From Streptomyces sp. Tue 6430 (lineage in GTDB: Bacteria; Actinomycetota; Actinomycetes; Streptomycetales; Streptomycetaceae): a stretch of DNA of 64,000 nucleotides. Position 1 is the stretch's first letter. Each line of letters begins with the position of its first letter. The notes beneath the pieces are model-generated. The model saw only the letters and a list, made by a program, of their open reading frames with translations, was not told the DNA's origin and ran no database searches. Positions 1-64,000 of this stretch are shown in pieces. The translations under genes were made by a program, and so were the position numbers. The stretch spans positions 744,001-808,000 of the forward strand of contig JAKGSH010000001.1 in the NCBI GenBank assembly GCA_021568835.1, read 5' to 3'.

Positions 1-1
1 C

Positions 2-1240
2 CTGATCGTGGTGCCCGTCGCCGCGTTCGTCGTGGCCCGCCTGCGCTCCCGGCTGCGCGCCCACAACGAGCACTTCCGCCACGAGGTGGAGGCCCTCTCC
101 TCACGCGTCACCGAGATGACCCGGCTGATACCGGTCACCCGCGCCCACGGCCTGGAGGGCAAGGCGATCACCCGCATGGACGGCACCCTGCGCCGCCTGC
201 TCACCTCCGGGATGCGCCTCGACCTGGTCAACGGCCGCTTCGGCTCGATCTCCTGGGTCGTGCTCAACGTGGTCGGCGTACTGGTCCTGACGGGCGCGGC
301 CCTCGTGTCGTACTACGAGGTCTGGGGCGTCACCCCCGGTGACGTCGTCATGCTCAGCGCCTTCCTCACCACCCTGACCAACTCCACGACCACGCTGACC
401 GGCCTGGCGCCGGTCATCACCAAGGGCCTGGAGTCGGTCCGCTCGGTCGGCGAGGTCCTCCAGGCGCCCGAACTGGAGGACAACGAGGGCAAGGCCGAAC
501 TGACCGCGCTGCACGGCGCGGTGACCTTCGAGGGCGTCGGACACGCCTACGAGGGCGGCCGGCCCTCGGTGCGCGACTTCACCCTGTCCGTGGCGCCGGG
601 CGAGACCGTCGCGCTGGTCGGCGCCTCCGGCGCGGGCAAGTCGACCGTGCTCAACCTCGTCATCGGCTTCATCCGGCCGACCTCGGGCCGACTCCTGCTG
701 GACGGCACCGACATGAACACCCTCGACCTGCGCACCTACCGGCGGTTCGTCTCGGTGGTCCCGCAGGAGTCGATCCTCTTCGACGGCACCGTCCGCGAGA
801 ACGTCGCCTACGGCATGGAGGACGAGGCCGACGACGAAGCGGTCCGCGCCGCCCTGCGCGACGCCAACGCCCTCGAGTTCGTCGACCGGTTGCCCCAGGG
901 ACTCGACACCCTCGTCGGCGAGCGGGGAGCGCGCCTGTCGGGAGGACAGAAACAGCGGCTGGCGATCGCCCGCGCGCTGATCAGGGACCCCAAGGTGCTC
1001 ATCCTGGACGAGGCCACGTCCGCGCTCGACACCCGCTCGGAGGCCCTGGTCCAGCAGGCACTGGCCCGGCTGCTGCACGGACGCACCACCTTCGTGGTGG
1101 CGCACCGCCTGTCCACGGTGCGCGGCGCCGACCGGATCGTGGTCATGGGGGAGGGGCGGATCCTGGAGACCGGCACGCACGAGGAACTCCTGCGCCGGGG
1201 CGGCGCCTACGCGGCCCTGCACAGCGGGCAGGTGGCCTGA
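2..1240 (+). CDS. ABC exporter, fused permease-ATPase subunit (5' truncated by window edge)
   Basis: The reading frame is already open at the first bases, so the N-terminus lies outside the window. The visible part holds the last transmembrane helices of a type-1 exporter permease (hydrophobic segment about nt 245-410) and then a complete nucleotide-binding domain. Seen in order: Walker A GASGAGKS near nt 620, Q-loop VVPQES near 757, signature LSGGQKQR near 937, Walker B VLILDEATSALD near 1000 and H-loop VVAHRLST near 1095. Such half-transporters pair through their permease domains and use ATP to export lipids, peptides or drugs. Substrate cannot be told from sequence. An upstream partner half-transporter is possible but lies outside the window. 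Confidence 0.93.
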   Translation: MIVVPVAAFVVARLRSRLRAHNEHFRHEVEALSSRVTEMTRLIPVTRAHGLEGKAITRMDGTLRRLLTSGMRLDLVNGRFGSISWVVLNVVGVLVLTGAALVSYYEVWGVTPGDVVMLSAFLTTLTNSTTTLTGLAPVITKGLESVRSVGEVLQAPELEDNEGKAELTALHGAVTFEGVGHAYEGGRPSVRDFTLSVAPGETVALVGASGAGKSTVLNLVIGFIRPTSGRLLLDGTDMNTLDLRTYRRFVSVVPQESILFDGTVRENVAYGMEDEADDEAVRAALRDANALEFVDRLPQGLDTLVGERGARLSGGQKQRLAIARALIRDPKVLILDEATSALDTRSEALVQQALARLLHGRTTFVVAHRLSTVRGADRIVVMGEGRILETGTHEELLRRGGAYAALHSGQVA

Positions 1241-1499
1241 CGCGACGGGGCCGCCCTCCGGGGTGGCACGGGATCGTGACGACGGGATCCGGGATCCGGG
1301 GGCCGGGATCGTGACTGCGGAGTCCCGTGCCCCGCACCCGCACCCGTGCCCCGTGCTCCGTGCCCCGGGACACGGGCGCGGGCCCCCTGGGCCAAGTGGC
1401 GAAAACCGTGCCCCCGGAGGGTGACACGCGCCCCACCCGTGCATGAACCGCCCGGGTCCGGGCACACGGAGCCCACCACACCTGGAGAAAGGGGCGCTC

Positions 1500-1805
1500 G
1501 TGATCGTTCCGGACCCGAAGACCGTCAGGACGCTGCTCACCCGCTACGCCACGCTGAGGATCGCTCAGGCGGAGCGCGAGACGCCGCAGACGGCCCGCGA
1601 GTTGGAGGACGTCACCTACACGCTGTGCGTCCTCATGGCCACGTCCGACGTCCGTGAGGCGGTCGCCGCCGCGGACGCCCTGCTCGCCGCCGAGGTGCAT
1701 CCGCCGACGGCCCGGCTGCCGAAGCAGGAGAAGGACCTGGTGCAGGACGGGACGGCGAGGGACGGCGAGCGGGACGAGGAGAGCGGCCTGTCCCTGGCGG
1801 TCTGA
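1500..1805 (+). CDS. DUF5133 domain-containing small protein
   Basis: This 101-residue protein matches the DUF5133 family that I know from Streptomyces genomes, recognised from the VPDPKTVRTLLTRYATLR start and the following Asp-Val-x-Tyr-Thr-Leu-Cys-Val segment. Function is unknown. I chose the GTG at 1500 because a strong ribosome-binding site (GGAGAAAGG) sits 7 bases before it and the family begins at this VIVPDP segment. An ATG 57 bases upstream is in frame but has no such site. The acidic tail is low complexity. The gene ends 18 bases from the convergent tgmB stop. Confidence 0.8.
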   Translation: MIVPDPKTVRTLLTRYATLRIAQAERETPQTARELEDVTYTLCVLMATSDVREAVAAADALLAAEVHPPTARLPKQEKDLVQDGTARDGERDEESGLSLAV

Positions 1806-1823
1806 GGTCGCCCCCGGCCCGGC

Positions 1824-2809
1824 TCACGGCACCGCCGAACCACAGCGGTCCGCGTGCCGGGCCGGCCCTCGCGGGGGAGTCCCGGCCAGCCACCGCGCGA
1901 TGGTGCGGGCGATCGGCTGGCCGGTGTCGACCTCGACGAAGCCGAACTGACCCGCCTGGTTGCACTCCAGGAACCACCACGTGCCGTCCGCATCCTCCGC
2001 GAAGTCGAAGGCACCGTAGGCCAGTTCCGCCTCCCGCAGATACGTCCGCACGGCCTCGGCCAGGCGCGGCGGGACGTCGACCGGGCGCCACGGCGCGGTG
2101 GACGGCGCGAAGCGCACGTCCACCACCTCCGGGTCGCCGTCGGCGCAGGCCGTCTTGCGGGCGGCCAGCAGCCGGTCGCCCACCGCCGTCAGCCGGATGT
2201 CGGCCCGCTTGGCGACCCGCCGTTGCAGCAGTGTCGGGCCGTAGGCGACGGCGGCGAAGTCGGTGCCGGGCGGGACCCGGGTGGTGGGCACCGCCCGGGC
2301 GGGTCCTGCGGATGCGCCCCGGACACCGGCTTGACCACCAGGTCGGGGTACCGCTCGGCGAAGTCCCGCGCCGCCTGCGGGAACGTCGTGATGAGCGTGG
2401 CCGGCACGGGCAGCCCGCTGCGCTGGGCCAGCCGCAGCTGCCACGGCTTGTGCCGGGCCCGCCGGGACGCGTCCGGATGGTTCATCCAGCGCGCCGCGCC
2501 GCCGCGCAGCATCCCGTACAGCGCCTGCGAGGCCTCCTCGGTGAGCCACGCGGACGGCTCGGGGGCGCGGGCCGCCGCCGTGCCGGGCCGGCGGACCCAC
2601 ACCGAGCGCAGCGAGTCGATGCCCACCAGCCGTCCCGCGGAGGACAGATGGCCCCGGAAGACACCGTGCACGTACTCCCCGGAGAGCGCGACGGAACCGG
2701 TCAGGTCGGCGGGATCGAGCCGTACGACGGGAACGCCGGCGGCGTTCAGGTGCACGACCACCATGTCCGCCGTGACGTCCTCTTCAGTGGTGAGGATGAG
2801 CACGGTCAT
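1824..2809 (-). CDS. tgmB: ATP-grasp ribosomal peptide maturase, TgmB/MvdD-like (apparent frameshift at 2301-2303)
   Basis: ATP-grasp ligase that forms ester or amide links between side chains of its own precursor peptide, making a graspetide (omega-ester peptide). The N-terminal 165 residues (MTVLILTTEEDVTADMVVVH) and the C-terminal half lie in two adjacent frames. Adding one C to the run at 2301-2303 joins VVKPVSGAHPQDP to ARAVPTTRVPP and gives 328 residues, close to the family norm. The ATP-grasp tail AFDFAEDADGTWWFLECN shows the metal-binding Asp, Glu and Asn. It starts 14 bases after the precursor gene tgmA on the same strand, so the pair is almost certainly co-transcribed. No methyltransferase partner (TgmC type) is adjacent. 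A genuine inactivating mutation is possible but unlikely, given the same error elsewhere in the window. Confidence 0.85.
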
Positions 2810-2823
2810 CTCGGCCGCCGCGC

Positions 2824-3015
2824 TCAGTCGTCGAAGTGCGTCTTGGAGCCGGCTGTGGAGGTCGTCGTCCCGAGCTCTCTCAGCAGGGCGTGGTCGCGGG
2901 CGGCGATCCGGCCGTCGAGGAGCACGTTCAACTGCATTCCTTGGTCATAGGCGTACGGAGCGGTGAACTCCGACTCCGCCGCCGGGCGTGCGTAGTTGAG
3001 CGCGAACGGTTGCAT
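2824..3015 (-). CDS. tgmA: Putative ATP-grasp-modified RiPP precursor peptide
   Basis: A 63-residue precursor peptide. It begins MQPFALNYARP, the conserved leader of the precursor family that travels with SAV_5884-type ATP-grasp maturases. It ends in a Thr/Ser-rich and acidic core, TTTSTAGSKTHFDD. Thr or Ser hydroxyls and Asp side chains are the residues esterified in known graspetides, so this tail is the likely modified region (inference). A good ribosome-binding site (GAGGGAGAG) precedes the ATG. Upstream on the minus strand is a TATAAG hexamer at 3104-3109 that could be a -10 element, without a convincing -35. Confidence 0.88.
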   Translation of the reverse strand: MQPFALNYARPAAESEFTAPYAYDQGMQLNVLLDGRIAARDHALLRELGTTTSTAGSKTHFDD

Positions 3016-3228
3016 CGTCTCTCCCTCGTCGGTACTGCGTCGATCAAGCGGTGCCGCCGTGCGACGTCACTCGGGCCCGCTGCTGTGGTGCGACCTTCAG
3101 TCACTTATACGAATCGAACGGATGGTTGGTTTCCTCACTCTCCGTGATCATCGCCGGGTCGGGCCGGGCACAGGGAGCTGAGCAGGGGCGATGAGCCTCG
3201 TGCAGGGTGAAAACGTCTTCCCGAGCGG

Positions 3229-3510
3229 TCAGTCGGTGATGTCCGCGTGGTCGGGGGAGCGGCGCAGCGAGCGCAGGGCGAGGAGCAGGACGCCGATGTC
3301 GTCGAGGTAGACCGGGTCGGGCAGCAGGTCGGTCGGGAGGACGAAGTAGGCGACCGCGCCCCAGAACACCCAGCGCGGCCCGGCCGGCAGGCCCGCCTGC
3401 CGCAGGCCGCGCCGGGCCCGGACCAGCCGCACCATGACGGCGGCGGCCACGGCGAACAGCGCCACCGCCACTACCGCGGCGACGATGACGAGCGTGGTGG
3501 TCGCATCCAC
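3229..3510 (-). CDS. DUF1232 (YkvA-like) small membrane protein
   Basis: A 93-residue protein with an N-terminal transmembrane helix (residues about 7-29). The DUF1232 signature follows: a second hydrophobic stretch with the Phe-Val-Leu-Pro-Thr-Asp-Leu-Leu-Pro-Asp motif and the Leu-Asp-Asp-Ile-Gly-Val-Leu-Leu-Leu-Ala segment. The family is widespread and its role is not known. A ribosome-binding site (GGGAGGG) precedes the ATG at 3510. An in-frame GTG lies directly before it. The gene sits upstream of tgmA on the same strand with a gap of about 210 bases, so shared transcription is not required. Confidence 0.8.
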   Translation of the reverse strand: MDATTTLVIVAAVVAVALFAVAAAVMVRLVRARRGLRQAGLPAGPRWVFWGAVAYFVLPTDLLPDPVYLDDIGVLLLALRSLRRSPDHADITD

Positions 3511-3805
3511 GGGCCCTCCCTGTGCGCGGTCCGCCGCGCGGTGTCCGGTGGTTCCCCGACTGTCGATTTCCCCGTTGTCAGATGCCGAATGCCCCGTCCG
3601 GGGAAGGGAAACCGCGCCGAGCGGGTGTCGTTCGCCACGGCGGTGCGCCCGCCCCGGACGGCCGCGGCGCGCTCACACGGTCGCCGCGGTGACCGCGGTG
3701 ACCGCGCCCGTGGCCCTCCTCGTCCGGCTCCGGGGCGGTCACCGGACGGCCCGCACCCCGGCACCCGACCGCGGCACTGCCCGCCCGGGACCGACCCGAC
3801 CAGGC
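3511..3805. other. Intergenic region without a credible gene
   Basis: About 300 bases between the DUF1232 start and the terminator hairpin. Open frames here are compositional only: Arg/Pro/Gly rich, with no conserved motif or ribosome-binding site. It probably carries the DUF1232 promoter on the minus strand, but I see no convincing -10/-35 pair. Confidence 0.5.
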
Positions 3806-3845
3806 CGCCCGCCCCGCCCCGCGGACGTACGGGGCGGGGCGGGCG
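3806..3845. terminator. Perfect 15-bp hairpin, probable terminator
   Basis: Arms 3806-3820 and 3831-3845 are exact inverted copies separated by 10 bases. It lies just past the stop of the xanthine dehydrogenase remnant on the minus strand, where a terminator is expected. There is no T tract, as is normal in Streptomyces. Confidence 0.7.
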
Positions 3846-3850
3846 CCGGT

Positions 3851-4228
3851 TCAGCGGCCGGGCTCCGGCAGCGCGGTGAGCACCCGGTCCGGGGTGAGGG
3901 GGAGTTCACGGAAACGGACCCCGGTGGCGTGGTGGACCGCGTTGCCCACCGCGGCGGCCGTGCCGACGATGCCGATCTCCCCGATGCCCTTGCTGCCCAT
4001 GGGGTTGAGATGCGGGTCGTCCTCCTCGATCCAGTGCGCCTCGACGTCCGGCACGTCCGCGTGCGCGGGCACGTGGTGCGACGCCAGGTCGGACTCCGCG
4101 AAGTCGCCGAACGCGGCGTCCACCGTGCTGCCCTCGGTCAGCGCCATGCCCAGACCCATGATCATGCCGCCGACGAACTGGGAGCGGGCGGTACGGGCGT
4201 TGAGGATGCCCCCCGCCACGTACACCGG
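3851..4228 (-). pseudogene. C-terminal remnant of xanthine dehydrogenase molybdopterin subunit
   Basis: About 125 residues match only the C-terminal end of XdhA/CoxL-type molybdenum hydroxylase large subunits. Recognisable parts are GGILNARTARSQFVGG, DLASHHVPAHADVPDVEAHW and NPMGSKGIGEIGIVGTAAAV. The full protein is about 700-750 residues. The rest is absent, and the preceding sequence is the end of an unrelated gene (stop at 4263), so this is a truncated relic left by deletion, unlike the single-base breaks elsewhere in the window. No start codon or ribosome-binding site is apparent. Its terminator is still present downstream. An orphan FAD-binding subunit of the same enzyme class lies far away at 50.6 kb. 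Confidence 0.8.
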
Positions 4229-4262
4229 GCCGGGTGGGCCGGGGCGGGCGGGCCTGCCCCGG

Positions 4263-5408
4263 CTACCCGGTCGCGTCGTCGGCCGGCCCCCGTTCCCGCG
4301 GGCTCTCGGCGGCGGCCGGGCGCAGGCCCTTCGCCGTCTCCCGGAGGCGTTCCAGGGTCCGGCCCAACTGCTGGAACGGCGAGCCGGTCGACCGGGCGGC
4401 CGGCTGCGGAGGCTCACCCGGCCCGGCCGCCTCCCGGTACGCCGCCAGCGCCTCGTGCGCCTGTTCGGCGGCCTCCCGGTACAGGTCACGGGACTGCGTC
4501 ATCGCCTCCAGCGCCTCCCGGTACCTGACCACGAGGCTGCGCTCGCGGGCCAGCTCCTCCTCCAGAGTCAGCAGCCGCCACTCGTCCCGCAGCGCGGTCA
4601 GCGCGGCCTCGCCGCCGTCCGGCAGCGGCTGGGGCAGGGCGGCGAACCGGGTCACCGCGTCCAGCAGCTCGCCGGGGTGCGTGCCGTCCAGGAAGACGCT
4701 GCGCACCGTGAAGTCGGCGGCCTCGTACCCGGCCGGGGCCGGGGATCCCGGCAGCACCAGCGCGCCGCCGCGGGGCAGCTCCACGCCGAACTCGCGCAGC
4801 GCCCAGTTCGCGGTCCGCAACTGGTGCGGCGCCGCACGGTGCTCCACGACCCGGTGGTGCAGTCCGGGCGGCAGCAGCGGGACCAGGGAGCGGCGGCCCC
4901 GCTCGTCGGGGGTCATGGCCTCGTGCACCAGCACGTCGATGGTCCAGGTGTCCCGCTGGGCGCCGCGCAGCACCCGCCGCAGTTCCCTGTCGTCGGCCGG
5001 GAGCGCGCTGACGTCGAGGTAGCGGCCGCCGGTGACCGTCTCCTGGCCCCAGGGGGCGTCCTCGTCCCACGGCCAGAACATGGCGGCCGGCGACGGCCAG
5101 CGCAGGTCCCACGGCCGCTCCGCCTCCGCGACCAGCGTCCATTCCTGGCCCTGCCCGGACCACTCGCCGAGCGTCAGCCGGGCCCGCACGGTGATGTCCT
5201 CGGACACCTGCCAACGGGCTTCGAAGACCAGTTCGCCCTCGGCGGTGCCGGCGTCGGGGACCTCCAGGAAGTCCTGGAGCGTGCCGGCGTCCTTGAGCGA
5301 CCGGAGGTTCTTGCGCAGGACGTCCGGCGCGGTCGGCCCGGTGTGGCGGCCGCGGGTCAGCCACACCGTGGAGGGCGTCGGGGCCGGGACGGTCGGGGAG
5401 GTGAGCAT
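4263..5408 (-). CDS. Hypothetical protein with C-terminal coiled-coil-like segment
   Basis: 381 residues that I do not recognise as a named family. The N-terminal two thirds look globular and soluble, with a Trp-rich stretch (AMFWPWDEDAPWGQE) and well-mixed composition typical of a real protein. Residues about 280-345 are charged and Ala/Glu/Arg rich (LEEELARERSLVVRYREALEA), suggesting a coiled coil. The Pro/Ala-rich tail is probably disordered. The ATG at 5408 follows an AAGGGA site with short spacing. Codon use matches its neighbours. Its stop lies 35 bases from the xanthine dehydrogenase remnant. Confidence 0.65.
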   Translation of the reverse strand: MLTSPTVPAPTPSTVWLTRGRHTGPTAPDVLRKNLRSLKDAGTLQDFLEVPDAGTAEGELVFEARWQVSEDITVRARLTLGEWSGQGQEWTLVAEAERPWDLRWPSPAAMFWPWDEDAPWGQETVTGGRYLDVSALPADDRELRRVLRGAQRDTWTIDVLVHEAMTPDERGRRSLVPLLPPGLHHRVVEHRAAPHQLRTANWALREFGVELPRGGALVLPGSPAPAGYEAADFTVRSVFLDGTHPGELLDAVTRFAALPQPLPDGGEAALTALRDEWRLLTLEEELARERSLVVRYREALEAMTQSRDLYREAAEQAHEALAAYREAAGPGEPPQPAARSTGSPFQQLGRTLERLRETAKGLRPAAAESPRERGPADDATG

Positions 5409-6089
5409 GAGTCCCTTCGTGAGGAGCGGGGGACGGCGGGGCGGTGCCAGTATCGCCGTCGTGGCGGGCGGGTGATCAAGCGGGGGTCGGTGCGGAACAG
5501 GTCGTGATGCGCCTTTCCGTCCGGGCCCCGCGCCATGCGTGGGGCGGGGCGCCCGGGCGGCGGCCCCGCGCCGTGCGGTCCCGGGAAGGGCGGGCAGCGG
5601 CACCCGGCCGACCGTACGCAGGAGAAACGTACCGCTGTCACCCGGTCTCACAGGACGGACCGCGCCGGTGACGGGCTCCTCCCGGATGCCGGCGCGGCGG
5701 TCGCCGCCGGCCCGGCCCGTACACGGGGTGTGCGGTGTCCACCACCGGACGCGGGCGCGCACCCGTGGTGCCCGCGTCCGGCGGCCGCCGACAATCGACC
5801 CGGCGGACGGTGCTCGCCCACCATCCGCGTCGGGGCGGGCCCCGTCCCCGCGTCCGGAACAGCCCTCCCGCGGAGCCCGTGGCCCCTTCCCGGCAACAGC
5901 CCTCCCGCGGAGTCCGGTGGACCCTTCCCCGGAACCGGGCCGCACGTTCCGGAGGAAAATGCCGAAGCGCCCACCCGGGGCCGCCACTTTCCGTAATCTC
6001 GGGATCACGCCCTCGGTGGCCGCCCGCTGCCGGGCTCCGCCGGACCGGTGACCGCCGCGCCGTCGACTCGCGCCGAAAGGAGACTGGTG
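5409..6089. other. 680-bp divergent intergenic region with a direct repeat
   Basis: No open frame here has credible coding features. It separates the minus-strand hypothetical gene from the plus-strand roadblock gene, so it must contain both promoters. The only clear structure is an imperfect direct repeat of about 36 bp: copies begin near 5858 and 5895, sharing CAGCCCTCCCGCGGAG and a CCCTTCCC block. Confidence 0.5.
5858..5932. repeat. Imperfect tandem repeat, about 37-bp period
   Basis: Two copies sharing AACAGCCCTCCCGCGGAG followed by a CCCTTCCC-containing block, non-coding, upstream of the roadblock gene. Confidence 0.6.
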
Positions 6090-6596
6090 ATGGCCGTCGA
6101 GGCCGAGGTCCTGAACGAACTGCACCGGCTGCGCACCCGCATGCCCCAGCTGACGGGGGCGCTGGCGGCCAGCGTCGACGGCTTCGTCCTCGCCCAGGAC
6201 ATGCCCGGCGTCCAGCCGGAGGGCCTCGCGGCCCTCACCGCGGCCGCCCTCGGTGTCGGACACCGCCTGGTGGACCTCACGGCGCGGGGCGAGTTCCGCG
6301 AACTCCTCGTGCGCGGGGCCGGGGGGTACGTCGCCACGTACGCGGCCGGTCCCACCGCCGTCCTCACCCTGCTCGCCGACGACCGCGCCAACGTCGGCCG
6401 CCTGCACCTCGAAGGCCGGCGCAGCGGCGCACACATCGCCGGCCTGATGGCGGGCCTGCCCACCCCGGAACCGGCGCACCCGGCCGCCCCCACCGCCCCG
6501 CCCCCGCCCCCGCCCGAGGACCGCGTCCTGGGCACCCTGCCGATGCGCCTCCCGCGGCAGTTCAGATCCCAGCGGGGTTCGGAGTACGGCGGCTGA
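6090..6596 (+). CDS. Roadblock/LC7 domain protein
   Basis: A 168-residue protein with a roadblock/LC7 fold over residues about 5-115, recognised from MPQLTGALAASVDGFVLAQD, the Ala-rich GLAALTAAALGVGHRLVD helix and the GAGGYVATYAAGPTAVLTLLAD strand region. A proline-rich tail follows. Roadblock proteins regulate small GTPases. In Streptomyces they often sit in conservons with a kinase-like protein, DUF742 and an ATP/GTP-binding protein, but none of these is adjacent here. I chose the ATG at 6090 because AAAGGAG lies 9 bases upstream. An ATG at 6048 is in frame without such a site. Confidence 0.85.
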   Translation: MAVEAEVLNELHRLRTRMPQLTGALAASVDGFVLAQDMPGVQPEGLAALTAAALGVGHRLVDLTARGEFRELLVRGAGGYVATYAAGPTAVLTLLADDRANVGRLHLEGRRSGAHIAGLMAGLPTPEPAHPAAPTAPPPPPPEDRVLGTLPMRLPRQFRSQRGSEYGG

Positions 6597-6664
6597 ACCG
6601 GCCGCGGACCGCACCGCGAGGCGCACCCGCACCCCCGGGCCCGGCCCCGCACCACGGAGCAGGC

Positions 6665-7312
6665 CTACGCGCCGCCGCCGTCCGTCCGTCCCCGGCGGCG
6701 GCCGGCGCCGCGCCGCCGGTCCACGAACCGTTCCGCGCCGCCCGGGCTCGCGCCGGGCGCGCTGAAGCCGCCGGGCACCCGCCGCGGCGGTGCCACGGCC
6801 GCGGCGGACGGCGGGCGGACGTCCCCCGCGCCGACGTCGGCCGGGCGGACGTCGGCCGGGCGGACGTCGGCCGGGCGGACGTCGGCCGGGACCGGACCGG
6901 CGGCGTGGGCCGGCGGTGGCGTCGCCCGGCCGATGATCCGGGTGTGCGGCATCAACGCGGCGCAGGCGGAACAGACTTCGCTGAGCGTCCACACCTGGCC
7001 CACGGCCGGGTCGTGCCGCAGCACCAGCAGGACCGCGCCCGCGCAGGCGACCCGCGTGCCCTCGTGCAGGGCGCACCGCTCGCGCCGGCACCCGCAGGCG
7101 GCGTCGTACCGCACCGACGCCGCCCGGGCGTGCGCGGCGGCATGGGCTTCGGCGAAGCGGCGCAGGGCCGCGAGATCGCGCGAGCGCGACGGCATCGCGC
7201 ACGCGGAGGAGCAGGTGACCGACGCGGTGCGGTCCCGGTGCCCGACCACGCGAATGGTCCAGGAGCGGCCGGGACGGCGGGCTGACGGCGCCTCGGGGAA
7301 CGTTTGAGCCAA
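6665..7312 (-). CDS. Cysteine-rich hypothetical protein with pentapeptide-repeat tail
   Basis: Residues about 20-130 look like a folded, cysteine-rich domain: SWTIRVVGHRDRTASVTCSS, then CAMPSRSRDL, CGCRRERCALHE, RVACAGAVLLV and EVCSACAALM. The spaced cysteines suggest metal binding or disulfides. I know similar unnamed proteins in Streptomyces but no function. The tail contains a PADVR-type pentapeptide repeat encoded by a 15-bp tandem repeat. Start choice: a TTG at 7312 follows AAGGAA with 7-base spacing and begins exactly where the folded region begins. ATG codons at 7432 and 7471 are in frame but add low-complexity sequence. Confidence 0.6.
   Translation of the reverse strand: MAQTFPEAPSARRPGRSWTIRVVGHRDRTASVTCSSACAMPSRSRDLAALRRFAEAHAAAHARAASVRYDAACGCRRERCALHEGTRVACAGAVLLVLRHDPAVGQVWTLSEVCSACAALMPHTRIIGRATPPPAHAAGPVPADVRPADVRPADVRPADVGAGDVRPPSAAAVAPPRRVPGGFSAPGASPGGAERFVDRRRGAGRRRGRTDGGGA
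6833..6892. repeat. 15-bp tandem repeat, four copies, in-frame
   Basis: Unit GACGTCGGCCGGGCG repeats four times (last copy ends GAC), encoding Pro-Ala-Asp-Val-Arg on the minus strand in the tail of the cysteine-rich protein. The period of five codons preserves the frame. Confidence 0.85.
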
Positions 7313-7830
7313 GACCGGATTCCTTCGAGCGAGCGGGCGGGCGGGAGAAGGGAAGGGCACTGCGTTCCGGTTCCGGTACGGCCCACCGGAGGTGACCTCG
7401 TCCACAGCATGCCCGTGACCCCGCGACGCCATTCCCGCCGAGCCCGCGGGGCGGGCGCACGGGGAGGTCACACCGGGGCACGGGCGGGCGCGCCGACGCT
7501 CCGGGTGTTCTGTCCGCGGAGGCCGGGGAGGTCGCGGAGGCCGCGGAGGCCGGGGAGGTCACGGAGGCCGCGGAGGCCATGGAGGCCATGGAGGTCGCGG
7601 GGGTGACGGAGGCCGGTGACGGAACCGTCGCCTCCACTTGCGGCGCATCCGGCGCCGCGCTTCGGTTGAAGGGACCCGTCGCCGCACCGGGAGCCGCTCC
7701 TGTCGATGCCGTCGCCGGGTGGTGGTCCGTCCGGCGGCCTGCCCGTCGCCGATGCGCGGGACGCCCCCCTCCGGCGCACCGTGCTCAGCGGCCGCGCGGA
7801 CGGGGCGGAGGAGAAGGAGGGCGAGACGGT
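7313..7830. repeat. Non-coding interval with 27-bp/9-bp GGAGG repeat (7515-7600)
   Basis: No credible gene between the cysteine-rich protein start and the gene at 7831. From about 7515 to 7600 a GGAGGCCGCG-like 9-bp unit is reiterated and forms a longer 27-bp period (copies starting at 7515 and 7542). Frames through it give only repetitive peptides without conserved features. Confidence 0.6.
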
Positions 7831-8085
7831 ATGACGCATCACAAATCCAACCGCGCCGTCGAGGGCGATCCGTACTCCGGCCACGGCAAGGGCCTGCCCC
7901 TGCGGCCCGACGAGGAGGAACTCGCGCGGCGCACCGCCCTGGACCGGCGGGAGGCGGGCCTGCCGGACCGGCCCGCGGAGAACTCCGACCTGGTGTACCG
8001 GGAGGTGCACGAAGCGGTCGACCGGGCGGTGGACGACGGGATGATCCCGGGGGCCACCGTCACCCGGCGGAAGAGGGAGGACTGA
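7831..8085 (+). CDS. Small hydrophilic conserved hypothetical protein
   Basis: 84 residues, charged and soluble, with no transmembrane segment: starts MTHHKSNRAVEGDPYSGHGK and ends VTRRKRED. The ATG at 7831 has an excellent GGAGGAGAAGGAGG ribosome-binding region upstream. The composition (acidic middle with DEEELARRTALDRRE, several Tyr and His) is not that of a chance frame. I believe relatives occur in other Streptomyces but know no function. A strong hairpin terminator follows within 10 bases of the stop. Confidence 0.7.
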   Translation: MTHHKSNRAVEGDPYSGHGKGLPLRPDEEELARRTALDRREAGLPDRPAENSDLVYREVHEAVDRAVDDGMIPGATVTRRKRED

Positions 8086-8091
8086 GCGCAC

Positions 8092-8137
8092 GGCGCGCCG
8101 CGGTGGCCGGGACTCCTCCCGGCCCCCGCGGCGCGCC
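8092..8137. terminator. 21-bp hairpin with one mismatch, terminator
   Basis: Arms 8092-8112 and 8117-8137 pair over 21 bp with one mismatch and a 4-base loop. It sits between the convergent gene ends at 8085 (+) and 8225 (-), so it may serve both. Confidence 0.85.
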
Positions 8138-8224
8138 CGAGATGCGCCCGCGACGGCGGAAGGGCCCGCGGACGGCGGTCCCGGGTCCTTCCCACCAGCG
8201 GTCGCGTGCCGCTTCCGCAGCCGG

Positions 8225-9587
8225 TCAGGCGCCGCTCTCGCGGAGCATGTCCTCGCGCTCGACGAGCTTGACGCGCTCGCGGCCCTGCGGCTCGCCCAGC
8301 GCCTTCTCCGCCGCGTCCAGCTTGTACCAGCCCTCCCAGGTGGTGTAGCGGACGTCGCGCTCGGCGAGGAAAGCGTCCACCGCCTCGGGAGCGGGGAGGA
8401 CGGCGTGTGCAGACGGCCGTGGGCGAAGTCGTCCAGCAGGTTCGACACCGTCTCGTTGGCGTCGCCCTTGGTGTGGCCGATCAGACCGACCGGGCCGCGC
8501 CTGATCCAGCCGGTGACGTACGTCGACTGCAGGTGTGCGCCGCTCTCCTCGATGACCCGGCCGCCCTCGTCCGGGACCGTGCCCGACTCGAGGTCCCAGG
8601 GCAGCTTCGGCAGCTTCTCCGACAGGTAGCCGACGGCGCGGTAGACCGCCGTGACGTCCCAGTCCTTGAACTCGCCGGTGCCCTTGACGTTGCCGGTGCC
8701 GTCGAGGGCGGTGCGCTCGGTGCGCAGCCCCACGACCCTGCCGTCCTCGCCGAGGATCTCCGTGGGCGACTCGAAGAAGTGCAGGAACAGCTTGTGCGGA
8801 CGGTCGCCGGTGTCGCGGATCGCCCAGTTCTCCAGCGTCTTGGCGACCATGTCGGCCTGCTTGTTGCCGCGCCGGGTGGCGATCGAACCCTCGTCGTAGT
8901 CGATGTCCTCGGGGTCGACGATCACCTCGATGCTGGGGGAGTGGTCCAGCTCCCGCAGCTCCATCGGGGAGAACTTCGCCTGCGCCGGGCCGCGGCGGCC
9001 GAAGACGTGGACCTCGAGCGCCTTGTTGGCCTTCAGGCCCTCGTAGACGTTCGGCGGGATCTCGGTGGGCAGCAGCTCGTCCGCCGTCTTGGCGAGGACG
9101 CGGGCCACGTCCAGGGCGACGTTGCCGACGCCGAGGACGGCGACCTTCTCCGCCTCCAGCGGCCAGGTGCGCGGCACGTCCGGGTGGCCGTCGTACCAGG
9201 ACACGAAGTCGGCGGCGCCGTAGGAGCCGTCGAGGCCGATGCCGGGGATCGACATCTCGCGGTCGGCCATGGCGCCGGTCGAGAAGATCACGGCGTCGTA
9301 GAAGGCGCGCAGGTCGTCCAGGTTCAGGTCGGCCGGGTAGTCGACGTTGCCGAAGAGACGTATCTGCGGCTTGTCGAGGACCTGGTGCAGGGCGGTGATG
9401 ATGCCCTTGATCCGGGGGTGGTCGGGGCCACGCCGTACCGGATCAGACCGAACGGGGCAGGCATGCGCTCGAAGAGGTCGATGGAGACACCGGGCTCGGT
9501 GGCCACATCCGACTTGAGCAGCGCGTCGGCGGCGTAGATCCCGGCGGGGCCGGCTCCGACGATGGCTACCCGCAGGGGGCGGGGCAT
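8225..9587 (-). CDS. fprA: Ferredoxin/adrenodoxin-type NADP+ reductase FprA (two apparent frameshifts)
   Basis: A 454-residue flavoprotein of the adrenodoxin-reductase type, passing electrons from NADPH through FAD to ferredoxins that feed cytochromes P450 and other enzymes. The FAD-binding [10 protein letters not shown] motif is at residues about 11-20. The NADP-binding segment [15 protein letters not shown] and the later [19 protein letters not shown] motif are typical of the family. The frame breaks twice: adding one base to the C4 runs (G4 on the plus strand) at 9424-9427 and 8393-8396 restores the expected sequence ([13 protein letters not shown] and HTPSSPAPEAVD) and the family length. 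The start ATG at 9587 precedes [14 protein letters not shown] candidate iron box lies about 45 bases upstream. Confidence 0.92.
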
Positions 9588-9632
9588 GATCAGGTTCCCT
9601 TCGAGCGGTGACAGATCGACTCGGGGGAAGCC

Positions 9633-9651
9633 TAAACTGAGGCGAACCTAA
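9633..9651 (-). promoter_or_regulatory. Putative DmdR/IdeR iron box upstream of fprA
   Basis: Read on the minus strand, this 19-mer matches about 15 of 19 positions of the DtxR/IdeR/DmdR iron-box consensus TWAGGTWAGSCTWACCTWA, with a perfect left half (TTAGGTT). It lies 46-64 bases before the fprA start, a reasonable place for an operator. Inference from motif only. Confidence 0.55.
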
Positions 9652-9818
9652 CCCGGTACGCGGGTCCGCTCTATGAACTCATAAGCGACATTGATGAGTC
9701 GCGGACGGTCGCGCGGGGCCCCCGCCGAAGGCGCCGTCGCCCCGCACCCGTCCTCGCCGGCCGGCGCAGGCCGGTTCGAGCCGGTCGGTTCAGGACGGCC
9801 GGTGCAGGGCAGGCCGGT

Positions 9819-12511
9819 TCAGGGCAGCGGCTGCTCCGCCCAGATCACCTTCCCGGTCGGCGTGTAGCGGGTCCCCCAGCGGTCCGTGAGCTGGGCGACC
9901 AGGAACAGCCCGCGCCCGCCCTCGTCCGTCATGGCCGCGTACCTCAGGTGCGGCGAGGTGTTGCTGCTGTCGGAGACCTCGCAGATCAGCGTGCGGTCGC
10001 GCAGCAGACGCACCCGGACGGGCGGGCTGCCGTACCGGATCGCGTTGGTGACCAGCTCGCTGAGGATCAACTCCGTCGTGAACGACAGCTCCTCCAGCTC
10101 CCAGCGCGCCAGCTGCCGGGCCACCGCCGCCCGCACCTCGCCGACGGCCGCCGGGTCCACCGGCACCGCCCACTCGGCGACCCGGTCCGCGCCGAGCGCC
10201 CGGGTGCGGGCCACGATCAGCGCGATGTCGTCGTTCGGGCGGGCCGGCAGCAGCGACTCCAGGACGACCCGGCAGGTGCCCTCGGGCGAGCCGTCGCCGT
10301 CCCCGAGCGCGGCGCGCAGCCGCTCCAGACCGGTGTCGATGTCCTGCTTGCGGTCCTCCACCAGCCCGTCGGTGTACAGCACCAGCCGGCTGCCCTCCGC
10401 CAGCTCCACCTCGGCCGTCTCGAAGGGCAGCCCGCCGAGCCCCAGCGGCGGACCCGCCGGGACGTCGAGGAACTCCACCCGTCCGTCGGGGCGGACCAGC
10501 GCGGGCGGAGGATGGCCGGCGCGGGCGACGGCGCAGCACCTGGACACCGGGTCGTAGATCGCGTACAGGCACGTCGCCCCCGCCACCGGAGCGGTGGTGC
10601 CGTCGGCCGTCTCGTCCTGGTCGATGCGCGCGACCAGCTCGTCGAGCAGCGCGAGGAGCTCCTCCGGCGGCAGGTCCAGGGCGGAGAAGTTGTGCACGGC
10701 GGTGCGCAGCCGCCCCATGGTGGCCGCCGCGTGCAGCCCGTGCCCGACGACGTCCCCGACGACCAGCGCGACGCGGGCCCCCGACAGGGGCAGTACGTCG
10801 AACCAGTCGCCGCCGACACCCGCCTGCGCGGGCAGGTAGCGGTAGGCGATGTCCAGGGCCCCCTGCTCGGGCAGCGTGCGCGGCAGCAGACTGCGCTGGA
10901 GGGTGACGGCCATGCCGTGCTCGCGGGTGAAGCGGCGCGCGTTGTCGATGGAGACCGCGGCCCGCGCCACCAGCTCCTCCGCGAGGGCGACCTCCTCCGG
11001 GTCGAAGGGCTGCGGCCGCTCCGAACGCCAGAAACTGACCACGCCCAGCAGCAGGGCACCGGCCCGCACGGGCACCGTGATCAGCGAATGGATGCCGAAC
11101 CCCACCACCTGCTCGGTCCGTTCCATGTCCTGCGCCCGCCAGCCCGGCGACTCGGCGAGCCTGGTCTCCAGCACGGGCCGGCCCTCCGCCAGGCTGCGGG
11201 CCTGCGGGGACGACTTCACGAACCGGATCCGCCCGCCCACCGGGTACAGCGGCGCGCCCTCCCGGACCGCGCGCATCGCCGTGCGCCGCAGGGCGCCCCG
11301 CGGCTCCGGCTCCCCGCCCTCCAGCACGGCGTCGAAGAGGTCGACGCACGCGAAGTCCGCGAACCGGGGCACGGCCAGCTCCGCCAGCTCCTCCGCGGTC
11401 CGCGTCACGTCCAGGCTCGTCCCGATCCCCACCCCGGCCGCGTACAGCATGTCCAGGCGCTCGCGCGCCGCGTCCGCCCGGCCCGACAGGGCGCGCAGCT
11501 CCGTCGAGTCGCGCAGCGTGGCGACGCTGCCGGCCGGGCCGCCCGCGAGGTCGGTGGGCCGCTGGTTGATCGCCAGCAGCCGCTCCCCGACCAGGTGCAC
11601 CTCGTCGGTCGCCATCCGGCCCGAGGCGAGCAGCTCGGCGGTGTCGGCGTCCAGGCCCAGGTCGACCACCTTGCGCAGCTCGGCGTCCGGCGGCAGGTCC
11701 AGCAGCCGGTGCGCCTCGTCGTTGGCGAGGAGCAGGCCGCCCTCGCCGTCGACGATGATCACCCCTTCGCGCACGGAGTGCAGGACCGCGTCGTGGTGCT
11801 CGTACATGCGGGTCATCTCGCGCGGGCCCAGACCGTGCGTCTGCCGCAGCAGGCGGCGGCTGACCAGGGCCGTACCCCGGTGGCCAGGGCCAGCGCCACC
11901 GCGGCCGTCGACAGCACCAGCGGCAGCTGACGGTTCGCGTTCCCGCCGACGCGGGCGGTGGTGATGCCGGCCGACACCAGCCCCACGACCCGGCCGTCGG
12001 CCGCCTTCACCGGCACCACGGCCTGCACCAGCCGCCCGATCGTCCCGTCGATCTGCTCGACCACCGTCCCGCCGGCCTGCGCCGGGGCCAGCGTGCCGAC
12101 GAACTTCTTGCCGATGCGGTCCGGCTTGGGATGGGTGTAGCGGATGCCGTCCGGGTCCATGACGACGACGAAGTCGACCTCCGACGCCTTCCGCGCGGCC
12201 TCCGCCCGCGGCTGGAGCACGGCCGTCGGGTCGGGGCTGCGCAGCGCCGCCAGGATGCCGGGCGAGTTCGCGAAGGTCTGCGCGACGGCGAGCGAGCGGT
12301 TGCGGGCCTCCTCGGTGGTGTCGCGCCGCGCCTGGAGCACCAGGGCGACGACCGCGGCGACGACCAGCAACAGGACGACGACCACCTGCAGGACGAACAC
12401 CTGCGCGGCGAGACTGCGCCCGCCGAGAGAGGTCTCGGGCGTGCGCCGCACCAGCGGGGCCCGGGGACGACGGGCCGGCCGGGCACCCGATCGCCCCAGG
12501 AGTCGGACCAT
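9819..12511 (-). CDS. Membrane sensor SpoIIE-type PP2C phosphatase with PAS, GAF and anti-sigma kinase-like domain (apparent frameshift)
   Basis: 897 residues after repair. Order: transmembrane helix (about 37-60), an extracytoplasmic Cache/CitA-like sensor (DFVVVMDPDGIRYTHPKPDRIG, GTIGRLVQAVVPVK), second helix (about 185-205), PAS (EGVIIVDGEGGLLLANDEAH), GAF, then SpoIIE/PP2C (VGGDWFDVLPL, VVGDVVGHGLHAAATMGRLR, AGHPPPALV, LVLYTDGLVE, NDDIALIVAR). A C-terminal HATPase of the RsbW type carries ELVTNAIRYG and DEGGRGLFLV. This architecture controls anti-anti-sigma factors and stress sigma factors. One base is missing from the C4 run at 11875-11878. Adding it joins ALATG to TALVSRRLL. Start ATG at 12511 lacks a clear ribosome-binding site. 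Confidence 0.9.
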
Positions 12512-12897
12512 GTGCCATGTCTACACTGCCCGGCTCCGTGAGGCGAGGGCGTTACGCGGTGTGACGGACCGCGGCGGCCCCCACGGCGCCGCCGGCACGG
12601 GTGGGGGGCCGGTCCGGGCGGCCACCGGCGGCCCGCCGGTCCCGCAGTCGGGCGGGGCGGTTGCGGAGGCTGGGCTCTTGCTCGGGGCGGGGGCGGGGGC
12701 GGGGATTGGGGCGTGCCGCTGCGGGGGCAGGGGCTGGGGCGTGCCGGCTGCGGGGGTGGTAGGCCGGGCCGGCGCCGGAACGCTGGTCTGCCGAGTGGTC
12801 GGCGTCCGGAGGCCCGGTGGCCCGGCGGGTCGGTGGCACATCGGACCGGCGGTACGGCCGGTCCCGGAGGGGAGCGGCGTCCGCGGCTCGGGCGACC
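12512..12897. other. Low-complexity G-rich interval with G-quadruplex motif
   Basis: About 385 bases between two minus-strand phosphatase genes, with no credible gene. On the plus strand it is strongly G-rich. Positions 12684-12711 contain five G runs of four to five bases separated by one to three bases, a classical G-quadruplex pattern. A GGGGC-rich unit recurs to about 12765. Confidence 0.6.
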
Positions 12898-15495
12898 CTA
12901 CGCCGGCGGGGCGCTGCGGGTGGCGAGCAGCAGGGCTATGTCGTCGGGCCGGTCGGACGCCTGGCGGGCGGTCGCGGTGAGCCGGTCGGCCATGTCCGCG
13001 AGGGAACGCCCCCGCAGGGCGCCCGCTTCGGCCAGCGCCGCCCGCAGGGCGCCGATGCCGTCGTCGATGTCGTGCCCCGGCCGCTCGACCAGCCCGTCCG
13101 TGTACAGCGCCAGCACGGCGCCCGGCTCCAGACGCAGCTCCGCCACCGCGTACCGGGCGCGGGCGTCGACGCCGAGCACCATTCCCTCCGGCAGGTCCAC
13201 GACGCGCGTCCGTCCGTCCGGGTGACGCAGCAGCGGCGGAAGGTGCCCGGCGTTGGCCACCCGGGCCAGACCGGTCGCCGGGTCCAGACGGACGTAGCAG
13301 CAGCTGGCGAACTGGCCGGGGTCGAGGTCGATCAGCAGGCGGTTCGTGCCGCCCATGACCTCCTCGGGCGGCCGGTCGCTCAGCGCGAAGGCCCGCACCG
13401 CGCTGCGCAGTTGCCCCATGGTCGCGGCGGCCTGCACCCCGTGTCCCTGGACGTCTCCGATGACCAGGGCCAGGCCGTCCCCGGCCTCCACGACGTCGTA
13501 CCAGTCGCCGCCCACCTCCATGCCCTCGGTGCCCGCCAGATAGCGTCCCGCGGTCTCCACGCCCGCGTGCTGCGACAGCCGCCTCGGGAGCAGGGCCTGC
13601 TGGAGCCCGCGCGCCAGGGCCGCCTCGGTGTCGTAGCGCTGGGCCTTCTCCATCGCGTGGGCGATCAGTCCGGCGAGTGCGGTCAGGACGGCGCGCTCCT
13701 CGGAACGGAAACTGCGCGGGCGGTCGAAGCCGAGGATGCACGAGCCGACCGCGCGGCCGGAGGCGATCAGCGGGAGGAAGGCGCGGGCGCCCTCCGCCGC
13801 GTCCATCGCGATGCCGGGGTAGGCCTCGGCGAGCTGCTCCATCGAGTCGAAGAAGAGGGGGCGGCCGGTGGTGAGGGTCTCCACGCCCGGCAGCCGGGCG
13901 TCCAGCCCCACGCCCTCGAACGGCGCCAGGAAACCCTCGGGGAAGCCGCTCTCCCACGCCAGGTACAGGTGCCTCTCCTGCAGCAGGTAGATGGCGATCC
14001 GGCGGCCGCCGAACGCGGGCAGCAGCTCCTGCATGACCACCGCCGACACCTGACGCGCGGTCACCGCCTCCGTCAGTGCGATGGCCAGCGCGATGGGCCG
14101 GTACGGCGGGGCGGTCGAGGCGGCGAGATCCGGCGCGGGCGTGCCGGTCTCCGGGTCGGCGGGAGGCTCCGGGGCCGGCCCGGCGGTCGTCGGCGCGCCG
14201 GCCCCGGCGGCCGCCGGGGCGTGGGGCACCCGGCTCGCCGGGACGGCGGTGCAGGTGAGGACGTCGAGACCGGGGTAGACCGCCAGACTCAGCCAGTCGC
14301 CCTCGTACGGGCGCGGGGCCGCGGGCCGGTCACGCCCCGGCCGGCCGTCCCGGCTGCCGGCGTCGTCCGGGCGGGGCTCCCCGGAGTCGGGCCGGCGGAC
14401 GTGGAAGTGCACCGGCTCCGGGCACAGCAGGGCGCCGCGCAGGTGTTCCTCGCACGCGGGCTGGTTCAGCCACGGCACGGCGTCCCACAGGGACCGGCCG
14501 AGCAGCAGGTCCCGGGGGACGCCCAGGAGGTGCGCGGCGCGCGGGTTGGCGTAGACGACCAGCCCGAGCCGGTCGAGGCAGAAGACGCCCTCGGGCAGCA
14601 GGTCGGCGGCCCCGTCGGCCAGGGTGCCCGGACCCGGGTCGAAGAGGACGCCGGTGACGGGACGCGGGCCGGAGGCGGGCGCCACGGTGCCGGAGGGCCA
14701 CAGCTCCAGCAGGCGCAGGCCGCCGTCGAGGAGGCGGATCCGGACGGGCCGGTGCCGGGGCCGGCCGTGGGCGGTCTCCCGCAGCAGGGCGGGCAGCCGG
14801 TGGGCGTCGGCCGGGTCGACGTACCGGGTCAGGGCGGCCGGCGTGCCCGGTTCCCGGTCCACGGGCAGGCCCAGCAGGGTGCGGGCGGGGCCGTCGGCGG
14901 TGACGGCGTCGGTGGCCGGGTCCCAGGTCAGGTGGCCGAAGCGGCCGGGGGGCGGGCCCATGGCGGGCGGGCGCACGCACAGCGGCTCGGCGTCCCAGGT
15001 GACGCCGCCGCCCGCCGCCTCCCTCCGCAGCAGGGCGACGCCCAGGTATTCGGCGACGCGCCGCAGGCGGTCGCTCTCGGCCAGTACCGCCGCGGCGTCG
15101 TCGGCGGCCGGCCGCAGCACGGTCAGCACCCCGAAGGTCCGGCCCGCCGCGCCGACGGGCACGTTGAGCGTCCCGAACTGGAACGGCAGTCCGGCCGCGA
15201 ACTGCGGATAGCGGCGCATGGCCTCCGTGGCGTTGGCGAGGACCACCGGGACGCCCAGCCGGTAGGCGTCGGCCACCGGGAACGGGCGGTCCACGGTCAC
15301 CCGGTCCCAGGGACGGAACAGGGGACCCGGCAGACCGGAGAGGACGGCGAGCCGCAGGAGCCCGGGCGTGCCGGAGCACAGGTACAGGCCCCCGGCCCGG
15401 CCGCCCGCGGTCCGCAGCCCGTCGGCCACGGCCCCGGCCAGCAGCGCGGCCGGCGGAGCGGGCGGCTCCCGCCGGTCCCCGGCGCTCCCAGTCAT
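12898..15495 (-). CDS. Cytosolic GAF/PAS SpoIIE-type PP2C phosphatase
   Basis: 865 residues, intact. N-terminal GAF-like region (residues about 15-150, LYLCSGTPGLLRLAVLSG), PAS regions (FGHLTWDPATDAVTADGPA; GVFCLDRLGLVVYANPRAAH around 330-350), a Pro/Ala linker, a second GAF (about 445-610) and a C-terminal SpoIIE/PP2C domain with GGDWYDVVEAGDGLALVIGD, GHGVQAAATMGQLR, NAGHLPPLLRHPDG, LALYTDGLVERPG and PDDIALLLA. It lacks transmembrane helices and a C-terminal anti-sigma kinase domain, unlike the neighbour at 9.8 kb. The start at 15495 is supported by GAGGTGGG just upstream. It likely dephosphorylates anti-anti-sigma factors in response to a cytosolic or redox cue (inference). Confidence 0.9.
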   Translation of the reverse strand: MTGSAGDRREPPAPPAALLAGAVADGLRTAGGRAGGLYLCSGTPGLLRLAVLSGLPGPLFRPWDRVTVDRPFPVADAYRLGVPVVLANATEAMRRYPQFAAGLPFQFGTLNVPVGAAGRTFGVLTVLRPAADDAAAVLAESDRLRRVAEYLGVALLRREAAGGGVTWDAEPLCVRPPAMGPPPGRFGHLTWDPATDAVTADGPARTLLGLPVDREPGTPAALTRYVDPADAHRLPALLRETAHGRPRHRPVRIRLLDGGLRLLELWPSGTVAPASGPRPVTGVLFDPGPGTLADGAADLLPEGVFCLDRLGLVVYANPRAAHLLGVPRDLLLGRSLWDAVPWLNQPACEEHLRGALLCPEPVHFHVRRPDSGEPRPDDAGSRDGRPGRDRPAAPRPYEGDWLSLAVYPGLDVLTCTAVPASRVPHAPAAAGAGAPTTAGPAPEPPADPETGTPAPDLAASTAPPYRPIALAIALTEAVTARQVSAVVMQELLPAFGGRRIAIYLLQERHLYLAWESGFPEGFLAPFEGVGLDARLPGVETLTTGRPLFFDSMEQLAEAYPGIAMDAAEGARAFLPLIASGRAVGSCILGFDRPRSFRSEERAVLTALAGLIAHAMEKAQRYDTEAALARGLQQALLPRRLSQHAGVETAGRYLAGTEGMEVGGDWYDVVEAGDGLALVIGDVQGHGVQAAATMGQLRSAVRAFALSDRPPEEVMGGTNRLLIDLDPGQFASCCYVRLDPATGLARVANAGHLPPLLRHPDGRTRVVDLPEGMVLGVDARARYAVAELRLEPGAVLALYTDGLVERPGHDIDDGIGALRAALAEAGALRGRSLADMADRLTATARQASDRPDDIALLLATRSAPPA

Positions 15496-15836
15496 CGACC
15501 CACCTCGTCCGTGCGCCGCCCGGAGGGCGACACAGCAAGAATGCGCCTCACGGGGGCAGGTGTGCATCCGCGCGGCGCGCCGGGACACGGCCGCGCCGCG
15601 CCGCGGGTCCGCGGGGCGCTGACCCCGGCCGGTCGTCCCGGCGGTTCGTCTCTCGGGGCCGCTGTCGGGGTGGCGTCGAGGCCGCCGCCGGGGCCGCCGT
15701 CGGGGCGCCGCCGCCGCTGCCCGCGGGGCCGCCACCGCCGTGGGCCGACCGGCGTCCCGCAGGGACGGACGGTCACCTCGCGGACGGATCCGGGGCACCG
15801 GTGGCTGACCCCGCCCGTCCGGGGTAACCGGCCGCC
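15496..15836. other. Divergent promoter region, no gene seen
   Basis: 341 bases between the minus-strand phosphatase and the plus-strand DUF72 gene. The middle (about 15665-15730) is a run of CGCCGCC-type triplets. I see no consensus promoter and no credible frame. Confidence 0.4.
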
Positions 15837-16691
15837 ATGGGCGAGATACTGATCGGCTCCTGCTCGTGGACGGACCGGGCGCTCCTCGGCAGCGGCTGGT
15901 ACCCGTCGGGGCGGCGGGACGCGGAGGGCCGGCTGCGGCACTACGCCGAACACTTCCCCGTGGTCGAGGCCGACTCCACGTACTACGCCCTGCCCTCGGA
16001 ACGCACCAGCCGGCTGTGGGCGCAACGCACGCCGGACGGGTTCGTGTTCGACGTGAAGGCCTTCTCCCTGCTCACCGGCCACCCCACCCGGTCCGCGGTG
16101 CTGCCGCCGGGGCTGCCCGACGACGTCCGTTCACCGAAGGCGCTCGACGAGGTGTGGCGGCGCTTCTCGGACGGCATCCGGCCGCTGCGCGAGGCGGGGC
16201 GGCTGGGTGCGGTCCTGTTCCAGTTCCCGCCGTGGCTGAGGCCCGGCCCACGCGCGCGTGCCGTCCTCGACGAGTGCCGCGAGCGCACCGCCGGGTGGCC
16301 GGTCTGCGTGGAGTTCCGGCACCCCGACTGGTGGCACGAGCGGCAGCGGCCCACCACGGAGGAGTGGCTGCGGTCGTACGGCTTCTCCGCCGTCGCCGTC
16401 GACATGGAGCCGTCGCTGCCGTCCGCGATCCCGCCGGTCACGCCCGTGACCTGCGAACGGCTGGCGGTCGTGCGGTTCCACGGCCGCAGCCGCGCCTGGG
16501 GGACCGGCAGCAAGGAGGACCGCTTCCGGCACGAGTACACCGACGACGAACTGCGCGAATGGCTGCCCAGGGTGCACGCGCTCGCCGACCGGGCCGAGAA
16601 GGTGCACGTGCTGTTCAACAACTGCTGCGCCGACGCCGCCGTGCGGGCCGCCGCCCGGATGCGCGAACTGCTCGCCGACCGGCAGCCCTGA
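15837..16691 (+). CDS. DUF72 (YecE-like) domain protein
   Basis: 284 residues matching the DUF72/YecE TIM-barrel family: GSCSWTD near the start, the RHYAEHFPVVEADSTYYALPS segment, KAFSLLTGHPTR, GAVLFQFPPW, VEFRHPDWW, VRFHGR and the C-terminal KVHVLFNNCCADAAV. Length and motif order are normal. The biochemical role is unknown. The ATG at 15837 begins exactly at the family start but its ribosome-binding site is poor. Confidence 0.92.
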   Translation: MGEILIGSCSWTDRALLGSGWYPSGRRDAEGRLRHYAEHFPVVEADSTYYALPSERTSRLWAQRTPDGFVFDVKAFSLLTGHPTRSAVLPPGLPDDVRSPKALDEVWRRFSDGIRPLREAGRLGAVLFQFPPWLRPGPRARAVLDECRERTAGWPVCVEFRHPDWWHERQRPTTEEWLRSYGFSAVAVDMEPSLPSAIPPVTPVTCERLAVVRFHGRSRAWGTGSKEDRFRHEYTDDELREWLPRVHALADRAEKVHVLFNNCCADAAVRAAARMRELLADRQP

Positions 16692-16700
16692 CGGTACCCG

Positions 16701-16770
16701 GGGACGGGACGACGGGACCTGGAAGACGGGACGCGCGAGACGCGAGACGGGACCCGGGGGACGGGACGGG
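16701..16770. repeat. Degenerate GACGGGA heptamer repeat
   Basis: About seven copies of GACGGGA or close variants in 70 bases between the DUF72 stop and the convergent lipoprotein gene. Non-coding. Confidence 0.55.
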
Positions 16771-16810
16771 CGGGCCCGGCCCCGGCCCCCGTGCCGACGC
16801 GGTCAGGCCG

Positions 16811-17482
16811 TCAGACGGTCAGCCGGAGCGTCTTCTTGGCCAGTTCGTACGCCGGCAGCATCGCCTCGTGCTCCTCGGTGTCCATGCCCCCGAGATGGAC
16901 GACGACCGGGCCGTCGGGCGTGCTCACGGCCAGGGCGCGCTCCTTCTTGGTCTCCTCCAGCAGTTCGCTCGTCGTGGTGTACTCCACCTCCGTGCCGGCG
17001 AGCGAACCGGTCCTGAACGAGCGGTACTCCGCCCCGCTCGCCCCCTCCTCGGCGGTCACGAAGCCCTCCAGCACGGCGCGGGCGTCGGCGTCACCGGGCC
17101 TGCCCGTCCACACCCGGAGGAAGCCGAGCTTGCCGGCCGGCTTGGCGTCGACCTCGCAGGCCATGGTCACCCGGCCCTGGTGCAGGAACGCGTCGGCGAG
17201 ATCGTCGGTGATCTCGTTGCCGGTCTCACCCTGCTGCGAGGCCGCGTCGATGGCCTCGGCCTCCCAGAACTCGGCGATGTCGAACGTGACGGGCAGCTCG
17301 CAGGCCGAGCCCGCCGTGCCGATGCTCTCCCCCCGCGCCGCGACCTCGGCGCCGGCCGACGCCTTCGCCTTCGCACCGGACGCGTCCGGGCCGTCGCCCG
17401 ACTCCCCGCACCCCGCCGCCAGCCCCGTCAGCAGGACCGCCGCCACCAGGCCCCGCCATCCGTTCCCCACCCCGAAGCGCAC
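16811..17482 (-). CDS. Secreted lipoprotein, unknown function
   Basis: 223 residues with a lipoprotein signal: basic start, hydrophobic core LVAAVLLTG and lipobox LAAGC with Cys at about residue 25, so it should be anchored on the outer face of the membrane. The mature part has an Ala/Gly/Lys linker and then a compact domain with two further cysteines (SACELPVTFDIAEFW, VTMACEVDAKPAGKLGFLRVW), probably a disulfide. The GTG start at 17482 has GGAGGAGAG upstream. Similar unnamed lipoproteins occur in Streptomyces. Function unknown. Confidence 0.82.
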   Translation of the reverse strand: MRFGVGNGWRGLVAAVLLTGLAAGCGESGDGPDASGAKAKASAGAEVAARGESIGTAGSACELPVTFDIAEFWEAEAIDAASQQGETGNEITDDLADAFLHQGRVTMACEVDAKPAGKLGFLRVWTGRPGDADARAVLEGFVTAEEGASGAEYRSFRTGSLAGTEVEYTTTSELLEETKKERALAVSTPDGPVVVHLGGMDTEEHEAMLPAYELAKKTLRLTV

Positions 17483-17648
17483 CGCTGTCTCTCCTCCGCT
17501 CGAAACCGGTTCCTTGTTCGATACCGGCGGGGCACTGTAACCGAGGCGGGGGTGGCACCGGAGGGGCAGGTCGGCGTCGCCGCGGGCGGTGGTCCGCCGG
17601 GGGTGCCGTCCGCGCCGCCGGCCGGCCGGTCACGCCCCGCTCCGGGTG

Positions 17649-17674
17649 GGAATGACCCGGTCCCCTCCGCTGTT
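17649..17674 (+). promoter_or_regulatory. SigR-type promoter upstream of rpmG-rpmJ
   Basis: GGAAT (17649-17653), exactly 18 bases, then GTT (17672-17674): the consensus GGAAT-N18-GTT of promoters for the thiol-oxidative-stress sigma factor SigR. Transcription would begin near 17681, giving a leader of about 50 bases to the rpmG ATG. I looked for a Zur-box-like palindrome here and found none convincing. Confidence 0.7.
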
Positions 17675-17733
17675 GTACCGCGCGACTGGCATGCACCGCT
17701 CAATGAGGGCGATGCCGGTGGAAGGAGGTCCCC

Positions 17734-17898
17734 ATGGCACGCAGTACGGCGCGCCCCGTCGTCACCCTGAGGTCCACGGCCGGTACCGGCGCGACCTACG
17801 TCACCCGCAAGAACCGCCGCAACGACGCCGGCCGGCTGGTCCTGCGCAAGTACGACGCCGTCGCCGGACGGCACGTCACGTTCCGCGAGGAACGCTGA
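17734..17898 (+). CDS. rpmG: 50S ribosomal protein L33, cysteine-free (C-) form
   Basis: 54 residues: begins [20 protein letters not shown], with [20 protein letters not shown] and ends HVTFREER, a clear L33. It has no cysteine, so it is the zinc-independent paralogue used in place of the CxxC form when zinc is scarce or thiols are oxidised. GGAAGGAGG precedes the ATG by 5 bases. Cotranscription with rpmJ, 52 bases downstream, is very likely. This small gene is easily missed. Confidence 0.95.
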
Positions 17899-17950
17899 CC
17901 GGGAAGAGCCGGCCGAGGAGCACCAAGGCGCGGCACAGGAGGAGGCGGTC

Positions 17951-18073
17951 ATGAAGGTGCGCAGTTCCCTGCGTTCCCTGAAGTCCAGGCCCGGAGCGCA
18001 GGTCGTGCGCCGGAAGGGGGTCACCTTCGTCATCGACAAGAAGGAGCCCCGTTTCAAGGCCCGCCAGGGCTGA
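17951..18073 (+). CDS. rpmJ: 50S ribosomal protein L36, cysteine-free (C-) form
   Basis: 40 residues: [20 protein letters not shown] then [20 protein letters not shown], the YkgO-like L36 variant. The Cys/Cys/Cys/His zinc ligands of standard L36 are missing, matching the cysteine-free L33 encoded just upstream. GGAGG lies 5 bases before the ATG. The pair is followed by a perfect 20-bp terminator, so it forms a self-contained two-gene operon. Confidence 0.95.
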
Positions 18074-18088
18074 GGGCCCCGCGGCGGC

Positions 18089-18134
18089 CCGGTGGGCCCG
18101 GGTTCCGGCACCGACCGGAACCCGGGCCCACCGG
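18089..18134 (+). terminator. Perfect 20-bp hairpin terminator of rpmG-rpmJ
   Basis: Arms 18089-18108 and 18115-18134 are exact inverted copies with a 6-base loop, 15 bases after the rpmJ stop. Confidence 0.9.
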
Positions 18135-18365
18135 CCTGTCCGCCGCCGGTCACCCGCTCCGCCCGCCCGGCGCGCGGACCCCGCGCGGCCGTCCTACGGT
18201 GGGGGAGCGGCCGGTTCCCCAGGGAACCCCGGCCGTTCCCGGCCGGCGCCGACTTCCCCCGTCTCCGATCCGGCCGGGACCCCCTCCCATCGGCGACGCC
18301 GAACCGGGCCGCCCGGTCGGAGGGCGGTCCGTGGTATCCGCTCCCGGAGGGGAACCCGTGCGCGC

Positions 18366-18902
<537 letters not shown>

Positions 18903-18925
18903 TCGGCGTCCGGAGCGCGAGCGTC

Positions 18926-18974
18926 CCGGCATACGCCATGAGGCGTGAGGCGTATGACGTACGGCACATGCCGG
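18926..18974. other. Nested inverted repeat after the hydrolase gene
   Basis: Outer arms CCGGCAT/ATGCCGG (18926-18932, 18968-18974) enclose inner arms CATACGCC/GGCGTATG (18930-18937, 18949-18956). Possibly a terminator or a protein-binding site. Confidence 0.5.
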
Positions 18975-19148
18975 ACGGCTCCCGGTCGGGTCCCGCGCGG
19001 TGTTCTGCCTGATCACGTCCGGGAGTGATCCCCGAAGGCCTTCCCGGCGTCTACATGGGCGTACGACCCGGCGCGCGGGTCCGCCCCCGGGTCGGCACCG
19101 CGCGCCGGGTGCCGGATCCGGCCGCGCGCTCCCCGCGCGCGGCGAGCG

Positions 19149-20114
19149 GTGGGGGAGACCTTGGGGATCGTGCGTCCAGCACAGCAACGGCGGCACGGCG
19201 CCGGTGAGGGCCGGGCCGTGCGCGGCGGCGCTTCGGGCGAGCGGCTCGGCGCGGCGGCCCGTGTCACCGGCGCGGGCGCGTTCGTCCTGCGCACGCTGCG
19301 CGCCGAGGCGCACGCCGTCGTCGTCGACCCGGTACGGCGACTGCTGCGGCGCGGACCCGCCGGGCTGCTGCTCGCCGGTGTGGCCGTCGGGGGCGTCATC
19401 TTCTTCCACGCCCTCGCCCAGCGGCCCGCCGGGGCCGACGTCGTGCGCGCCGTCGGCGGTGTCCAGGGCGACCTCCCGCTGTGGCTGACCCTCCTGCGCA
19501 CCCCGGTCTCGCTGTACGTCCCCGCGCTCGACCTGCCGGTCTGGGCCGGCATCACCCAGCTGTTCCTCGCCTTCGCGCTGGCCGAGAACAGCATCGGCCG
19601 GGCCCGCACGCTGGCCGTCGCCTACGCGACCACGCTGGCCGGCACCCTCACCGCACGGGCGATGATCATGGCGGGTCCGGACCGGTGGGGGTTCGGTCTG
19701 CCGCCGGAGGCCGGGCAGGTGCTCGACACGGGCCCGTCGGCCGCGGTCGTGGGCCTGTTCACCTACATCTCCGTCGTGCGGCGGGCCCCCGTCGTCTTCA
19801 CGCTCACCGGCGGCTCGATGGTGTGGGAGTCGGTGGCCAAGCCCAACCTCGCGGGACGCGAGCACCTGATAGCGGTGGCCGCCGCGATCGTCCTCGGGCT
19901 GCTCCACGGCCGACGGCGCCCCGCCTGGTTCCCCGCTCGGTTGCGTGCCTGGTTCCCCGTTCGGTTCCGTGCCCGGTTTCCCCTCCGGGAGGCCTTCGGC
20001 CGCACCGTCGCAGGCGAGTCGGCCGCCCGGGAGAGCGCCGTCCCGAGCGTCGCGAAGAGCCCCCGCGCCGGGCTGACGCCCGGATGGGTGTGGACATCTG
20101 AGAAACTCCCGTGA
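19149..20114 (+). CDS. Rhomboid-like multi-pass membrane protein
   Basis: 321 residues with about six hydrophobic segments (residues about 70-270). The order, with GITQLFLAFALAENSIGRAR, then TARAMIMAGP and a DTGPSAAVVGLFTYI segment resembling the Gly-x-Ser-x region of rhomboids, suits the actinobacterial rhomboid-like family. Whether a working catalytic dyad exists is unclear, so protease activity is not claimed. The C-terminal 60 residues are Arg-rich and repetitive (WFPARLRAWFPVRFRARFP, from a 27-30 bp DNA repeat near 19927-19984) and may be poorly conserved. The start is uncertain: GTG 19149, TTG 19161 and GTG 19170 are all possible. Confidence 0.65.
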   Translation: MGETLGIVRPAQQRRHGAGEGRAVRGGASGERLGAAARVTGAGAFVLRTLRAEAHAVVVDPVRRLLRRGPAGLLLAGVAVGGVIFFHALAQRPAGADVVRAVGGVQGDLPLWLTLLRTPVSLYVPALDLPVWAGITQLFLAFALAENSIGRARTLAVAYATTLAGTLTARAMIMAGPDRWGFGLPPEAGQVLDTGPSAAVVGLFTYISVVRRAPVVFTLTGGSMVWESVAKPNLAGREHLIAVAAAIVLGLLHGRRRPAWFPARLRAWFPVRFRARFPLREAFGRTVAGESAARESAVPSVAKSPRAGLTPGWVWTSEKLP

Positions 20115-20209
20115 ATCTCCGGGGCGGTTGAACACTCCCGGGCCCGGCCGCGTACAGAGCCGTGGGGATTTCATGTCCTGGCCGCCGACGACGTTTTTTG
20201 GAGCACTTC

Positions 20210-22269
20210 GTGGGACACAACAGGCGCAGGCGCCCGACGGGCGGACGACGAGCGACGTTCGCCGCGGTCGCGCTGATGCTCGGCGGTGGAGGACTGATGG
20301 CCGCGAACGTCTACGCCTCCGCCACCGAGGGCGGCCAAGGGCCCTGGACGTCCGGTTCCGTCACCGTCGACTGTCCGGACGTGGGCAGCCGGCTGACCTC
20401 GGTACCGGACGCCGCGGGCGAGGAGGTCGACCGTGAACTCGCCCTGCTGGACCAGCAGACAGCCGCGGCCTACCGTCAACTCCAGGAATCCGCACAGGCC
20501 GTGCGCGACGACTCCGGCTTCGCCGACAACGCGGTGATGAACCCGCTGAAGGAGAAGCGCGCCGCGACGATCGAGCGCATCGGGATCGCCATCGACCGCG
20601 TGGGCGACCGCCCGGAGGGCCTCGCCGACCTCGCCGCCTGCACGCTGCGCACCGCCGACGACAAGGCGGGCGAGGAAGCCGGGGGCAACGGCGGGGACGG
20701 CCAGGACCAAGGAAACGGGCAGCAGGGCGGCGACGGGCAGCAGCAGGACAACGGCGGGCAGCAGGGCGGCCAAGGCGGCGGGGGCAACGGCGGGCAGGCG
20801 GGCAACGGCCCCGTGGCCGCCGACTTCGCCGACATCACGTCCGTGCAGCCCTCCGGGCAGGCGGTCGCCCCCGGCACCGGCCCCTCCCGGGGCACCTTCG
20901 CCACCAGCTGCGGTGTCAACGCCAACGGCGTCTTCAACTCCGACAACGTGATCGTCGCGCCCGGCGTCACCAACGGCGCCCACCACTTCCACGACTACGT
21001 GGGCAACCAGGCCAACGACGCCTTCGCCTCGGACGACGACCTCGCCAACGCCGAGACCACCTGCGTCGACCAGGGCGACAGGTCGTCGTACTTCTGGCCC
21101 GTGCTGCGACTGCAGAACGGCGCCCAGGAGAAGGACGCCCAGTCCCCCGGCGGCGGCGTCGAGGGCAACGCGGGCGAGATCGTCACGCCCAAGGAGGTCA
21201 CCATGACCTTCGTGGGCAACCCGCGCTCCACCGTCACGGCCATGCCCCGGCTGCTGCGCATCATCACCGGCGACGCCAAGGCCTTCGTCAACGGCACGGC
21301 CAACGCCAACGCCTCGTGGAGCTGCACCGGTTTCGAGGACCGGCAGCTGAAGGACAAGTACCCGGTCTGCCCGAACGGCAGCGACGTCGTGCGCACCTTC
21401 CGCTTCCAGAGCTGCTGGGACGGCAACAACATCGACAGCGCCAACCACCGCACCCACGTGGCGTTCGCGGCGGCGGACGGAAGCTGCCCGGCCGGCTTCC
21501 AGGCCGTCCCGCAGCTGGTGCAGCGCATCGTCTACGACGTCGACGCGCCGAGCCTCCAGGACGGCGGCCGTACGACCCCGCTGTTCGCGGTGGACTCCTT
21601 CCCGAGCAGCTGCACAAGCCGGTCACCGACCACGGCGACTTCATCAACGTCTTCGACGAGGACCTGATGAACGAGATGGTCGCCTGCATCAACGAGGGCC
21701 GCACCTGCGGCGCCGGCACGGGCGGCGACAACGGTGGCGGCAACGCCGGTGGTGACAACGGCGGTGCCGACAACGGCGGTGCCGACAACGGCGGTGGCGC
21801 CGACCAGGGCGGCCAGGACCAGGGCGGCCAGGACCAGGGCGGCCAGGACCAGGGCGGCCAGGACCAAGGCGCAGGTCAGCAGCAGCCCCCCGCCCAGAAC
21901 ACGGAGGAGCCCGCGACCGGGCCCGCCGCGGGCGGCGCCGGCTCCGCCGACACCCCCCGCACCGCGGAGCCCCGCGTCGACACGAAGCCGGCCGCCGGGC
22001 CGACCGCCGCGTCGAACGAGCCCGCGGTAAAGATCCCGGCCCAGGACGCCGGCGCCGGCGCCGAGAGCGAGATCGGCGCCCCGGCGACGGCCCCCGGGGA
22101 GAGCCCGGTCGCGGCGGACACGGGCGACTCCCCGCCCCCCGTCCCCGCACCGCAGGCCCAGGGCAGTCTGGCCGAGACCGGCACCGGCCTGTGGCCGGCC
22201 GCCGCGGGCGCGCTGCTGCTGATCGGCGGGTTCGTCCTCCTGCGCCGCTCCGCCGGGCGCTCGTACTGA
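20210..22269 (+). CDS. Surface DUF1996 protein with LAETG sortase signal (apparent frameshift)
   Basis: 686 residues after repair. N-terminal signal peptide (hydrophobic core [18 protein letters not shown]), a charged helical part (about 45-150), a Gly/Gln-rich linker, then the DUF1996 domain (about 240-490: [58 protein letters not shown]). A second Gly/Asp/Gln repeat linker follows, then LAETG, a hydrophobic helix and an Arg-rich tail. LAxTG is the motif recognised by class E sortases of Streptomyces, so this protein is probably covalently wall-anchored. One C is missing from the run at 21601-21603 ([20 protein letters not shown] on repair). GTG at 20210 has GGAG 6 bases upstream. Confidence 0.88.
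21802..21870. repeat. 15-bp in-frame tandem repeat (Gly-Gly-Gln-Asp-Gln)
   Basis: Unit GGCCAGGACCAGGGC occurs four times from 21811, with a partial copy before. A second 15-bp unit encoding Gly-Gly-Ala-Asp-Asn precedes it. Forms the stalk between the DUF1996 domain and the sorting signal. Confidence 0.85.
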
Positions 22270-22438
22270 GGTTCCGCCGGACAACCGCCGCGCACGGGCA
22301 CGAACGGGTGCTCCCCGCCGCGAGAGACCGCCCCGCCACCGGGCCGCACGGTATATGTCGCTCGGAGTGACCGCACGGGTCGCTCCGGGCGGCGCCGTCC
22401 CCGGACCGGCGGGGCGGCCGCGCGACGAGGGGAGCCCC

Positions 22439-24184
22439 ATGCGGGACGCAGACAGCACCAGGGACACCACCACGGACACCGCCACGGACCCCGACCCGGA
22501 GTACTACGACCTCGGCGACCACCGCCGCACGGTCACCACCTCCTCCGCCGAGGCCCAGCGCTGGTTCGACCGCGGCCTGGTCTGGTCGTACGCCTTCCAC
22601 CACGAGGAGGCCGTCGCCTGCTTCGAGACCGCGGCCCGCGCCGACCCGGACTGCGCGATGGCCCACTGGGGCATCGCCTACGCGCTCGGCCCCAACTACA
22701 ACAAGCCCTGGGAGTTCTTCGACGACCGGGACCTGGCCCGGACCGTGGCGCGCACCCACGCCGCCGTGGAACTCGCCCACGACAGGGCCGAGCGCGCCAC
22801 CCCCGTCGAACGCGCCCTGATCGGCGCCCTCCGCGCCCGCTACCCCCGCGACCGGCCCGCCGAGGACTGCTCGGTGTGGAACGCGCCCTACGCCGACGCC
22901 ATGGCCGCCGTCCACGCCCTCGCGCCCGACGACCCCGACGTGGCCGCCCTGTACGCCGACGCCCTGATGAACCTCACCCCCTGGCAGCTGTGGGACGTGC
23001 GCACGGGCGAGCCCGCCGAGGGCGCGCGCACCCGTGAGGCGCGGGCCGTGCTCGACGCGGCGCTCGCCACGGAGGCCGGGGCCCGCCACCCCGGCGTACT
23101 GCACTTCTACCTCCACCTGATGGAGATGTCCCCGGCCCCCGAGCGGGCGCTGCCCGCCGCCGACCGGCTGCGTGACCTGGTGCCCGACGCCGGCCACCTC
23201 CAGCACATGCCCTCGCACCTGGAGGTGCTGTGCGGGAACTACCGGGCGGTGGTGGCGGACAACACCCGGGCGATCGCCGCCGACGAGAAGTACGCGGCCC
23301 GGGCCGGGGCGATGAACTTCTACACCCTCTACCGCGCCCACAACCACCACTTCCGGATCTACGGCGCGATGTTCCTCGGCCGGTCGGGGACCGCCCTGGA
23401 GGCCGCCGCCCGGCTGGAGGAGTGCCTGCCGGAGGAACTGCTGCGGGTGGAGAGCCCGCCCATGGCGGACTGGCTGGAGGCGTTCCTCGCGATGCGGGTC
23501 CACGTGCTGATCCGCTTCGGCCGCTGGGCCGACGTCCTGGCCCTGCCGGAGCCCGCCGACCCGCGGCTGTACAGCATGACGGCCGCGATGCGGCACTACG
23601 CCCGCGGCGTCGCCCTCTCGGCGACCGGCCGGATCCCGGAGGCGGAGGCGGAGCGCACCCGGTTCCGGGAGGCCGCCGCCCGGGTCCCGCGGACGCGCAT
23701 GCTGTTCAACAACACCTGCGCCGACATCCTCGCCGTCGCCGACGCCATGCTCGACGGCGAACTCGAGTACCGCAAGGGCCGGTACGAGGCCGCCTTCGCC
23801 GCACTGGAACGCTCGATCGAACTCGACGACGGCCTCCCCTACGACGAGCCCTGGGGCTGGATGCAGCCCACCCGGCACGCCTACGGAGCCCTGCTGCTCG
23901 AGCAGGGCCGGATCGCCGAGGCGGAGGCGGTCTACCGGGCCGACCTGGGCCTCGACGACTCGCTGCCCCGGCCCTCCCAGCACCCGGGCAACATCTGGTC
24001 CCTGCACGGACTGCACGAATGCCTCGTCCGGCTGGGCAAGGACGGCGAGGCGCGGATCGTGGCCCAGCAGCTGAAGTTCGCGGACGCGCTGACGGACGTG
24101 CCCGTCGAGGCCTCCTGCTTCTGCCGTCTCGACACCGCGTCCGGGGTCCCCGGCGCGAGCGGCTGCTGCGGCGTGGACAATTGA
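22439..24184 (+). CDS. TPR-like repeat protein with cysteine-rich C-terminus
   Basis: 581 residues of helical repeats. The N-terminal repeat is a clear TPR: AQRWFDRGLVWSYAFHHEEA, VACFETAARADPDCAMAHWG, IAYALGPNYNKPW. A later one is EYRKGRYEAAFAALERSIEL. The protein is soluble and has no signal peptide. The tail SCFCRLDT...SGCCGVDN contains four cysteines and may bind metal. TPR proteins act as scaffolds, and the partner is unknown. The ATG at 22439 has GAGGGGAG 5 bases upstream and is preferred to the frame opening at 22355. It ends 150 bases before the lipid kinase gene on the same strand. Confidence 0.85.
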   Translation: MRDADSTRDTTTDTATDPDPEYYDLGDHRRTVTTSSAEAQRWFDRGLVWSYAFHHEEAVACFETAARADPDCAMAHWGIAYALGPNYNKPWEFFDDRDLARTVARTHAAVELAHDRAERATPVERALIGALRARYPRDRPAEDCSVWNAPYADAMAAVHALAPDDPDVAALYADALMNLTPWQLWDVRTGEPAEGARTREARAVLDAALATEAGARHPGVLHFYLHLMEMSPAPERALPAADRLRDLVPDAGHLQHMPSHLEVLCGNYRAVVADNTRAIAADEKYAARAGAMNFYTLYRAHNHHFRIYGAMFLGRSGTALEAAARLEECLPEELLRVESPPMADWLEAFLAMRVHVLIRFGRWADVLALPEPADPRLYSMTAAMRHYARGVALSATGRIPEAEAERTRFREAAARVPRTRMLFNNTCADILAVADAMLDGELEYRKGRYEAAFAALERSIELDDGLPYDEPWGWMQPTRHAYGALLLEQGRIAEAEAVYRADLGLDDSLPRPSQHPGNIWSLHGLHECLVRLGKDGEARIVAQQLKFADALTDVPVEASCFCRLDTASGVPGASGCCGVDN

Positions 24185-24337
24185 CCGAGGACACGCCCGG
24201 GACGCCGAGCCGCCCCGCCGTCCCCACGAGGGACGCGGGAGACGGATCCGGTGCCCGGGTGCGGACATCCGGAGCGGACGGCGGCACGATGGCCCGGGCC
24301 ACGTGGACAGGGGAACTCGGAGCATGGCGGGCGCAGG

Positions 24338-25717
24338 GTGAAGGAGACGGGTACGAAGGGGACGACGGACACGGCCCGGCCGCACGGGGGGATCGGCCGC
24401 GCCCGCGGCTGGGCGCGACTGGCCCTGGTGCTGCTCGCCGGCTGCGTCGCCGTCGTCCTCTCGGGGTTCGACTCCGGCGGCTGGCTGATCCTGCTCACCG
24501 GGTTCGCCGGGCTCGCGCTCGCCGGGGCCGGCGTCTGGTGGATGCTCGCGCACCGCGGCGGGGCCCGGCTGGTGGGCGCGTCGCTGGCCGTGGCGGCGCC
24601 CGTGGGCGTGCTGGTGCTGTACGCCGCGTCCGGGCTGTGGATCGTGGCCGTCGGCGCGCTCGCCCTGTGGACGGCGGCCCTCGCCTCGGCCCGCTCCGCG
24701 CTGCGCAACCTGCGCCGCCCGCGCGGCATGCACACCCGTAAGGCCCCGCCCCCGAAGCGCCCGGTGCTGCTGATGAACGTGCGCTCGGGCGGCGGCAAGG
24801 TCGAGCGGTTCGACCTGGTCAAGCGGGCCGAGACACTGGGCGCCCGGGTGATCGTGCTCGGCCCGGACGTCTACCCCGACCCCGCGCTGGTGGCCCGGCA
24901 GGCCGTGGCCGACGGCGCCGACCTGCTCGGGGTCGCGGGCGGCGACGGTACCCAGGCGCTCGTCGCGGCCGTGGCCGCCGACCACGGGCTGCCCTTCCTG
25001 GTCATCGCCGCGGGCACCCGCAACCACTTCGCGATGGACCTGGGCCTGGACCGCGCCGACCCCGTGCGCAGCCTCGACGCCCTGACCGACGGCGTGGAAC
25101 TCCGCGTCGACCTCGGCGACGTCAACGGCCGGCCGTTCGTCAACACCGTGTCGTTCGGGGCGTACGCGGAGATCGTGCAGAGCCCGGAGTACCGCGAGGC
25201 CAAGGCCGCCACCTTCCTGGAGCACCTGCCCGACCTGCTCGCGGGCGAGGCCGGCGCCGCCCTCGACGTGCACACCGACGACACCCGGCTGCACGCCCCG
25301 CAGGCACTCCTCGTCAGCAACAACCCCTACGCCCGCGCCGACCCGTTCGGCGGGGGCCGCCGCCCCCGCCTGGACACCGGACGGCTCGGCGTCATCGGCG
25401 TCCACGTGGAGGGACCGGGGCAGGCCGCCGAACTGGTCCTGCTCGGCGAACGCGCCAGCGGGATCACGTCCGTGACGTCCCGCCGGGTCACCGTGGAGGC
25501 GCCCGGGGAGTACGTCCCGGTGGCCGTCGACGGCGAGGCGCTCGGCCTGCCCGTCCCGGTCGTGTGCACGCTGCGGCCCGGCGCGCTCCGGGTCCGGGTG
25601 CCCCGCCACCGTCCGGGCGCCCCCTACGCGCCTCCCGCCGTCGACTGGCGGCGCATCGTCGCCCTCGCACTCGGCCGCACCGACACCCGCACGATCCAGG
25701 AGACGCCCGATGTCTGA
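24338..25717 (+). CDS. Membrane diacylglycerol/sphingosine-kinase-family lipid kinase
   Basis: 459 residues. The first 120 carry about four transmembrane helices (LALVLLAGCVAVVLSGF, LILLTGFAGLALAGAGVWWM and following). The rest is a DAGK/LCB5 catalytic domain: RPVLLMNVRSGGGK nucleotide-binding start, GVAGGDGTQAL (residues about 198-208) with the signature GGDGT, then AAGTRNHFAMDLGLDRADP and the C-terminal substrate domain. It would phosphorylate a membrane lipid. The stop overlaps the start of the PAP2 phosphatase gene by 8 bases, so kinase and phosphatase are translated together. GTG at 24338 is a plausible start, though its ribosome-binding site is weak. Confidence 0.9.
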   Translation: MKETGTKGTTDTARPHGGIGRARGWARLALVLLAGCVAVVLSGFDSGGWLILLTGFAGLALAGAGVWWMLAHRGGARLVGASLAVAAPVGVLVLYAASGLWIVAVGALALWTAALASARSALRNLRRPRGMHTRKAPPPKRPVLLMNVRSGGGKVERFDLVKRAETLGARVIVLGPDVYPDPALVARQAVADGADLLGVAGGDGTQALVAAVAADHGLPFLVIAAGTRNHFAMDLGLDRADPVRSLDALTDGVELRVDLGDVNGRPFVNTVSFGAYAEIVQSPEYREAKAATFLEHLPDLLAGEAGAALDVHTDDTRLHAPQALLVSNNPYARADPFGGGRRPRLDTGRLGVIGVHVEGPGQAAELVLLGERASGITSVTSRRVTVEAPGEYVPVAVDGEALGLPVPVVCTLRPGALRVRVPRHRPGAPYAPPAVDWRRIVALALGRTDTRTIQETPDV

Positions 25718-26288
25718 CCGCCGAACCGAGCCGCGCAGCCGCGCACCGCACCTGGTGCACGACCTCGCCACCCTCGACCAGGCCCTCTACGAGACCGTCA
25801 CCGTGACCAGGACACCCACCCTGGACACCGCGCTGCGCCGGCTGTCGGCCGCGTCGGACCACTCCAAACTGTCCTTCGTGATCGCCGGCGGGCTCGCGCT
25901 GAGCGGCGGCCGGGCCCGGCGCGCCGCCGCCCTGGGCGTCGCGGCCATCGGGGTCGCCTCGGCGAGCGCCAACCTGCTCGGCAAGCGCCTCGTCCGCCGT
26001 CCGCGTCCGCACCGCGCCGTCGACTCGCCGTTCCCCGGGCGGCACGTGCCGATGCCGGACTCCGCCTCGTTCCCGTCCGGGCACACCGCGTCGGCCGTCG
26101 CCTTCGCGGCCGCCGTCGGCCAGGCCTTCCCGGTCGCCGCCGTCCCGCTGGGCCTGCTCGCCTGCGCGGTGGGCTACTCGCGCGTCCACACCGGGGTGCA
26201 CTACCCGGGCGACGTCGTGGCCGGCGCGCTCCTCGGGACGGGGGCGGCGGCCGTCGTGCTGGGGGCGGCGGGCCGACTGGACCGCTGA
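25710..26288 (+). CDS. PAP2-family lipid phosphatase
   Basis: 192 residues with all three type-2 phosphatidic acid phosphatase motifs: KRLVRRPRP (motif 1), SFPSGHTAS (motif 2, catalytic His) and SRVHTGVHYPGDV (motif 3, His and Asp). Four to five hydrophobic helices place it in the membrane. It starts inside the last codons of the lipid kinase gene (ATGTCTGA overlap), which implies translational coupling and a shared pathway, for example phospholipid or phosphatidylinositol-phosphate turnover (inference). Confidence 0.93.
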   Translation: MSDRRTEPRSRAPHLVHDLATLDQALYETVTVTRTPTLDTALRRLSAASDHSKLSFVIAGGLALSGGRARRAAALGVAAIGVASASANLLGKRLVRRPRPHRAVDSPFPGRHVPMPDSASFPSGHTASAVAFAAAVGQAFPVAAVPLGLLACAVGYSRVHTGVHYPGDVVAGALLGTGAAAVVLGAAGRLDR

Positions 26289-26340
26289 GGGGGGCGCGGG
26301 GACGGGGGCGGCCCGGCCGGGCGACTGAGGACGACGGGAC

Positions 26341-26376
26341 GGCCGGGTGGCCGGGCGGCCGGGTGGCCGGGCGGCC
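26341..26376. repeat. Short GGCCGGGTGGCCGGGC direct repeat
   Basis: Two copies of a 16-base unit plus a partial copy, in the gap between the convergent PAP2 and methyltransferase genes. Non-coding. Confidence 0.6.
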
Positions 26377-26402
26377 GCAGGCGGGAGCTGAGGCGGGGGC
26401 GG

Positions 26403-27038
26403 CTACGCCCGTGCGCAGTGCAGGAAGACGTGCGGCTCGGGTACGGCCTCGGGGTGGTCGGGGGTGAACAGCAGGTTCTCCTCGGCCAGCACCGTCAGCC
26501 CCGCGCCCCGCACCATCTCGACGAGGCCGTCGCGGGCGAAGCTGGTGACCCGCACCGGCTGCCCCATGAACACCGCCTCCACGCCCTCCACGTCCAGCGG
26601 CACCGTGGCGAGGACGAGGCTGCCGCCCGGCACCAGGGCCCGTGCCAGCCGGGCGACCAGGGCGCTCTGCTCGGCGCGGTCCATCTGGAGCAGGGAGAAG
26701 TAGACGCAGACCGCGTGGAACGAGCCATCTTCCAGCGGCAGTTCCCGTACGTCGACGCACCGGAACGTCGCCCGGGGGACCTGCCGGGCGGCGAGGCCGA
26801 CCATGACGGGGGAGACGTCGACGCCCAGCACGTCGTGCCCGGCGTCCACCAGGGTCTCGGCCGTCGGCCGGCCGGTCCCGCTGCCCACGTCCAGCACCCG
26901 GCTGCCCGGCGCGAGGCGCCCGAGCAGCCACCGCAGCGATCGGTGGTGCCCCTCGGAGCGGGCGAAGGCCTTCTCGTACCCGGACCCGAGCGCGTCGAAC
27001 ACCGCCGCCGCACGCCGCCTGTCGTCCTCGCCGGTCAC
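26403..27038 (-). CDS. Class I SAM-dependent methyltransferase
   Basis: 211 residues with the Rossmann SAM-binding motif RVLDVGSGTGRPT (about residues 48-60), acidic residue at the end of strand 2 (GVDVSPVMV), VDVRELPLEDGSFHAV (motif II) and YFSLLQMDR, ALVPGGSLVLAT (motif III/IV). The substrate is unknown. I chose GTG at 27038 because GGGAGG lies 6 bases upstream and the sequence before it (VTGEDDRRRAAAVFDALGSG) is the natural start. A longer frame upstream is compositional. It faces away from the small gene at 27256. Confidence 0.9.
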   Translation of the reverse strand: MTGEDDRRRAAAVFDALGSGYEKAFARSEGHHRSLRWLLGRLAPGSRVLDVGSGTGRPTAETLVDAGHDVLGVDVSPVMVGLAARQVPRATFRCVDVRELPLEDGSFHAVCVYFSLLQMDRAEQSALVARLARALVPGGSLVLATVPLDVEGVEAVFMGQPVRVTSFARDGLVEMVRGAGLTVLAEENLLFTPDHPEAVPEPHVFLHCARA

Positions 27039-27177
27039 GTCGGCCTCCCGCCGTGGTGGGCGGGCCCCGCATCCGCGCGGCCCTGACGGCGCCCCAGTGT
27101 AGGGACGGTCCGGACGGGCCGTGGCCGGTTTCCGCAAGCAGGCGGAATCCGAGTTTCCGCTACCGTCAGTAACATGA

Positions 27178-27429
<252 letters not shown>

Positions 27430-27467
27430 GCGATTCTCGTCACACCGGGTGACCGGGCCGGGCGGGC

Positions 27468-29021
27468 TCAGGCGGGTCGCACCGCTCCGCGCAGGGCGCC
27501 CGCGCCGAGGGCGTGCACCGAGTCCTCGCGGATGGCCGCACCGGGACCCGGAGCGTGGATCATCATGCCGCCGCCCGTGCACAGACCGGTGTGGCTCAGG
27601 TCGTCGTGGAAGAAGACCAGGTCGCCGGGGCGCAGGTCGTCCAGGGCGACCCGGGTGAAGGCCCGCGCCTGGTCGAGGGCCGTGCGCGGCAGCGTCACCC
27701 CCGCGGCCCGCCAGGCGGCCTGGGTGAGACTGGAGCAGTCGTACGACTCCGGCCCCGTGGCACCCGTCACGCACGGTCTGCCGATCTGGGCGCGGGCGAA
27801 GGCGAGGGCCTTGTCCGCCTTGCCGAGGTAGCCGGTCCCGGTCGTGTGGGCGGTGGCGTCGAGCAGGGGCGGGGCGGGCACGGCCGCCGGCGCGGTCGGG
27901 AGGGTGAACTCGGGCAGCGGGAGGCCGATGCCGGGAGCGGGGAGAGGGAACCCGGCGCCGGTGAAGGCCGGTTCCGGTGCCGGAAGCGTGGCCTGGAGCG
28001 GCTGGCCCGGGGCGATCGGGGCGATCGGGACGGCCGGGGCGGTGTGTCCGGGCGCGGGAGCCAGGAGGTCGCCGTAACTGGCCGCCAGGAGGCCCGTCTC
28101 GGGTTCCGGGAAGGCGTGGGCGGGCGCCGCCGGCGGAGGCTGGGGCACGGCGAAGCCCGAGGCGGGGGTGGGGAAGCCGGACGGGGGCGGGCCGGGCTGC
28201 GCGGCGGGCACGGGCGGGCCGGGCTCGGCGGTGGCGTGGACGACGGCGTTCCGGCCGGTCGTCGTGAGGGCGTCGTCCACGGTGCCGGCCGGCTGTCCCG
28301 CCCAGGTGTCCGTCCCCGGCCGGTAGGTCTGCCACTGCCCGGTGTCCCAGGCCTGCTCGACCGGCCGCGACGCGGTCGCGGGGAGCGGCGGCACCGACTG
28401 CGGGACGGCGCGGGCCCGCACCTCGCGGGCGAGCACCTCACGGGCGACGGCGAGCTTCTGCCGGATGGCCTCCTTGCCGCTGCGCAGGGACGCCCCCGGA
28501 GCGGCCGGGGCGGGGGAGGGCGCGGAATCCGCCGGAACGGGCGGCAGCGCCCTGGGTGACGGGGCGGCGGGGGCCGCCGGCAGCGCGGCCGGGGTCCGCC
28601 CGCCCGCCTCCAGTTCGAGCCGGCCACCCGCCTCCGACTCCCGCGCGCCGCCGCCGGACGGCAGCTCCGGTGCGCTCCGCGGGCGGGGGAGACCCGCCCG
28701 CCGGTCCGGCAGGCGGTCGGTGGGCAGGGTGGCGGCGGTGGTCGGTCCGATCCGGCTGCGCGCCATGTCGAACCACTGGCGGGTCACGGCCTCCAGCGAG
28801 GGGTCGGACGCCGGCCGCCCGCTGTTGGCGACGGAGGTGACGGTCCGGCGGCCGCCTCCGCCCGACCTGGCGCGGGTGGCGTTGAAGGTCCCGGTGTCGG
28901 TCTCGGCCCGGTCGTACAGGGCGCTGACCCGCTGCTGGACCTCCGCACGGCTCGGCGCGCCGGCGTCCTCGATGCGTGCGGAACCTGTGCCCGTCGGGAG
29001 CGCGGTGCGATCCGTCGCCAT
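27468..29021 (-). CDS. NlpC/P60-family cell-wall peptidase with long disordered N-terminus
   Basis: 517 residues. The C-terminal 120 form an NlpC/P60 cysteine peptidase: ALAFARAQIGRPCVTG, catalytic Cys in SYDCSSLTQAAW (about residue 427), DLRPGDLVFFHDDLSHTGLC (His, about 474) and MMIHAPGPGA (polar residue region). The first 390 residues are Pro/Ala/Gly rich and likely disordered, and no classical signal peptide is visible, so the export route is unclear. Such enzymes cut peptidoglycan stem peptides. ATG at 29021 has AAGGAG 10 bases upstream. The mRNA probably has a leader of about 215 bases (promoter at 29245-29274) that may hold a riboswitch. Confidence 0.88.
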   Translation of the reverse strand: MATDRTALPTGTGSARIEDAGAPSRAEVQQRVSALYDRAETDTGTFNATRARSGGGGRRTVTSVANSGRPASDPSLEAVTRQWFDMARSRIGPTTAATLPTDRLPDRRAGLPRPRSAPELPSGGGARESEAGGRLELEAGGRTPAALPAAPAAPSPRALPPVPADSAPSPAPAAPGASLRSGKEAIRQKLAVAREVLAREVRARAVPQSVPPLPATASRPVEQAWDTGQWQTYRPGTDTWAGQPAGTVDDALTTTGRNAVVHATAEPGPPVPAAQPGPPPSGFPTPASGFAVPQPPPAAPAHAFPEPETGLLAASYGDLLAPAPGHTAPAVPIAPIAPGQPLQATLPAPEPAFTGAGFPLPAPGIGLPLPEFTLPTAPAAVPAPPLLDATAHTTGTGYLGKADKALAFARAQIGRPCVTGATGPESYDCSSLTQAAWRAAGVTLPRTALDQARAFTRVALDDLRPGDLVFFHDDLSHTGLCTGGGMMIHAPGPGAAIREDSVHALGAGALRGAVRPA

Positions 29022-29240
29022 GGAAGACGTACTCCTTCCGTGCTCCGCCGGCCGGGTCGGGCGGTGGGTCCGGGAACGGCCCTTGCGGCAAGGTGCTTCC
29101 GCGCACGCCGTCCCGCAGGGCGGTCGGGCGTCCCGCTCCGGGGACGAAGGGTCCCGGCTCCGGCCGCGACACGTGGTGCCCCGGACTCGGCGGAGGCCGC
29201 GCGGCCGGCGGGGTTCGCCGGAGTCGGTCGGGCGGCCTTG
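29022..29240 (-). ncRNA. Long structured leader of NlpC/P60 gene, candidate c-di-AMP (ydaO) riboswitch
   Basis: The predicted transcript start near 29238 leaves about 215 untranslated bases. On the minus strand they contain paired blocks (CTCCGGC near 29220 with GCCGGAG near 29165) and end in a GCGGAGCACGGAAGGAG segment reminiscent of Streptomyces ydaO leaders before cell-wall hydrolase genes. No covariance model could be run. This is a hypothesis. Confidence 0.35.
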
Positions 29241-29244
29241 CGTC

Positions 29245-29274
29245 AACCTAGCCAACTTGTGTGGCTGGTGTGAA
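29245..29274 (-). promoter_or_regulatory. HrdB-type promoter of the NlpC/P60 gene
   Basis: On the minus strand TTCACA (29274-29269), 18 bases, then TAGGTT (29250-29245). This is one mismatch from the vegetative TTGACA-N18-TAGGTT pattern, in a locally AT-rich stretch. Confidence 0.6.
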
Positions 29275-29450
29275 GATTCAAGGGTTAAATGTCCGATACG
29301 TATTCGTGACCTTGGTCTCTCTTCACCGCAACGGCGTTTGACTCCGGCCGAGTTGACCGTCCGGCTCGGCCGTCCGGCTCGGACCCTTCGACCTGACCGT
29401 CCGGGGTGGCCGGGGTGGCCGGTGGGCGTGGCCGTGGCGGCCCCGTCCGG

Positions 29451-29792
29451 TCACGCGCCGCCGGGTCCCGGTCCGGGGCCGCGGGTGTGGTCCGCCTCGT
29501 CCTGGGCGAGCAGGGAGAGCAGGGCCGCCACCGTCAGCCCCGCCTCGGCGGGATGGCGCAGCACCTTGCCCGGTTCGATCCGGTAGGTGTTGCCGCGCCC
29601 CTCCCGGGTGTGGGACAGGTAACCGTCCTGCTCCAGGTCGGCGATGATCTTCTGGACGGCGCGTTCGGTCAGTCGGCAGCGCGCGGCGATGTCGCGGATC
29701 CGGGTCGTCCGGTCGTCCGCGATGACCGCCAGCACGCGGGCGTGGTTCGTCAGGAACGTCCAGCCGGTGTGCGATTCGGGCAGTCCTCCCAT
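29451..29792 (-). CDS. Winged-helix (MarR/ArsR-like) transcriptional regulator
   Basis: 113 residues with a winged helix-turn-helix: HARVLAVIADDRTTRIRDIA, then ARCRLTERAVQKIIADLEQD (recognition helix), then GYLSHTREGRGNTYRIEP as the wing. Relatives are common in Streptomyces and annotated only as HTH regulators. ATG at 29792 begins MGGLPESHTGWTFLTNHARV, the normal family start. A GTG at 29825 is also in frame. It is divergent from the STAS-ANTAR gene (29918), so the 125-base gap may hold its own operator. Confidence 0.85.
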   Translation of the reverse strand: MGGLPESHTGWTFLTNHARVLAVIADDRTTRIRDIAARCRLTERAVQKIIADLEQDGYLSHTREGRGNTYRIEPGKVLRHPAEAGLTVAALLSLLAQDEADHTRGPGPGPGGA

Positions 29793-29917
29793 GCCGCAAT
29801 CGTACGACCGGGGATTCACGTACACGAAAACCGGAACGGGATTTCCTGTATCGATTGACGCATCGCGGGTAGCGGAGTGAGGCTGGGAAGGTGAGGACGG
29901 TGACCGGGGAGGCGGTC

Positions 29918-30718
29918 ATGGCAGAGCTTGCGTACGGCACGGGTCGCGGCGCGGGAGAGGGCGGCCCGGGGGCCGGGAGGAGCGGTGCGCCGCACGCCCG
30001 GTCGATGCCCTGGGTGTCCCTGCACGCGCGCGGTGACCGGATGGCCGTGGAGGTCCGCGGCGAGCTGGACCTGGACGCCACCGAGCAGCTCGAGCACGCC
30101 CTGCGGGCGGCACTGGCCGCCGCGGTCGGCGCCGTGGAGCTGGACCTCGGTGCCGTCGTGTTCTGCGACTGCGCCGCCCTGAACGTCCTGCTGGAACTGC
30201 GCGAGCGGGGCTTGCGGCAGGGCAAGAGGGTCGTCGTGCGCTCGGCCGCCCCCGCGGTGGAGCGGCTCCTCGAACTGACCGGCACGGCACGGCTGTTCGC
30301 CGACGTCGAGACCGACACCGGCACCGCCGCCGACACCGGCACCGACGTCGATCACCGCTCCGCGGACGACGCGCTCGCCGCCGGACCGCCGCAGGGCCCC
30401 GGCGGCGAACGGAACCTGCACGTCGAGGTCGTCCAGCTGCGGCGGGCCATGCGGACCCGTCCGGTGATCGACCTCGCCCGCGGCATCCTCATGGCCTCGT
30501 TCGCCCTCAGCGCGCAGGACGCCTGGCGGGTGCTGGTCGATGCCTCCCAGCACACCAACACCAAGCTGCACCACCTCGCCCGCGACCTCGTCGGCGCCGT
30601 GGAGGGGGACCCGCCGCCGGAGGCCGTCCGGGAGCAGGTGGCGGCTGCCGTCGCCCGGGTCCGCTCCGAGTCCCCGGCGGGGGAGAGGGGCGAGAGGGCC
30701 GACCGCGTCGACGGGTGA
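29918..30718 (+). CDS. STAS-ANTAR fusion regulator
   Basis: 266 residues. Residues about 30-130 form an STAS (anti-anti-sigma) domain: VSLHARGDRMAVEVRGELDL, AVELDLGAVVFCDCAALNVL and a long helix ending RLFADV. A linker with Asp/Thr repeats leads to a C-terminal ANTAR RNA-binding domain (about 175-235): LRRAMRTRPVIDLARGILMA, SFALSAQDAWRVLVDASQHT, then TKLHHLARDLV. Known for the families: STAS domains are phosphorylated by anti-sigma kinases, and ANTAR domains bind paired RNA hexaloops to block termination. Here the STAS segment has Cys-Asp-Cys at the usual phosphoserine region, so regulation may be unusual. GGGGAGG precedes ATG 29918. Confidence 0.88.
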   Translation: MAELAYGTGRGAGEGGPGAGRSGAPHARSMPWVSLHARGDRMAVEVRGELDLDATEQLEHALRAALAAAVGAVELDLGAVVFCDCAALNVLLELRERGLRQGKRVVVRSAAPAVERLLELTGTARLFADVETDTGTAADTGTDVDHRSADDALAAGPPQGPGGERNLHVEVVQLRRAMRTRPVIDLARGILMASFALSAQDAWRVLVDASQHTNTKLHHLARDLVGAVEGDPPPEAVREQVAAAVARVRSESPAGERGERADRVDG

Positions 30719-30734
30719 CCCGCGCGGGTCACCC
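30713..30734 (+). terminator. 9-bp perfect hairpin overlapping the STAS-ANTAR stop
   Basis: GGGTGACCC (30713-30721) and GGGTCACCC (30726-30734) with a 4-base loop. The stop codon lies inside the first arm. Confidence 0.65.
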
Positions 30735-31042
30735 GCGCGGGGCGATCACGCCCACGCCGACCCGTGCGCGGTGACCGCGGCTGGTTCGCCCGCGTCCCCG
30801 GCCGGCCCCGACTCCGGACCCGACTCCGCGCCGGTCGCGGGCGTCTGACGCCGCGTCGGCCGAGCACCCGCCGGTCCGGCGGCGGACGGTGGGCGCCGGA
30901 GCCGCTCCGTACAGGTGACCGAGGGGCGTTGTCAGTGGTCACCGGTAGCTTCGTCCTTGTCGCGCCGACTCCGGTGCGACAGCCCCCCTGTGCCGCGCCG
31001 ACTCGGCGTGCCCGGGCTTCGTGCTGCAAAGGAGATGGTGCG
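30735..31042. other. Upstream region of the SWIM/VWA/MoxR/DUF5682 operon
   Basis: About 310 bases without a credible gene. It must hold the operon promoter. TTGTCA near 30929 and TAGCTT near 30946 look like promoter hexamers but are too close together to pair, so I assign none. Confidence 0.4.
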
Positions 31043-32995
31043 TTGTCGGACTGGGAGAAGTCGAGCACGGCCCGTGTGGTGCCGCCCGCGCGGCCCCGCA
31101 AACTCGCCAAGGTCCCCTTCGTCGAACTGGCCGACGGACGCCTCCAGGGCGTCGTCTCCAGCGGCTCGGACATCGAGCGCGTGTACGTCTCGTCGGTGGC
31201 CGCCGGGACGTACGCGTTCGCGTGCAGCACCAACAACAACCGCCCCTGCGGTGGTGCGCGCGGCTCGTACTGCAACCACATCCGCGCCCTGATCACCGAG
31301 GCCGTCCTGCAGTACGGCGCCGAGCGCGTCGCCCGCTACCTGCGCGTCGAGCCTGCCGGCGGGGAGGCGACGGTCCCCGGCATCACCGACGCCATGACCG
31401 CCACCCGGCCCGCCCCGGCCGACGGCAAGACCTCGGCGGCCTCCGTCTTCAGCCGCTTCCTGCGGCACCTCGCCTACCTCGAACTCGCGCCCACCACGGT
31501 CCCGTCGCCCGAGATGCAGTGGTTCCCGCCGACCCGGACGGCGGACGCCACCGGAGCGCCCGCGCCCGTTTCCGCGCCCGGCACGGAAGCGGAAACGGAA
31601 GCGGGGCTCGCGGACCCGCTGACCGCCCCCGTCGACGGACTCGACGAGGCGCTGGCGGCGGTCGACGCCCTCGACCGGGCCCTCGTCGCGGGTCTGCTCC
31701 GCCCGCAGCCCGCCCGCGTCGCCGACCTGGCGGAACTCGCCCGCGCCGTGGCCGGATCGCCGCTGGCCGCCCGGGTCGCGGAAGCCGTCGAGAAGGCGGC
31801 GGCGGGAGCCGCGGGCGAGGACCACCTCGTCGCCCTCGCCGCCGCCCGCACCGCCCTCCTGGGGGCCGCCCATGACGCCCTGACGGCCCGCGCCGACGAG
31901 AGCACCGGCCGCACCCGCGGCGAGGCCGCGGCACCCGTTCCGGCGCCGCGGCAGACCGTCAACCTGCTGCTGGCCGCCCGGACCTGGCTCGCCGACCTCG
32001 CCCGCGCCGGCTGGCAGGGCATCGACCACGAACTCGTCGGATCGGCCGCGCAGATCGTCTCGGCGATGCTGCCCGACCCCACCCTGCGCCGACTGGCCAC
32101 CCTGCTCGACGGCTTCGCCGCCGAACTCGCCGCCTCCTGCCCCGGCGCCGCCCTGGACCGTTTCCCCGCCCGCCGCTGGGGCGACCTGTGGGCGCGTGCC
32201 CTGCTGCTGACCCGGCCCGGCGCCGCCGAGCCCGCGCCGACCGTCCCCGCCACCGGCCGTCTGCTTCCCCTCGGCGTCGACCTGCACGAACACGCGACGG
32301 CCGCCCAGGCGCAGGTCCACGCGGTGTTCGAACCGGCGGACGGCGGGGCGGCCCGCCTGGTGCGCGCGAGCGTCTCCGTGCCCAAGCCGGACACCGTCGT
32401 CGCGGCGGGCGTCTGGCAGCTCCTGCGGCCCCACCTGGCGCTGCTCACCGCCCTCGGCGAAGGCCGGTCCATGCAGCTCACCGACATGCCCCTCACCGAG
32501 GACGGCGACCTGATCTGGGACGACGACCGGGCCCGCCCGGGTGAACCCGCCGACGCCTTCGCCGCCGCCCGCGTCGCCCTCCCGGCCGCCACGGCACCGC
32601 CCACCGCACCGCTGGACCGCCACCCCGCGCGCCTGGCCGAACCGGTGTTCCTGGAGGGCTACGAAGCCCGGCAGGAGGGCGACTCCACGATCGCCTTCGG
32701 TTTCGCCGGACACACCCTCGCCGTGGACACCGACCGCATCCCCGCCGCCGGTCCCCTCACCCCCGGGGCGGTGGCCGCCTCCAGCGCCTGCATCGGCCTG
32801 CTGCGCTGGGACGACGGCGCGTTCCACCTCCAGCCGCTCGCCGTGGAGACCACGGTGCGCAGGAGGACCACCGCCCTCCAGGCGGGCGCCTGGGCGGGCG
32901 GCACCACCGACAAGACCGGCGCCAAGGCCGAGAAGGCCGCCACGGACGCCGTGACCGTCCTGCGGGAGCGGGCGGGAAGGCTGCTGCGCAAATGA
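31043..32995 (+). CDS. SWIM-type zinc-finger protein, YehQ-like (operon gene 1)
   Basis: 650 residues. Near the N-terminus Cys61, Cys69, Cys77 and His79 (FACSTNNNRPC then GSYCNHIRALI) form a SWIM-like C-C-CxH metal site. The rest is Ala-rich and helical, with several globular blocks (LDRFPARRWGDLWARALLL; FEPADGGAARLVRASVSVPK). In E. coli the SWIM protein YehQ is encoded with a VWA protein and a MoxR ATPase, the same set as here. The start is TTG at 31043, preceded by AAAGGAG. Translation from there begins SDWEKSS, whereas the open frame upstream is low complexity. Its stop overlaps the VWA start by 4 bases (ATGA). Function unknown. It may act as the substrate or nucleic-acid-binding part of the complex (inference). 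Confidence 0.85.
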   Translation: MSDWEKSSTARVVPPARPRKLAKVPFVELADGRLQGVVSSGSDIERVYVSSVAAGTYAFACSTNNNRPCGGARGSYCNHIRALITEAVLQYGAERVARYLRVEPAGGEATVPGITDAMTATRPAPADGKTSAASVFSRFLRHLAYLELAPTTVPSPEMQWFPPTRTADATGAPAPVSAPGTEAETEAGLADPLTAPVDGLDEALAAVDALDRALVAGLLRPQPARVADLAELARAVAGSPLAARVAEAVEKAAAGAAGEDHLVALAAARTALLGAAHDALTARADESTGRTRGEAAAPVPAPRQTVNLLLAARTWLADLARAGWQGIDHELVGSAAQIVSAMLPDPTLRRLATLLDGFAAELAASCPGAALDRFPARRWGDLWARALLLTRPGAAEPAPTVPATGRLLPLGVDLHEHATAAQAQVHAVFEPADGGAARLVRASVSVPKPDTVVAAGVWQLLRPHLALLTALGEGRSMQLTDMPLTEDGDLIWDDDRARPGEPADAFAAARVALPAATAPPTAPLDRHPARLAEPVFLEGYEARQEGDSTIAFGFAGHTLAVDTDRIPAAGPLTPGAVAASSACIGLLRWDDGAFHLQPLAVETTVRRRTTALQAGAWAGGTTDKTGAKAEKAATDAVTVLRERAGRLLRK

Positions 32996-34478
32996 CCGAG
33001 CCCGAGACCGAGACCGAGAGCGGCGTCCGGCGCACGACCGAGACCGCGACCACCCCCACGCCAATCACGACAACCGCGACAACCATGCCGGCCACGACAA
33101 CCGCCGGCAGGTCCTCTACTGGCGTCTCCTGGCCCGCCTCTTCGACCCGGAGGAGCAGGCCGCACTGGAGTCCGCGAGCCTCGCCGTCGTCGAGGACGTC
33201 GGCCTGCCGCCCGCGCTGCTGGACCCGGGAGCCTCCGTCGACTCCATCGTGCAGCGCCACCCGGAGCTGGCCGCCGAGTTCGACGGCCTGATGGTCCCCG
33301 AACCCGAACCCGAACCCGATACCGACGCCGACGACACGCGTGACCGTCCGGCCGAGGTGCGGCGCGCGGCCCTCGTCTCCAAGGTGCTGCTCAACGTCTT
33401 CGCCACCGGCACCGGAGCCGTCAGCGCGGGTCAGCTCGCGCGCTGGCAGTCCGACGCCGGCTGGCTGGAGCGTGCGCTCGGCTGCTCGCCCGGCGACCTG
33501 CGCGGCGGTCGGGCCGGCGGCGGCCGCGGCGTCGGCCCGACCGGCTCGGGCGGCAACGGCCGGACCCCCGACCTCAGCCGGCTGATCCCGCAGATCGGAC
33601 CCGAACTCGGCGCCCTCGAAGGCGACCTGGTCAAGCGGATGCACCTGCGCGAGGTGCTCGCCGATCCCGCGCTCGCCGCCCGGCTCACCCCGAGCATGTC
33701 GCTGATCGAGCAACTGCTGCGGGACAAGAACAATCTCTCCGGAGTCGCCCTCGCCAACGCCAAGGCGCTGATCCGCCGGTTCGTCGACGAGGTCGCCGAA
33801 GTGCTGCGCACCCAGGTGGAGAAGACCACGGTCGGCGCCCTCGACCGGTCCGTCCCGCCGAAGCGGGTGTTCCGCAACCTCGACCTCGACCGCACCATCT
33901 GGAAGAACCTCACCAACTACAGCCCCGAGGAGGAGCGGCTCTACGTCGACCGCCTCTACTACCGGCACACCGCCCGCAGAACCACACCGCAGCGGCTCGT
34001 CGTCGTGGTGGACCAGTCCGGCTCGATGGTCGACTCCATGGTCAACTGCACCATCCTGGCCTCGATCTTCGCGGGCCTGCCGAAGGTCGACGTCCACCTC
34101 ATCGCGTACGACACCCAGGCGCTCGACCTGACTCCCTGGGTGCACGACCCCTTCGAGACGCTGCTGCGCACCCACCTCGGCGGCGGCACCGACGGCACCG
34201 TCGCGATGGCCCTCGCCCAGCCGAAGATCGCCGAGCCGCGCAACACCGTCGTGGTGTGGATCTCCGACTTCTACGAGTGGCGCGGCGAGCCCCTCTACGA
34301 CAGCATGGCCGCCCTGCACCGCTCGGGGGTCAAGTTCATCCCCGTCGGCTCGGTTACCAGCTCCGGCCGCGGCAGCGTCAACCCCTGGTTCCGGGAACGC
34401 TTCAAGGACCTCGGCACGCCGGTGCTCTCCGGTCACATCCGCAAGCTCGTGCACGAGCTGAAGACGTTCCTCACCTGA
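32992..34478 (+). CDS. VWA-domain protein, YehP-like (operon gene 2, apparent frameshift)
   Basis: 495 residues after repair. One C is missing from the run at 33053-33057. With it the reading becomes TTPHANHDNRDNHAGHDNRR, QVLYWRLLARLFDPEEQAAL and onward. The C-terminal 190 residues form a von Willebrand A domain with the MIDAS motif DQSGSM (VVVVDQSGSMVDSM), a conserved Thr in GGTDGT, and SDFYEW. The middle is helical (RLIPQIGPELGALEGDLVKR). VWA proteins work as metal-dependent partners of MoxR ATPases. Translation overlaps the SWIM gene by 4 bases. After its stop comes an unusual 57-nt pyrimidine tract before the ATPase gene. Confidence 0.88.
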
Positions 34479-34509
34479 GACGCCCGCTGCGTCGCCCTCT
34501 CCCCTCCTG

Positions 34510-34566
34510 TCTCTTCTCTCCCCTTTCCCTCCTTTCCCCTTTCTTCTTTTTCTTCTTTTTCTTCTT
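34510..34566 (+). other. 57-nt uninterrupted polypyrimidine tract between VWA and AAA+ genes
   Basis: Every base from 34510 to 34566 is C or T on the coding strand, ending in T-rich TTCTT repeats. With the neighbouring 34495-34508 it covers about 70 bases broken by a single G. This is very unlike the rest of this GC-rich window and lies between two genes of one operon. Confidence 0.9.
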
Positions 34567-34594
34567 GCTCGCCCTTCCGCAGAAAGGCCTGTCG

Positions 34595-35707
34595 ATGTCC
34601 GACCTGTTGCGCGCCCCCGCCGAGATCAAGTACGCCGAGGAACTGGACTGGCTGGAGTCGGTGGACGACAACCCCAAGCCGTTCTCCTGGCGGCTGTCGC
34701 CCAAGATGATCCGGCTGTTCGTCCTCGGCTCCGAGCGGGCGGACGGCCTCGACCGGGACGTCTCCCAGAAGTGGTTCGGCGACCGCAGCATCGTCGAGCG
34801 GGCCATCGTCACCCTCGCCTCCGACCGCGGCCTGCTGCTCATCGGCGACCCCGGCACCGGCAAGAGCTGGCTGGCCGAGCTGCTGGCCGCCGCCGTCTGC
34901 CGCAACTCCACCCAGGTAGTCCAGGGCACCGCCGGCACCACCGAGGACCACATCAAGTACTCGTGGAACGTGTCCATGGTCATCGCCAAGGGCCAGTCCC
35001 GCGAGTCGATGATCCCCTCGCCGATCATGACCGCGATGGAGACCGGCACGATCGGCCGGTTCGAGGAACTCACCCGTTCCACCAGCGACGTCCAGGACGC
35101 CCTGATCTCCATCCTGTCCGAGAAGTACATCTCGGTCCCCGAACTCGACAGCGACGGCATCGTGTTCGCCAAGCCGGGCTTCTCCGTCATCGCCACCGCC
35201 AACAGCCGCGACCGGGGCGTCAACGACCTGTCCTCGGCCCTCAAGCGCCGCTTCAACTTCGTCCGCATCCCCGTCGTGACGAACAAGAAGAGCGAGGCGG
35301 AGATCGTCCGCTTCCGCACCGAGGAACTGCTGCGCCGCCACCGGATCGAACTCGACGTCCCACCCACCCTGCTGGACGTGCTGCTGCAGAGCTTCGCGGA
35401 CCTGCGCGCCTCCGCCGCCGCGGCGGCCGGCGACGACGAGAAGCTGGAGTCCGCGCTGTCCACCGCCGAGCAGATCGGCGTCCTGGAGGACGCCGTTCTG
35501 CACGGCGACTTCTTCGGCGAGCGCGCCCTGACCGCACGCACCCTCGCCGCCTCCCTGGTCGGCTCCCTCGCCCGCCGCGACCCCGAGGACCTCGCCATCC
35601 TCAACAAGTACCTGCACGGCGTCGTCGAGCCGCGCAGCAGGGAGGAGGGGGGCTCCTGGCCGGAGTTCCTGGAGGGCGGCCGCGACGCGATCGCGACCCT
35701 GTCGTGA
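34595..35707 (+). CDS. MoxR-type AAA+ ATPase, YehL-like (operon gene 3)
   Basis: 370 residues. Walker A GDPGTGKSW (about residues 88-96), the second conserved block IGRFEELTRSTSDVQDALIS in the Walker B region, sensor 1 in VIATANSRDRG and arginine-finger segment LSSALKRRFNFVR. The lid domain follows. This matches MoxR-family ATPases that remodel protein complexes together with VWA partners. ATG 34595 has AGAAAGG 8 bases upstream. The frame is open further 5' but would encode a poly-Phe stretch across the pyrimidine tract, so the later start is right. The stop overlaps the DUF5682 start by 4 bases (GTGA). Confidence 0.93.
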   Translation: MSDLLRAPAEIKYAEELDWLESVDDNPKPFSWRLSPKMIRLFVLGSERADGLDRDVSQKWFGDRSIVERAIVTLASDRGLLLIGDPGTGKSWLAELLAAAVCRNSTQVVQGTAGTTEDHIKYSWNVSMVIAKGQSRESMIPSPIMTAMETGTIGRFEELTRSTSDVQDALISILSEKYISVPELDSDGIVFAKPGFSVIATANSRDRGVNDLSSALKRRFNFVRIPVVTNKKSEAEIVRFRTEELLRRHRIELDVPPTLLDVLLQSFADLRASAAAAAGDDEKLESALSTAEQIGVLEDAVLHGDFFGERALTARTLAASLVGSLARRDPEDLAILNKYLHGVVEPRSREEGGSWPEFLEGGRDAIATLS

Positions 35708-38500
35708 GCGCCCCGCCCGAGGGCACGTTCGGCGCCCTGCGCACCCAGCTCCAGGACGCGGCGACCGCGTTCGCCGACGGACCCGGCGCCCTGGAGGGGA
35801 TCCTCCGCGGCATCGTCGACGACGTCGAGCGCGCCGTGCGCGAGCCGCTGGAGATCTTCCCGGTCTGCCACCACTCCCCGGCCTCGGCGCTCGCCATGGC
35901 CCGCCGGCTGCGCGAGAAGCAGCCGAAGGTGGTCTACCTGGAACTGTGCGAGGACATGGCGCCCCTCCTCACCGAGCTGCGCAACTGCCGCCTCCCGGTG
36001 GCGGTACAGGCGTTCGCGACCGAGGTGGAGGGCTTCCCCGCCGACTGGTCACCGCTGTCGGTGGTCGCCCCGGTCACCGAGGCCTCCGCCGAGTACCAGG
36101 CGATCGCCTACGCCCTCGACACCCCGGGCGTCGAGCTCGTCCTCGTCGACCGCTCCTCGGACCACGTCTTCCAGTGGGAGACCCCGCCCGCCGCGGACCC
36201 CGACCCCGACGCGCCGCCCGCCGACGAGGAGAGCGTCCTGCACGGCGACGCGGTCGGCGTCGAGATCGGCGACCTGCGGCCCCGCTTCGCCGAACTGGAG
36301 GAACACCTGCTGCGCCACGGCCGGGTGCGGCACTGGTCGGAGTGGTGGCACCAGTACGTCGAACTGCCGCTCGGCGACAGCGACCACGACACCTACCGGC
36401 AGGTCATGCTGCTCATCGGCAGCCTCTTCCGGCGCCTGGCACCCGGCGACCGGCGCCGCGTCCGGGTCGACGAGGACCGCGAACGGTACATGTGGACGCG
36501 GATGCGCGAGCACCTCGCGGCCACCGGCACCGACCCGGCCGACTGCCTCTACGTCTGCGGCGCGTTCCACGCCGCCAGCCGCGTCGAGGAGTTCGGCGTC
36601 GACGGCAGCGACGGCTTCACCATCACCCCGCCCACCCCCACCACGTGGCGGCACGGACTCATCCCCTCCAGCCACGCCGCGATCGAGGCGCAGTTCGGCC
36701 TCGCCGCCGGATCGGTGTCCATCGCCGCGTCCGAATGGGCCAAGAACCTCAAGCGGACCGGCGTGCGGCCGTACCGCCTGGAAGGACAGGCCGGCACGAA
36801 GAAGAGCACCCGGCCGAGGAAGGCGGCCGTGCCCGCGCCGCCCGCCTCCCCGGCCCCGCCGGCCGACCGGCTCACCGGGTTCCTCCGGCGGCCGCCCGCC
36901 CTCGACCCCCTCGACGAGGCCGAACTGCTCGGCTGGTCGGTGGAGATCGTGCGGGCCGCGCGGCGCAACGGCTACCTCGCCTCCACCGCCGACGCCATCG
37001 CCGTGTTCGAGACGTCGATCCTGCTGGCCGGGATGCGCGACCGGGTCCGCCCGACACCGTACGACTTCCAGGACGCGGCCGTCACCTGCATCGAGAAGGA
37101 AGCCGTACCGGGGCGGCGCGACGTCGGCCGGCTCGTCGAGATCATGATGGGCGGCGACCGGATCGGCCAGGTCGGCTACGACGCGCTGCCGCCCCTCGCC
37201 CGGGACGTCCACGACCGGCTCGCCCCGCTGAACCTCAGGCTCCAGCAGCGCGGCGTGCAGCGCGCCCTGCTGGACATCGCCGGCCGGCCCGAACTGGAGC
37301 GCTGCTCCGACGTGCTGTGGATGCTGCGCCGGCTGCTGCCCCAGGGCGCCGCCCGGCCGATCATGGGCGACCGGCGCCTGGGGAGCGCGCCATCCAGGAG
37401 TCCTGGGACCTGGCCCTGGGCACCCACCAGCGCGCCCTCATCGAGCTGGGCTACGAGGGCGTCAGCATCGAGCAGGTCCTGGAACAGCGGCTGCGGCGCG
37501 CCGCGTACGCCCCGCAGGCGACGGCGGCGCAGGTCCTGGAGACCGTCGAGGACGCCGTCCTCCACCTGCGCAGCCGCCGCCTCGCCGACGAGCTGGGCAC
37601 CCGCGCCCTGGAGGTCCTCGCGGCGGAGCGCACCGTGGACGGCGCCCCCGAGGTGCTGCGCCGCGTGCGCCGCCTGCTGGCGTACTACCGCACCGCCGAG
37701 CCGGCCCTGCCGCCGTGGATCGAGTCCTTCGTCACGACCGGCTACGCGCACTACTGCACGCTGCTGCCGACGGCGTTCACCGACGAGGACGCCACCGTCC
37801 GGCAGGTCGCGGCCATGCTGGGGTTCCTCTTCGGCATGGAGGGCCTCGCCCTCTCCCTGGGCTGCGACCGCACGCAACTGGAGCTGGCCCTCGCCCAGTC
37901 CCGTCCGGGGAGCCGTCGCGCACGGCGCTGCTGTGGGCGGCGCAGACCCACCTCGGCACGCTGTCCCGGACGGACCTGCGGGCCCGCTGCGACGAGCTGC
38001 TCGGCAACCCCCTGGTGGTGCCCGCCTATCCGCGCTACCTCAGCGGGTTCGTGCACGCGCTGGAACCGGTGCCGCACCTGGCGGACTTCGTCGTCGAGGC
38101 GGTGTCGAACGCCTTCGCGCGGCTCCCGGACCCGGTGCTGCTGCCCTGGCTGCCGACGCTGATCACCAGTCTGCGGGCGGGCGGCGCGGAACTGGCCCCG
38201 CTGCTGATCCGCGAGGCGGGCCGCGTCTTCCCGGCCCGGCTGGCGGAGCTGGACTCCTGGACACCGCCGTGGCGCGCCCCGCAGGAGCCCGCGGCCGTCC
38301 CGGCGGACCGGCCGGGCGGCGCGGCCCGCGGCGCCGCCCTCCTCCCCGCGCATCCGGCGACGTGCGACGCGCTGGCGGAGCTGCTCGGCTGCGAGGGCAC
38401 CTGGGAGAGCCCCGCCGCGGACACCCCGCCGGGGGCCGCGCTCCTCACCGCCCACCCGGTGACCGCGACGGCGCTGGAGGCACTGCTGGCGGCCGGCTGA
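35704..38500 (+). CDS. DUF5682 family protein, YehM-like (operon gene 4, two apparent frameshifts)
   Basis: 932 residues after adding one G to each of the G4 runs at 37380-37383 and 37907-37910. The repaired joins are DRRLGERAIQESWDL and SRPGEPSRTALLW. The N-terminal part has a conserved look: PLEIFPVCHHSPASALAMAR, KVVYLELCEDMAPLL, DRSSDHVFQWE, then CLYVCGAFHAASRVEEFG, with His and Glu residues that could be catalytic. The C-terminal half is helical repeats. DUF5682 proteins are co-encoded with MoxR and VWA proteins in many bacteria, and the function is unknown. GTG 35704 overlaps the ATPase stop. A perfect hairpin terminator follows 20 bases after the stop, closing the operon. Confidence 0.87.
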
Positions 38501-38520
38501 CGGCGGCCGGCTGACGCGCG

Positions 38521-38563
38521 ACGGGCCGGCGCACCGTGTTCGGGCTGCGGTGCGCCGGCCCGT
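38521..38563 (+). terminator. Perfect 15-bp hairpin terminator of the four-gene operon
   Basis: Arms 38521-38535 and 38549-38563 are exact inverted copies with a 13-base loop. Confidence 0.88.
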
Positions 38564-38827
38564 CCGCTGCCGGACGGACGTCCCCGGGCACCGCCCGGCG
38601 GTGAACGCCCGCCGCGGGAGTGAGGGGAGTGGCGGGAGCGGCCCGACACCCGCCGTCACCGGTGTCGTCGCGGGACGGCGGCCCGACTCCGCATATCAGT
38701 ACGGGAGTTGAGCATCCGTGCGGGCCGGCGTCCCCCGCCCGGGTTGTTCACGGGCACCCGCCGCGTGCGTACGGGTGCACCGGGCAGATCCTCCGTGACA
38801 GAACGCGCGAGGGCGAGGAGCACGCCG

Positions 38828-39481
38828 GTGACCGACGTCTGTTTCAGAGCCGATTTCGCCTCGGACCATCAGTGGGTCGCGGGCCGTTCGTGGGCCTATC
38901 CCGACGGAGGGCCCGTCAACCCCGACGACAACAAACTCGACCACCTCGTGGCGGATCCCGCCTACTCGCGGACCGGCACCTTCCGGGCCACCCGACGCGA
39001 CGACGGCCTCTGGGACACGGGACTGCTCACCACGGAAGGCAGCGACGAGGGCTTCATGGCCCGCACCGGCGACCGGCTCGAGGCCCGGGTGCGGCTGCCC
39101 CTCGAGACCGGGGCCTGGCCCGCCATCTGGACCTGGCGCGACGGCGACCAGGAGATCGACGTCTTCGAGTACCACCCCGACAACCCGGACCTGCTGGAAC
39201 TCTCCAACCACGTCCGGGCCGCCCACCGCTACCACCGCGACGACGCGGTCGCCCCCGGCGCCTGGATCGACCTCGCCGTCGAGTTCGGCGCCCGCAACGT
39301 CGTGTGGTCCCTGAACGGCACGACGGTCTTCGCCGACCGGCGCGGCGTCGGATCGCGCTGGCACGCCTACCTCATCGTCAACCTCTCGGTGTGCGCGGGC
39401 CGTTACCACCCGGAGCCCGACCCGGAGGTGACGGAGATGTCCTTCGAGGTGGCCTCCCTCACCGTCCACCGCCACACCTGA
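38828..39481 (+). CDS. GH16-like beta-glucanase-fold protein without signal peptide
   Basis: 217 residues with the concanavalin-like fold of GH16 enzymes: RLEARVRLPLETGAWPAIWT, then the catalytic motif EIDVFEYH (Glu-x-Asp-x-x-Glu intact), AAHRYHRD, and FGARNVVWSLNGTTVF. GH16 members cut or transglycosylate beta-glucans and galactans and are usually secreted, but this one starts MTDVCFRADFASDHQWVAG with no export signal. The GTG at 38828 follows GAGGAG. An upstream in-frame extension is unsupported. It may act inside the cell, bind rather than cut glycans, or be exported otherwise. Confidence 0.8.
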   Translation: MTDVCFRADFASDHQWVAGRSWAYPDGGPVNPDDNKLDHLVADPAYSRTGTFRATRRDDGLWDTGLLTTEGSDEGFMARTGDRLEARVRLPLETGAWPAIWTWRDGDQEIDVFEYHPDNPDLLELSNHVRAAHRYHRDDAVAPGAWIDLAVEFGARNVVWSLNGTTVFADRRGVGSRWHAYLIVNLSVCAGRYHPEPDPEVTEMSFEVASLTVHRHT

Positions 39482-39653
39482 GCCCGACGTCCCACGGCCC
39501 CGGCCGGCGTGCGGGCACTGTGCCACGGCCCGCGCCCCCCGGCCACCCGGGTGGTGCGGCCGGGCTACGGCGTCCCCCGAACGGCCCGCCCCAGGGGGAC
39601 GCCGGACGCGGCACGCGGTCTTCTGGAGGTACGCCCGACAGAAGGGACGAGCC

Positions 39654-39848
39654 GTGTACGAGATGAAGGTGGGCCTTGCGTCGGGTGGCGGTGAGCATGT
39701 GTGGCACGTGGTGGTCCCGCACCACGGGACGAGCCTGTGCGGCACCGATGTCTCCGCCACCGGCGCGACGGCCACGAACACCACCGACCGCCACTGCACC
39801 CCCTGCATGGTCCATCTGCAGACACTGCTGGACGCCGACCGGAACTGA
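39654..39848 (+). CDS. Small cysteine-containing hypothetical protein
   Basis: 64 residues: MYEMKVGLASGGGEHVWHVV, VPHHGTSLCGTDVS, then HCTPCMVHLQTLL. Cys-x2-Cys plus His residues suggest metal binding. GTG at 39654 is preceded by GAAGGGA at good spacing. I recognise the type as a conserved small protein of Streptomyces but know no function. Confidence 0.75.
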   Translation: MYEMKVGLASGGGEHVWHVVVPHHGTSLCGTDVSATGATATNTTDRHCTPCMVHLQTLLDADRN

Positions 39849-39935
39849 TCCGGCCGGCCCCCCGCGGGACCTCCCGCGTCGCGCCTCCCCCCGGGCCCCG
39901 TCGCCCGGGGGTACGGCCGACGGAGGGACGAAAAG

Positions 39936-40820
39936 GTGCGGGCGCCCGCGACACCGCATCAGATGGGAGGCATGCGAAGGCCCCTGAGAGCGGCGTTCGG
40001 CCGCCTGCGTCTGTACGCGACCGGTCTGCCGGTCGCCCTGTCCATACTCCTCTCCACGCACCAGCCCATATCCCCGCCGGCCCCCGGCGGGGAGCCGCCC
40101 GGCGCCCCCGTTCCCGCCCGCGGGACCGCCCGCATGGGCATGGGCGTCGCCCTCCACGACGGCCGGACCGGCTCCCCCGACACCCGCGCGGCGGCCCGGC
40201 CCGAGGGCGTCGACGTCTCCAGCCACCAGCGCGACGTCGCCTGGACGACGCTGTGGGCCTCCGGTGTCACCTTCGCCTACGTCAAGGCCACCGAGGGAAC
40301 CTCCTACACCAACCCCTACTACGCCCAGCAGTACAGCGGTTCCCGCGCCGTCGGCATGCTCCGCGGCGCCTACCACTTCGCGACGCCCGACACCGCCGGC
40401 GGCGCCGCGCAGGCCGACTACTTCGTCGACCACGGCGGCGGCTGGAGCCCCGACGGCACGACCCTGCCCGGCGTCCTCGACATCGAGTGGAACCCCTACG
40501 GCGACGCCTGCTTCGGCAAGACCCGCGCCTCGATGGTCTCCTGGATCGCGAGCTTCCTCGCCCGCTACAAGGCCCGCACCGGCCGCGACGCCGTCATCTA
40601 CACCGCCACCAGCTGGTGGACCCAGTGCACCGGCGACCACGCCGGGTTCGGCGCCACCAACCCCCTGTGGATCGCCCGGTACGCCGCCACGCCGGGCACC
40701 CTCCCGGCCGGCTGGCCCCACCACACCTTCTGGCAGTACACCTCCACCGGACCCACCGTCGGCGACCACGACCGGTTCAACGGAACCCCGGACGGACTGC
40801 GGAAACTGGCCACCGGCTGA
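39936..40820 (+). CDS. Secreted GH25 lysozyme (N-acetylmuramidase)
   Basis: 294 residues. N-terminal basic and hydrophobic signal sequence (LYATGLPVALSILLSTH), a Pro-rich spacer, then a complete GH25 domain: GVDVSSHQ (first catalytic Asp), FAYVKATEGTSYTNPYY, GAYHFATP, LDIEWNPYG (catalytic Asp/Glu), YTATSWW, PLWIARYA and TFWQYTSTG. It cuts the muramic acid-GlcNAc bond in peptidoglycan. GTG 39936 has a good GGAGGG site 8 bases upstream. Internal ATGs at 39963 and 39972 are less well placed. Confidence 0.92.
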   Translation: MRAPATPHQMGGMRRPLRAAFGRLRLYATGLPVALSILLSTHQPISPPAPGGEPPGAPVPARGTARMGMGVALHDGRTGSPDTRAAARPEGVDVSSHQRDVAWTTLWASGVTFAYVKATEGTSYTNPYYAQQYSGSRAVGMLRGAYHFATPDTAGGAAQADYFVDHGGGWSPDGTTLPGVLDIEWNPYGDACFGKTRASMVSWIASFLARYKARTGRDAVIYTATSWWTQCTGDHAGFGATNPLWIARYAATPGTLPAGWPHHTFWQYTSTGPTVGDHDRFNGTPDGLRKLATG

Positions 40821-40910
40821 CGGCGACGGGCCCGCCGTACCGGCGCCGGGCGTCCGACGACCCGGACCGCACCGGGCATGACCGGTCCGGTCCGGGGGAC
40901 AGGCAGGAGC

Positions 40911-41369
40911 ATGCACACACACCGAGACGGACCCGACCGCGACCACCGCCGCCCCGAAGGGATGAGCGACGACACCGTGCGGGCCCTGGGCGCACTGTCC
41001 AAAGCACTGGAGACGACGGAGCGGGCCAGGGGCCACCTCTACGGATTCCACCAGCTGACCGGCACCGCGGACCTCCAGCTGGACGAGGCGGTCTCCCTCC
41101 TGCGCAGGGCCGGGCACGACGAATGGGCCGAGAAGGTCTCCACCGAGATCCTCGGCCGCAACGTCATCCCCGGCCACTGGACCTTCCAGATCGTCGAGGC
41201 CTACGACCGCACGTACTACGAGGCGTTCAAGCGGCTCGAGCGCGCCGCCGTCGACGAACTGGCCGCGGGCCGGGACCACCTCCACGAGGCGGAGATGAAG
41301 GAAGCCCGCCGTACCGCCGGCCATCCCGACCACACCGCCCGCCCGGAAACGGGGGAGACGCGAGGGTGA
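40911..41369 (+). CDS. Conserved helical hypothetical protein
   Basis: 152 residues, soluble and mostly helical: begins MHTHRDGPDRDHRRPEGM, followed by VRALGALSKALETTERARGH and LYGFHQLTGTADLQLDEAVS. AGGAGC directly precedes ATG 40911. The paired helices (DEAVSLLRRAGHDEWAEKVS; VEAYDRTYYEAFKRLERAAV) suggest a bundle. I know similar proteins in Streptomyces but no function. It ends about 75 bases before pyruvate carboxylase on the same strand. Confidence 0.75.
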   Translation: MHTHRDGPDRDHRRPEGMSDDTVRALGALSKALETTERARGHLYGFHQLTGTADLQLDEAVSLLRRAGHDEWAEKVSTEILGRNVIPGHWTFQIVEAYDRTYYEAFKRLERAAVDELAAGRDHLHEAEMKEARRTAGHPDHTARPETGETRG

Positions 41370-41391
41370 GTGGCCCGACTCACATGGCACT

Positions 41392-41427
41392 CCGGTGACG
41401 GCACCGACACCATGGTCCCGTCACCGG
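41392..41427 (+). other. 10-bp perfect inverted repeat upstream of pyc
   Basis: CCGGTGACGG (41392-41401) and CCGTCACCGG (41418-41427) lie between the previous gene's stop and the pyc ribosome-binding site. It could be a terminator or a regulatory site. Confidence 0.45.
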
Positions 41428-41446
41428 CAGGCTGAAGGGATCCAGG

Positions 41447-44400
41447 ATGTTCCGCAAGGTGCTGGTCGCCAACCGTGGCGAGATCGCGATCCGGGCGTTC
41501 CGCGCCGGCTACGAGCTGGGCGCGCGCACCGTCGCGGTGTTCCCGCACGAGGACCGCAACTCGCTGCACCGGCTGAAGGCCGACGAGGCCTACGAGATCG
41601 GTGAGCCGGGACATCCCGTGCGGGCGTACCTGTCCGTGGAGGAGATCGTCGGCGCGGCGCGCCGGGCGGGCGCGGACGCCGTGTACCCCGGCTACGGGTT
41701 CCTCTCCGAGAACCCCGAACTGGCCCGCGCCTGCGAGGAGGCGGGCATCACCTTCGTCGGACCCGACGCCCGCACCCTGGAACTGACCGGGAACAAGGCC
41801 AGCGCGGTCGCCGCCGCCCGGGCCGCCGGCGTACCCGTCCTCACCTCCTCGCAGCCCTCCGACGACATCGACGAACTGCTCCGCGCCGCCGAGGACATCG
41901 GCTTCCCGGTCTTCGTCAAGGCGGTCGCCGGCGGCGGCGGGCGCGGCATGCGGCGCGTCGAGGACCCGGACCGGCTGCGCGAGTCCGTCGAGGCCGCGTC
42001 CCGCGAGGCGGCGTCCGCGTTCGGCGACCCCACCGTCTTCCTGGAGAAGGCCGTCGTCGACCCCCGCCACATCGAGGTGCAGATCCTCGCGGACGGCGAG
42101 GGCGACGTCATCCACCTCTTCGAACGCGACTGCTCGGTCCAGCGCCGCCACCAGAAGGTCATCGAACTGGCGCCCGCCCCGAACCTGGCACCGGAGCTGC
42201 GGGACCGGATCTGCGCCGACGCCGTCCGCTTCGCCCGCGAGATCGGTTACCGCAACGCCGGCACCGTCGAGTTCCTCCTCGACCGCGACGGCAACCACGT
42301 CTTCATCGAGATGAACCCCCGCATCCAGGTCGAGCACACGGTCACCGAGGAGGTCACCGACGTCGACCTCGTCCAGGCCCAGCTGCGCATCGCCTCCGGC
42401 GAGACCCTGGCCGACCTCGGCCTGTCGCAGGACACGGTCACCCTGCGCGGCGCGGCCCTGCAGTGCCGTATCACCACCGAGGACCCCGCCAACGGCTTCC
42501 GGCCCGACACCGGCCGCATCAGCGCCTACCGCTCGCCGGGCGGGTCCGGCATCCGCCTCGACGGCGGAACCACCCACGCCGGTACGGACATCAGCGCCCA
42601 CTTCGACTCGATGCTCGTCAAACTCACCTGCCGGGGAAGGGACTTCCCGACCGCGATCAACCGCGCCCGGCGCGCCGTCGCCGAGTTCCGCATCCGCGGC
42701 GTGGCCACCAACATCCCGTTCCTCCAGGCCGTCCTGGACGACCCCGACTTCCGGGCCGGGCGGGTCACCACCTCGTTCATCGAGGAACGTCCGCACCTGC
42801 TCACCGCCCGCTCCTCCGCCGACCGCGGCACCAAGCTGCTCACCTACCTCGCCGACGTCACCGTGAACAAGCCGCACGGCGAACGGCCCGACCTGATCGA
42901 CCCCGTCACCAAGCTGCCCCCGCTGCCCGCCGCCGAGCCGCCCGCCGGCTCCCGGCAACTGCTCGTCGACCTCGGGCCCGAGGGCTTCGCCCGCCGGCTG
43001 CGCGAGTCGCCGACGCTCGGCGTCACCGACACCACCTTCCGCGACGCCCACCAGTCGCTGCTCGCGACCCGCGTGCGCACCAAGGACCTCCTCGCCGCCG
43101 CCCCGGCCGTCGCCCACACCCTGCCCCAGCTGCTCTCGCTGGAGTGCTGGGGCGGCGCCACCTACGACGTCGCCCTGCGCTTCCTCGCCGAGGACCCCTG
43201 GGAGCGGCTGGCCGCCCTGCGCGAGGCCGTCCCCAACATCTGCCTCCAGATGCTGCTGCGCGGCCGCAACACCGTCGGCTACACCCCGTACCCGACCGAG
43301 GTCACCGACGCCTTCGTGCAGGAGGCCGCCGCCACCGGCATCGACATCTTCCGCATCTTCGACGCCCTCAACGACGTCGGCCGGATGCGCCCCGCCATCG
43401 ACGCCGTGCGCGAGACGGGCACCGCGGTCGCCGAGGTCGCCCTCTGCTACACCTCCGACCTGTCCGACCCGGGCGAACGCCTCTACACCCTCGACTACTA
43501 CCTGCGCCTGGCCGAGCAGATCGTCGAGGCCGGCGCCCACGTGCTGGCCGTCAAGGACATGGCGGGCCTGCTGCGCGCCCCGGCCGCCGCCACCCTCGTC
43601 TCCGCGCTGCGCCGCGAGTTCGGCCTGCCGGTGCACCTGCACACCCACGACACCGCGGGCGGCCAGCTCGCCACCTACCTCGCCGCGATCCAGGCCGGCG
43701 TGGACGCCGTCGACGGCGCCGTGGCCTCCATGGCCGGGACCACCTCCCAGCCGTCGCTGTCGGCGCTGGTCGCCGCGACCGACCACTCCGACCGCCCCAC
43801 CGGCCTCGACCTCCAGGCCGTCGGCGACCTCGAGCCGTACTGGGAGGGCGTCCGCCGGATCTACGCCCCCTTCGAGGCGGGCCTCGCCTCGCCCACCGGC
43901 CGCGTCTACCACCACGAGATCCCCGGCGGACAGCTGTCCAACCTGCGCACCCAGGCCGTCGCGCTCGGCCTCGGCGACCGCTTCGAGGACATCGAGGCGA
44001 TGTACGCCGCCGCCGACCGCATCCTGGGCCGCCTGGTGAAGGTCACCCCGTCGTCCAAGGTGGTCGGCGACCTCGCCCTGCACCTCGTCGGCGCCGGCGT
44101 GTCCCCGGCCGACTTCGAGTCCCACCCCGACTCCTACGACATCCCGGACTCCGTCATCGGCTTCCTGCGCGGCGAACTGGGCACCCCGCCCGGCGGCTGG
44201 CCCGAGCCGTTCCGCACCAAGGCCCTGCGGGGCCGCGCGGAGGCCAAGCCCGTCACGGAGCTGACCGGCGAGGACCGGGAGGGCCTGGAGAAGTCCCGCC
44301 GCGCCACCCTCAACCGGCTGCTGTTCCCCGGCCCCACCCGCGAGTTCGACACCCACCGCCAGGCCTACGGCGACACCAGCGTCCTGGACAGCAAGGACTT

Positions 44401-44821
44401 CTTCTACGGACTGCGGCCGGGCAAGGAGTACGCCGTCGACCTCGAGCCCGGCGTGCGGCTGCTGATCGAGCTGCAGGCGGTGGGCGAGGCCGACGAGCGC
44501 GGCCTGCGCACCGTGATGTCCTCCCTCAACGGCCAGCTCAGGCCCGTCCAGGTCCGCGACCGGGCGGCCGCCTCCGACCTCCCGGTCACCGAGAAGGCCG
44601 ACCGGTCCCAGCCCGGTCACGTCGCGGCGCCGTTCGCGGGCGTGGTGACGCTGGCGGTCGCCGAGGGCGACGAGGTGGAGGCCGGCGCCACGCTCGCCAC
44701 CATCGAGGCGATGAAGATGGAGGCCGCCATCACCGCCCCGCGCGGCGGCCGGGTCAGCCGCCTCGCCATCAACCGCATCCAGCAGGTGGAGGGCGGCGAC
44801 CTGCTCGTCGAGGTGGGCTGA
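41447..44821 (+). CDS. pyc: Pyruvate carboxylase
   Basis: 1124 residues, the usual full length. Biotin carboxylase and ATP-grasp part (1-450: VAGGGGRGMRRVEDPD, FIEMNPRIQVEHTVTEEVTD), carboxyltransferase (about 525-800: DTTFRDAHQSLLATRVRTKD, LVHLHTHDT-type segment GLPVHLHTHDTAGGQ), PC/OADA domain and C-terminal biotinyl domain with the biotin Lys in EAMKM at residue 1090. It makes oxaloacetate from pyruvate and bicarbonate using ATP, refilling the TCA cycle. ATG 41447 follows GAAGGGA. The whole frame is intact. Confidence 0.98.
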   Translation: MFRKVLVANRGEIAIRAFRAGYELGARTVAVFPHEDRNSLHRLKADEAYEIGEPGHPVRAYLSVEEIVGAARRAGADAVYPGYGFLSENPELARACEEAGITFVGPDARTLELTGNKASAVAAARAAGVPVLTSSQPSDDIDELLRAAEDIGFPVFVKAVAGGGGRGMRRVEDPDRLRESVEAASREAASAFGDPTVFLEKAVVDPRHIEVQILADGEGDVIHLFERDCSVQRRHQKVIELAPAPNLAPELRDRICADAVRFAREIGYRNAGTVEFLLDRDGNHVFIEMNPRIQVEHTVTEEVTDVDLVQAQLRIASGETLADLGLSQDTVTLRGAALQCRITTEDPANGFRPDTGRISAYRSPGGSGIRLDGGTTHAGTDISAHFDSMLVKLTCRGRDFPTAINRARRAVAEFRIRGVATNIPFLQAVLDDPDFRAGRVTTSFIEERPHLLTARSSADRGTKLLTYLADVTVNKPHGERPDLIDPVTKLPPLPAAEPPAGSRQLLVDLGPEGFARRLRESPTLGVTDTTFRDAHQSLLATRVRTKDLLAAAPAVAHTLPQLLSLECWGGATYDVALRFLAEDPWERLAALREAVPNICLQMLLRGRNTVGYTPYPTEVTDAFVQEAAATGIDIFRIFDALNDVGRMRPAIDAVRETGTAVAEVALCYTSDLSDPGERLYTLDYYLRLAEQIVEAGAHVLAVKDMAGLLRAPAAATLVSALRREFGLPVHLHTHDTAGGQLATYLAAIQAGVDAVDGAVASMAGTTSQPSLSALVAATDHSDRPTGLDLQAVGDLEPYWEGVRRIYAPFEAGLASPTGRVYHHEIPGGQLSNLRTQAVALGLGDRFEDIEAMYAAADRILGRLVKVTPSSKVVGDLALHLVGAGVSPADFESHPDSYDIPDSVIGFLRGELGTPPGGWPEPFRTKALRGRAEAKPVTELTGEDREGLEKSRRATLNRLLFPGPTREFDTHRQAYGDTSVLDSKDFFYGLRPGKEYAVDLEPGVRLLIELQAVGEADERGLRTVMSSLNGQLRPVQVRDRAAASDLPVTEKADRSQPGHVAAPFAGVVTLAVAEGDEVEAGATLATIEAMKMEAAITAPRGGRVSRLAINRIQQVEGGDLLVEVG

Positions 44822-45049
44822 ACCGGCCGGGGCCGGTGTCACTCCCCGGCGGTCACGTACCGCCCGCGAAGCCCTCGCCGTCCTCCCGCGGGGCGTCGCG
44901 GCCGGCCCACGCGCCGGACGGTTCCCGCGCCTCGCGCGGGCGGGACGTCACCGGCCCGGACCGGTGGTGGCGCGGACCGGTGGTGGCGCGGGCCGGGTTC
45001 CCGGGCCGCCCGTGCGGCAGGGCCCGCGAGCCCGGCCCGAACGGGAGCC

Positions 45050-45706
45050 CTACGCGTCGGCCGTGCCGCGCGGCCGCACCAGCCCGCTCTCGTACGCCAG
45101 GATCGTGGCCTGTACGCGGTCGCGCAGCCCCAGCTTGGACAGCAGGGCGTTCACGTGGGTCTTCACCGTGCCCGTGGTCACCCCGAGCGCGGCGCCGATC
45201 TCGGCGTTGGCCAGCCCCGCCGCGATGTGCAGCAGGACCTCCTTCTCCCGGGGCGTGAGCGAGGACAGCGCACCGGTGACGGCGGGCGGCCGCGGGGCGC
45301 CCTGCGCGAAGGTGCCGATCAGGCGGCGCGTCACGGTCGGGGCGAGGATGCCCTCCCCGGCGGCGACGACCCGGATCGCGGACAGCAGGTCCTCGGGCAT
45401 GGCGTCCTTGAGCAGGAACCCCGACGCCCCCGCCCGCAACGCCTCGTAGACGTAGGCGTCCAGGTCGAAGGTGGTCAGCACCAGCACCCGCGGCCCGTCC
45501 GGCACCGAGGTGACGAGACGGGTCGCGGTCAGGCCGTCCATGCCGGGCATGCGGATGTCCATCAGCACCAGGTCGGGCCGCTGCTCGGCGGCCAGCGCCA
45601 CCGCCGACGCCCCGTCACCGGCCTCGGCGACCACGGTCAGATCGGGTTCGGCGTCCACGATGGCGGCGAATCCGGCACGGACCACCGCCTGGTCGTCGAC
45701 GACCAT
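45050..45706 (-). CDS. NarL/LuxR-type response regulator
   Basis: 218 residues. Receiver domain with phosphorylatable Asp50 in LVLMDIRMPGMDG, conserved acidic pair (VVDDQ), Thr in LVLTTFD and Lys in FLLKDAMP. The C-terminal LuxR helix-turn-helix (LTPREKEVLLHIAAGLANAE, IGAALGVTTGTVKTHVNALL) binds DNA. It starts within the stop of the kinase gene (TGATG overlap), so the two are translationally coupled and form a cognate pair. Confidence 0.95.
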   Translation of the reverse strand: MVVDDQAVVRAGFAAIVDAEPDLTVVAEAGDGASAVALAAEQRPDLVLMDIRMPGMDGLTATRLVTSVPDGPRVLVLTTFDLDAYVYEALRAGASGFLLKDAMPEDLLSAIRVVAAGEGILAPTVTRRLIGTFAQGAPRPPAVTGALSSLTPREKEVLLHIAAGLANAEIGAALGVTTGTVKTHVNALLSKLGLRDRVQATILAYESGLVRPRGTADA

Positions 45707-48063
45707 CACACGCGTGACGACGGGGACACCTCCTGGACGGGCTCCGGACCGGGCCGGGCCGACAGCAACGCCCTTACGATACCGGGCTCTTCGAACACGA
45801 TCCGCCCCGCCCCGGCGGGGACCCACGCCCGCAGCCGCCCGGCCACCGGCCCGGTCACCGCCAGCGGCACGCCCGACACGGTGACCCGCAGCATCTCCCG
45901 GCGCCGCCTGAACGTGACCCGCGCCGGACCCTGGTCACCCGCGCCGAGCGCCGTCTCCACGATCCCGTACGCCGACAGCGCCACCGGGGACGGCAGGTCC
46001 CGCGCGGCCTTCGGCAGGCCGCGCACGCTCACCCGGCGGCCGGACGAGGACAGGTCCCGGCACAGCGAGACGAGGTCCGCGGCAGCGGGCGCGGGGGAGC
46101 GGTGCCGCCCGGGGTCCTCGGACCCGCCCAGGCTGTGCAGGAGTTCGCGCATCGCCGACAGCGCCGCCCGGGCCTCCGCGGCCACCTCGTCCAGCTGTCC
46201 CTGCCGGGCCCGTTCGACCAGCGCGGCCGTGCGCTCCAGGACGGCGTCGCGCAACCTCGCCGCCAGCCGCCGCCGTTCCGCGTCCGCCGCCCGCTCCGCG
46301 TGCCACAGCGAGGTGGCGAGCGCGTGGTCGTCCAGGGCCAGGACCCGCAGGCGCCTGTGGCGCACCGCCAGCCCGGCGCCCCACAGGGCGGCGAACACCC
46401 CGGCCGTCAGAACGGCCAGCGGCACGAACACCAGCACGGCGGTGAGCCGTACCGACTCCGTCCCCGTCAGCCTCCCCTCCGCCGCGGCCGTCACCACCAC
46501 CACCGCGGAGAGCGACACCGCCGACATCCCCCAGGCCGGCCAGGTCCGGGCGGCGCCGCGGCCGTAGACACCCATCGCGTACACGGCGAGCAGCTCCGCG
46601 ACGGCCCCCACGTCGAAGAACCGCGACACCCGCACCGGGACGTCGGCCACGACGACCGTCACCGGCCACAGCCACGACGTGGCCAGCACCCCGAGGAGGG
46701 CCGCCCACGGGGCACGCCGGCGCCACAGCAGCGGCACGGCGTGGACCGTCAGCAGCGCCGCCAGGACGAACAACCCCGGCAGGGCGCTCCGCAGGCTCGC
46801 CCCCGTCCAGTCCTCCGCGGCGATCAGCACGGACAGCAGGGGCAGCACCGCCGCCGAGAACACCAGGACCGGATCGGCCAGCCGTTGCTCCCGCAGCACG
46901 TCCCGGCGCCCGCTCCCCTCGGCCGGGCTCCGGGGCCCGGCGGCGTCGGGCAGCGTGGCCCGGACCCGCCAGCCCCCGTCCGGCCGGGGACCGGCGGTCA
47001 GCTCCCCGCCGACGGCGGCCGCCCGCTCCCGCATCCCGGTGAGCCCGCGCCCCGACCCGAGGCCGCCGACCCCGGACGGGGCGGAGCCGCGCGGCGCGGC
47101 GTTGTCCACGGTCAGCTCCAGGACGCCGTCCCCGCGCCGGACGGCGACGTGCGCGGCACCGCCCGGTGCGTGACGCAGGGTGTTGGTGAGGGCCTCGCGG
47201 ACGATCCCGTGGACCGCCTCCGCCGCGGGACCGGCCAGGTCGGCGGGGAGATCGGCCTCGATCGGCCGGCCCAACCGTCCGAAACCGGCGATGAGTTCCT
47301 CGATCCGGGCGGTCGTCGGACCGGATCGCGCGCCGTCGTCGGTGTCCCACAGCAGCCCGACGAGCCGTTGCAGCGAGGTGAGGGTCTCGGCGCCGGTGCG
47401 CTGCGCGAACGACAGGGCCTCCGCCGTCAGTTCCGGTCGGCCCGGTCCCAGCCTGAGGGCGGCGTCGGCGGTGATGACGACGGACGTCAGATGGTGTGCG
47501 CTCACGTCGTGCAACTCGCGTGCCAGCCGCCGCCGTTCGGTGTCGGCCGCCCGGCGCCGGGCCTCCTCCGCGCCGGCCAGCCGGCGGGCGGCGGCCGACC
47601 GCCCGTCGAGCCACTGGCGCCGGCCCTCGCCGAGCCCCGCGCACACCAGGTACACCAGCGCGCCGAGCGCCCATTCCGAGGCGAGGGCCGGCCGGACGCC
47701 GAGGTGCGCGAACGACAGCAGCCACTCGACGCCGACGGCCGCGGCGACCGCGCGGACGGTCACCGGCACGGGGCGGCGGACGGCGACCGAGTACAGCGCG
47801 ACCAGCGTGCCGAACCCGAAGTAGCCCTCCTCCCAGGCCGCCTGGCCGGCCACCAGCGTGCCCAGCGTCCCGGCCAGGCACCGGACCGGCGCCTGCCGCC
47901 GGTGGCCCAGCGCGGCGGTCTCGACGGCCAGGACGGCCAGGACGGCCGCGAGCCGGACCGGCCCCGGCCCGTCCGTGCCGGCCGTGCCCGCGCCGGTCGC
48001 CCACCAGGTGAGCTGCCCGGCCGCGAGCAGGGCGGGGAGCAGCCAGTTGCGTATCGTGTCCAT
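45706..48063 (-). CDS. Doubled NarL-class sensor histidine kinase with a degenerate second half
   Basis: 785 residues in two similar halves. First half: several transmembrane helices, HisKA_3 H-box RELHDVSAHHLTSVV with the phospho-acceptor His, and a HATPase with REALTNTLRHAPGGA and GRGLTGMRERAAAVG. Second half: another set of membrane helices (LPLLSVLIAAEDW onward), a region aligning with the H-box but reading AARLRDAVLER with no His-Asp pair, and a shortened C-terminal ATPase-like domain. So one chain joins an active kinase and a pseudo-kinase. The signal is unknown. ATG 48063 has no obvious ribosome-binding site, and a TACGCT hexamer about 15 bases upstream could allow a leaderless message. 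Confidence 0.88.
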   Translation of the reverse strand: MDTIRNWLLPALLAAGQLTWWATGAGTAGTDGPGPVRLAAVLAVLAVETAALGHRRQAPVRCLAGTLGTLVAGQAAWEEGYFGFGTLVALYSVAVRRPVPVTVRAVAAAVGVEWLLSFAHLGVRPALASEWALGALVYLVCAGLGEGRRQWLDGRSAAARRLAGAEEARRRAADTERRRLARELHDVSAHHLTSVVITADAALRLGPGRPELTAEALSFAQRTGAETLTSLQRLVGLLWDTDDGARSGPTTARIEELIAGFGRLGRPIEADLPADLAGPAAEAVHGIVREALTNTLRHAPGGAAHVAVRRGDGVLELTVDNAAPRGSAPSGVGGLGSGRGLTGMRERAAAVGGELTAGPRPDGGWRVRATLPDAAGPRSPAEGSGRRDVLREQRLADPVLVFSAAVLPLLSVLIAAEDWTGASLRSALPGLFVLAALLTVHAVPLLWRRRAPWAALLGVLATSWLWPVTVVVADVPVRVSRFFDVGAVAELLAVYAMGVYGRGAARTWPAWGMSAVSLSAVVVVTAAAEGRLTGTESVRLTAVLVFVPLAVLTAGVFAALWGAGLAVRHRRLRVLALDDHALATSLWHAERAADAERRRLAARLRDAVLERTAALVERARQGQLDEVAAEARAALSAMRELLHSLGGSEDPGRHRSPAPAAADLVSLCRDLSSSGRRVSVRGLPKAARDLPSPVALSAYGIVETALGAGDQGPARVTFRRRREMLRVTVSGVPLAVTGPVAGRLRAWVPAGAGRIVFEEPGIVRALLSARPGPEPVQEVSPSSRV

Positions 48064-48200
48064 GTCGCGACGAGCGTAGGCCGCGGCCCGGCCGGGCCGC
48101 ACCCGGCACCGGTACGAGGCCGCTCTCCACCCTGCGATGGAGGCGCCGTTCCTGCGCCGGGCCGATGTCCGGGCGCGGGCGGTCGGTGAGGATGGCCGTC

Positions 48201-49466
48201 ATGACGAACCCGCCCGTCCCCGGGCCGACCCCGCTCCCTCTCCGGCCCGCCGCCTTCCCACAGCCGGGCCGGCCCGCCGGTCCGCCGTCGGGCCGGTTCG
48301 CCCTCACACCGCCCGGTCACCCTGCCGAACCGCTCGGCTACCACCGGCTGGCCCGCGTCTCGGCGCGTCACCGGTGGTGGCGGCCGGTCCTCGGCACCCT
48401 GTTCCTGACGGTGGCGTACGTCCTGACGGCCGGGCTGCTCTACGCCCTCGTCGACGCCGTGGGATCTGCGCGCGGGTACCCCGAAGGCCCGGACGGCACC
48501 GTGGAGTTCGGGCCGGTGACGACCACCGCCGTCGACCTGGCGATGCTCGCCGTCGCCATCCCCCTCGTACTCCTCGCGGTCCGGTGGACCGGCCGCCGTC
48601 CGGCCGGCACGGTCTCCTCCGTGACGGGCGGACTGCGCCGGGGCTGGCTGGGCCTGTGCGTGCTCGCGGCCCTGCCGGTCCTCGCCGTGACCGGCGGGGC
48701 GATGTTCCTGCTGTCCGCGGAGGACGGGGAGCCGCAGCGGTGGGCCGGCTGGGAGGTCTTCGGGCCGGCCCTGGCCGTGCTGGTCCTGCTGGTCCCCTTC
48801 CAGGCGGCGGCCGAGGAGTACGTCTTCCGCGGCTGGCTCACCCAGGCGGTCGGCGCCTTCGCCCGCTCGCCCTGGACCGCGGTCGCGCCCCAGGCGGTGC
48901 TGTTCGCCGCCGCCCACGGCTGGGGCACCCCCTGGGGCTTCGCCGACCTGGTGGTGTTCGGGGCCGTCGCGGGCCTGCTGACCGTGCGTACCGGCGGGCT
49001 GGAGGCCGCCATCGGCCTGCACGCCGTCAACAACCTCTTCGCGTTCGCGTTCGCGGCCGCCGTCGCCGACGGCCTGGAGAGCGACGACACCGCCGCCGAC
49101 CTGCCCTGGCAACTCGTCGTCGTCGACCTGGCCGGAGTCGCCCTGTACGCCGCCGCCGTCCTGTGGCTGGCCCGGCGGCGGAGGCCGGCGCGCACCGCCC
49201 CGGCGCCGCTCCCGCCCGCCCCGCCACCGCTCCCGTTCGTCCCGGCGCCGCTCCCGCCCGCCCCCGCACTGCTCCCGCCGGCCCCGGCCGGGTACGCCCG
49301 CGCACCGGTCCCCGGCTCCTCCGTCCCCCGCGGCGTCCGCACGGACGTACCGGATCTGCCCCCGGGGACACCTCCCTCTGCCTTCCCGTCCGATGACTCC
49401 GCCCGCGGCCCGCGCTGGCGTCCGCCCGTGAGCACGAGCAACTCCCCCCGACGGCCGGTGGCATGA
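48201..49466 (+). CDS. CPBP (CAAX/Abi-type) intramembrane metalloprotease
   Basis: 421 residues with about eight transmembrane helices. The CPBP motifs are all present: EEYVFRGW (about residue 205), His in FAAAHGWGTPWG (about 238) and HAVNNLF (about 274). The N-terminus and the C-terminal 100 residues are Pro/Ala rich and disordered. These glutamate-dependent membrane proteases process prenylated or other membrane substrates. Of two close ATGs (48192 and 48201) I chose 48201, which has GAGG at better spacing. Its stop overlaps the M23 gene start by 4 bases (ATGA). Confidence 0.9.
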   Translation: MTNPPVPGPTPLPLRPAAFPQPGRPAGPPSGRFALTPPGHPAEPLGYHRLARVSARHRWWRPVLGTLFLTVAYVLTAGLLYALVDAVGSARGYPEGPDGTVEFGPVTTTAVDLAMLAVAIPLVLLAVRWTGRRPAGTVSSVTGGLRRGWLGLCVLAALPVLAVTGGAMFLLSAEDGEPQRWAGWEVFGPALAVLVLLVPFQAAAEEYVFRGWLTQAVGAFARSPWTAVAPQAVLFAAAHGWGTPWGFADLVVFGAVAGLLTVRTGGLEAAIGLHAVNNLFAFAFAAAVADGLESDDTAADLPWQLVVVDLAGVALYAAAVLWLARRRRPARTAPAPLPPAPPPLPFVPAPLPPAPALLPPAPAGYARAPVPGSSVPRGVRTDVPDLPPGTPPSAFPSDDSARGPRWRPPVSTSNSPRRPVA

Positions 49467-50367
49467 ACGAGAACGGGGCCGTCGAGACGCGCCCGCAGGA
49501 GGGCTCCGCCGGGGAGCGGCCGCCCGGCACCGCCGGAGAACCGTCCGCCGCGGGCCACTTGCCGCCCGCCGCGGTGGAACGTCCCGTCAAGCAGCGGCAG
49601 TCGGCGGACGCGGACCGGGACACGGCCGATACGGCCGGCGGCCGGCCTGCCCTTCCCGCCGCCGAACCGCTCGCCGGACAGGACGAGTTCGCGGGCACCG
49701 GCCCGTCCGGCGATCCCGGCGCCCCCAGCCCGCCCGCCTCCACCGACCGCCCCCGGCGGCGCGGCCCCGGACCCCTCACCCTGCTGGTGCTGCCCGGTCT
49801 GCTCACGCTGTCCGCGGTGGCCGGGGTCCTCGCGCTGACCGGCGGCCTCCCCTCGGACTGGGCTCCCGGCGCGGACGGGCAGCAGGTCACCGTCCCCGGG
49901 ATCGACGAGTCCTACGTGCCGTGGCTGCGCAAGGCCGCGGCCGGCGGTGGGCCCGCGGACGCGATCCTGGCCCGCCCGTGACGACCCTCGTCATCACGTC
50001 GCCGTACGGTTCCCGCGAGCATCCCCTCACCGGCGTGACCAAGCTGCACACCGGCGTGGACTTCGGCGCCCCGCAGGGCGCGCAGGTCTCCGCCGCCCGC
50101 GACGGCACGGTCGTCTTCGCGGCCATGACCAAGGCGTACGGCAACCGCGTCGTCATCGACCACGGCACCGTCGACGGCAAACGGCTGGAGACCACCTACA
50201 GCCACCTCTCCGTCCCCGGCGCCACCGTCGGGCAGGGCGTGCGGACCGGCACCCCGATCGGCCGGGTCGGCTCGACGGGCCTGTCCACCGGCCCCCACCT
50301 GCACTTCGAGGTCGTCTACGACGGCTACTACGCCGACCCGCGGCCCTGGCTCGCCCTCGAGGGCTGA
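49463..50367 (+). CDS. Membrane-anchored M23 metallopeptidase (apparent frameshift)
   Basis: 301 residues after adding one C to the run at 49975-49977, which joins ADAILARP to VTTLVITSPYGSREHPLTG. N-terminal cytoplasmic disordered part (about 100 residues), one transmembrane helix (LTLLVLPGLLTLSAVAGVLA), a short spacer (VPGIDESYVPWLRKAAAG) and an M23 lysostaphin-like domain: KLHTGVDFGAP (zinc His and Asp), YSHLS and GPHLHFEVV (HxH). It should cut peptidoglycan cross-bridges or stems outside the membrane. As printed, the first part stops at 49981 and a GTG at 49978 could start the peptidase alone, but the join is more natural. Coupled to the CPBP protease gene. Confidence 0.82.
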
Positions 50368-50572
50368 ACGCCGGTGGCGTGGGGAGGTGTCCGCGGACGG
50401 CCCCACCGCGCCGGCGCCCGGGACCGTCCCCCACCCGAGGGGCGCACGGGGCAGGGCAGTGAGCCCTGTACGCGCCCCTACGGGCGTGGGCAGAATGCGC
50501 TCTGCCCGTGACCACATGGCGGAGGCGTCGGTTCCGCACCGCCGGCTTCCCCGGGAAGGAAGGTCGGCCGCC

Positions 50573-51295
50573 GTGTTGTTGCGTCTCCCCACCTCCGTGT
50601 CCGAAGCGCAGGAATGCCTCGCCGAGGGCGCCGTGCCGATAGGCGGGGCCACCCTGGTGTGGGCCACCTGGCAGCGGGACGGATTTCCCGAACTGGCCAT
50701 GTCGCTGAGGGAGTTGCCCGAAGCCAACGCGGTCGGGCGCGGGACGCTGGGGGCGGCCGTGGTGCTGCACCGCATCGGCGGTGAGGCGCCGGAGGTGCTG
50801 CGCGGGGCCGCCGCCGGCGTCGGCACCGGAGCCGTGCGCAGGACCGCCACCGTCGGCGGCAACATCGTCGGCAGCACGCTGCGGTGTCTGCTGCCCGCCG
50901 CCCTCGTCCTGGACGCGCGGGCCACGGTCCTCGAGTCCGGCCGTGTGTACGAGACCGATCTCGCCGAGACCGTGGCCAAGCGCCACCTCATGCTCGGACT
51001 GCGCTGGCGCGACCCGGTCGTGAGCGGCTACCACAAGGTTCCCGCGGACGCGGGCGGGCCGCCGCCCTTCGTCGTCGCGACCGCCGTCCACACCGACGGC
51101 GACGGCCGCCGGCTCCTGCGGGTCGCCGCCCGCGACGGCTACGAGGTGCTCAGCGAGGGCGTCCCGTGCGCGGCCGGCTCCGACGAGGCGTCGCACGCCC
51201 TGGAGCGCACGGAGTTCGGCGCGCTGCCCGCCGAGGCGCGCGCGGTCGTCCACCGGCAGGTCGCGGACGTCGTGGCCCGCTCCGCCGGGGCCTGA
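50573..51295 (+). CDS. Orphan FAD-binding subunit of molybdenum hydroxylase type (CoxM/XdhB-like)
   Basis: 240 residues resembling the FAD-binding subunit of xanthine or CO dehydrogenases: PIGGATLVWATW matches the first FAD pyrophosphate loop and TATVGGNIVGSTLRCLLPAAL the second, then a CO_deh_flav_C-like end. No large molybdopterin or 2Fe-2S subunit is adjacent. Only a truncated large-subunit remnant exists 46 kb away. GTG 50573 begins at the natural domain start with GGAAGG upstream. Frame openings at 50387 and 50496 give non-homologous N-termini. It may have taken on a separate flavoprotein role (inference). Confidence 0.8.
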   Translation: MLLRLPTSVSEAQECLAEGAVPIGGATLVWATWQRDGFPELAMSLRELPEANAVGRGTLGAAVVLHRIGGEAPEVLRGAAAGVGTGAVRRTATVGGNIVGSTLRCLLPAALVLDARATVLESGRVYETDLAETVAKRHLMLGLRWRDPVVSGYHKVPADAGGPPPFVVATAVHTDGDGRRLLRVAARDGYEVLSEGVPCAAGSDEASHALERTEFGALPAEARAVVHRQVADVVARSAGA

Positions 51296-51348
51296 CCGGG
51301 GCGGGGCCTGACCGGGGCCTGGCCTGGGCTTGATCCGGGCGAGCCCCT

Positions 51349-51412
51349 GCCGGACACCGGACCTGCCGGACACCGGACCTGCCGGTACGACGGCCGTCGT
51401 CGCACCGGCAGG
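51349..51412. terminator. Direct repeat and hairpin between convergent genes
   Basis: A 16-bp unit TGCCGGACACCGGACC is repeated in tandem at 51349-51380, followed by hairpin arms CCTGCCGGT (51378-51386) and ACCGGCAGG (51404-51412) with extra pairing inside. It lies between gene ends at 51295 (+) and 51428 (-), so it probably terminates both. Confidence 0.65.
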
Positions 51413-51427
51413 CTGTCACGCCCTACT

Positions 51428-53973
<2,546 letters not shown>

Positions 53974-54290
53974 GCGGGTTCCCTGCGGGGTGAGTGCGGA
54001 TGGGTACGGACGGGTGGGTGCGAGTGGGTGGGTGCGGGTGGGTGGGTGCGGGTGGTCACGGACGGGCGCGGGAGGGCGCGGGTTCGGCGGGGTGGACAAC
54101 CCGCCGGAACGACGGCTTAGTTCACGGCTTGATTTAACTGATGACTTCTCCGGTCCGGCAAGCCCCGTGAAGCAGGAAACTTTTCGAGCGGTGACCGCGG
54201 CCGACTCGCCGCGGCCACCGCCGTGTTCAGAAGGTGACGCCCGCGGGCCCGCCCGCGGACCTGTCCGTCGCCTCGGTCCCGGTCGTGGCG
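53974..54290. other. Promoter region with GGGTGGGTGCG repeat and AT-rich island
   Basis: 317 bases between two minus-strand genes. 54012-54055 repeats GGTGGGTGCG(G/A)GT, a short guanine-rich tandem array. A locally AT-rich stretch at about 54115-54150 (GGCTTGATTTAACTGATGAC on the plus strand) is the likely promoter zone of the discoidin gene. No exact consensus found. Confidence 0.5.
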
Positions 54291-55444
54291 TCAGGTCTCG
54301 CGCACCGGCGCGTAGACCTCCGGCTGCAGCCCGAACGTCCAGGCGACCCCCGCACGGGCCGTCCGGGTCGACGGTGGAACCCGCAGCCAGTAGGTGCGTC
54401 GGGTGCCGTCCGGCTCCGGCGTGGAGTTGAGGACCTCCACCATCACCACCGGCTCGTCGCCGTCGAGGTCGATCCGCCACAGGGTGCCCGTGGCGTCCCG
54501 GTGCAGCGGACGCGCCCCGGAGTCGGTCAGGTAGCGGTCGTAGCCGTAGTGCTCCAGCATCACCCGGCGCAGTTCGGCGTTCTCCTCGGCCCGGATCCGC
54601 TCCGGCGTCAGGGCCGTCAGCTCGTCGAGGAACGCGGCGGGCACCGGCATGCCGCGCCAGGCGTACAGGGCGAAGCCGTCGGGGTACGCCAGCGCCGGGC
54701 CGTCCCCGCGGTCCAGGCGGCCCGCCTCGTCCCGGTGCAGCGCGACCGGACGTTCGCACACCACCGCGACCCCGGCGAACGGCCACCACCAGCCGGCCGC
54801 GCGGCACACCGCGGCCAGTCCGTCGAGCGGCTCCCGGTCGGTGGGGAACGCGGCGAGCCACGGCGCGTCGTGCTGTCCGAGCACGGCGTCCAGCAGGAGC
54901 AGCCGCACCTCGGCCTCCGCGGCCCGTCCGCCGGGGCCGGTCCCGTCCGCCAGTTCCTCCAGCACGCCCCGCCGGATCCGCTCGACCAGGGCCTGCGTGG
55001 TCTCCCACAGGCGGCCGCCCGTCGCCGCCCAGTGCGCCGCCCACCCCGCGGCCCCCAACTCGCCGTGCACGCGGGCTCGTTCGCGCGCCCAGGGGGCTGT
55101 GCGGACCGCCTCGCGGACACTGGGGCCCCGGTCCCGCAGCGCGCGTATCAGGGTGACCGCCTCGCGCGGGGAGGCGGCCCACAGCACCCGCTCCGGCTCC
55201 GCGAGCCCCGCCCGCCGGTACGCCAGCCGGACACCGGCCTCGGCGGCCGCGCGATCGGCGGGCACGGCCGCCGCCGCACGCGCGCGCCAGAAGCCGACGT
55301 CCTCGGCGGCGTCCCGCGCGTCCGCGGTGCCACGCGCGTCCGCGGCGGCGTCCCGCGTGTCCCGCGCGTCCGTGGTGCCGCGCGGATCCGCCGCCCCTCC
55401 GTGTCCACGGTGTCCACGATGTTCAGGGTGTCCGTACCGGTCAT
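54291..55444 (-). CDS. DUF6745-like protein (apparent frameshift)
   Basis: 384 residues after repair of the C4 run at 55394-55397. The start is ATG 55444, MTGTDTLNIVDTVDTEG, with GGAGGAG 3-4 bases upstream, and the repaired frame continues AADPRGTTDARDTRDAAADA before FWRARAAAAVPADRAAAEAG. The C-terminal part, ERPVALHRDEAGRLDRGDGP, LAYPDGFALYAWRGMPVP, then VMVEVLNSTPEPDGTRRTYW, matches what I know as DUF6745, with the end AVAWTFGL-type motif (GVAWTFGLQPEVYAPVRET). Function unknown. It lies 31 bases after the small gene at 55802-55476 on the same strand, so the two form an operon that is divergent from the STM4015 cluster. Confidence 0.8.
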
Positions 55445-55475
55445 CCGCTCCTCCGTCACCTGCGTCCCCACCCGC

Positions 55476-55802
55476 TCAGTCCGCCACGATCCGCACGGAC
55501 CCCGGCACGTACTCCCGCTGCCGGATCACCCGGAACCACCCCTTGGGCAGCGGGATCACCGCATGTTCCTCGTGCACCACCCGGCCGCCCTGGGGCAGAT
55601 GCAGCAACAGCGGGCCGAACGGCCCCGGCTCCCGCACCAGTTCCCCCGGCCCGACGACCGCGTGGGCGTGCCCGGTGACCTCACCCAGCGCCAGCACCAG
55701 CCGGCCCCGCCGGTCGCGCGGCTCCTTCGGCGCGGCGGCGACGTGCGCGGGCACGGCCTCCTCCGCCACCGGAACGATCAGCACGTCTCCCTGCCGGTAC
55801 AC
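55476..55802 (-). CDS. Small conserved hypothetical protein paired with DUF6745
   Basis: 108 residues: MYRQGDVLIVPVAEEAVPAH, then RGRLVLALGEVTGHAHAVVG, LPQGGRVVHEEHAVIPLPKG and WFRVIRQREYVPGSVRIVAD. Beta-rich and soluble. Similar proteins with a YRQGDVLI start and a TGHAH motif recur beside DUF6745 in my memory of actinobacterial and other genomes. The His-rich TGHAH and EEH motifs could bind a metal. GTG 55802 has GGGAGGGAGG upstream. Function unknown. Confidence 0.8.
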   Translation of the reverse strand: MYRQGDVLIVPVAEEAVPAHVAAAPKEPRDRRGRLVLALGEVTGHAHAVVGPGELVREPGPFGPLLLHLPQGGRVVHEEHAVIPLPKGWFRVIRQREYVPGSVRIVAD

Positions 55803-56000
55803 GAACGGCCCTCCCTCCCGCCGGCGCGGGACGCGCCGGACTCATGACGCAGACCGTAGGCGCCCCCACTGACAACGCCCGGGGCCGTGCCCGCCCGGGA
55901 CCACGCCCGGACCACCGCCCCGCCCCCCGTCCTGTCAGTGCCTGTTGGTAGAACTGCGGTCACCACGGAACGCACCTTCTTCCTCCCCAGGAGCAGCCGC

Positions 56001-56960
56001 ATGACCATCGGTGACCACCTCGACGCGCTGTACCGGCTGCCCGCCTACACCTTCCCGGGCCCCGACGCGCCGACCGGCGGCCTTCCCGAGGCGGAGGCCT
56101 TCGCCTGGCGGGTCACCAGCGACGTGTACGACGCCGACGAGGAGTGGACGCAGGCCTTCGCCCGTTTCTGCGCCACCGTCGACACCACCCGCGTGCGCGC
56201 GCTGATCGTCGGCGCCTGGCAGGAGGCGTACGAGAGCGATCCCACCGCCGCCGTCGAGGCGCTGGTGGCGGCCCGCGAGCGGTTCCCCGCGCTACGGGCC
56301 CTGTTCGTCGGGGACATGGTCATGGAGGAGTGCGAGATCTCCTGGATCAACCAGACCGATCTGACGCCCCTCCTCGTCGCCTACCCCGACCTGGAGGAGT
56401 TCGGGATCCGCGGCGGCTCGGGCCTGCGCTTCCCGGCGCTGAGGCACGACTCCCTGCGCCGGCTCACCATCGAGTCCGGCGGCCTGCCCGCGGAGGTCGT
56501 GCGCGGCATCGGCGCCAGCGACCTGCCCGCGCTGGAGCACCTCGACCTGTGGCTGGGCACCCCCGACTACGGCGGCGACAGCGAGGCCGCCGACCTGGAG
56601 CCGATCCTGTCCGGCGCCCGCCTGCCGCGCCTGCGCCACCTGGCACTGCGCAACAGCGAGATGCAGGACGCCGTCGCCGCGGCCGTCGCCTCCGCGCCGG
56701 TGGTCGCCCGCTTGGAGGTCCTGGACCTGTCCATGGGCGTCCTCACCGACGAGGGCGGCGCCGCACTCCTCGCCGGCCAGCCCCTCACCCACCTCAAGAA
56801 GCTCGACCTCCACCACCACTACCTCAGCGAGGCCCTGACGGACCGGATCCGCCGGACCGTCGAGACCGAGGGCGTCGAGGTGGACCTCGACCGCGACGAC
56901 GCCGACGAGGACCAGGACGACGACGGCACGGTGTGGCGGTACGTGGCCGTGGGGGAGTGA
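56001..56960 (+). CDS. STM4015 family protein (leucine-rich-repeat-like)
   Basis: 319 residues. N-terminal segment MTIGDHLDALYRLPAYTFPG and AFAWRVTSDVYDADEEWTQA, then repeated Leu-rich units (RHDSLRRLTIESGGL; LPALEHLDLWLGTPDYGGDS; LPRLRHLALRNSEM; RLEVLDLSMGVLTDEG; HLKKLDLHHHYLSEA) like a leucine-rich repeat solenoid, and an acidic tail. It matches the STM4015 family that accompanies STM4011-STM4014 in other bacteria. It probably mediates protein binding. CAGGAG precedes ATG 56001. It is divergent from the gene at 55802. Confidence 0.88.
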   Translation: MTIGDHLDALYRLPAYTFPGPDAPTGGLPEAEAFAWRVTSDVYDADEEWTQAFARFCATVDTTRVRALIVGAWQEAYESDPTAAVEALVAARERFPALRALFVGDMVMEECEISWINQTDLTPLLVAYPDLEEFGIRGGSGLRFPALRHDSLRRLTIESGGLPAEVVRGIGASDLPALEHLDLWLGTPDYGGDSEAADLEPILSGARLPRLRHLALRNSEMQDAVAAAVASAPVVARLEVLDLSMGVLTDEGGAALLAGQPLTHLKKLDLHHHYLSEALTDRIRRTVETEGVEVDLDRDDADEDQDDDGTVWRYVAVGE

Positions 56961-56967
56961 ACACCCC

Positions 56968-57036
56968 CTGAGCACCCCCCTCGGCGCACCCCTGAGCACC
57001 CCCCTCGGCGCACCCCTGAGCACCCCCTCGGCCCGC
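56968..57036 (+). repeat. 24-bp tandem repeat, about three copies
   Basis: Copies start at 56968, 56992 and 57016. Each contains CTGAGCACCCC, CTCGG and GCACCC. Non-coding, between the STM4015 and STM4014 genes. Confidence 0.8.
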
Positions 57037-57089
57037 CCCGGAACACCCCTGCGCCACACAGGCACCCGAACACCCCACGAGAGGACGCC

Positions 57090-58225
57090 ATGCAGCGGCC
57101 GGCCCCCCACCGGCGGCCCCGCTTCGCGGTCGTCGGCAATCCCGAGAACCGCCGGGTCGCCCTCTTCGCGGACGCCGTGCGCGCGGCCGGCCTCCCCGCC
57201 CCGCGCGTCGTCGCCTGGGCGGAGGTCCTGCGCGCCGGCGGGGCCGAGTTCGGCCCCGAGGAGATCGTCCGGATCGACTCGCCGGGCGAGAACGCGGACG
57301 TCGACCGGCTGCTGCGCGGCACCGCCGACCCCACCCGCGTCGAGGGCTCGGCCCGCTGGTACGCCGGCTTCACCGCCGCCCTGGCCGGCCTGCGCGGCGG
57401 CATCCGCCTCGACGACCCGACGACCTCCCCGTGCTGTTCGACAAACGGCGCTGCCACGCCGTCCTCGCCGCCGCCGGCGTACCGGTCCCGGCCTCGCCCA
57501 CCTCGGGCCCCGCGGCCGCCCCGGTGCGCGGCTGGGACGACGTACGGGCGCTGATGCGGGAGCACCGGATGCCGCGGCTGTTCGTCAAACCCGCGCACGG
57601 CTCGTCCGCGTCGGGCGTGCTGGCCGTGGAGACGGGCGGACCGGGCCGGATCAGGGCCACCACCTCGGTGGAACTCACCTCCGACGGGCGCCTGTTCAAC
57701 TCGCTGCGGGTCCGCCGCTACCAGGACGAGCGGGACATCGCGGCCGTCGTCGACGCGCTGGCCCCCGACGGCCTGCACCTGGAACGCTGGCTGCCGAAGG
57801 CCTCCCAGCGGGGCCGCGCAGCCGATCTGCGGGTCGTCGTCGTGGCCGGTCGCGCCACCCACGCGGTGGTGCGCACCAGCCGCTCGCCCCTCACCAACCT
57901 CCACCTCGGCGGCAGCCGCGGCGACCTCGAGGCGGCCCGGCGGGCCGTGACGGCGGCGGGCGCCCGCTGGTCCGACCTGCTCGGCGTGTGCGAACGGGCC
58001 GCCGCCTGCTTCCCCCGCACCCTCTGCGTGGGCGTCGACCTGCTGCCGGCCGTCGACTGGCGCAGAGCCGCCGTCGGCGAGGTGAACGCCTTCGGCGACC
58101 TGCTGCCCCGGCTCACCGGCCTCCCCGGCAGCGGCGCGGAGGGCCTCGACACCTACGCCACCCAGGTGGCCGCGGCCCTGAGCGGCGCGCCCGCCCGCCA
58201 CAGAACAGGAACACCCCATGCGTGA
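57090..58225 (+). CDS. STM4014 family ATP-grasp-like protein (apparent frameshift)
   Basis: 378 residues after adding one C to the run at 57416-57418 (joins GIRLDDPDDLPVLFDKRRCH). N-terminal pre-ATP-grasp part (RFAVVGNPENRRVALFADAV), then ATP-grasp features: RLFVKPAHGSSASGVLAVET glycine-rich loop, YQDERDIAAVVDAL and the metal-binding end GEVNAFGDLLPRLTG. It likely uses ATP to form an amide or ester bond on a peptide or small molecule (inference from fold). GAGAGGA precedes ATG 57090. It overlaps the next gene by 8 bases. Confidence 0.85.
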
Positions 58226-59236
58226 ACCGGACCCGAACCGGCCGGACCCGAACCGGCCGGACCCGAACCGGCCGGACCCGAACCGGCCGGACCCGAACCG
58301 GCCGGACACCGCCCAGAACCAGCCGGATGTCGCCCCGAACCAGCCGGACACCGGCAGGGAAACCGTGCACGAGCCGGACGCGGACCAGCAGGCTGTGCAC
58401 CAGCCGGACATGAACCAGGTGGTGGGCAGCCACGACCTCCTCCTCGTCACCCTCGACACCCTGCGCCACGACGTCGCCGCCGAACTGGCCGCCGCCGGCC
58501 GCCTGCCCCACCTGGCCCGCCACCTCCCCGGCGGCCGGTGGGAGGAGCGGCACGCCCCGGCAGCTTCACCTACGCCTCCCACCAGGCGATCTTCGCCGGC
58601 TTCCTGCCCACCCCGGCCGCTCCCGGACCGCACCCGCGCCTGTTCGCGGCGAGCTTCGCCGGCAGCGAGACCACCGCCGACAGGACCTTCGTCTTCGACA
58701 CCCCCGACCTCGTGTCCGGCCTGGCGGAGGAGGGCTACCGCACCGTGTGCGTCGGGGGAGTGGGCTTCTTCAACAAGCAGGGCCCGCTGGGCTCGGTGCT
58801 GCCCGGCCTGTTCCACGAGTCCCACTGGGAACCGGAGTTCGGCGTCACCTCGCCCCGCTCCTTCGAGAACCAGGTGGCCCGAGCCGAGCGCGTCGTACGC
58901 GAACTCCCGCACGAACAGCGCCTGTTCCTGTTCGTCAACGTCTCCGCGCTGCACCAGCCGAACTGGTTCCACCTGCCCGGTGCGACCCGCGAGGCCGGCG
59001 ACACCCGCGCGTCGCACGCCGCCGCGCTGGAGTACGTCGACCGGCACATCGGCCGGCTGTTCGCGGCGGCGAGCAGCCGGCGCCGCTGCTTCGCGATCGT
59101 CTGCTCCGACCACGGCACCGCCTACGGCGACGACGGCTACACCGGCCACCGCCTGGGCCACGAGTCCGTGTGGACCGTGCCCTACGCCCACTTCTTCCTC
59201 GACCCCGCACCCCGTCCGACGGAGGCCACCGGATGA
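58218..59236 (+). CDS. STM4013/SEN3800 family hydrolase, alkaline-phosphatase fold (apparent frameshift)
   Basis: 339 residues after adding one C to the run at 58555-58558 (joins ERHAPGSFTYASHQAIF). The family core starts SHDLLLVTLDTLRHDVA, with the metal-binding Asp and nucleophile-region Thr of alkaline-phosphatase/sulfatase-type enzymes, and ends with the metal site CSDHGTAYGDDGYTGHRLGH. Here the core is preceded by about 75 extra residues containing five exact Pro-Asp-Pro-Asn-Arg repeats, which probably do not belong to the folded enzyme. ATGA overlap with STM4012 shows coupling. The substrate is unknown. Confidence 0.85.
58227..58301 (+). repeat. 15-bp in-frame tandem repeat, five exact copies
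   Basis: Unit CCGGACCCGAACCGG repeats five times at the 5' end of the STM4013 gene (Pro-Asp-Pro-Asn-Arg). Confidence 0.95.
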
Positions 59237-60628
59237 CGACCGCCGAGCAGACGACCGCCGAGCAGGCCACCACCGAGCAGACGACCGCCGAGCAGACGAC
59301 CGCCGAGCCGACCACCCGCACCAGCCCCTACCAGCACTACGTCTACGCCTACCCGCACAAGACGGCCTACCGCGCCCTCCCCGACCGCCCCGCGCTCGGC
59401 ACCCTGTGGGCGGCCGAACCCAAGGACGCCCTCTCCCTCTACCTGCACATCCCGTTCTGCGAGGTCCGCTGCGGCTTCTGCAACCTCTTCACCCGCGTCG
59501 GCGCCCCCGACGGCCTGACCGGTGCCTACCTCGACGCGCTCGAACGCCAGGCGGACGCCGTACGGCAGGCGCTCGGGACGGCGACGAGGTGCGCTTCGCC
59601 ACCGCGGCCTTCGGCGGCGGCACCCCCACCTTCCTCACCGCGGCCGAACTGGACCGCCTCTGCGACATCGCCGAGCACCGCATGGGCGCCGACCTGCGCG
59701 CCGTCCCCCTGTCCGTCGAGGCCTCGCCCGCCACCGCCACCGCCGACCGGCTCGCCGTCCTGGCCGGCCGCGGCGCCACCCGGATCAGCCTCGGCGTGCA
59801 GAGCTTCGTCGAGGCCGAGGCCCGCGCCGCCGTACGCCCGCAGCGCCGCGCCGACGTCGAGGCCGCCCTCGGCCGGATCCGCGACGCCCGCGTACCGGTC
59901 CTCAACATCGACCTCATCTACGGCATCGACGGGCAGACCGAGGACACCTGGCGCCGCTCCCTCGACGCGGCCCTGGCCTGGCGCCCCGAGGAGCTGTACC
60001 TCTACCCCCTCTACGTCCGCCCCCTCACCGGCCTCGACCGCCGCGGCGGCGGCCCCGATCCGGAATGGGACGAGCAGCGGCTGCGCCTGTACCGGGCCGG
60101 CCGCGACCACCTCCTCGCCCACGGCTACACCCAGCAGTCCATGCGCATGTTCCGCCGTACAGACGCCCCGCCCCAGGGCCCGGACGACCACGCCTGCCAG
60201 ACCGACGGCATGATCGGGCTCGGCTGCGGAGCCCGCTCCTACACGGCCCGCCTGCACTACTCCTTCGACTACGCCGTCGGCATGCACGAGGTCCGCGCCA
60301 TCATCGACGACTACGTCTCCACCACCGACTTCACCCACGCCGAGGTCGGCCACGCCATGGACGGCCACGAGGCACGCCGCCGCCACCTCCTGCAGTCCCT
60401 CCTCCAGGCCGACGGCCTGCGCATCGACGACTACCGGACCCGCTTCGGCGCCGCCCCCGCCGACGACTTCGGCCCGAACTCGAACGCCTCGCCGACCACG
60501 GCTGGCTGGCCGGCGACCCGGCCGTCCTCAGGCTCACCCCGGAAGGCCTCGCCCACTCCGACGCGATCGGCCCGGCCCTGTTCTCCCCGGCCGTGCGGGC
60601 CGCCATGGCCGCCTACGAGAGGAAGTGA
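59233..60628 (+). CDS. STM4012 family radical SAM protein (two apparent frameshifts)
   Basis: 465 residues after adding one base to the G3 run at 59575-59577 and the C3 run at 60473-60475 (joins QALGDGDEVRFATAAFGGGT and DDFGPELERLADHGWLAG). Radical SAM motif CEVRCGFCNLF (Cys-x3-Cys-x2-Cys), SAM-binding GGGTPTFL and RISLGVQSF resemble HemW/HemN (COG0635) proteins, followed by a HemN C-terminal-like winged helix. A 25-residue Thr/Glu/Gln repeat precedes the family start YQHYVYAYPHKTAYR. It likely carries out radical chemistry on the cluster's substrate. Translation starts within the STM4013 stop. Confidence 0.88.
59236..59310 (+). repeat. 15-bp in-frame tandem repeat, five copies
   Basis: Unit ACGACCGCCGAGCAG, with one diverged third copy, at the 5' end of the STM4012 gene (Thr-Thr-Ala-Glu-Gln). 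Confidence 0.9.
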
Positions 60629-60637
60629 GCGGTCATC

Positions 60638-61538
60638 ATGGACCTGACATTCCTCTACCGCGGCCCCCTGGCCTCCTGCGACTACGACTGCCCCTACTGC
60701 CCGTTCGCCAAGCGGCGCGACACCGGAGCGCAACTGCGCGCCGACCGCGCCGCCCTGGAACGCTTCGCCGAGTGGGCCGAGGGGCAGACCGGGGACCGCC
60801 TCTCCCTGCTGTTCACCCCCTGGGGCGAGGGCCTGGTCCGCTCCTGGTACCGGCGCACCCTCGCCGACCTGTCCCGGCTCCCGCACGTCCGCCGGGTCGC
60901 CGTCCAGACCAACCTCAGCTGCCGCACCGACTGGCTCGCCGACGCGGACCCCGACACCCTCGCCCTGTGGTGCACCTACCACCCGGGCCAGACCCCCTAC
61001 GACCGCTTCCTCACCAAGTGCCGCGACCTCGCCGCGCGCGGCATCCGCTTCAGCGTCGGCGTCGTCGGCCTGCCCGACCACCTCGAAGCGGCCCGCCGCC
61101 TGCGCGCCGACCTCCCCGCCCACGTCTACCTGTGGATCAACGCCGCGGAGGGCCACACCTACGCCGACGCCGACGCCGCCCGGTGGACGGACCTCGACCC
61201 GCTGTTCCCGTACAGCCGCCACCCGCACACCAGCGCCGGCCTGCCCTGCCGCACCGGCGACTCCGTGGTCTCCGTCGACGGCGAGGGCACGGTCCGCCGC
61301 TGCCACTTCGTCCCCGCCCCCTCGGCAACCTCTACGACGGCTCCTACCGCGCCGCCCTGCGCCCCCGCCCCTGCCCGCTGGCCGTCTGCGACTGCCACAT
61401 CGGCTACGTCCACCTGGAGACGCTGCCCCTCTACGACGTCTTCGCGGCGGCGTGCTGGAGCGCGTCCCGGCCACGGTGCCCTCCCGGCACGCCGTCGACC
61501 TGCGGGCCCCCGTGTCCGCGGGCCCGCGGGAGGTTTGA
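60638..61538 (+). CDS. STM4011 family radical SAM protein (two apparent frameshifts)
   Basis: 300 residues after adding one C to the run ending at 61321 and one G near 61445 (joins HFVPAPLGNLYDGSYRAALR and YDVFAGGVLERVPATVPSRH). Radical SAM motif CDYDCPYCPFAKRR, and a C-terminal cysteine cluster (SVDGEGTVRRCHFVPAP; RPCPLAVCDCHIGYVHLE) typical of SPASM/twitch domains that hold an auxiliary iron-sulfur cluster and act on peptides or proteins. It begins 9 bases after STM4012. Together with STM4012-4015 it forms a five-gene cluster of unknown product. Confidence 0.87.
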
Positions 61539-61566
61539 GCCCGCGGATCGTGTCAACCGGGTAGGC

Positions 61567-63113
61567 ATGACCGAGTCGACGCGGGAGACCGAACGAAAGT
61601 ACGAGGTGCCGGCAGCGGGCGGCCTGCCGGCCCTGCCCGAACTGACCGGCGCGGGCACCGGCTGGTCGCTCGTCGACGGGGGCACCCGCGACCTGGACGC
61701 GGTGTACTACGACACCGCCGACCTGCGCCTGCTGCGTGCCTCCGCGACGCTGCGCCGCCGTACGGGCGGCCCCGACGCCGGCTGGCACCTGAAGCTGCCG
61801 CTGGACGGCGACACCCGCGAGGAGATCCGCGCCCCCCTCGGGACGAACGACCACGGCAACCCGGACGACATCCCCGAGGGCCTGCGCGACCTGGTGCTCT
61901 CCCGGACCCGCGGCGCCCGCCTCGAACCGGTGCTGCGCCTGCGCACCGACCGGACCGTGCGCGAACTGCTCGACGCCGACGGCGCCCTCCTCGCCGAGCT
62001 GACGCTCGACCGGGTCCGCGCCGACTCGCTGCGCGGCGACCGTGGCCACACGTCCTGGACGGAGCTGGAGGTCGAGGCGGTCGCCGAGGAACCCGCCGCC
62101 ACCGTCCTGAAGCGGGTCGAGAAGGCGCTCGGCAAGGAGGGTTTCACCCGCTCGGAAGCCCCGTCCAAGGCGGTCCGCGCCCTGAACGACACCGTGCCCG
62201 GCGCACTGCCCGCCCCACAGCCGCGCTCCGGCACCCCCGGCACCGCCGGCGAGCACGTGCTCGCCTACCTCACCCGGCAGGTCCGCGCGATCGTCGACCT
62301 CGACCCGGCCGTACGGCGCGGCCTGCCGGACTCGGTGCACCGGATGCGCGTCGCCTGCCGCCGGCTGCGCAGCGGCCTGCGCTCCTACCGGCCGCTCCTC
62401 GACCGCGCGGTCACCGAGCCGCTCCGCGCCGAACTGAAGTGGCTCGGCGGTGAACTGGGCGCCGAACGCGACCAGGAGGTGCTGCTGGAACGGCTGCGCG
62501 GCGGCGTCGACGCGCTCCCCGGCGAACTGGTCCTCGGCCCCGTCTCCGCCCGCCTCCAGGCCTGGGACGTCGCCCGCTCGGCCGAGGCCCGCGACCGCAC
62601 CCTCGCGGCGCTGTCCTCGCCCCGCTACACGGCCCTCCTGGAGGCACTGGACCGGCTGAGCAGCCACCCGCCGCTGCGTCCGAAGGCCGCCCGGAAGCCG
62701 GCCAAGACCCTGCCCGGGCGCTCGGCAAGGAACACGACCGCCTCGCCCGCCGCGTCGAGCGCGCCCTGCGCACGCCCGCGGGTCCGGAGCGCGACGCCGC
62801 CCTCCACCAGGCCCGCAAGGCGGCCAAGCGGGTCCGGTACGCGGCCGAGGCGGCCCGGCCGGCCCTGGGCGGCACCGCGAAACGCCTGGGCAAGCGCGTC
62901 AAGGCCGTACAGACGGCGCTGGGCGACCACCACGACAGCGTCGTGGCCCGCGAGACCCTGCGCCGCCAGGCCGTGGCCGCCCACCGGGCCGGTGAACCCG
63001 GATTCACCTGGGGACTGCTGTACGGCCGGGAGCAGGCCGGGGCCGCCGACCGGGAACGGGAGCTGCCGGAGCTGTGGCGGGCGGCCGAGCGCGCCGGCAG
63101 GCACGGGGCGTAG
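61567..63113 (+). CDS. CYTH-CHAD domain protein (apparent frameshift)
   Basis: 515 residues after adding one C to the run near 62718 (joins AKTLPRALGKEHDRLARRVE). N-terminal CYTH domain (1-200) with the acidic/basic start ETERKYEVP, TRDLDAVYYDTADLRLLRAS, RRRTGGPDAGWHLKLPL and TELEVEAVAEE, then a CHAD domain (about 215-500) with VHRMRVACRRLRSGLRSYRP and HQARKAAKRVRYAAEAARPA, whose conserved His and basic residues bind polyphosphate in studied members. CYTH folds hydrolyse triphosphate compounds. The gene starts 28 bases after STM4011, so it may be read with that cluster. No start alternative is better than ATG 61567. Confidence 0.9.
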
Positions 63114-63166
63114 CGCTCCCGACGTCCCGCACCCGGCGAGCGAAGGGCCGTGCCCGCACCCGGCAC

Positions 63167-63219
63167 CCGAAGGGCCGTGCCCGCACCGTCGACTGCACGG
63201 TGCGGGCACGGCCCTTCGG
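63167..63219. terminator. Perfect 23-bp hairpin between convergent genes, with duplicated arm
   Basis: Arms 63167-63189 and 63197-63219 match exactly, with a 7-base loop. An extra copy of the left arm (CGAAGGGCCGTGCCCGCACC) lies at 63141-63160, so two alternative stems can form. Confidence 0.92.
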
Positions 63220-63234
63220 ACTGCGGGCGGGAGG

Positions 63235-64000
63235 CTACGACGCGTCGGTCACGTCCGTCACCCTCCAGCGCTGGTTGGAGCCGGAGTTGGGCGGCCAGGT
63301 CGTGACGGCGGCACCCTCGTGGGTCGCCTGGCCGCCGACCTCCAGGACCCGGCCGGTGGCGGGGTTCACCAGGGTCCAGGTGCCGTCACCGGTGGTCGAC
63401 ATGACCCACTCGGTCGCGGGGTCGCGCTCCCCGGTGTCGGGCTCCACCACGGGCACGTCGTCGCGGACCGCGAGCCGCTTGCCCTCGGCCGGGTCGGCGA
63501 ACACGTAGCGCTGGCGGGCGCCGGTCTCGCCGTACCGGGCGTCGAGCCGCCACTGCTGGGCGACGGTGCCGTCGCCGGTGCCGAGGACCAGGCCGGTGCC
63601 GTTCGCGGCGACGGTGAGCGCCTTGCCGCTCTGCACGCCGGTCAGCGTGTAGGTGTGGCCCTTGCGGATCAGCGGGGCGTCCTTCGCGACACCGGAGACG
63701 CCCTCGACGGCGAAGGAGGTCACCGACCGGGCGGGCACGGTGAAGGTGGCCCGGCCGTCGGTGACCGCGATCGGCGCCTGCGGCCGGAGCTTGCCGTCGG
63801 CGCTGGTGACCACCGGGGTGACGGTGGCGTCCTTGCCGACCTTGCGGAACTTCGACAGGTCGACGGTGACCGTGCGGGCCTCGGTCGTGCTGTTGACGTG
63901 GACGAGGGAGGCGCCCTTGCCGTCCGCGGTGACGGCGGCGGCGCTGGAGGTGTCGTCCACCTTGATCAGCCGGTCGCCGGGCTTGATGAAGTGCGTGAAG
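63235..64000 (-). CDS. C-terminal part of secreted glycoside hydrolase with RICIN/CBM13-like domain (5' end outside window)
   Basis: The frame continues past the window end. The visible 255 residues begin in the last strands of a catalytic domain and its beta-sandwich (ASLVHVNSTTEARTVTVDLS, GRATFTVPARSVTSFAVEGV), as in GH30-like enzymes. A ricin-B/CBM13-type beta-trefoil follows from about 63670 down (YTLTGVQSGKALTVAANGTG, then VAQQWRLDARYG, EWVMSTTGDGTWTLVNPATG and SNQRWRVTDVTDAS) with the repeated Gln-x-Trp motif. It likely binds and degrades a polysaccharide outside the cell. The catalytic family is only a suggestion. Confidence 0.85.
   Translation of the reverse strand, partial: FTHFIKPGDRLIKVDDTSSAAAVTADGKGASLVHVNSTTEARTVTVDLSKFRKVGKDATVTPVVTSADGKLRPQAPIAVTDGRATFTVPARSVTSFAVEGVSGVAKDAPLIRKGHTYTLTGVQSGKALTVAANGTGLVLGTGDGTVAQQWRLDARYGETGARQRYVFADPAEGKRLAVRDDVPVVEPDTGERDPATEWVMSTTGDGTWTLVNPATGRVLEVGGQATHEGAAVTTWPPNSGSNQRWRVTDVTDAS

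Follow-up and report, generated by a model that had tools for sequence, protein, structure and literature searches.

The DUF5682 protein, hitherto a blank, likely carries a TIKI-type N-terminal domain and is a predicted hydrolase, as judged from its signature residues and a structural model. Its gene closes a block of collinear coding regions (order SWIM-like protein, VWA, MoxR, DUF5682) in the window, that is, the whole analysed stretch of 64,000 nucleotides from Streptomyces sp. Tue 6430. The core of this block recurs over a wide distance, from Streptomyces to E. coli K-12, and the assignment of YehM/DUF5682 to a hydrolase superfamily makes an operon of many phyla a testable enzyme question. 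If the assignment is true, AAA+ remodelling by a MoxR-VWA pair would be joined to hydrolysis by a TIKI-type domain. In the literature searched, neither the word DUF5682, nor a function of the yehL-yehM-yehP-yehQ operon, nor a pairing of MoxR-VWA remodelling with TIKI-type hydrolysis was found.

Organization of the gene block

The features of the block are listed in Table 1. The family calls made for VWA, MoxR AAA+ and DUF5682 in the preliminary description were confirmed by Pfam, and the pair consists of an AAA+ ATPase with Walker A and B motifs and a VWA protein with a MIDAS. Over a stretch of 340 residues, the MoxR protein and YehL of E. coli are 40% identical. The DUF5682 pieces matched solely DUF5682 at E<=1 in the Pfam scan.

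Table 1. Features of the block, with positions in the window
Feature	Position	Strand	Evidence or remark
Whole block	31043-38500	+	collinear coding regions
Gene 1, SWIM-like zinc-ligand protein, 650 codons	31043-32995	+	TTG start 31043; AAGGAG upstream
C-x7-C-x7-C-x-H zinc-ligand motif of gene 1, residues 61-79	31223-31279	+	motif search
Gene 1/VWA junction	32992-32995	+	4-base overlap ATGA
VWA_CoxE gene	32992-34478	+	Pfam VWA_CoxE 9.8e-30
MIDAS DxSxS (DQSGS) of VWA domain	34011-34025	+	motif
VWA/MoxR junction	34479-34594	+	116-base gap
MoxR-type AAA+ ATPase, 370 aa, YehL-like	34595-35707	+	Pfam AAA_5 1e-36
Walker A GDPGTGKS of MoxR	34844-34867	+	motif
MoxR/DUF5682 junction	35704-35707	+	4-base overlap GTGA
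DUF5682 gene, GTG start	35704-38500	+	Pfam DUF5682 1.2e-23
TIKI-like domain of DUF5682, residues 47-360	35842-36783	+	profile, model, signature residues
H56-H57, first His motif	35869-35874	+	His-His in 87/87 sequences
E80, predicted catalytic Glu, 24 residues past H56	35941-35943	+	87/87 sequences
R259-E260-x-x-M263, Arg-acid-x-x-Met motif	36478-36492	+	87/87 sequences
G286-x-x-H289, second His motif	36559-36570	+	87/87 sequences
Segment resembling MoxR lid, residues 392-500 of DUF5682	36877-37203	+	profile link
Hairpin after block, possible terminator without U tract	38520-38564	+	folding versus shuffles

The genes had been described as joined by three 4-base overlaps or a short gap; two overlaps and one gap of 116 bases were found instead. 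Among window-type relatives, the gene 1/VWA junction is -4 in all 12, the MoxR/DUF5682 junction is -4 in 12 of 13 (-1 in locus L037), and the VWA/MoxR junction is always a gap, of 12-148 bases. These conserved overlaps, together with the co-inheritance given below, bear out the view of the block as one unit. The terminator that had been placed after the block was upheld as far as a strong hairpin is concerned (z -3.48, equalled by 0 of 200 shuffles), but a U tract is absent and the consensus terminator scan gave no entry for this hairpin.

In assembly GCA_021568835.1 the VWA frame is broken somewhere between about 32995 and 33100, the body (open to 34478) being out of frame with the ATG at 32992, and the DUF5682 frame shifts twice, around 37370-37390 and around 37895-37910. 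Indels introduced during assembly are the likely explanation for both genes, given a completeness of 85.5%, a division into 10 contigs and two further DUF5682 loci in this assembly that are also broken; gene decay is less likely. A programmed frameshift in DUF5682 was rejected in view of the single-frame relatives and the poor assembly. An intact copy of DUF5682 (P0001) has 932 aa and shows 99% identity across the 555 residues that were compared.

Gene 1 had been labelled a SWIM protein, a label that was not sustained. Its zinc-ligand pattern is C-x7-C-x7-C-x-H versus the CxC...CxH of SWIM, no match to Pfam SWIM (PF04434) was obtained at E<=1, and profile comparison with YehQ gave probabilities of only 2.5 for gene 1 and 0.3 and 2.9 for its two parts. 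Pfam, NCBIfam and PADLOC scans of gene 1 yielded no decisive match. In 10 of the 13 window-type loci the gene is represented by a pair of overlapping ORFs, and the variant motif was found in 12 of the 13 window-type N-terminal fragments.

Conservation and subtypes

A survey of DUF5682 neighbourhoods, which had been proposed as a check, found MoxR, DUF5682, VWA and a SWIM protein as neighbours in 57 of 58 well-flanked loci that span many phyla. The set is thus co-conserved far beyond close relatives, and the refutation that had been named for the opposite outcome did not come about. The MoxR, DUF5682 and VWA trees resolve the same four subtypes, and partner swapping between them is absent. Up to three subtypes co-occur in one cell, and DUF5682 and VWA are fused in one ORF in all five subtype-B loci.

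TIKI-type signature and predicted fold of DUF5682

The preliminary description had considered DUF5682 enzyme-like on the basis of two His segments, and these have their counterparts in the pair of His motifs of the TIKI superfamily. GX2H is the name used for the TraB/TIKI motif. The first His motif of DUF5682 reads PVCHH in the window type and GVRHH or GIRHH in most relatives, its first-Gly position being G in 57, P in 21 and a gap in 9 of the 87 sequences. In the TIKI superfamily this motif is followed by a Glu at 24-28 residues; the H56-E80 spacing is 24 in 87/87, compared with 26 in TraB and 28 in ChaN. A basic residue and then Gly-x-x-His follow, as R259 and G286xxH289, again in 87/87, at a spacing of mostly 27-30 (range 25-39 among the values listed; 27 in TraB). 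The R259-E260-x-x-M263 motif is comparable to the R-D-x-x-M of Ere, and the counterparts of the signature residues in YehM are H11, E35, R175 and H202.

The second catalytic Glu (GExH, of the 2His/2Glu set) is missing, position 54 of DUF5682 being occupied by V (or I) in 85 of the 87 sequences. The TraB set is likewise without an invariant Glu at this position, and therefore the GExH Glu is a mark of Ere, ChaN and RRSP and not of the whole superfamily. The yardstick sequences were drawn from other genomes, because TraB is absent from 61 relatives.

By profile comparison, the N-terminal domain was linked to ChaN with a probability of 80.5 (unrelated controls, <=0.3). The Pfam cut-offs of TraB (PF01963), ChaN (PF04187) and Ere (PF05139) were not reached; in the scan of 10 DUF5682 proteins at E<=10, ChaN was matched weakly in three (best 0.029) and TraB and Ere were unlisted. 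A sequence search of solved structures that started from the first DUF5682 piece found no relative. The predicted model of the domain has the common core of the superfamily, a central parallel beta-sheet with flanking helices, and its nine best structural rows, at modest Z, all belong to EreC, RRSP, an Ere-like protein or a Tetrahymena chain. This chain is likely a TraB protein, going by a figure legend, and it was not returned when the TraB and ChaN profiles were compared with solved structures. The ChaN entry 2g5g was matched by the ChaN profile, yet it is missing among the structural rows listed for the DUF5682 model. Taken together, the N-terminal domain of DUF5682 is predicted to share the TIKI/TraB-type hydrolase fold.

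Behind this domain, DUF5682 consists of the lid-like middle part and a helical part, and the search with the full-length model was dominated by helical structures. The sole matches of profile A2 among solved structures were five PPR repeat chains, either designed or natural (best E 4e-4), and were set aside as a chance likeness of helices. The lid-like segment and the DUF5682-VWA fusion are contacts that the earlier reading of the block did not contain.

Proposed mechanism and alternative explanations

Because DUF5682 has the TIKI residues and the predicted fold, the block would likely be an ATP-driven machine that cuts a target, and we put the chance that the MoxR-VWA pair and DUF5682 form one such hydrolase machine at about even. 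The target may be bound by VWA through its MIDAS, perhaps also by the zinc-ligand protein, and VWA may insert into the pore of a hexameric MoxR ring in the way that NorD engages NorQ. DUF5682 would dock onto the ring via its lid-like segment and helical scaffold. ATP hydrolysis would then remodel the target and deliver it to H56/E80/R259/H289, which may activate water for the cutting of a peptide (or ester/amide) bond. The division of labour suggested previously (SWIM protein recognising, VWA presenting, MoxR pulling, DUF5682 acting) is hypothetical and compatible with this scheme. A narrower reading, in which a VWA-set MoxR ring feeds the TIKI peptidase DUF5682, lid-locked onto the ring, as a new class of ATP-driven protease extending from E. 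coli K-12 to Streptomyces, is put forward only tentatively.

DUF5682 could also be a client that is matured or activated by MoxR-VWA, for instance through the loading of a metal or cofactor, and then acts alone. NorQD remodels its client and inserts iron, the literature consulted counts CoxD-CoxE and Mg-chelatase among the related MoxR-vWA systems, and ChaN, the nearest profile match of DUF5682, is haem-binding according to Pfam. The VWA fusion in subtype B and the lid-like segment, however, suggest that DUF5682 is a standing part of the machine and not a passing client, and the client reading is considered doubtful. If instead the TIKI fold were a binding scaffold only, the unit would be an assembly chaperone without hydrolysis; PMT and the TraB-family subunit of Tetrahymena complex IV are cited as non-hydrolytic members of the superfamily, and MoxR-VWA pairs are described as remodellers in the literature consulted. 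The His/Glu/Arg/His set is invariant in 87 diverse sequences, which would be unusual for a pure scaffold; this explanation is considered very unlikely.

A MoxR-vWA-type conflict (e.g. anti-phage) system with DUF5682 as effector or switch is unlikely, although four MoxR-vWA ternary conflict systems have been described (PMC7159879) and the window-type copies are patchy, with 12 of 60 relatives carrying one at close to full length, and are present on 5 plasmid records. PADLOC matched only the ATPase and VWA of the block, and weakly (mad8 1e-6 and TerY 0.0015, respectively), matches which are likely at the family level. Among 75 flanking ORFs (of 116 near-flank ORFs) each PADLOC family had at most three matches, in a count without far-flank control, and no phage match was found. 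Other subtypes are located next to metG and mrp in E. coli K-12. A defence-island claim was rejected, the neighbouring PADLOC matches being too scattered.

Comparison with known systems

The literature consulted comprised PMC7159879, PMC3893208, PMC6254334, PMC8939145, PMC13036017, PMC7979712 and PMC10060162. E. coli K-12 has, according to the literature, two MoxR ATPases, YehL among them. In both the yeh system and the window, a YehL-type MoxR, DUF5682, VWA and a zinc-finger-type protein are adjacent. The family set had been equated with yehQ-yehP-yehL-yehM; the set agrees, but the E. coli order is MoxR-DUF5682-VWA-SWIM (yehL-yehM-yehP-yehQ), DUF4132/YehI lies upstream there, and the E. coli protein is a genuine SWIM protein (PF04434) whereas gene 1 is a SWIM variant. 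Because the YehQ-type SWIM protein was not matched, the block was filed as a variant of YehL-YehM-YehP-YehQ and not as a plain member.

The MoxR-vWA ternary conflict systems share with the block a MoxR-vWA couple and a third constant partner, which is VMAP, iSTAND or FtsH in those systems and DUF5682 here. By term counts, DUF5682, yehM, SWIM and TIKI do not occur in Kaur et al. 2020 (PMC7159879), and the window MoxR matched PF20030, of the beta-propeller ternary systems, with E 0.008 and 15.7 bits, below the cut-off of 27. NorQ-NorD type pairs likewise combine a MoxR AAA+ ATPase and a VWA protein with MIDAS, but the fixed companion in the window is DUF5682 and not a metalloenzyme gene. With the TIKI hydrolases (TraB, Ere, RRSP) and ChaN, DUF5682 shares the His, the Glu, the Arg-acid-x-x-Met and the Gly-x-x-His, along with the modelled fold; it differs from them by the extra invariant His57, E130, D149 and E220, by the added lid-like and helical parts, and by being encoded with a MoxR-VWA pair.

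Gene organization and reading frames

The window covers G000:C3:744001-808000 of an 8.18-Mb genome. Its block starts with gene 1, of 650 codons, which is followed by the genes for VWA_CoxE, MoxR and DUF5682. Gene 1 overlaps the VWA gene by 4 bases, 116 bases separate VWA from MoxR, and MoxR again overlaps DUF5682 by 4 bases. In the window-type relatives, the gene 1/VWA overlap was -4 in 12/12, the VWA-MoxR spacing was a gap of 12-148 bases in 12/12 and the MoxR/DUF5682 overlap was -4 in 12/13, the exception being the locus L037 (-1). Walker A and Walker B were found in the window MoxR and MIDAS in the window VWA.

Coordinates of the block and of the other features recorded
Feature	Coordinates	Remarks
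Four-gene block	window 31043-38500	all on + strand
Small HTH gene and STAS-like gene ahead of the block	window 29451-30718	both recur before the block only in locus L027
Long stretch rich in C/T between VWA and MoxR	window 34520-34570	unusual for 75% GC sequence
Long hairpin 3' of the block	window 38520-38564	no U tract; z -3.48
tmRNA with odd tag, called by ARAGORN	window 13716-14127	probably a false positive
Two further DUF5682 loci, own genome	G000:C2:3996567-3998803; G000:C2:55029-57685	subtypes A and B, both frame-broken
Other sequence between DUF5682 and VWA-SWIM, Hydrogenophaga MAG	L122:11800-17790	about 6 kb

Three successive reading frames were needed for the window DUF5682, and the ATG overlapping gene 1 was not in frame with the VWA body. 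The intact relative P0001 was a single 932-aa DUF5682 protein, 99% identical to the window copy over the compared part. Since completeness of the assembly is 85.5% and the other two DUF5682 loci in it are broken as well, assembly indels are the simplest reason for the frame breaks, with gene decay as a cause that may apply instead. The window frames were left as assembled and intact relatives were used in their place.

Co-conservation of the gene set

The named hosts of the closest DUF5682 relatives were Streptomyces. Near-full-length window-type DUF5682 was found in 12 of 60 relatives (own genome apart), 8 of them among the 36 same-genus relatives, and DUF5682 was found in 21/296 genomes drawn evenly from the phylum. 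Three of the eight proteins flanking the window block recurred around L027, one had a distant response-regulator match near L034, and the remaining 12 window-type loci (14 in total), of which some were short, had none; because the flanks mostly do not recur, the block itself is the unit, as the preliminary description had claimed. Pyruvate carboxylase was also encoded further downstream in L027.

Among 37 actinobacterial loci chosen by DUF5682 match, MoxR adjoined DUF5682 in all 37 and VWA in 34, the remaining three running out at contig ends. A scan with 10 diverse DUF5682 proteins gave at least 511 relatives in named genomes, and in the 80 loci kept, a sample biased to loci holding both His motifs used as search patterns, MoxR (74/80), VWA (71/80) and a SWIM protein (68/80) were found near DUF5682. 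Among the 58 kept loci flanked by 6.5 kb or more in each direction, 57 held all four genes together, the exception (L122) having VWA and SWIM further downstream. Record titles named Proteobacteria, Actinobacteria, Bacteroidetes, Planctomycetes, Verrucomicrobia, Cyanobacteria, Acidobacteria, Myxococcota, Chloroflexi and one Lachnospiraceae.

Subtypes and joint inheritance

Four subtypes were assigned on the order of the genes and on the SWIM motif. In subtype A, MoxR-DUF5682-VWA stood next to SWIM and, in the loci tested, DUF5691; MoxR was followed by DUF5682 and VWA as a single ORF in subtype B (5/5 intact loci), a fusion likewise present in the D-like L121; subtype C was the window type; and subtype D had the E. 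coli order MoxR-DUF5682-VWA-SWIM, commonly with DUF4132/YehI upstream. A single genome can carry up to three block copies. Judged by their translations, the neighbours of the subtype A loci L025, L071 and L073 presumably resemble a B12-binding methylmalonyl-CoA mutase subunit, and those of L071 and L073 presumably also succinyl-CoA synthetase subunits.

The DUF4132 protein is a fifth conserved gene of subtype D: a YehI-like ORF was found in 49/60 B/D loci, 2/26 A loci and 3/32 others, and PF13569 in 24/27 scanned upstream proteins, a set including three A-type neighbours and YehI itself. In subtype D loci (L091-L168), a long DUF4132 protein, often with WGR, stood ahead of MoxR, like yehI ahead of yehL in E. 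coli.

Trees of MoxR, DUF5682 and VWA were constructed for 61 loci (20 of subtype A, 5 of B, 12 of C and 24 of D). All three trees recovered every subtype as an exact bipartition (support 0.76-1.0). The pairwise distances among the proteins were correlated with r of 0.835, 0.750 and 0.943, against within-type shuffle maxima of 0.766, 0.701 and 0.894, respectively. MoxR, DUF5682 and VWA are inherited jointly despite the changed gene order.

Gene 1 and the SWIM motif

The preliminary description had called gene 1 a SWIM protein; no SWIM match was found for it in Pfam at E<=1, and by its motif it is a SWIM-like putative zinc-ligand protein. The conserved segment was C-x7-C-x7-C-x-H in 12/13 window-type fragments, whereas YehQ and the other subtypes had CxC...CxH. 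PF04434 was matched by YehQ and the single subtype A protein tested, and by neither of the proteins tested from subtypes B and D (one each). In 10/13 window-type loci, gene 1 was split into a short SWIM-like ORF and a longer ORF that overlap, and it was one ORF in the window, L027 and L031; in a named megaplasmid copy the annotation likewise has two genes, of 173 and 464 codons. Profile comparison of YehQ with the two parts gave no tie (Prob 0.3 and 2.9).

Defence matches, mobile elements and literature

The block may be a defence system, and PADLOC gave mad8 at 1e-6 for MoxR, TerY at 0.0015 for VWA and weaker matches. Among 75 flanking ORFs, 21 PADLOC families were matched, each in at most three ORFs. 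The phage records searched gave no match to the block, no viral contig searched encoded a close relative, and 5/72,556 plasmid records did so. On the 927-kb Streptomyces plasmid NZ_CP023408.1 (L214), the vicinity of a window-type block held genes for an N-6 DNA methylase and for a type IV secretion DNA-binding protein.

DUF5682 was not found named in the literature searched, which left most subscription journals outside, and earlier work may exist. Of the genes of the E. coli operon, yehM was mentioned in PMC10652928 and PMC12795559, and YehL only in PMC3893208.

Proposed mechanism

DUF5682 carries the signature residues of TIKI-type hydrolases (His, Glu, Arg-Glu-x-x-Met and Gly-x-x-His) on a predicted fold. 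We infer a complex in which the target would be held by VWA and the zinc-ligand protein, force would come from MoxR, and DUF5682, docked via its segment resembling the MoxR lid, would then cut the target. The model is drawn by analogy with NorQD, in which, according to PMC13036017, a VWA finger inserts into the MoxR-type pore and the client is remodelled by rotation.
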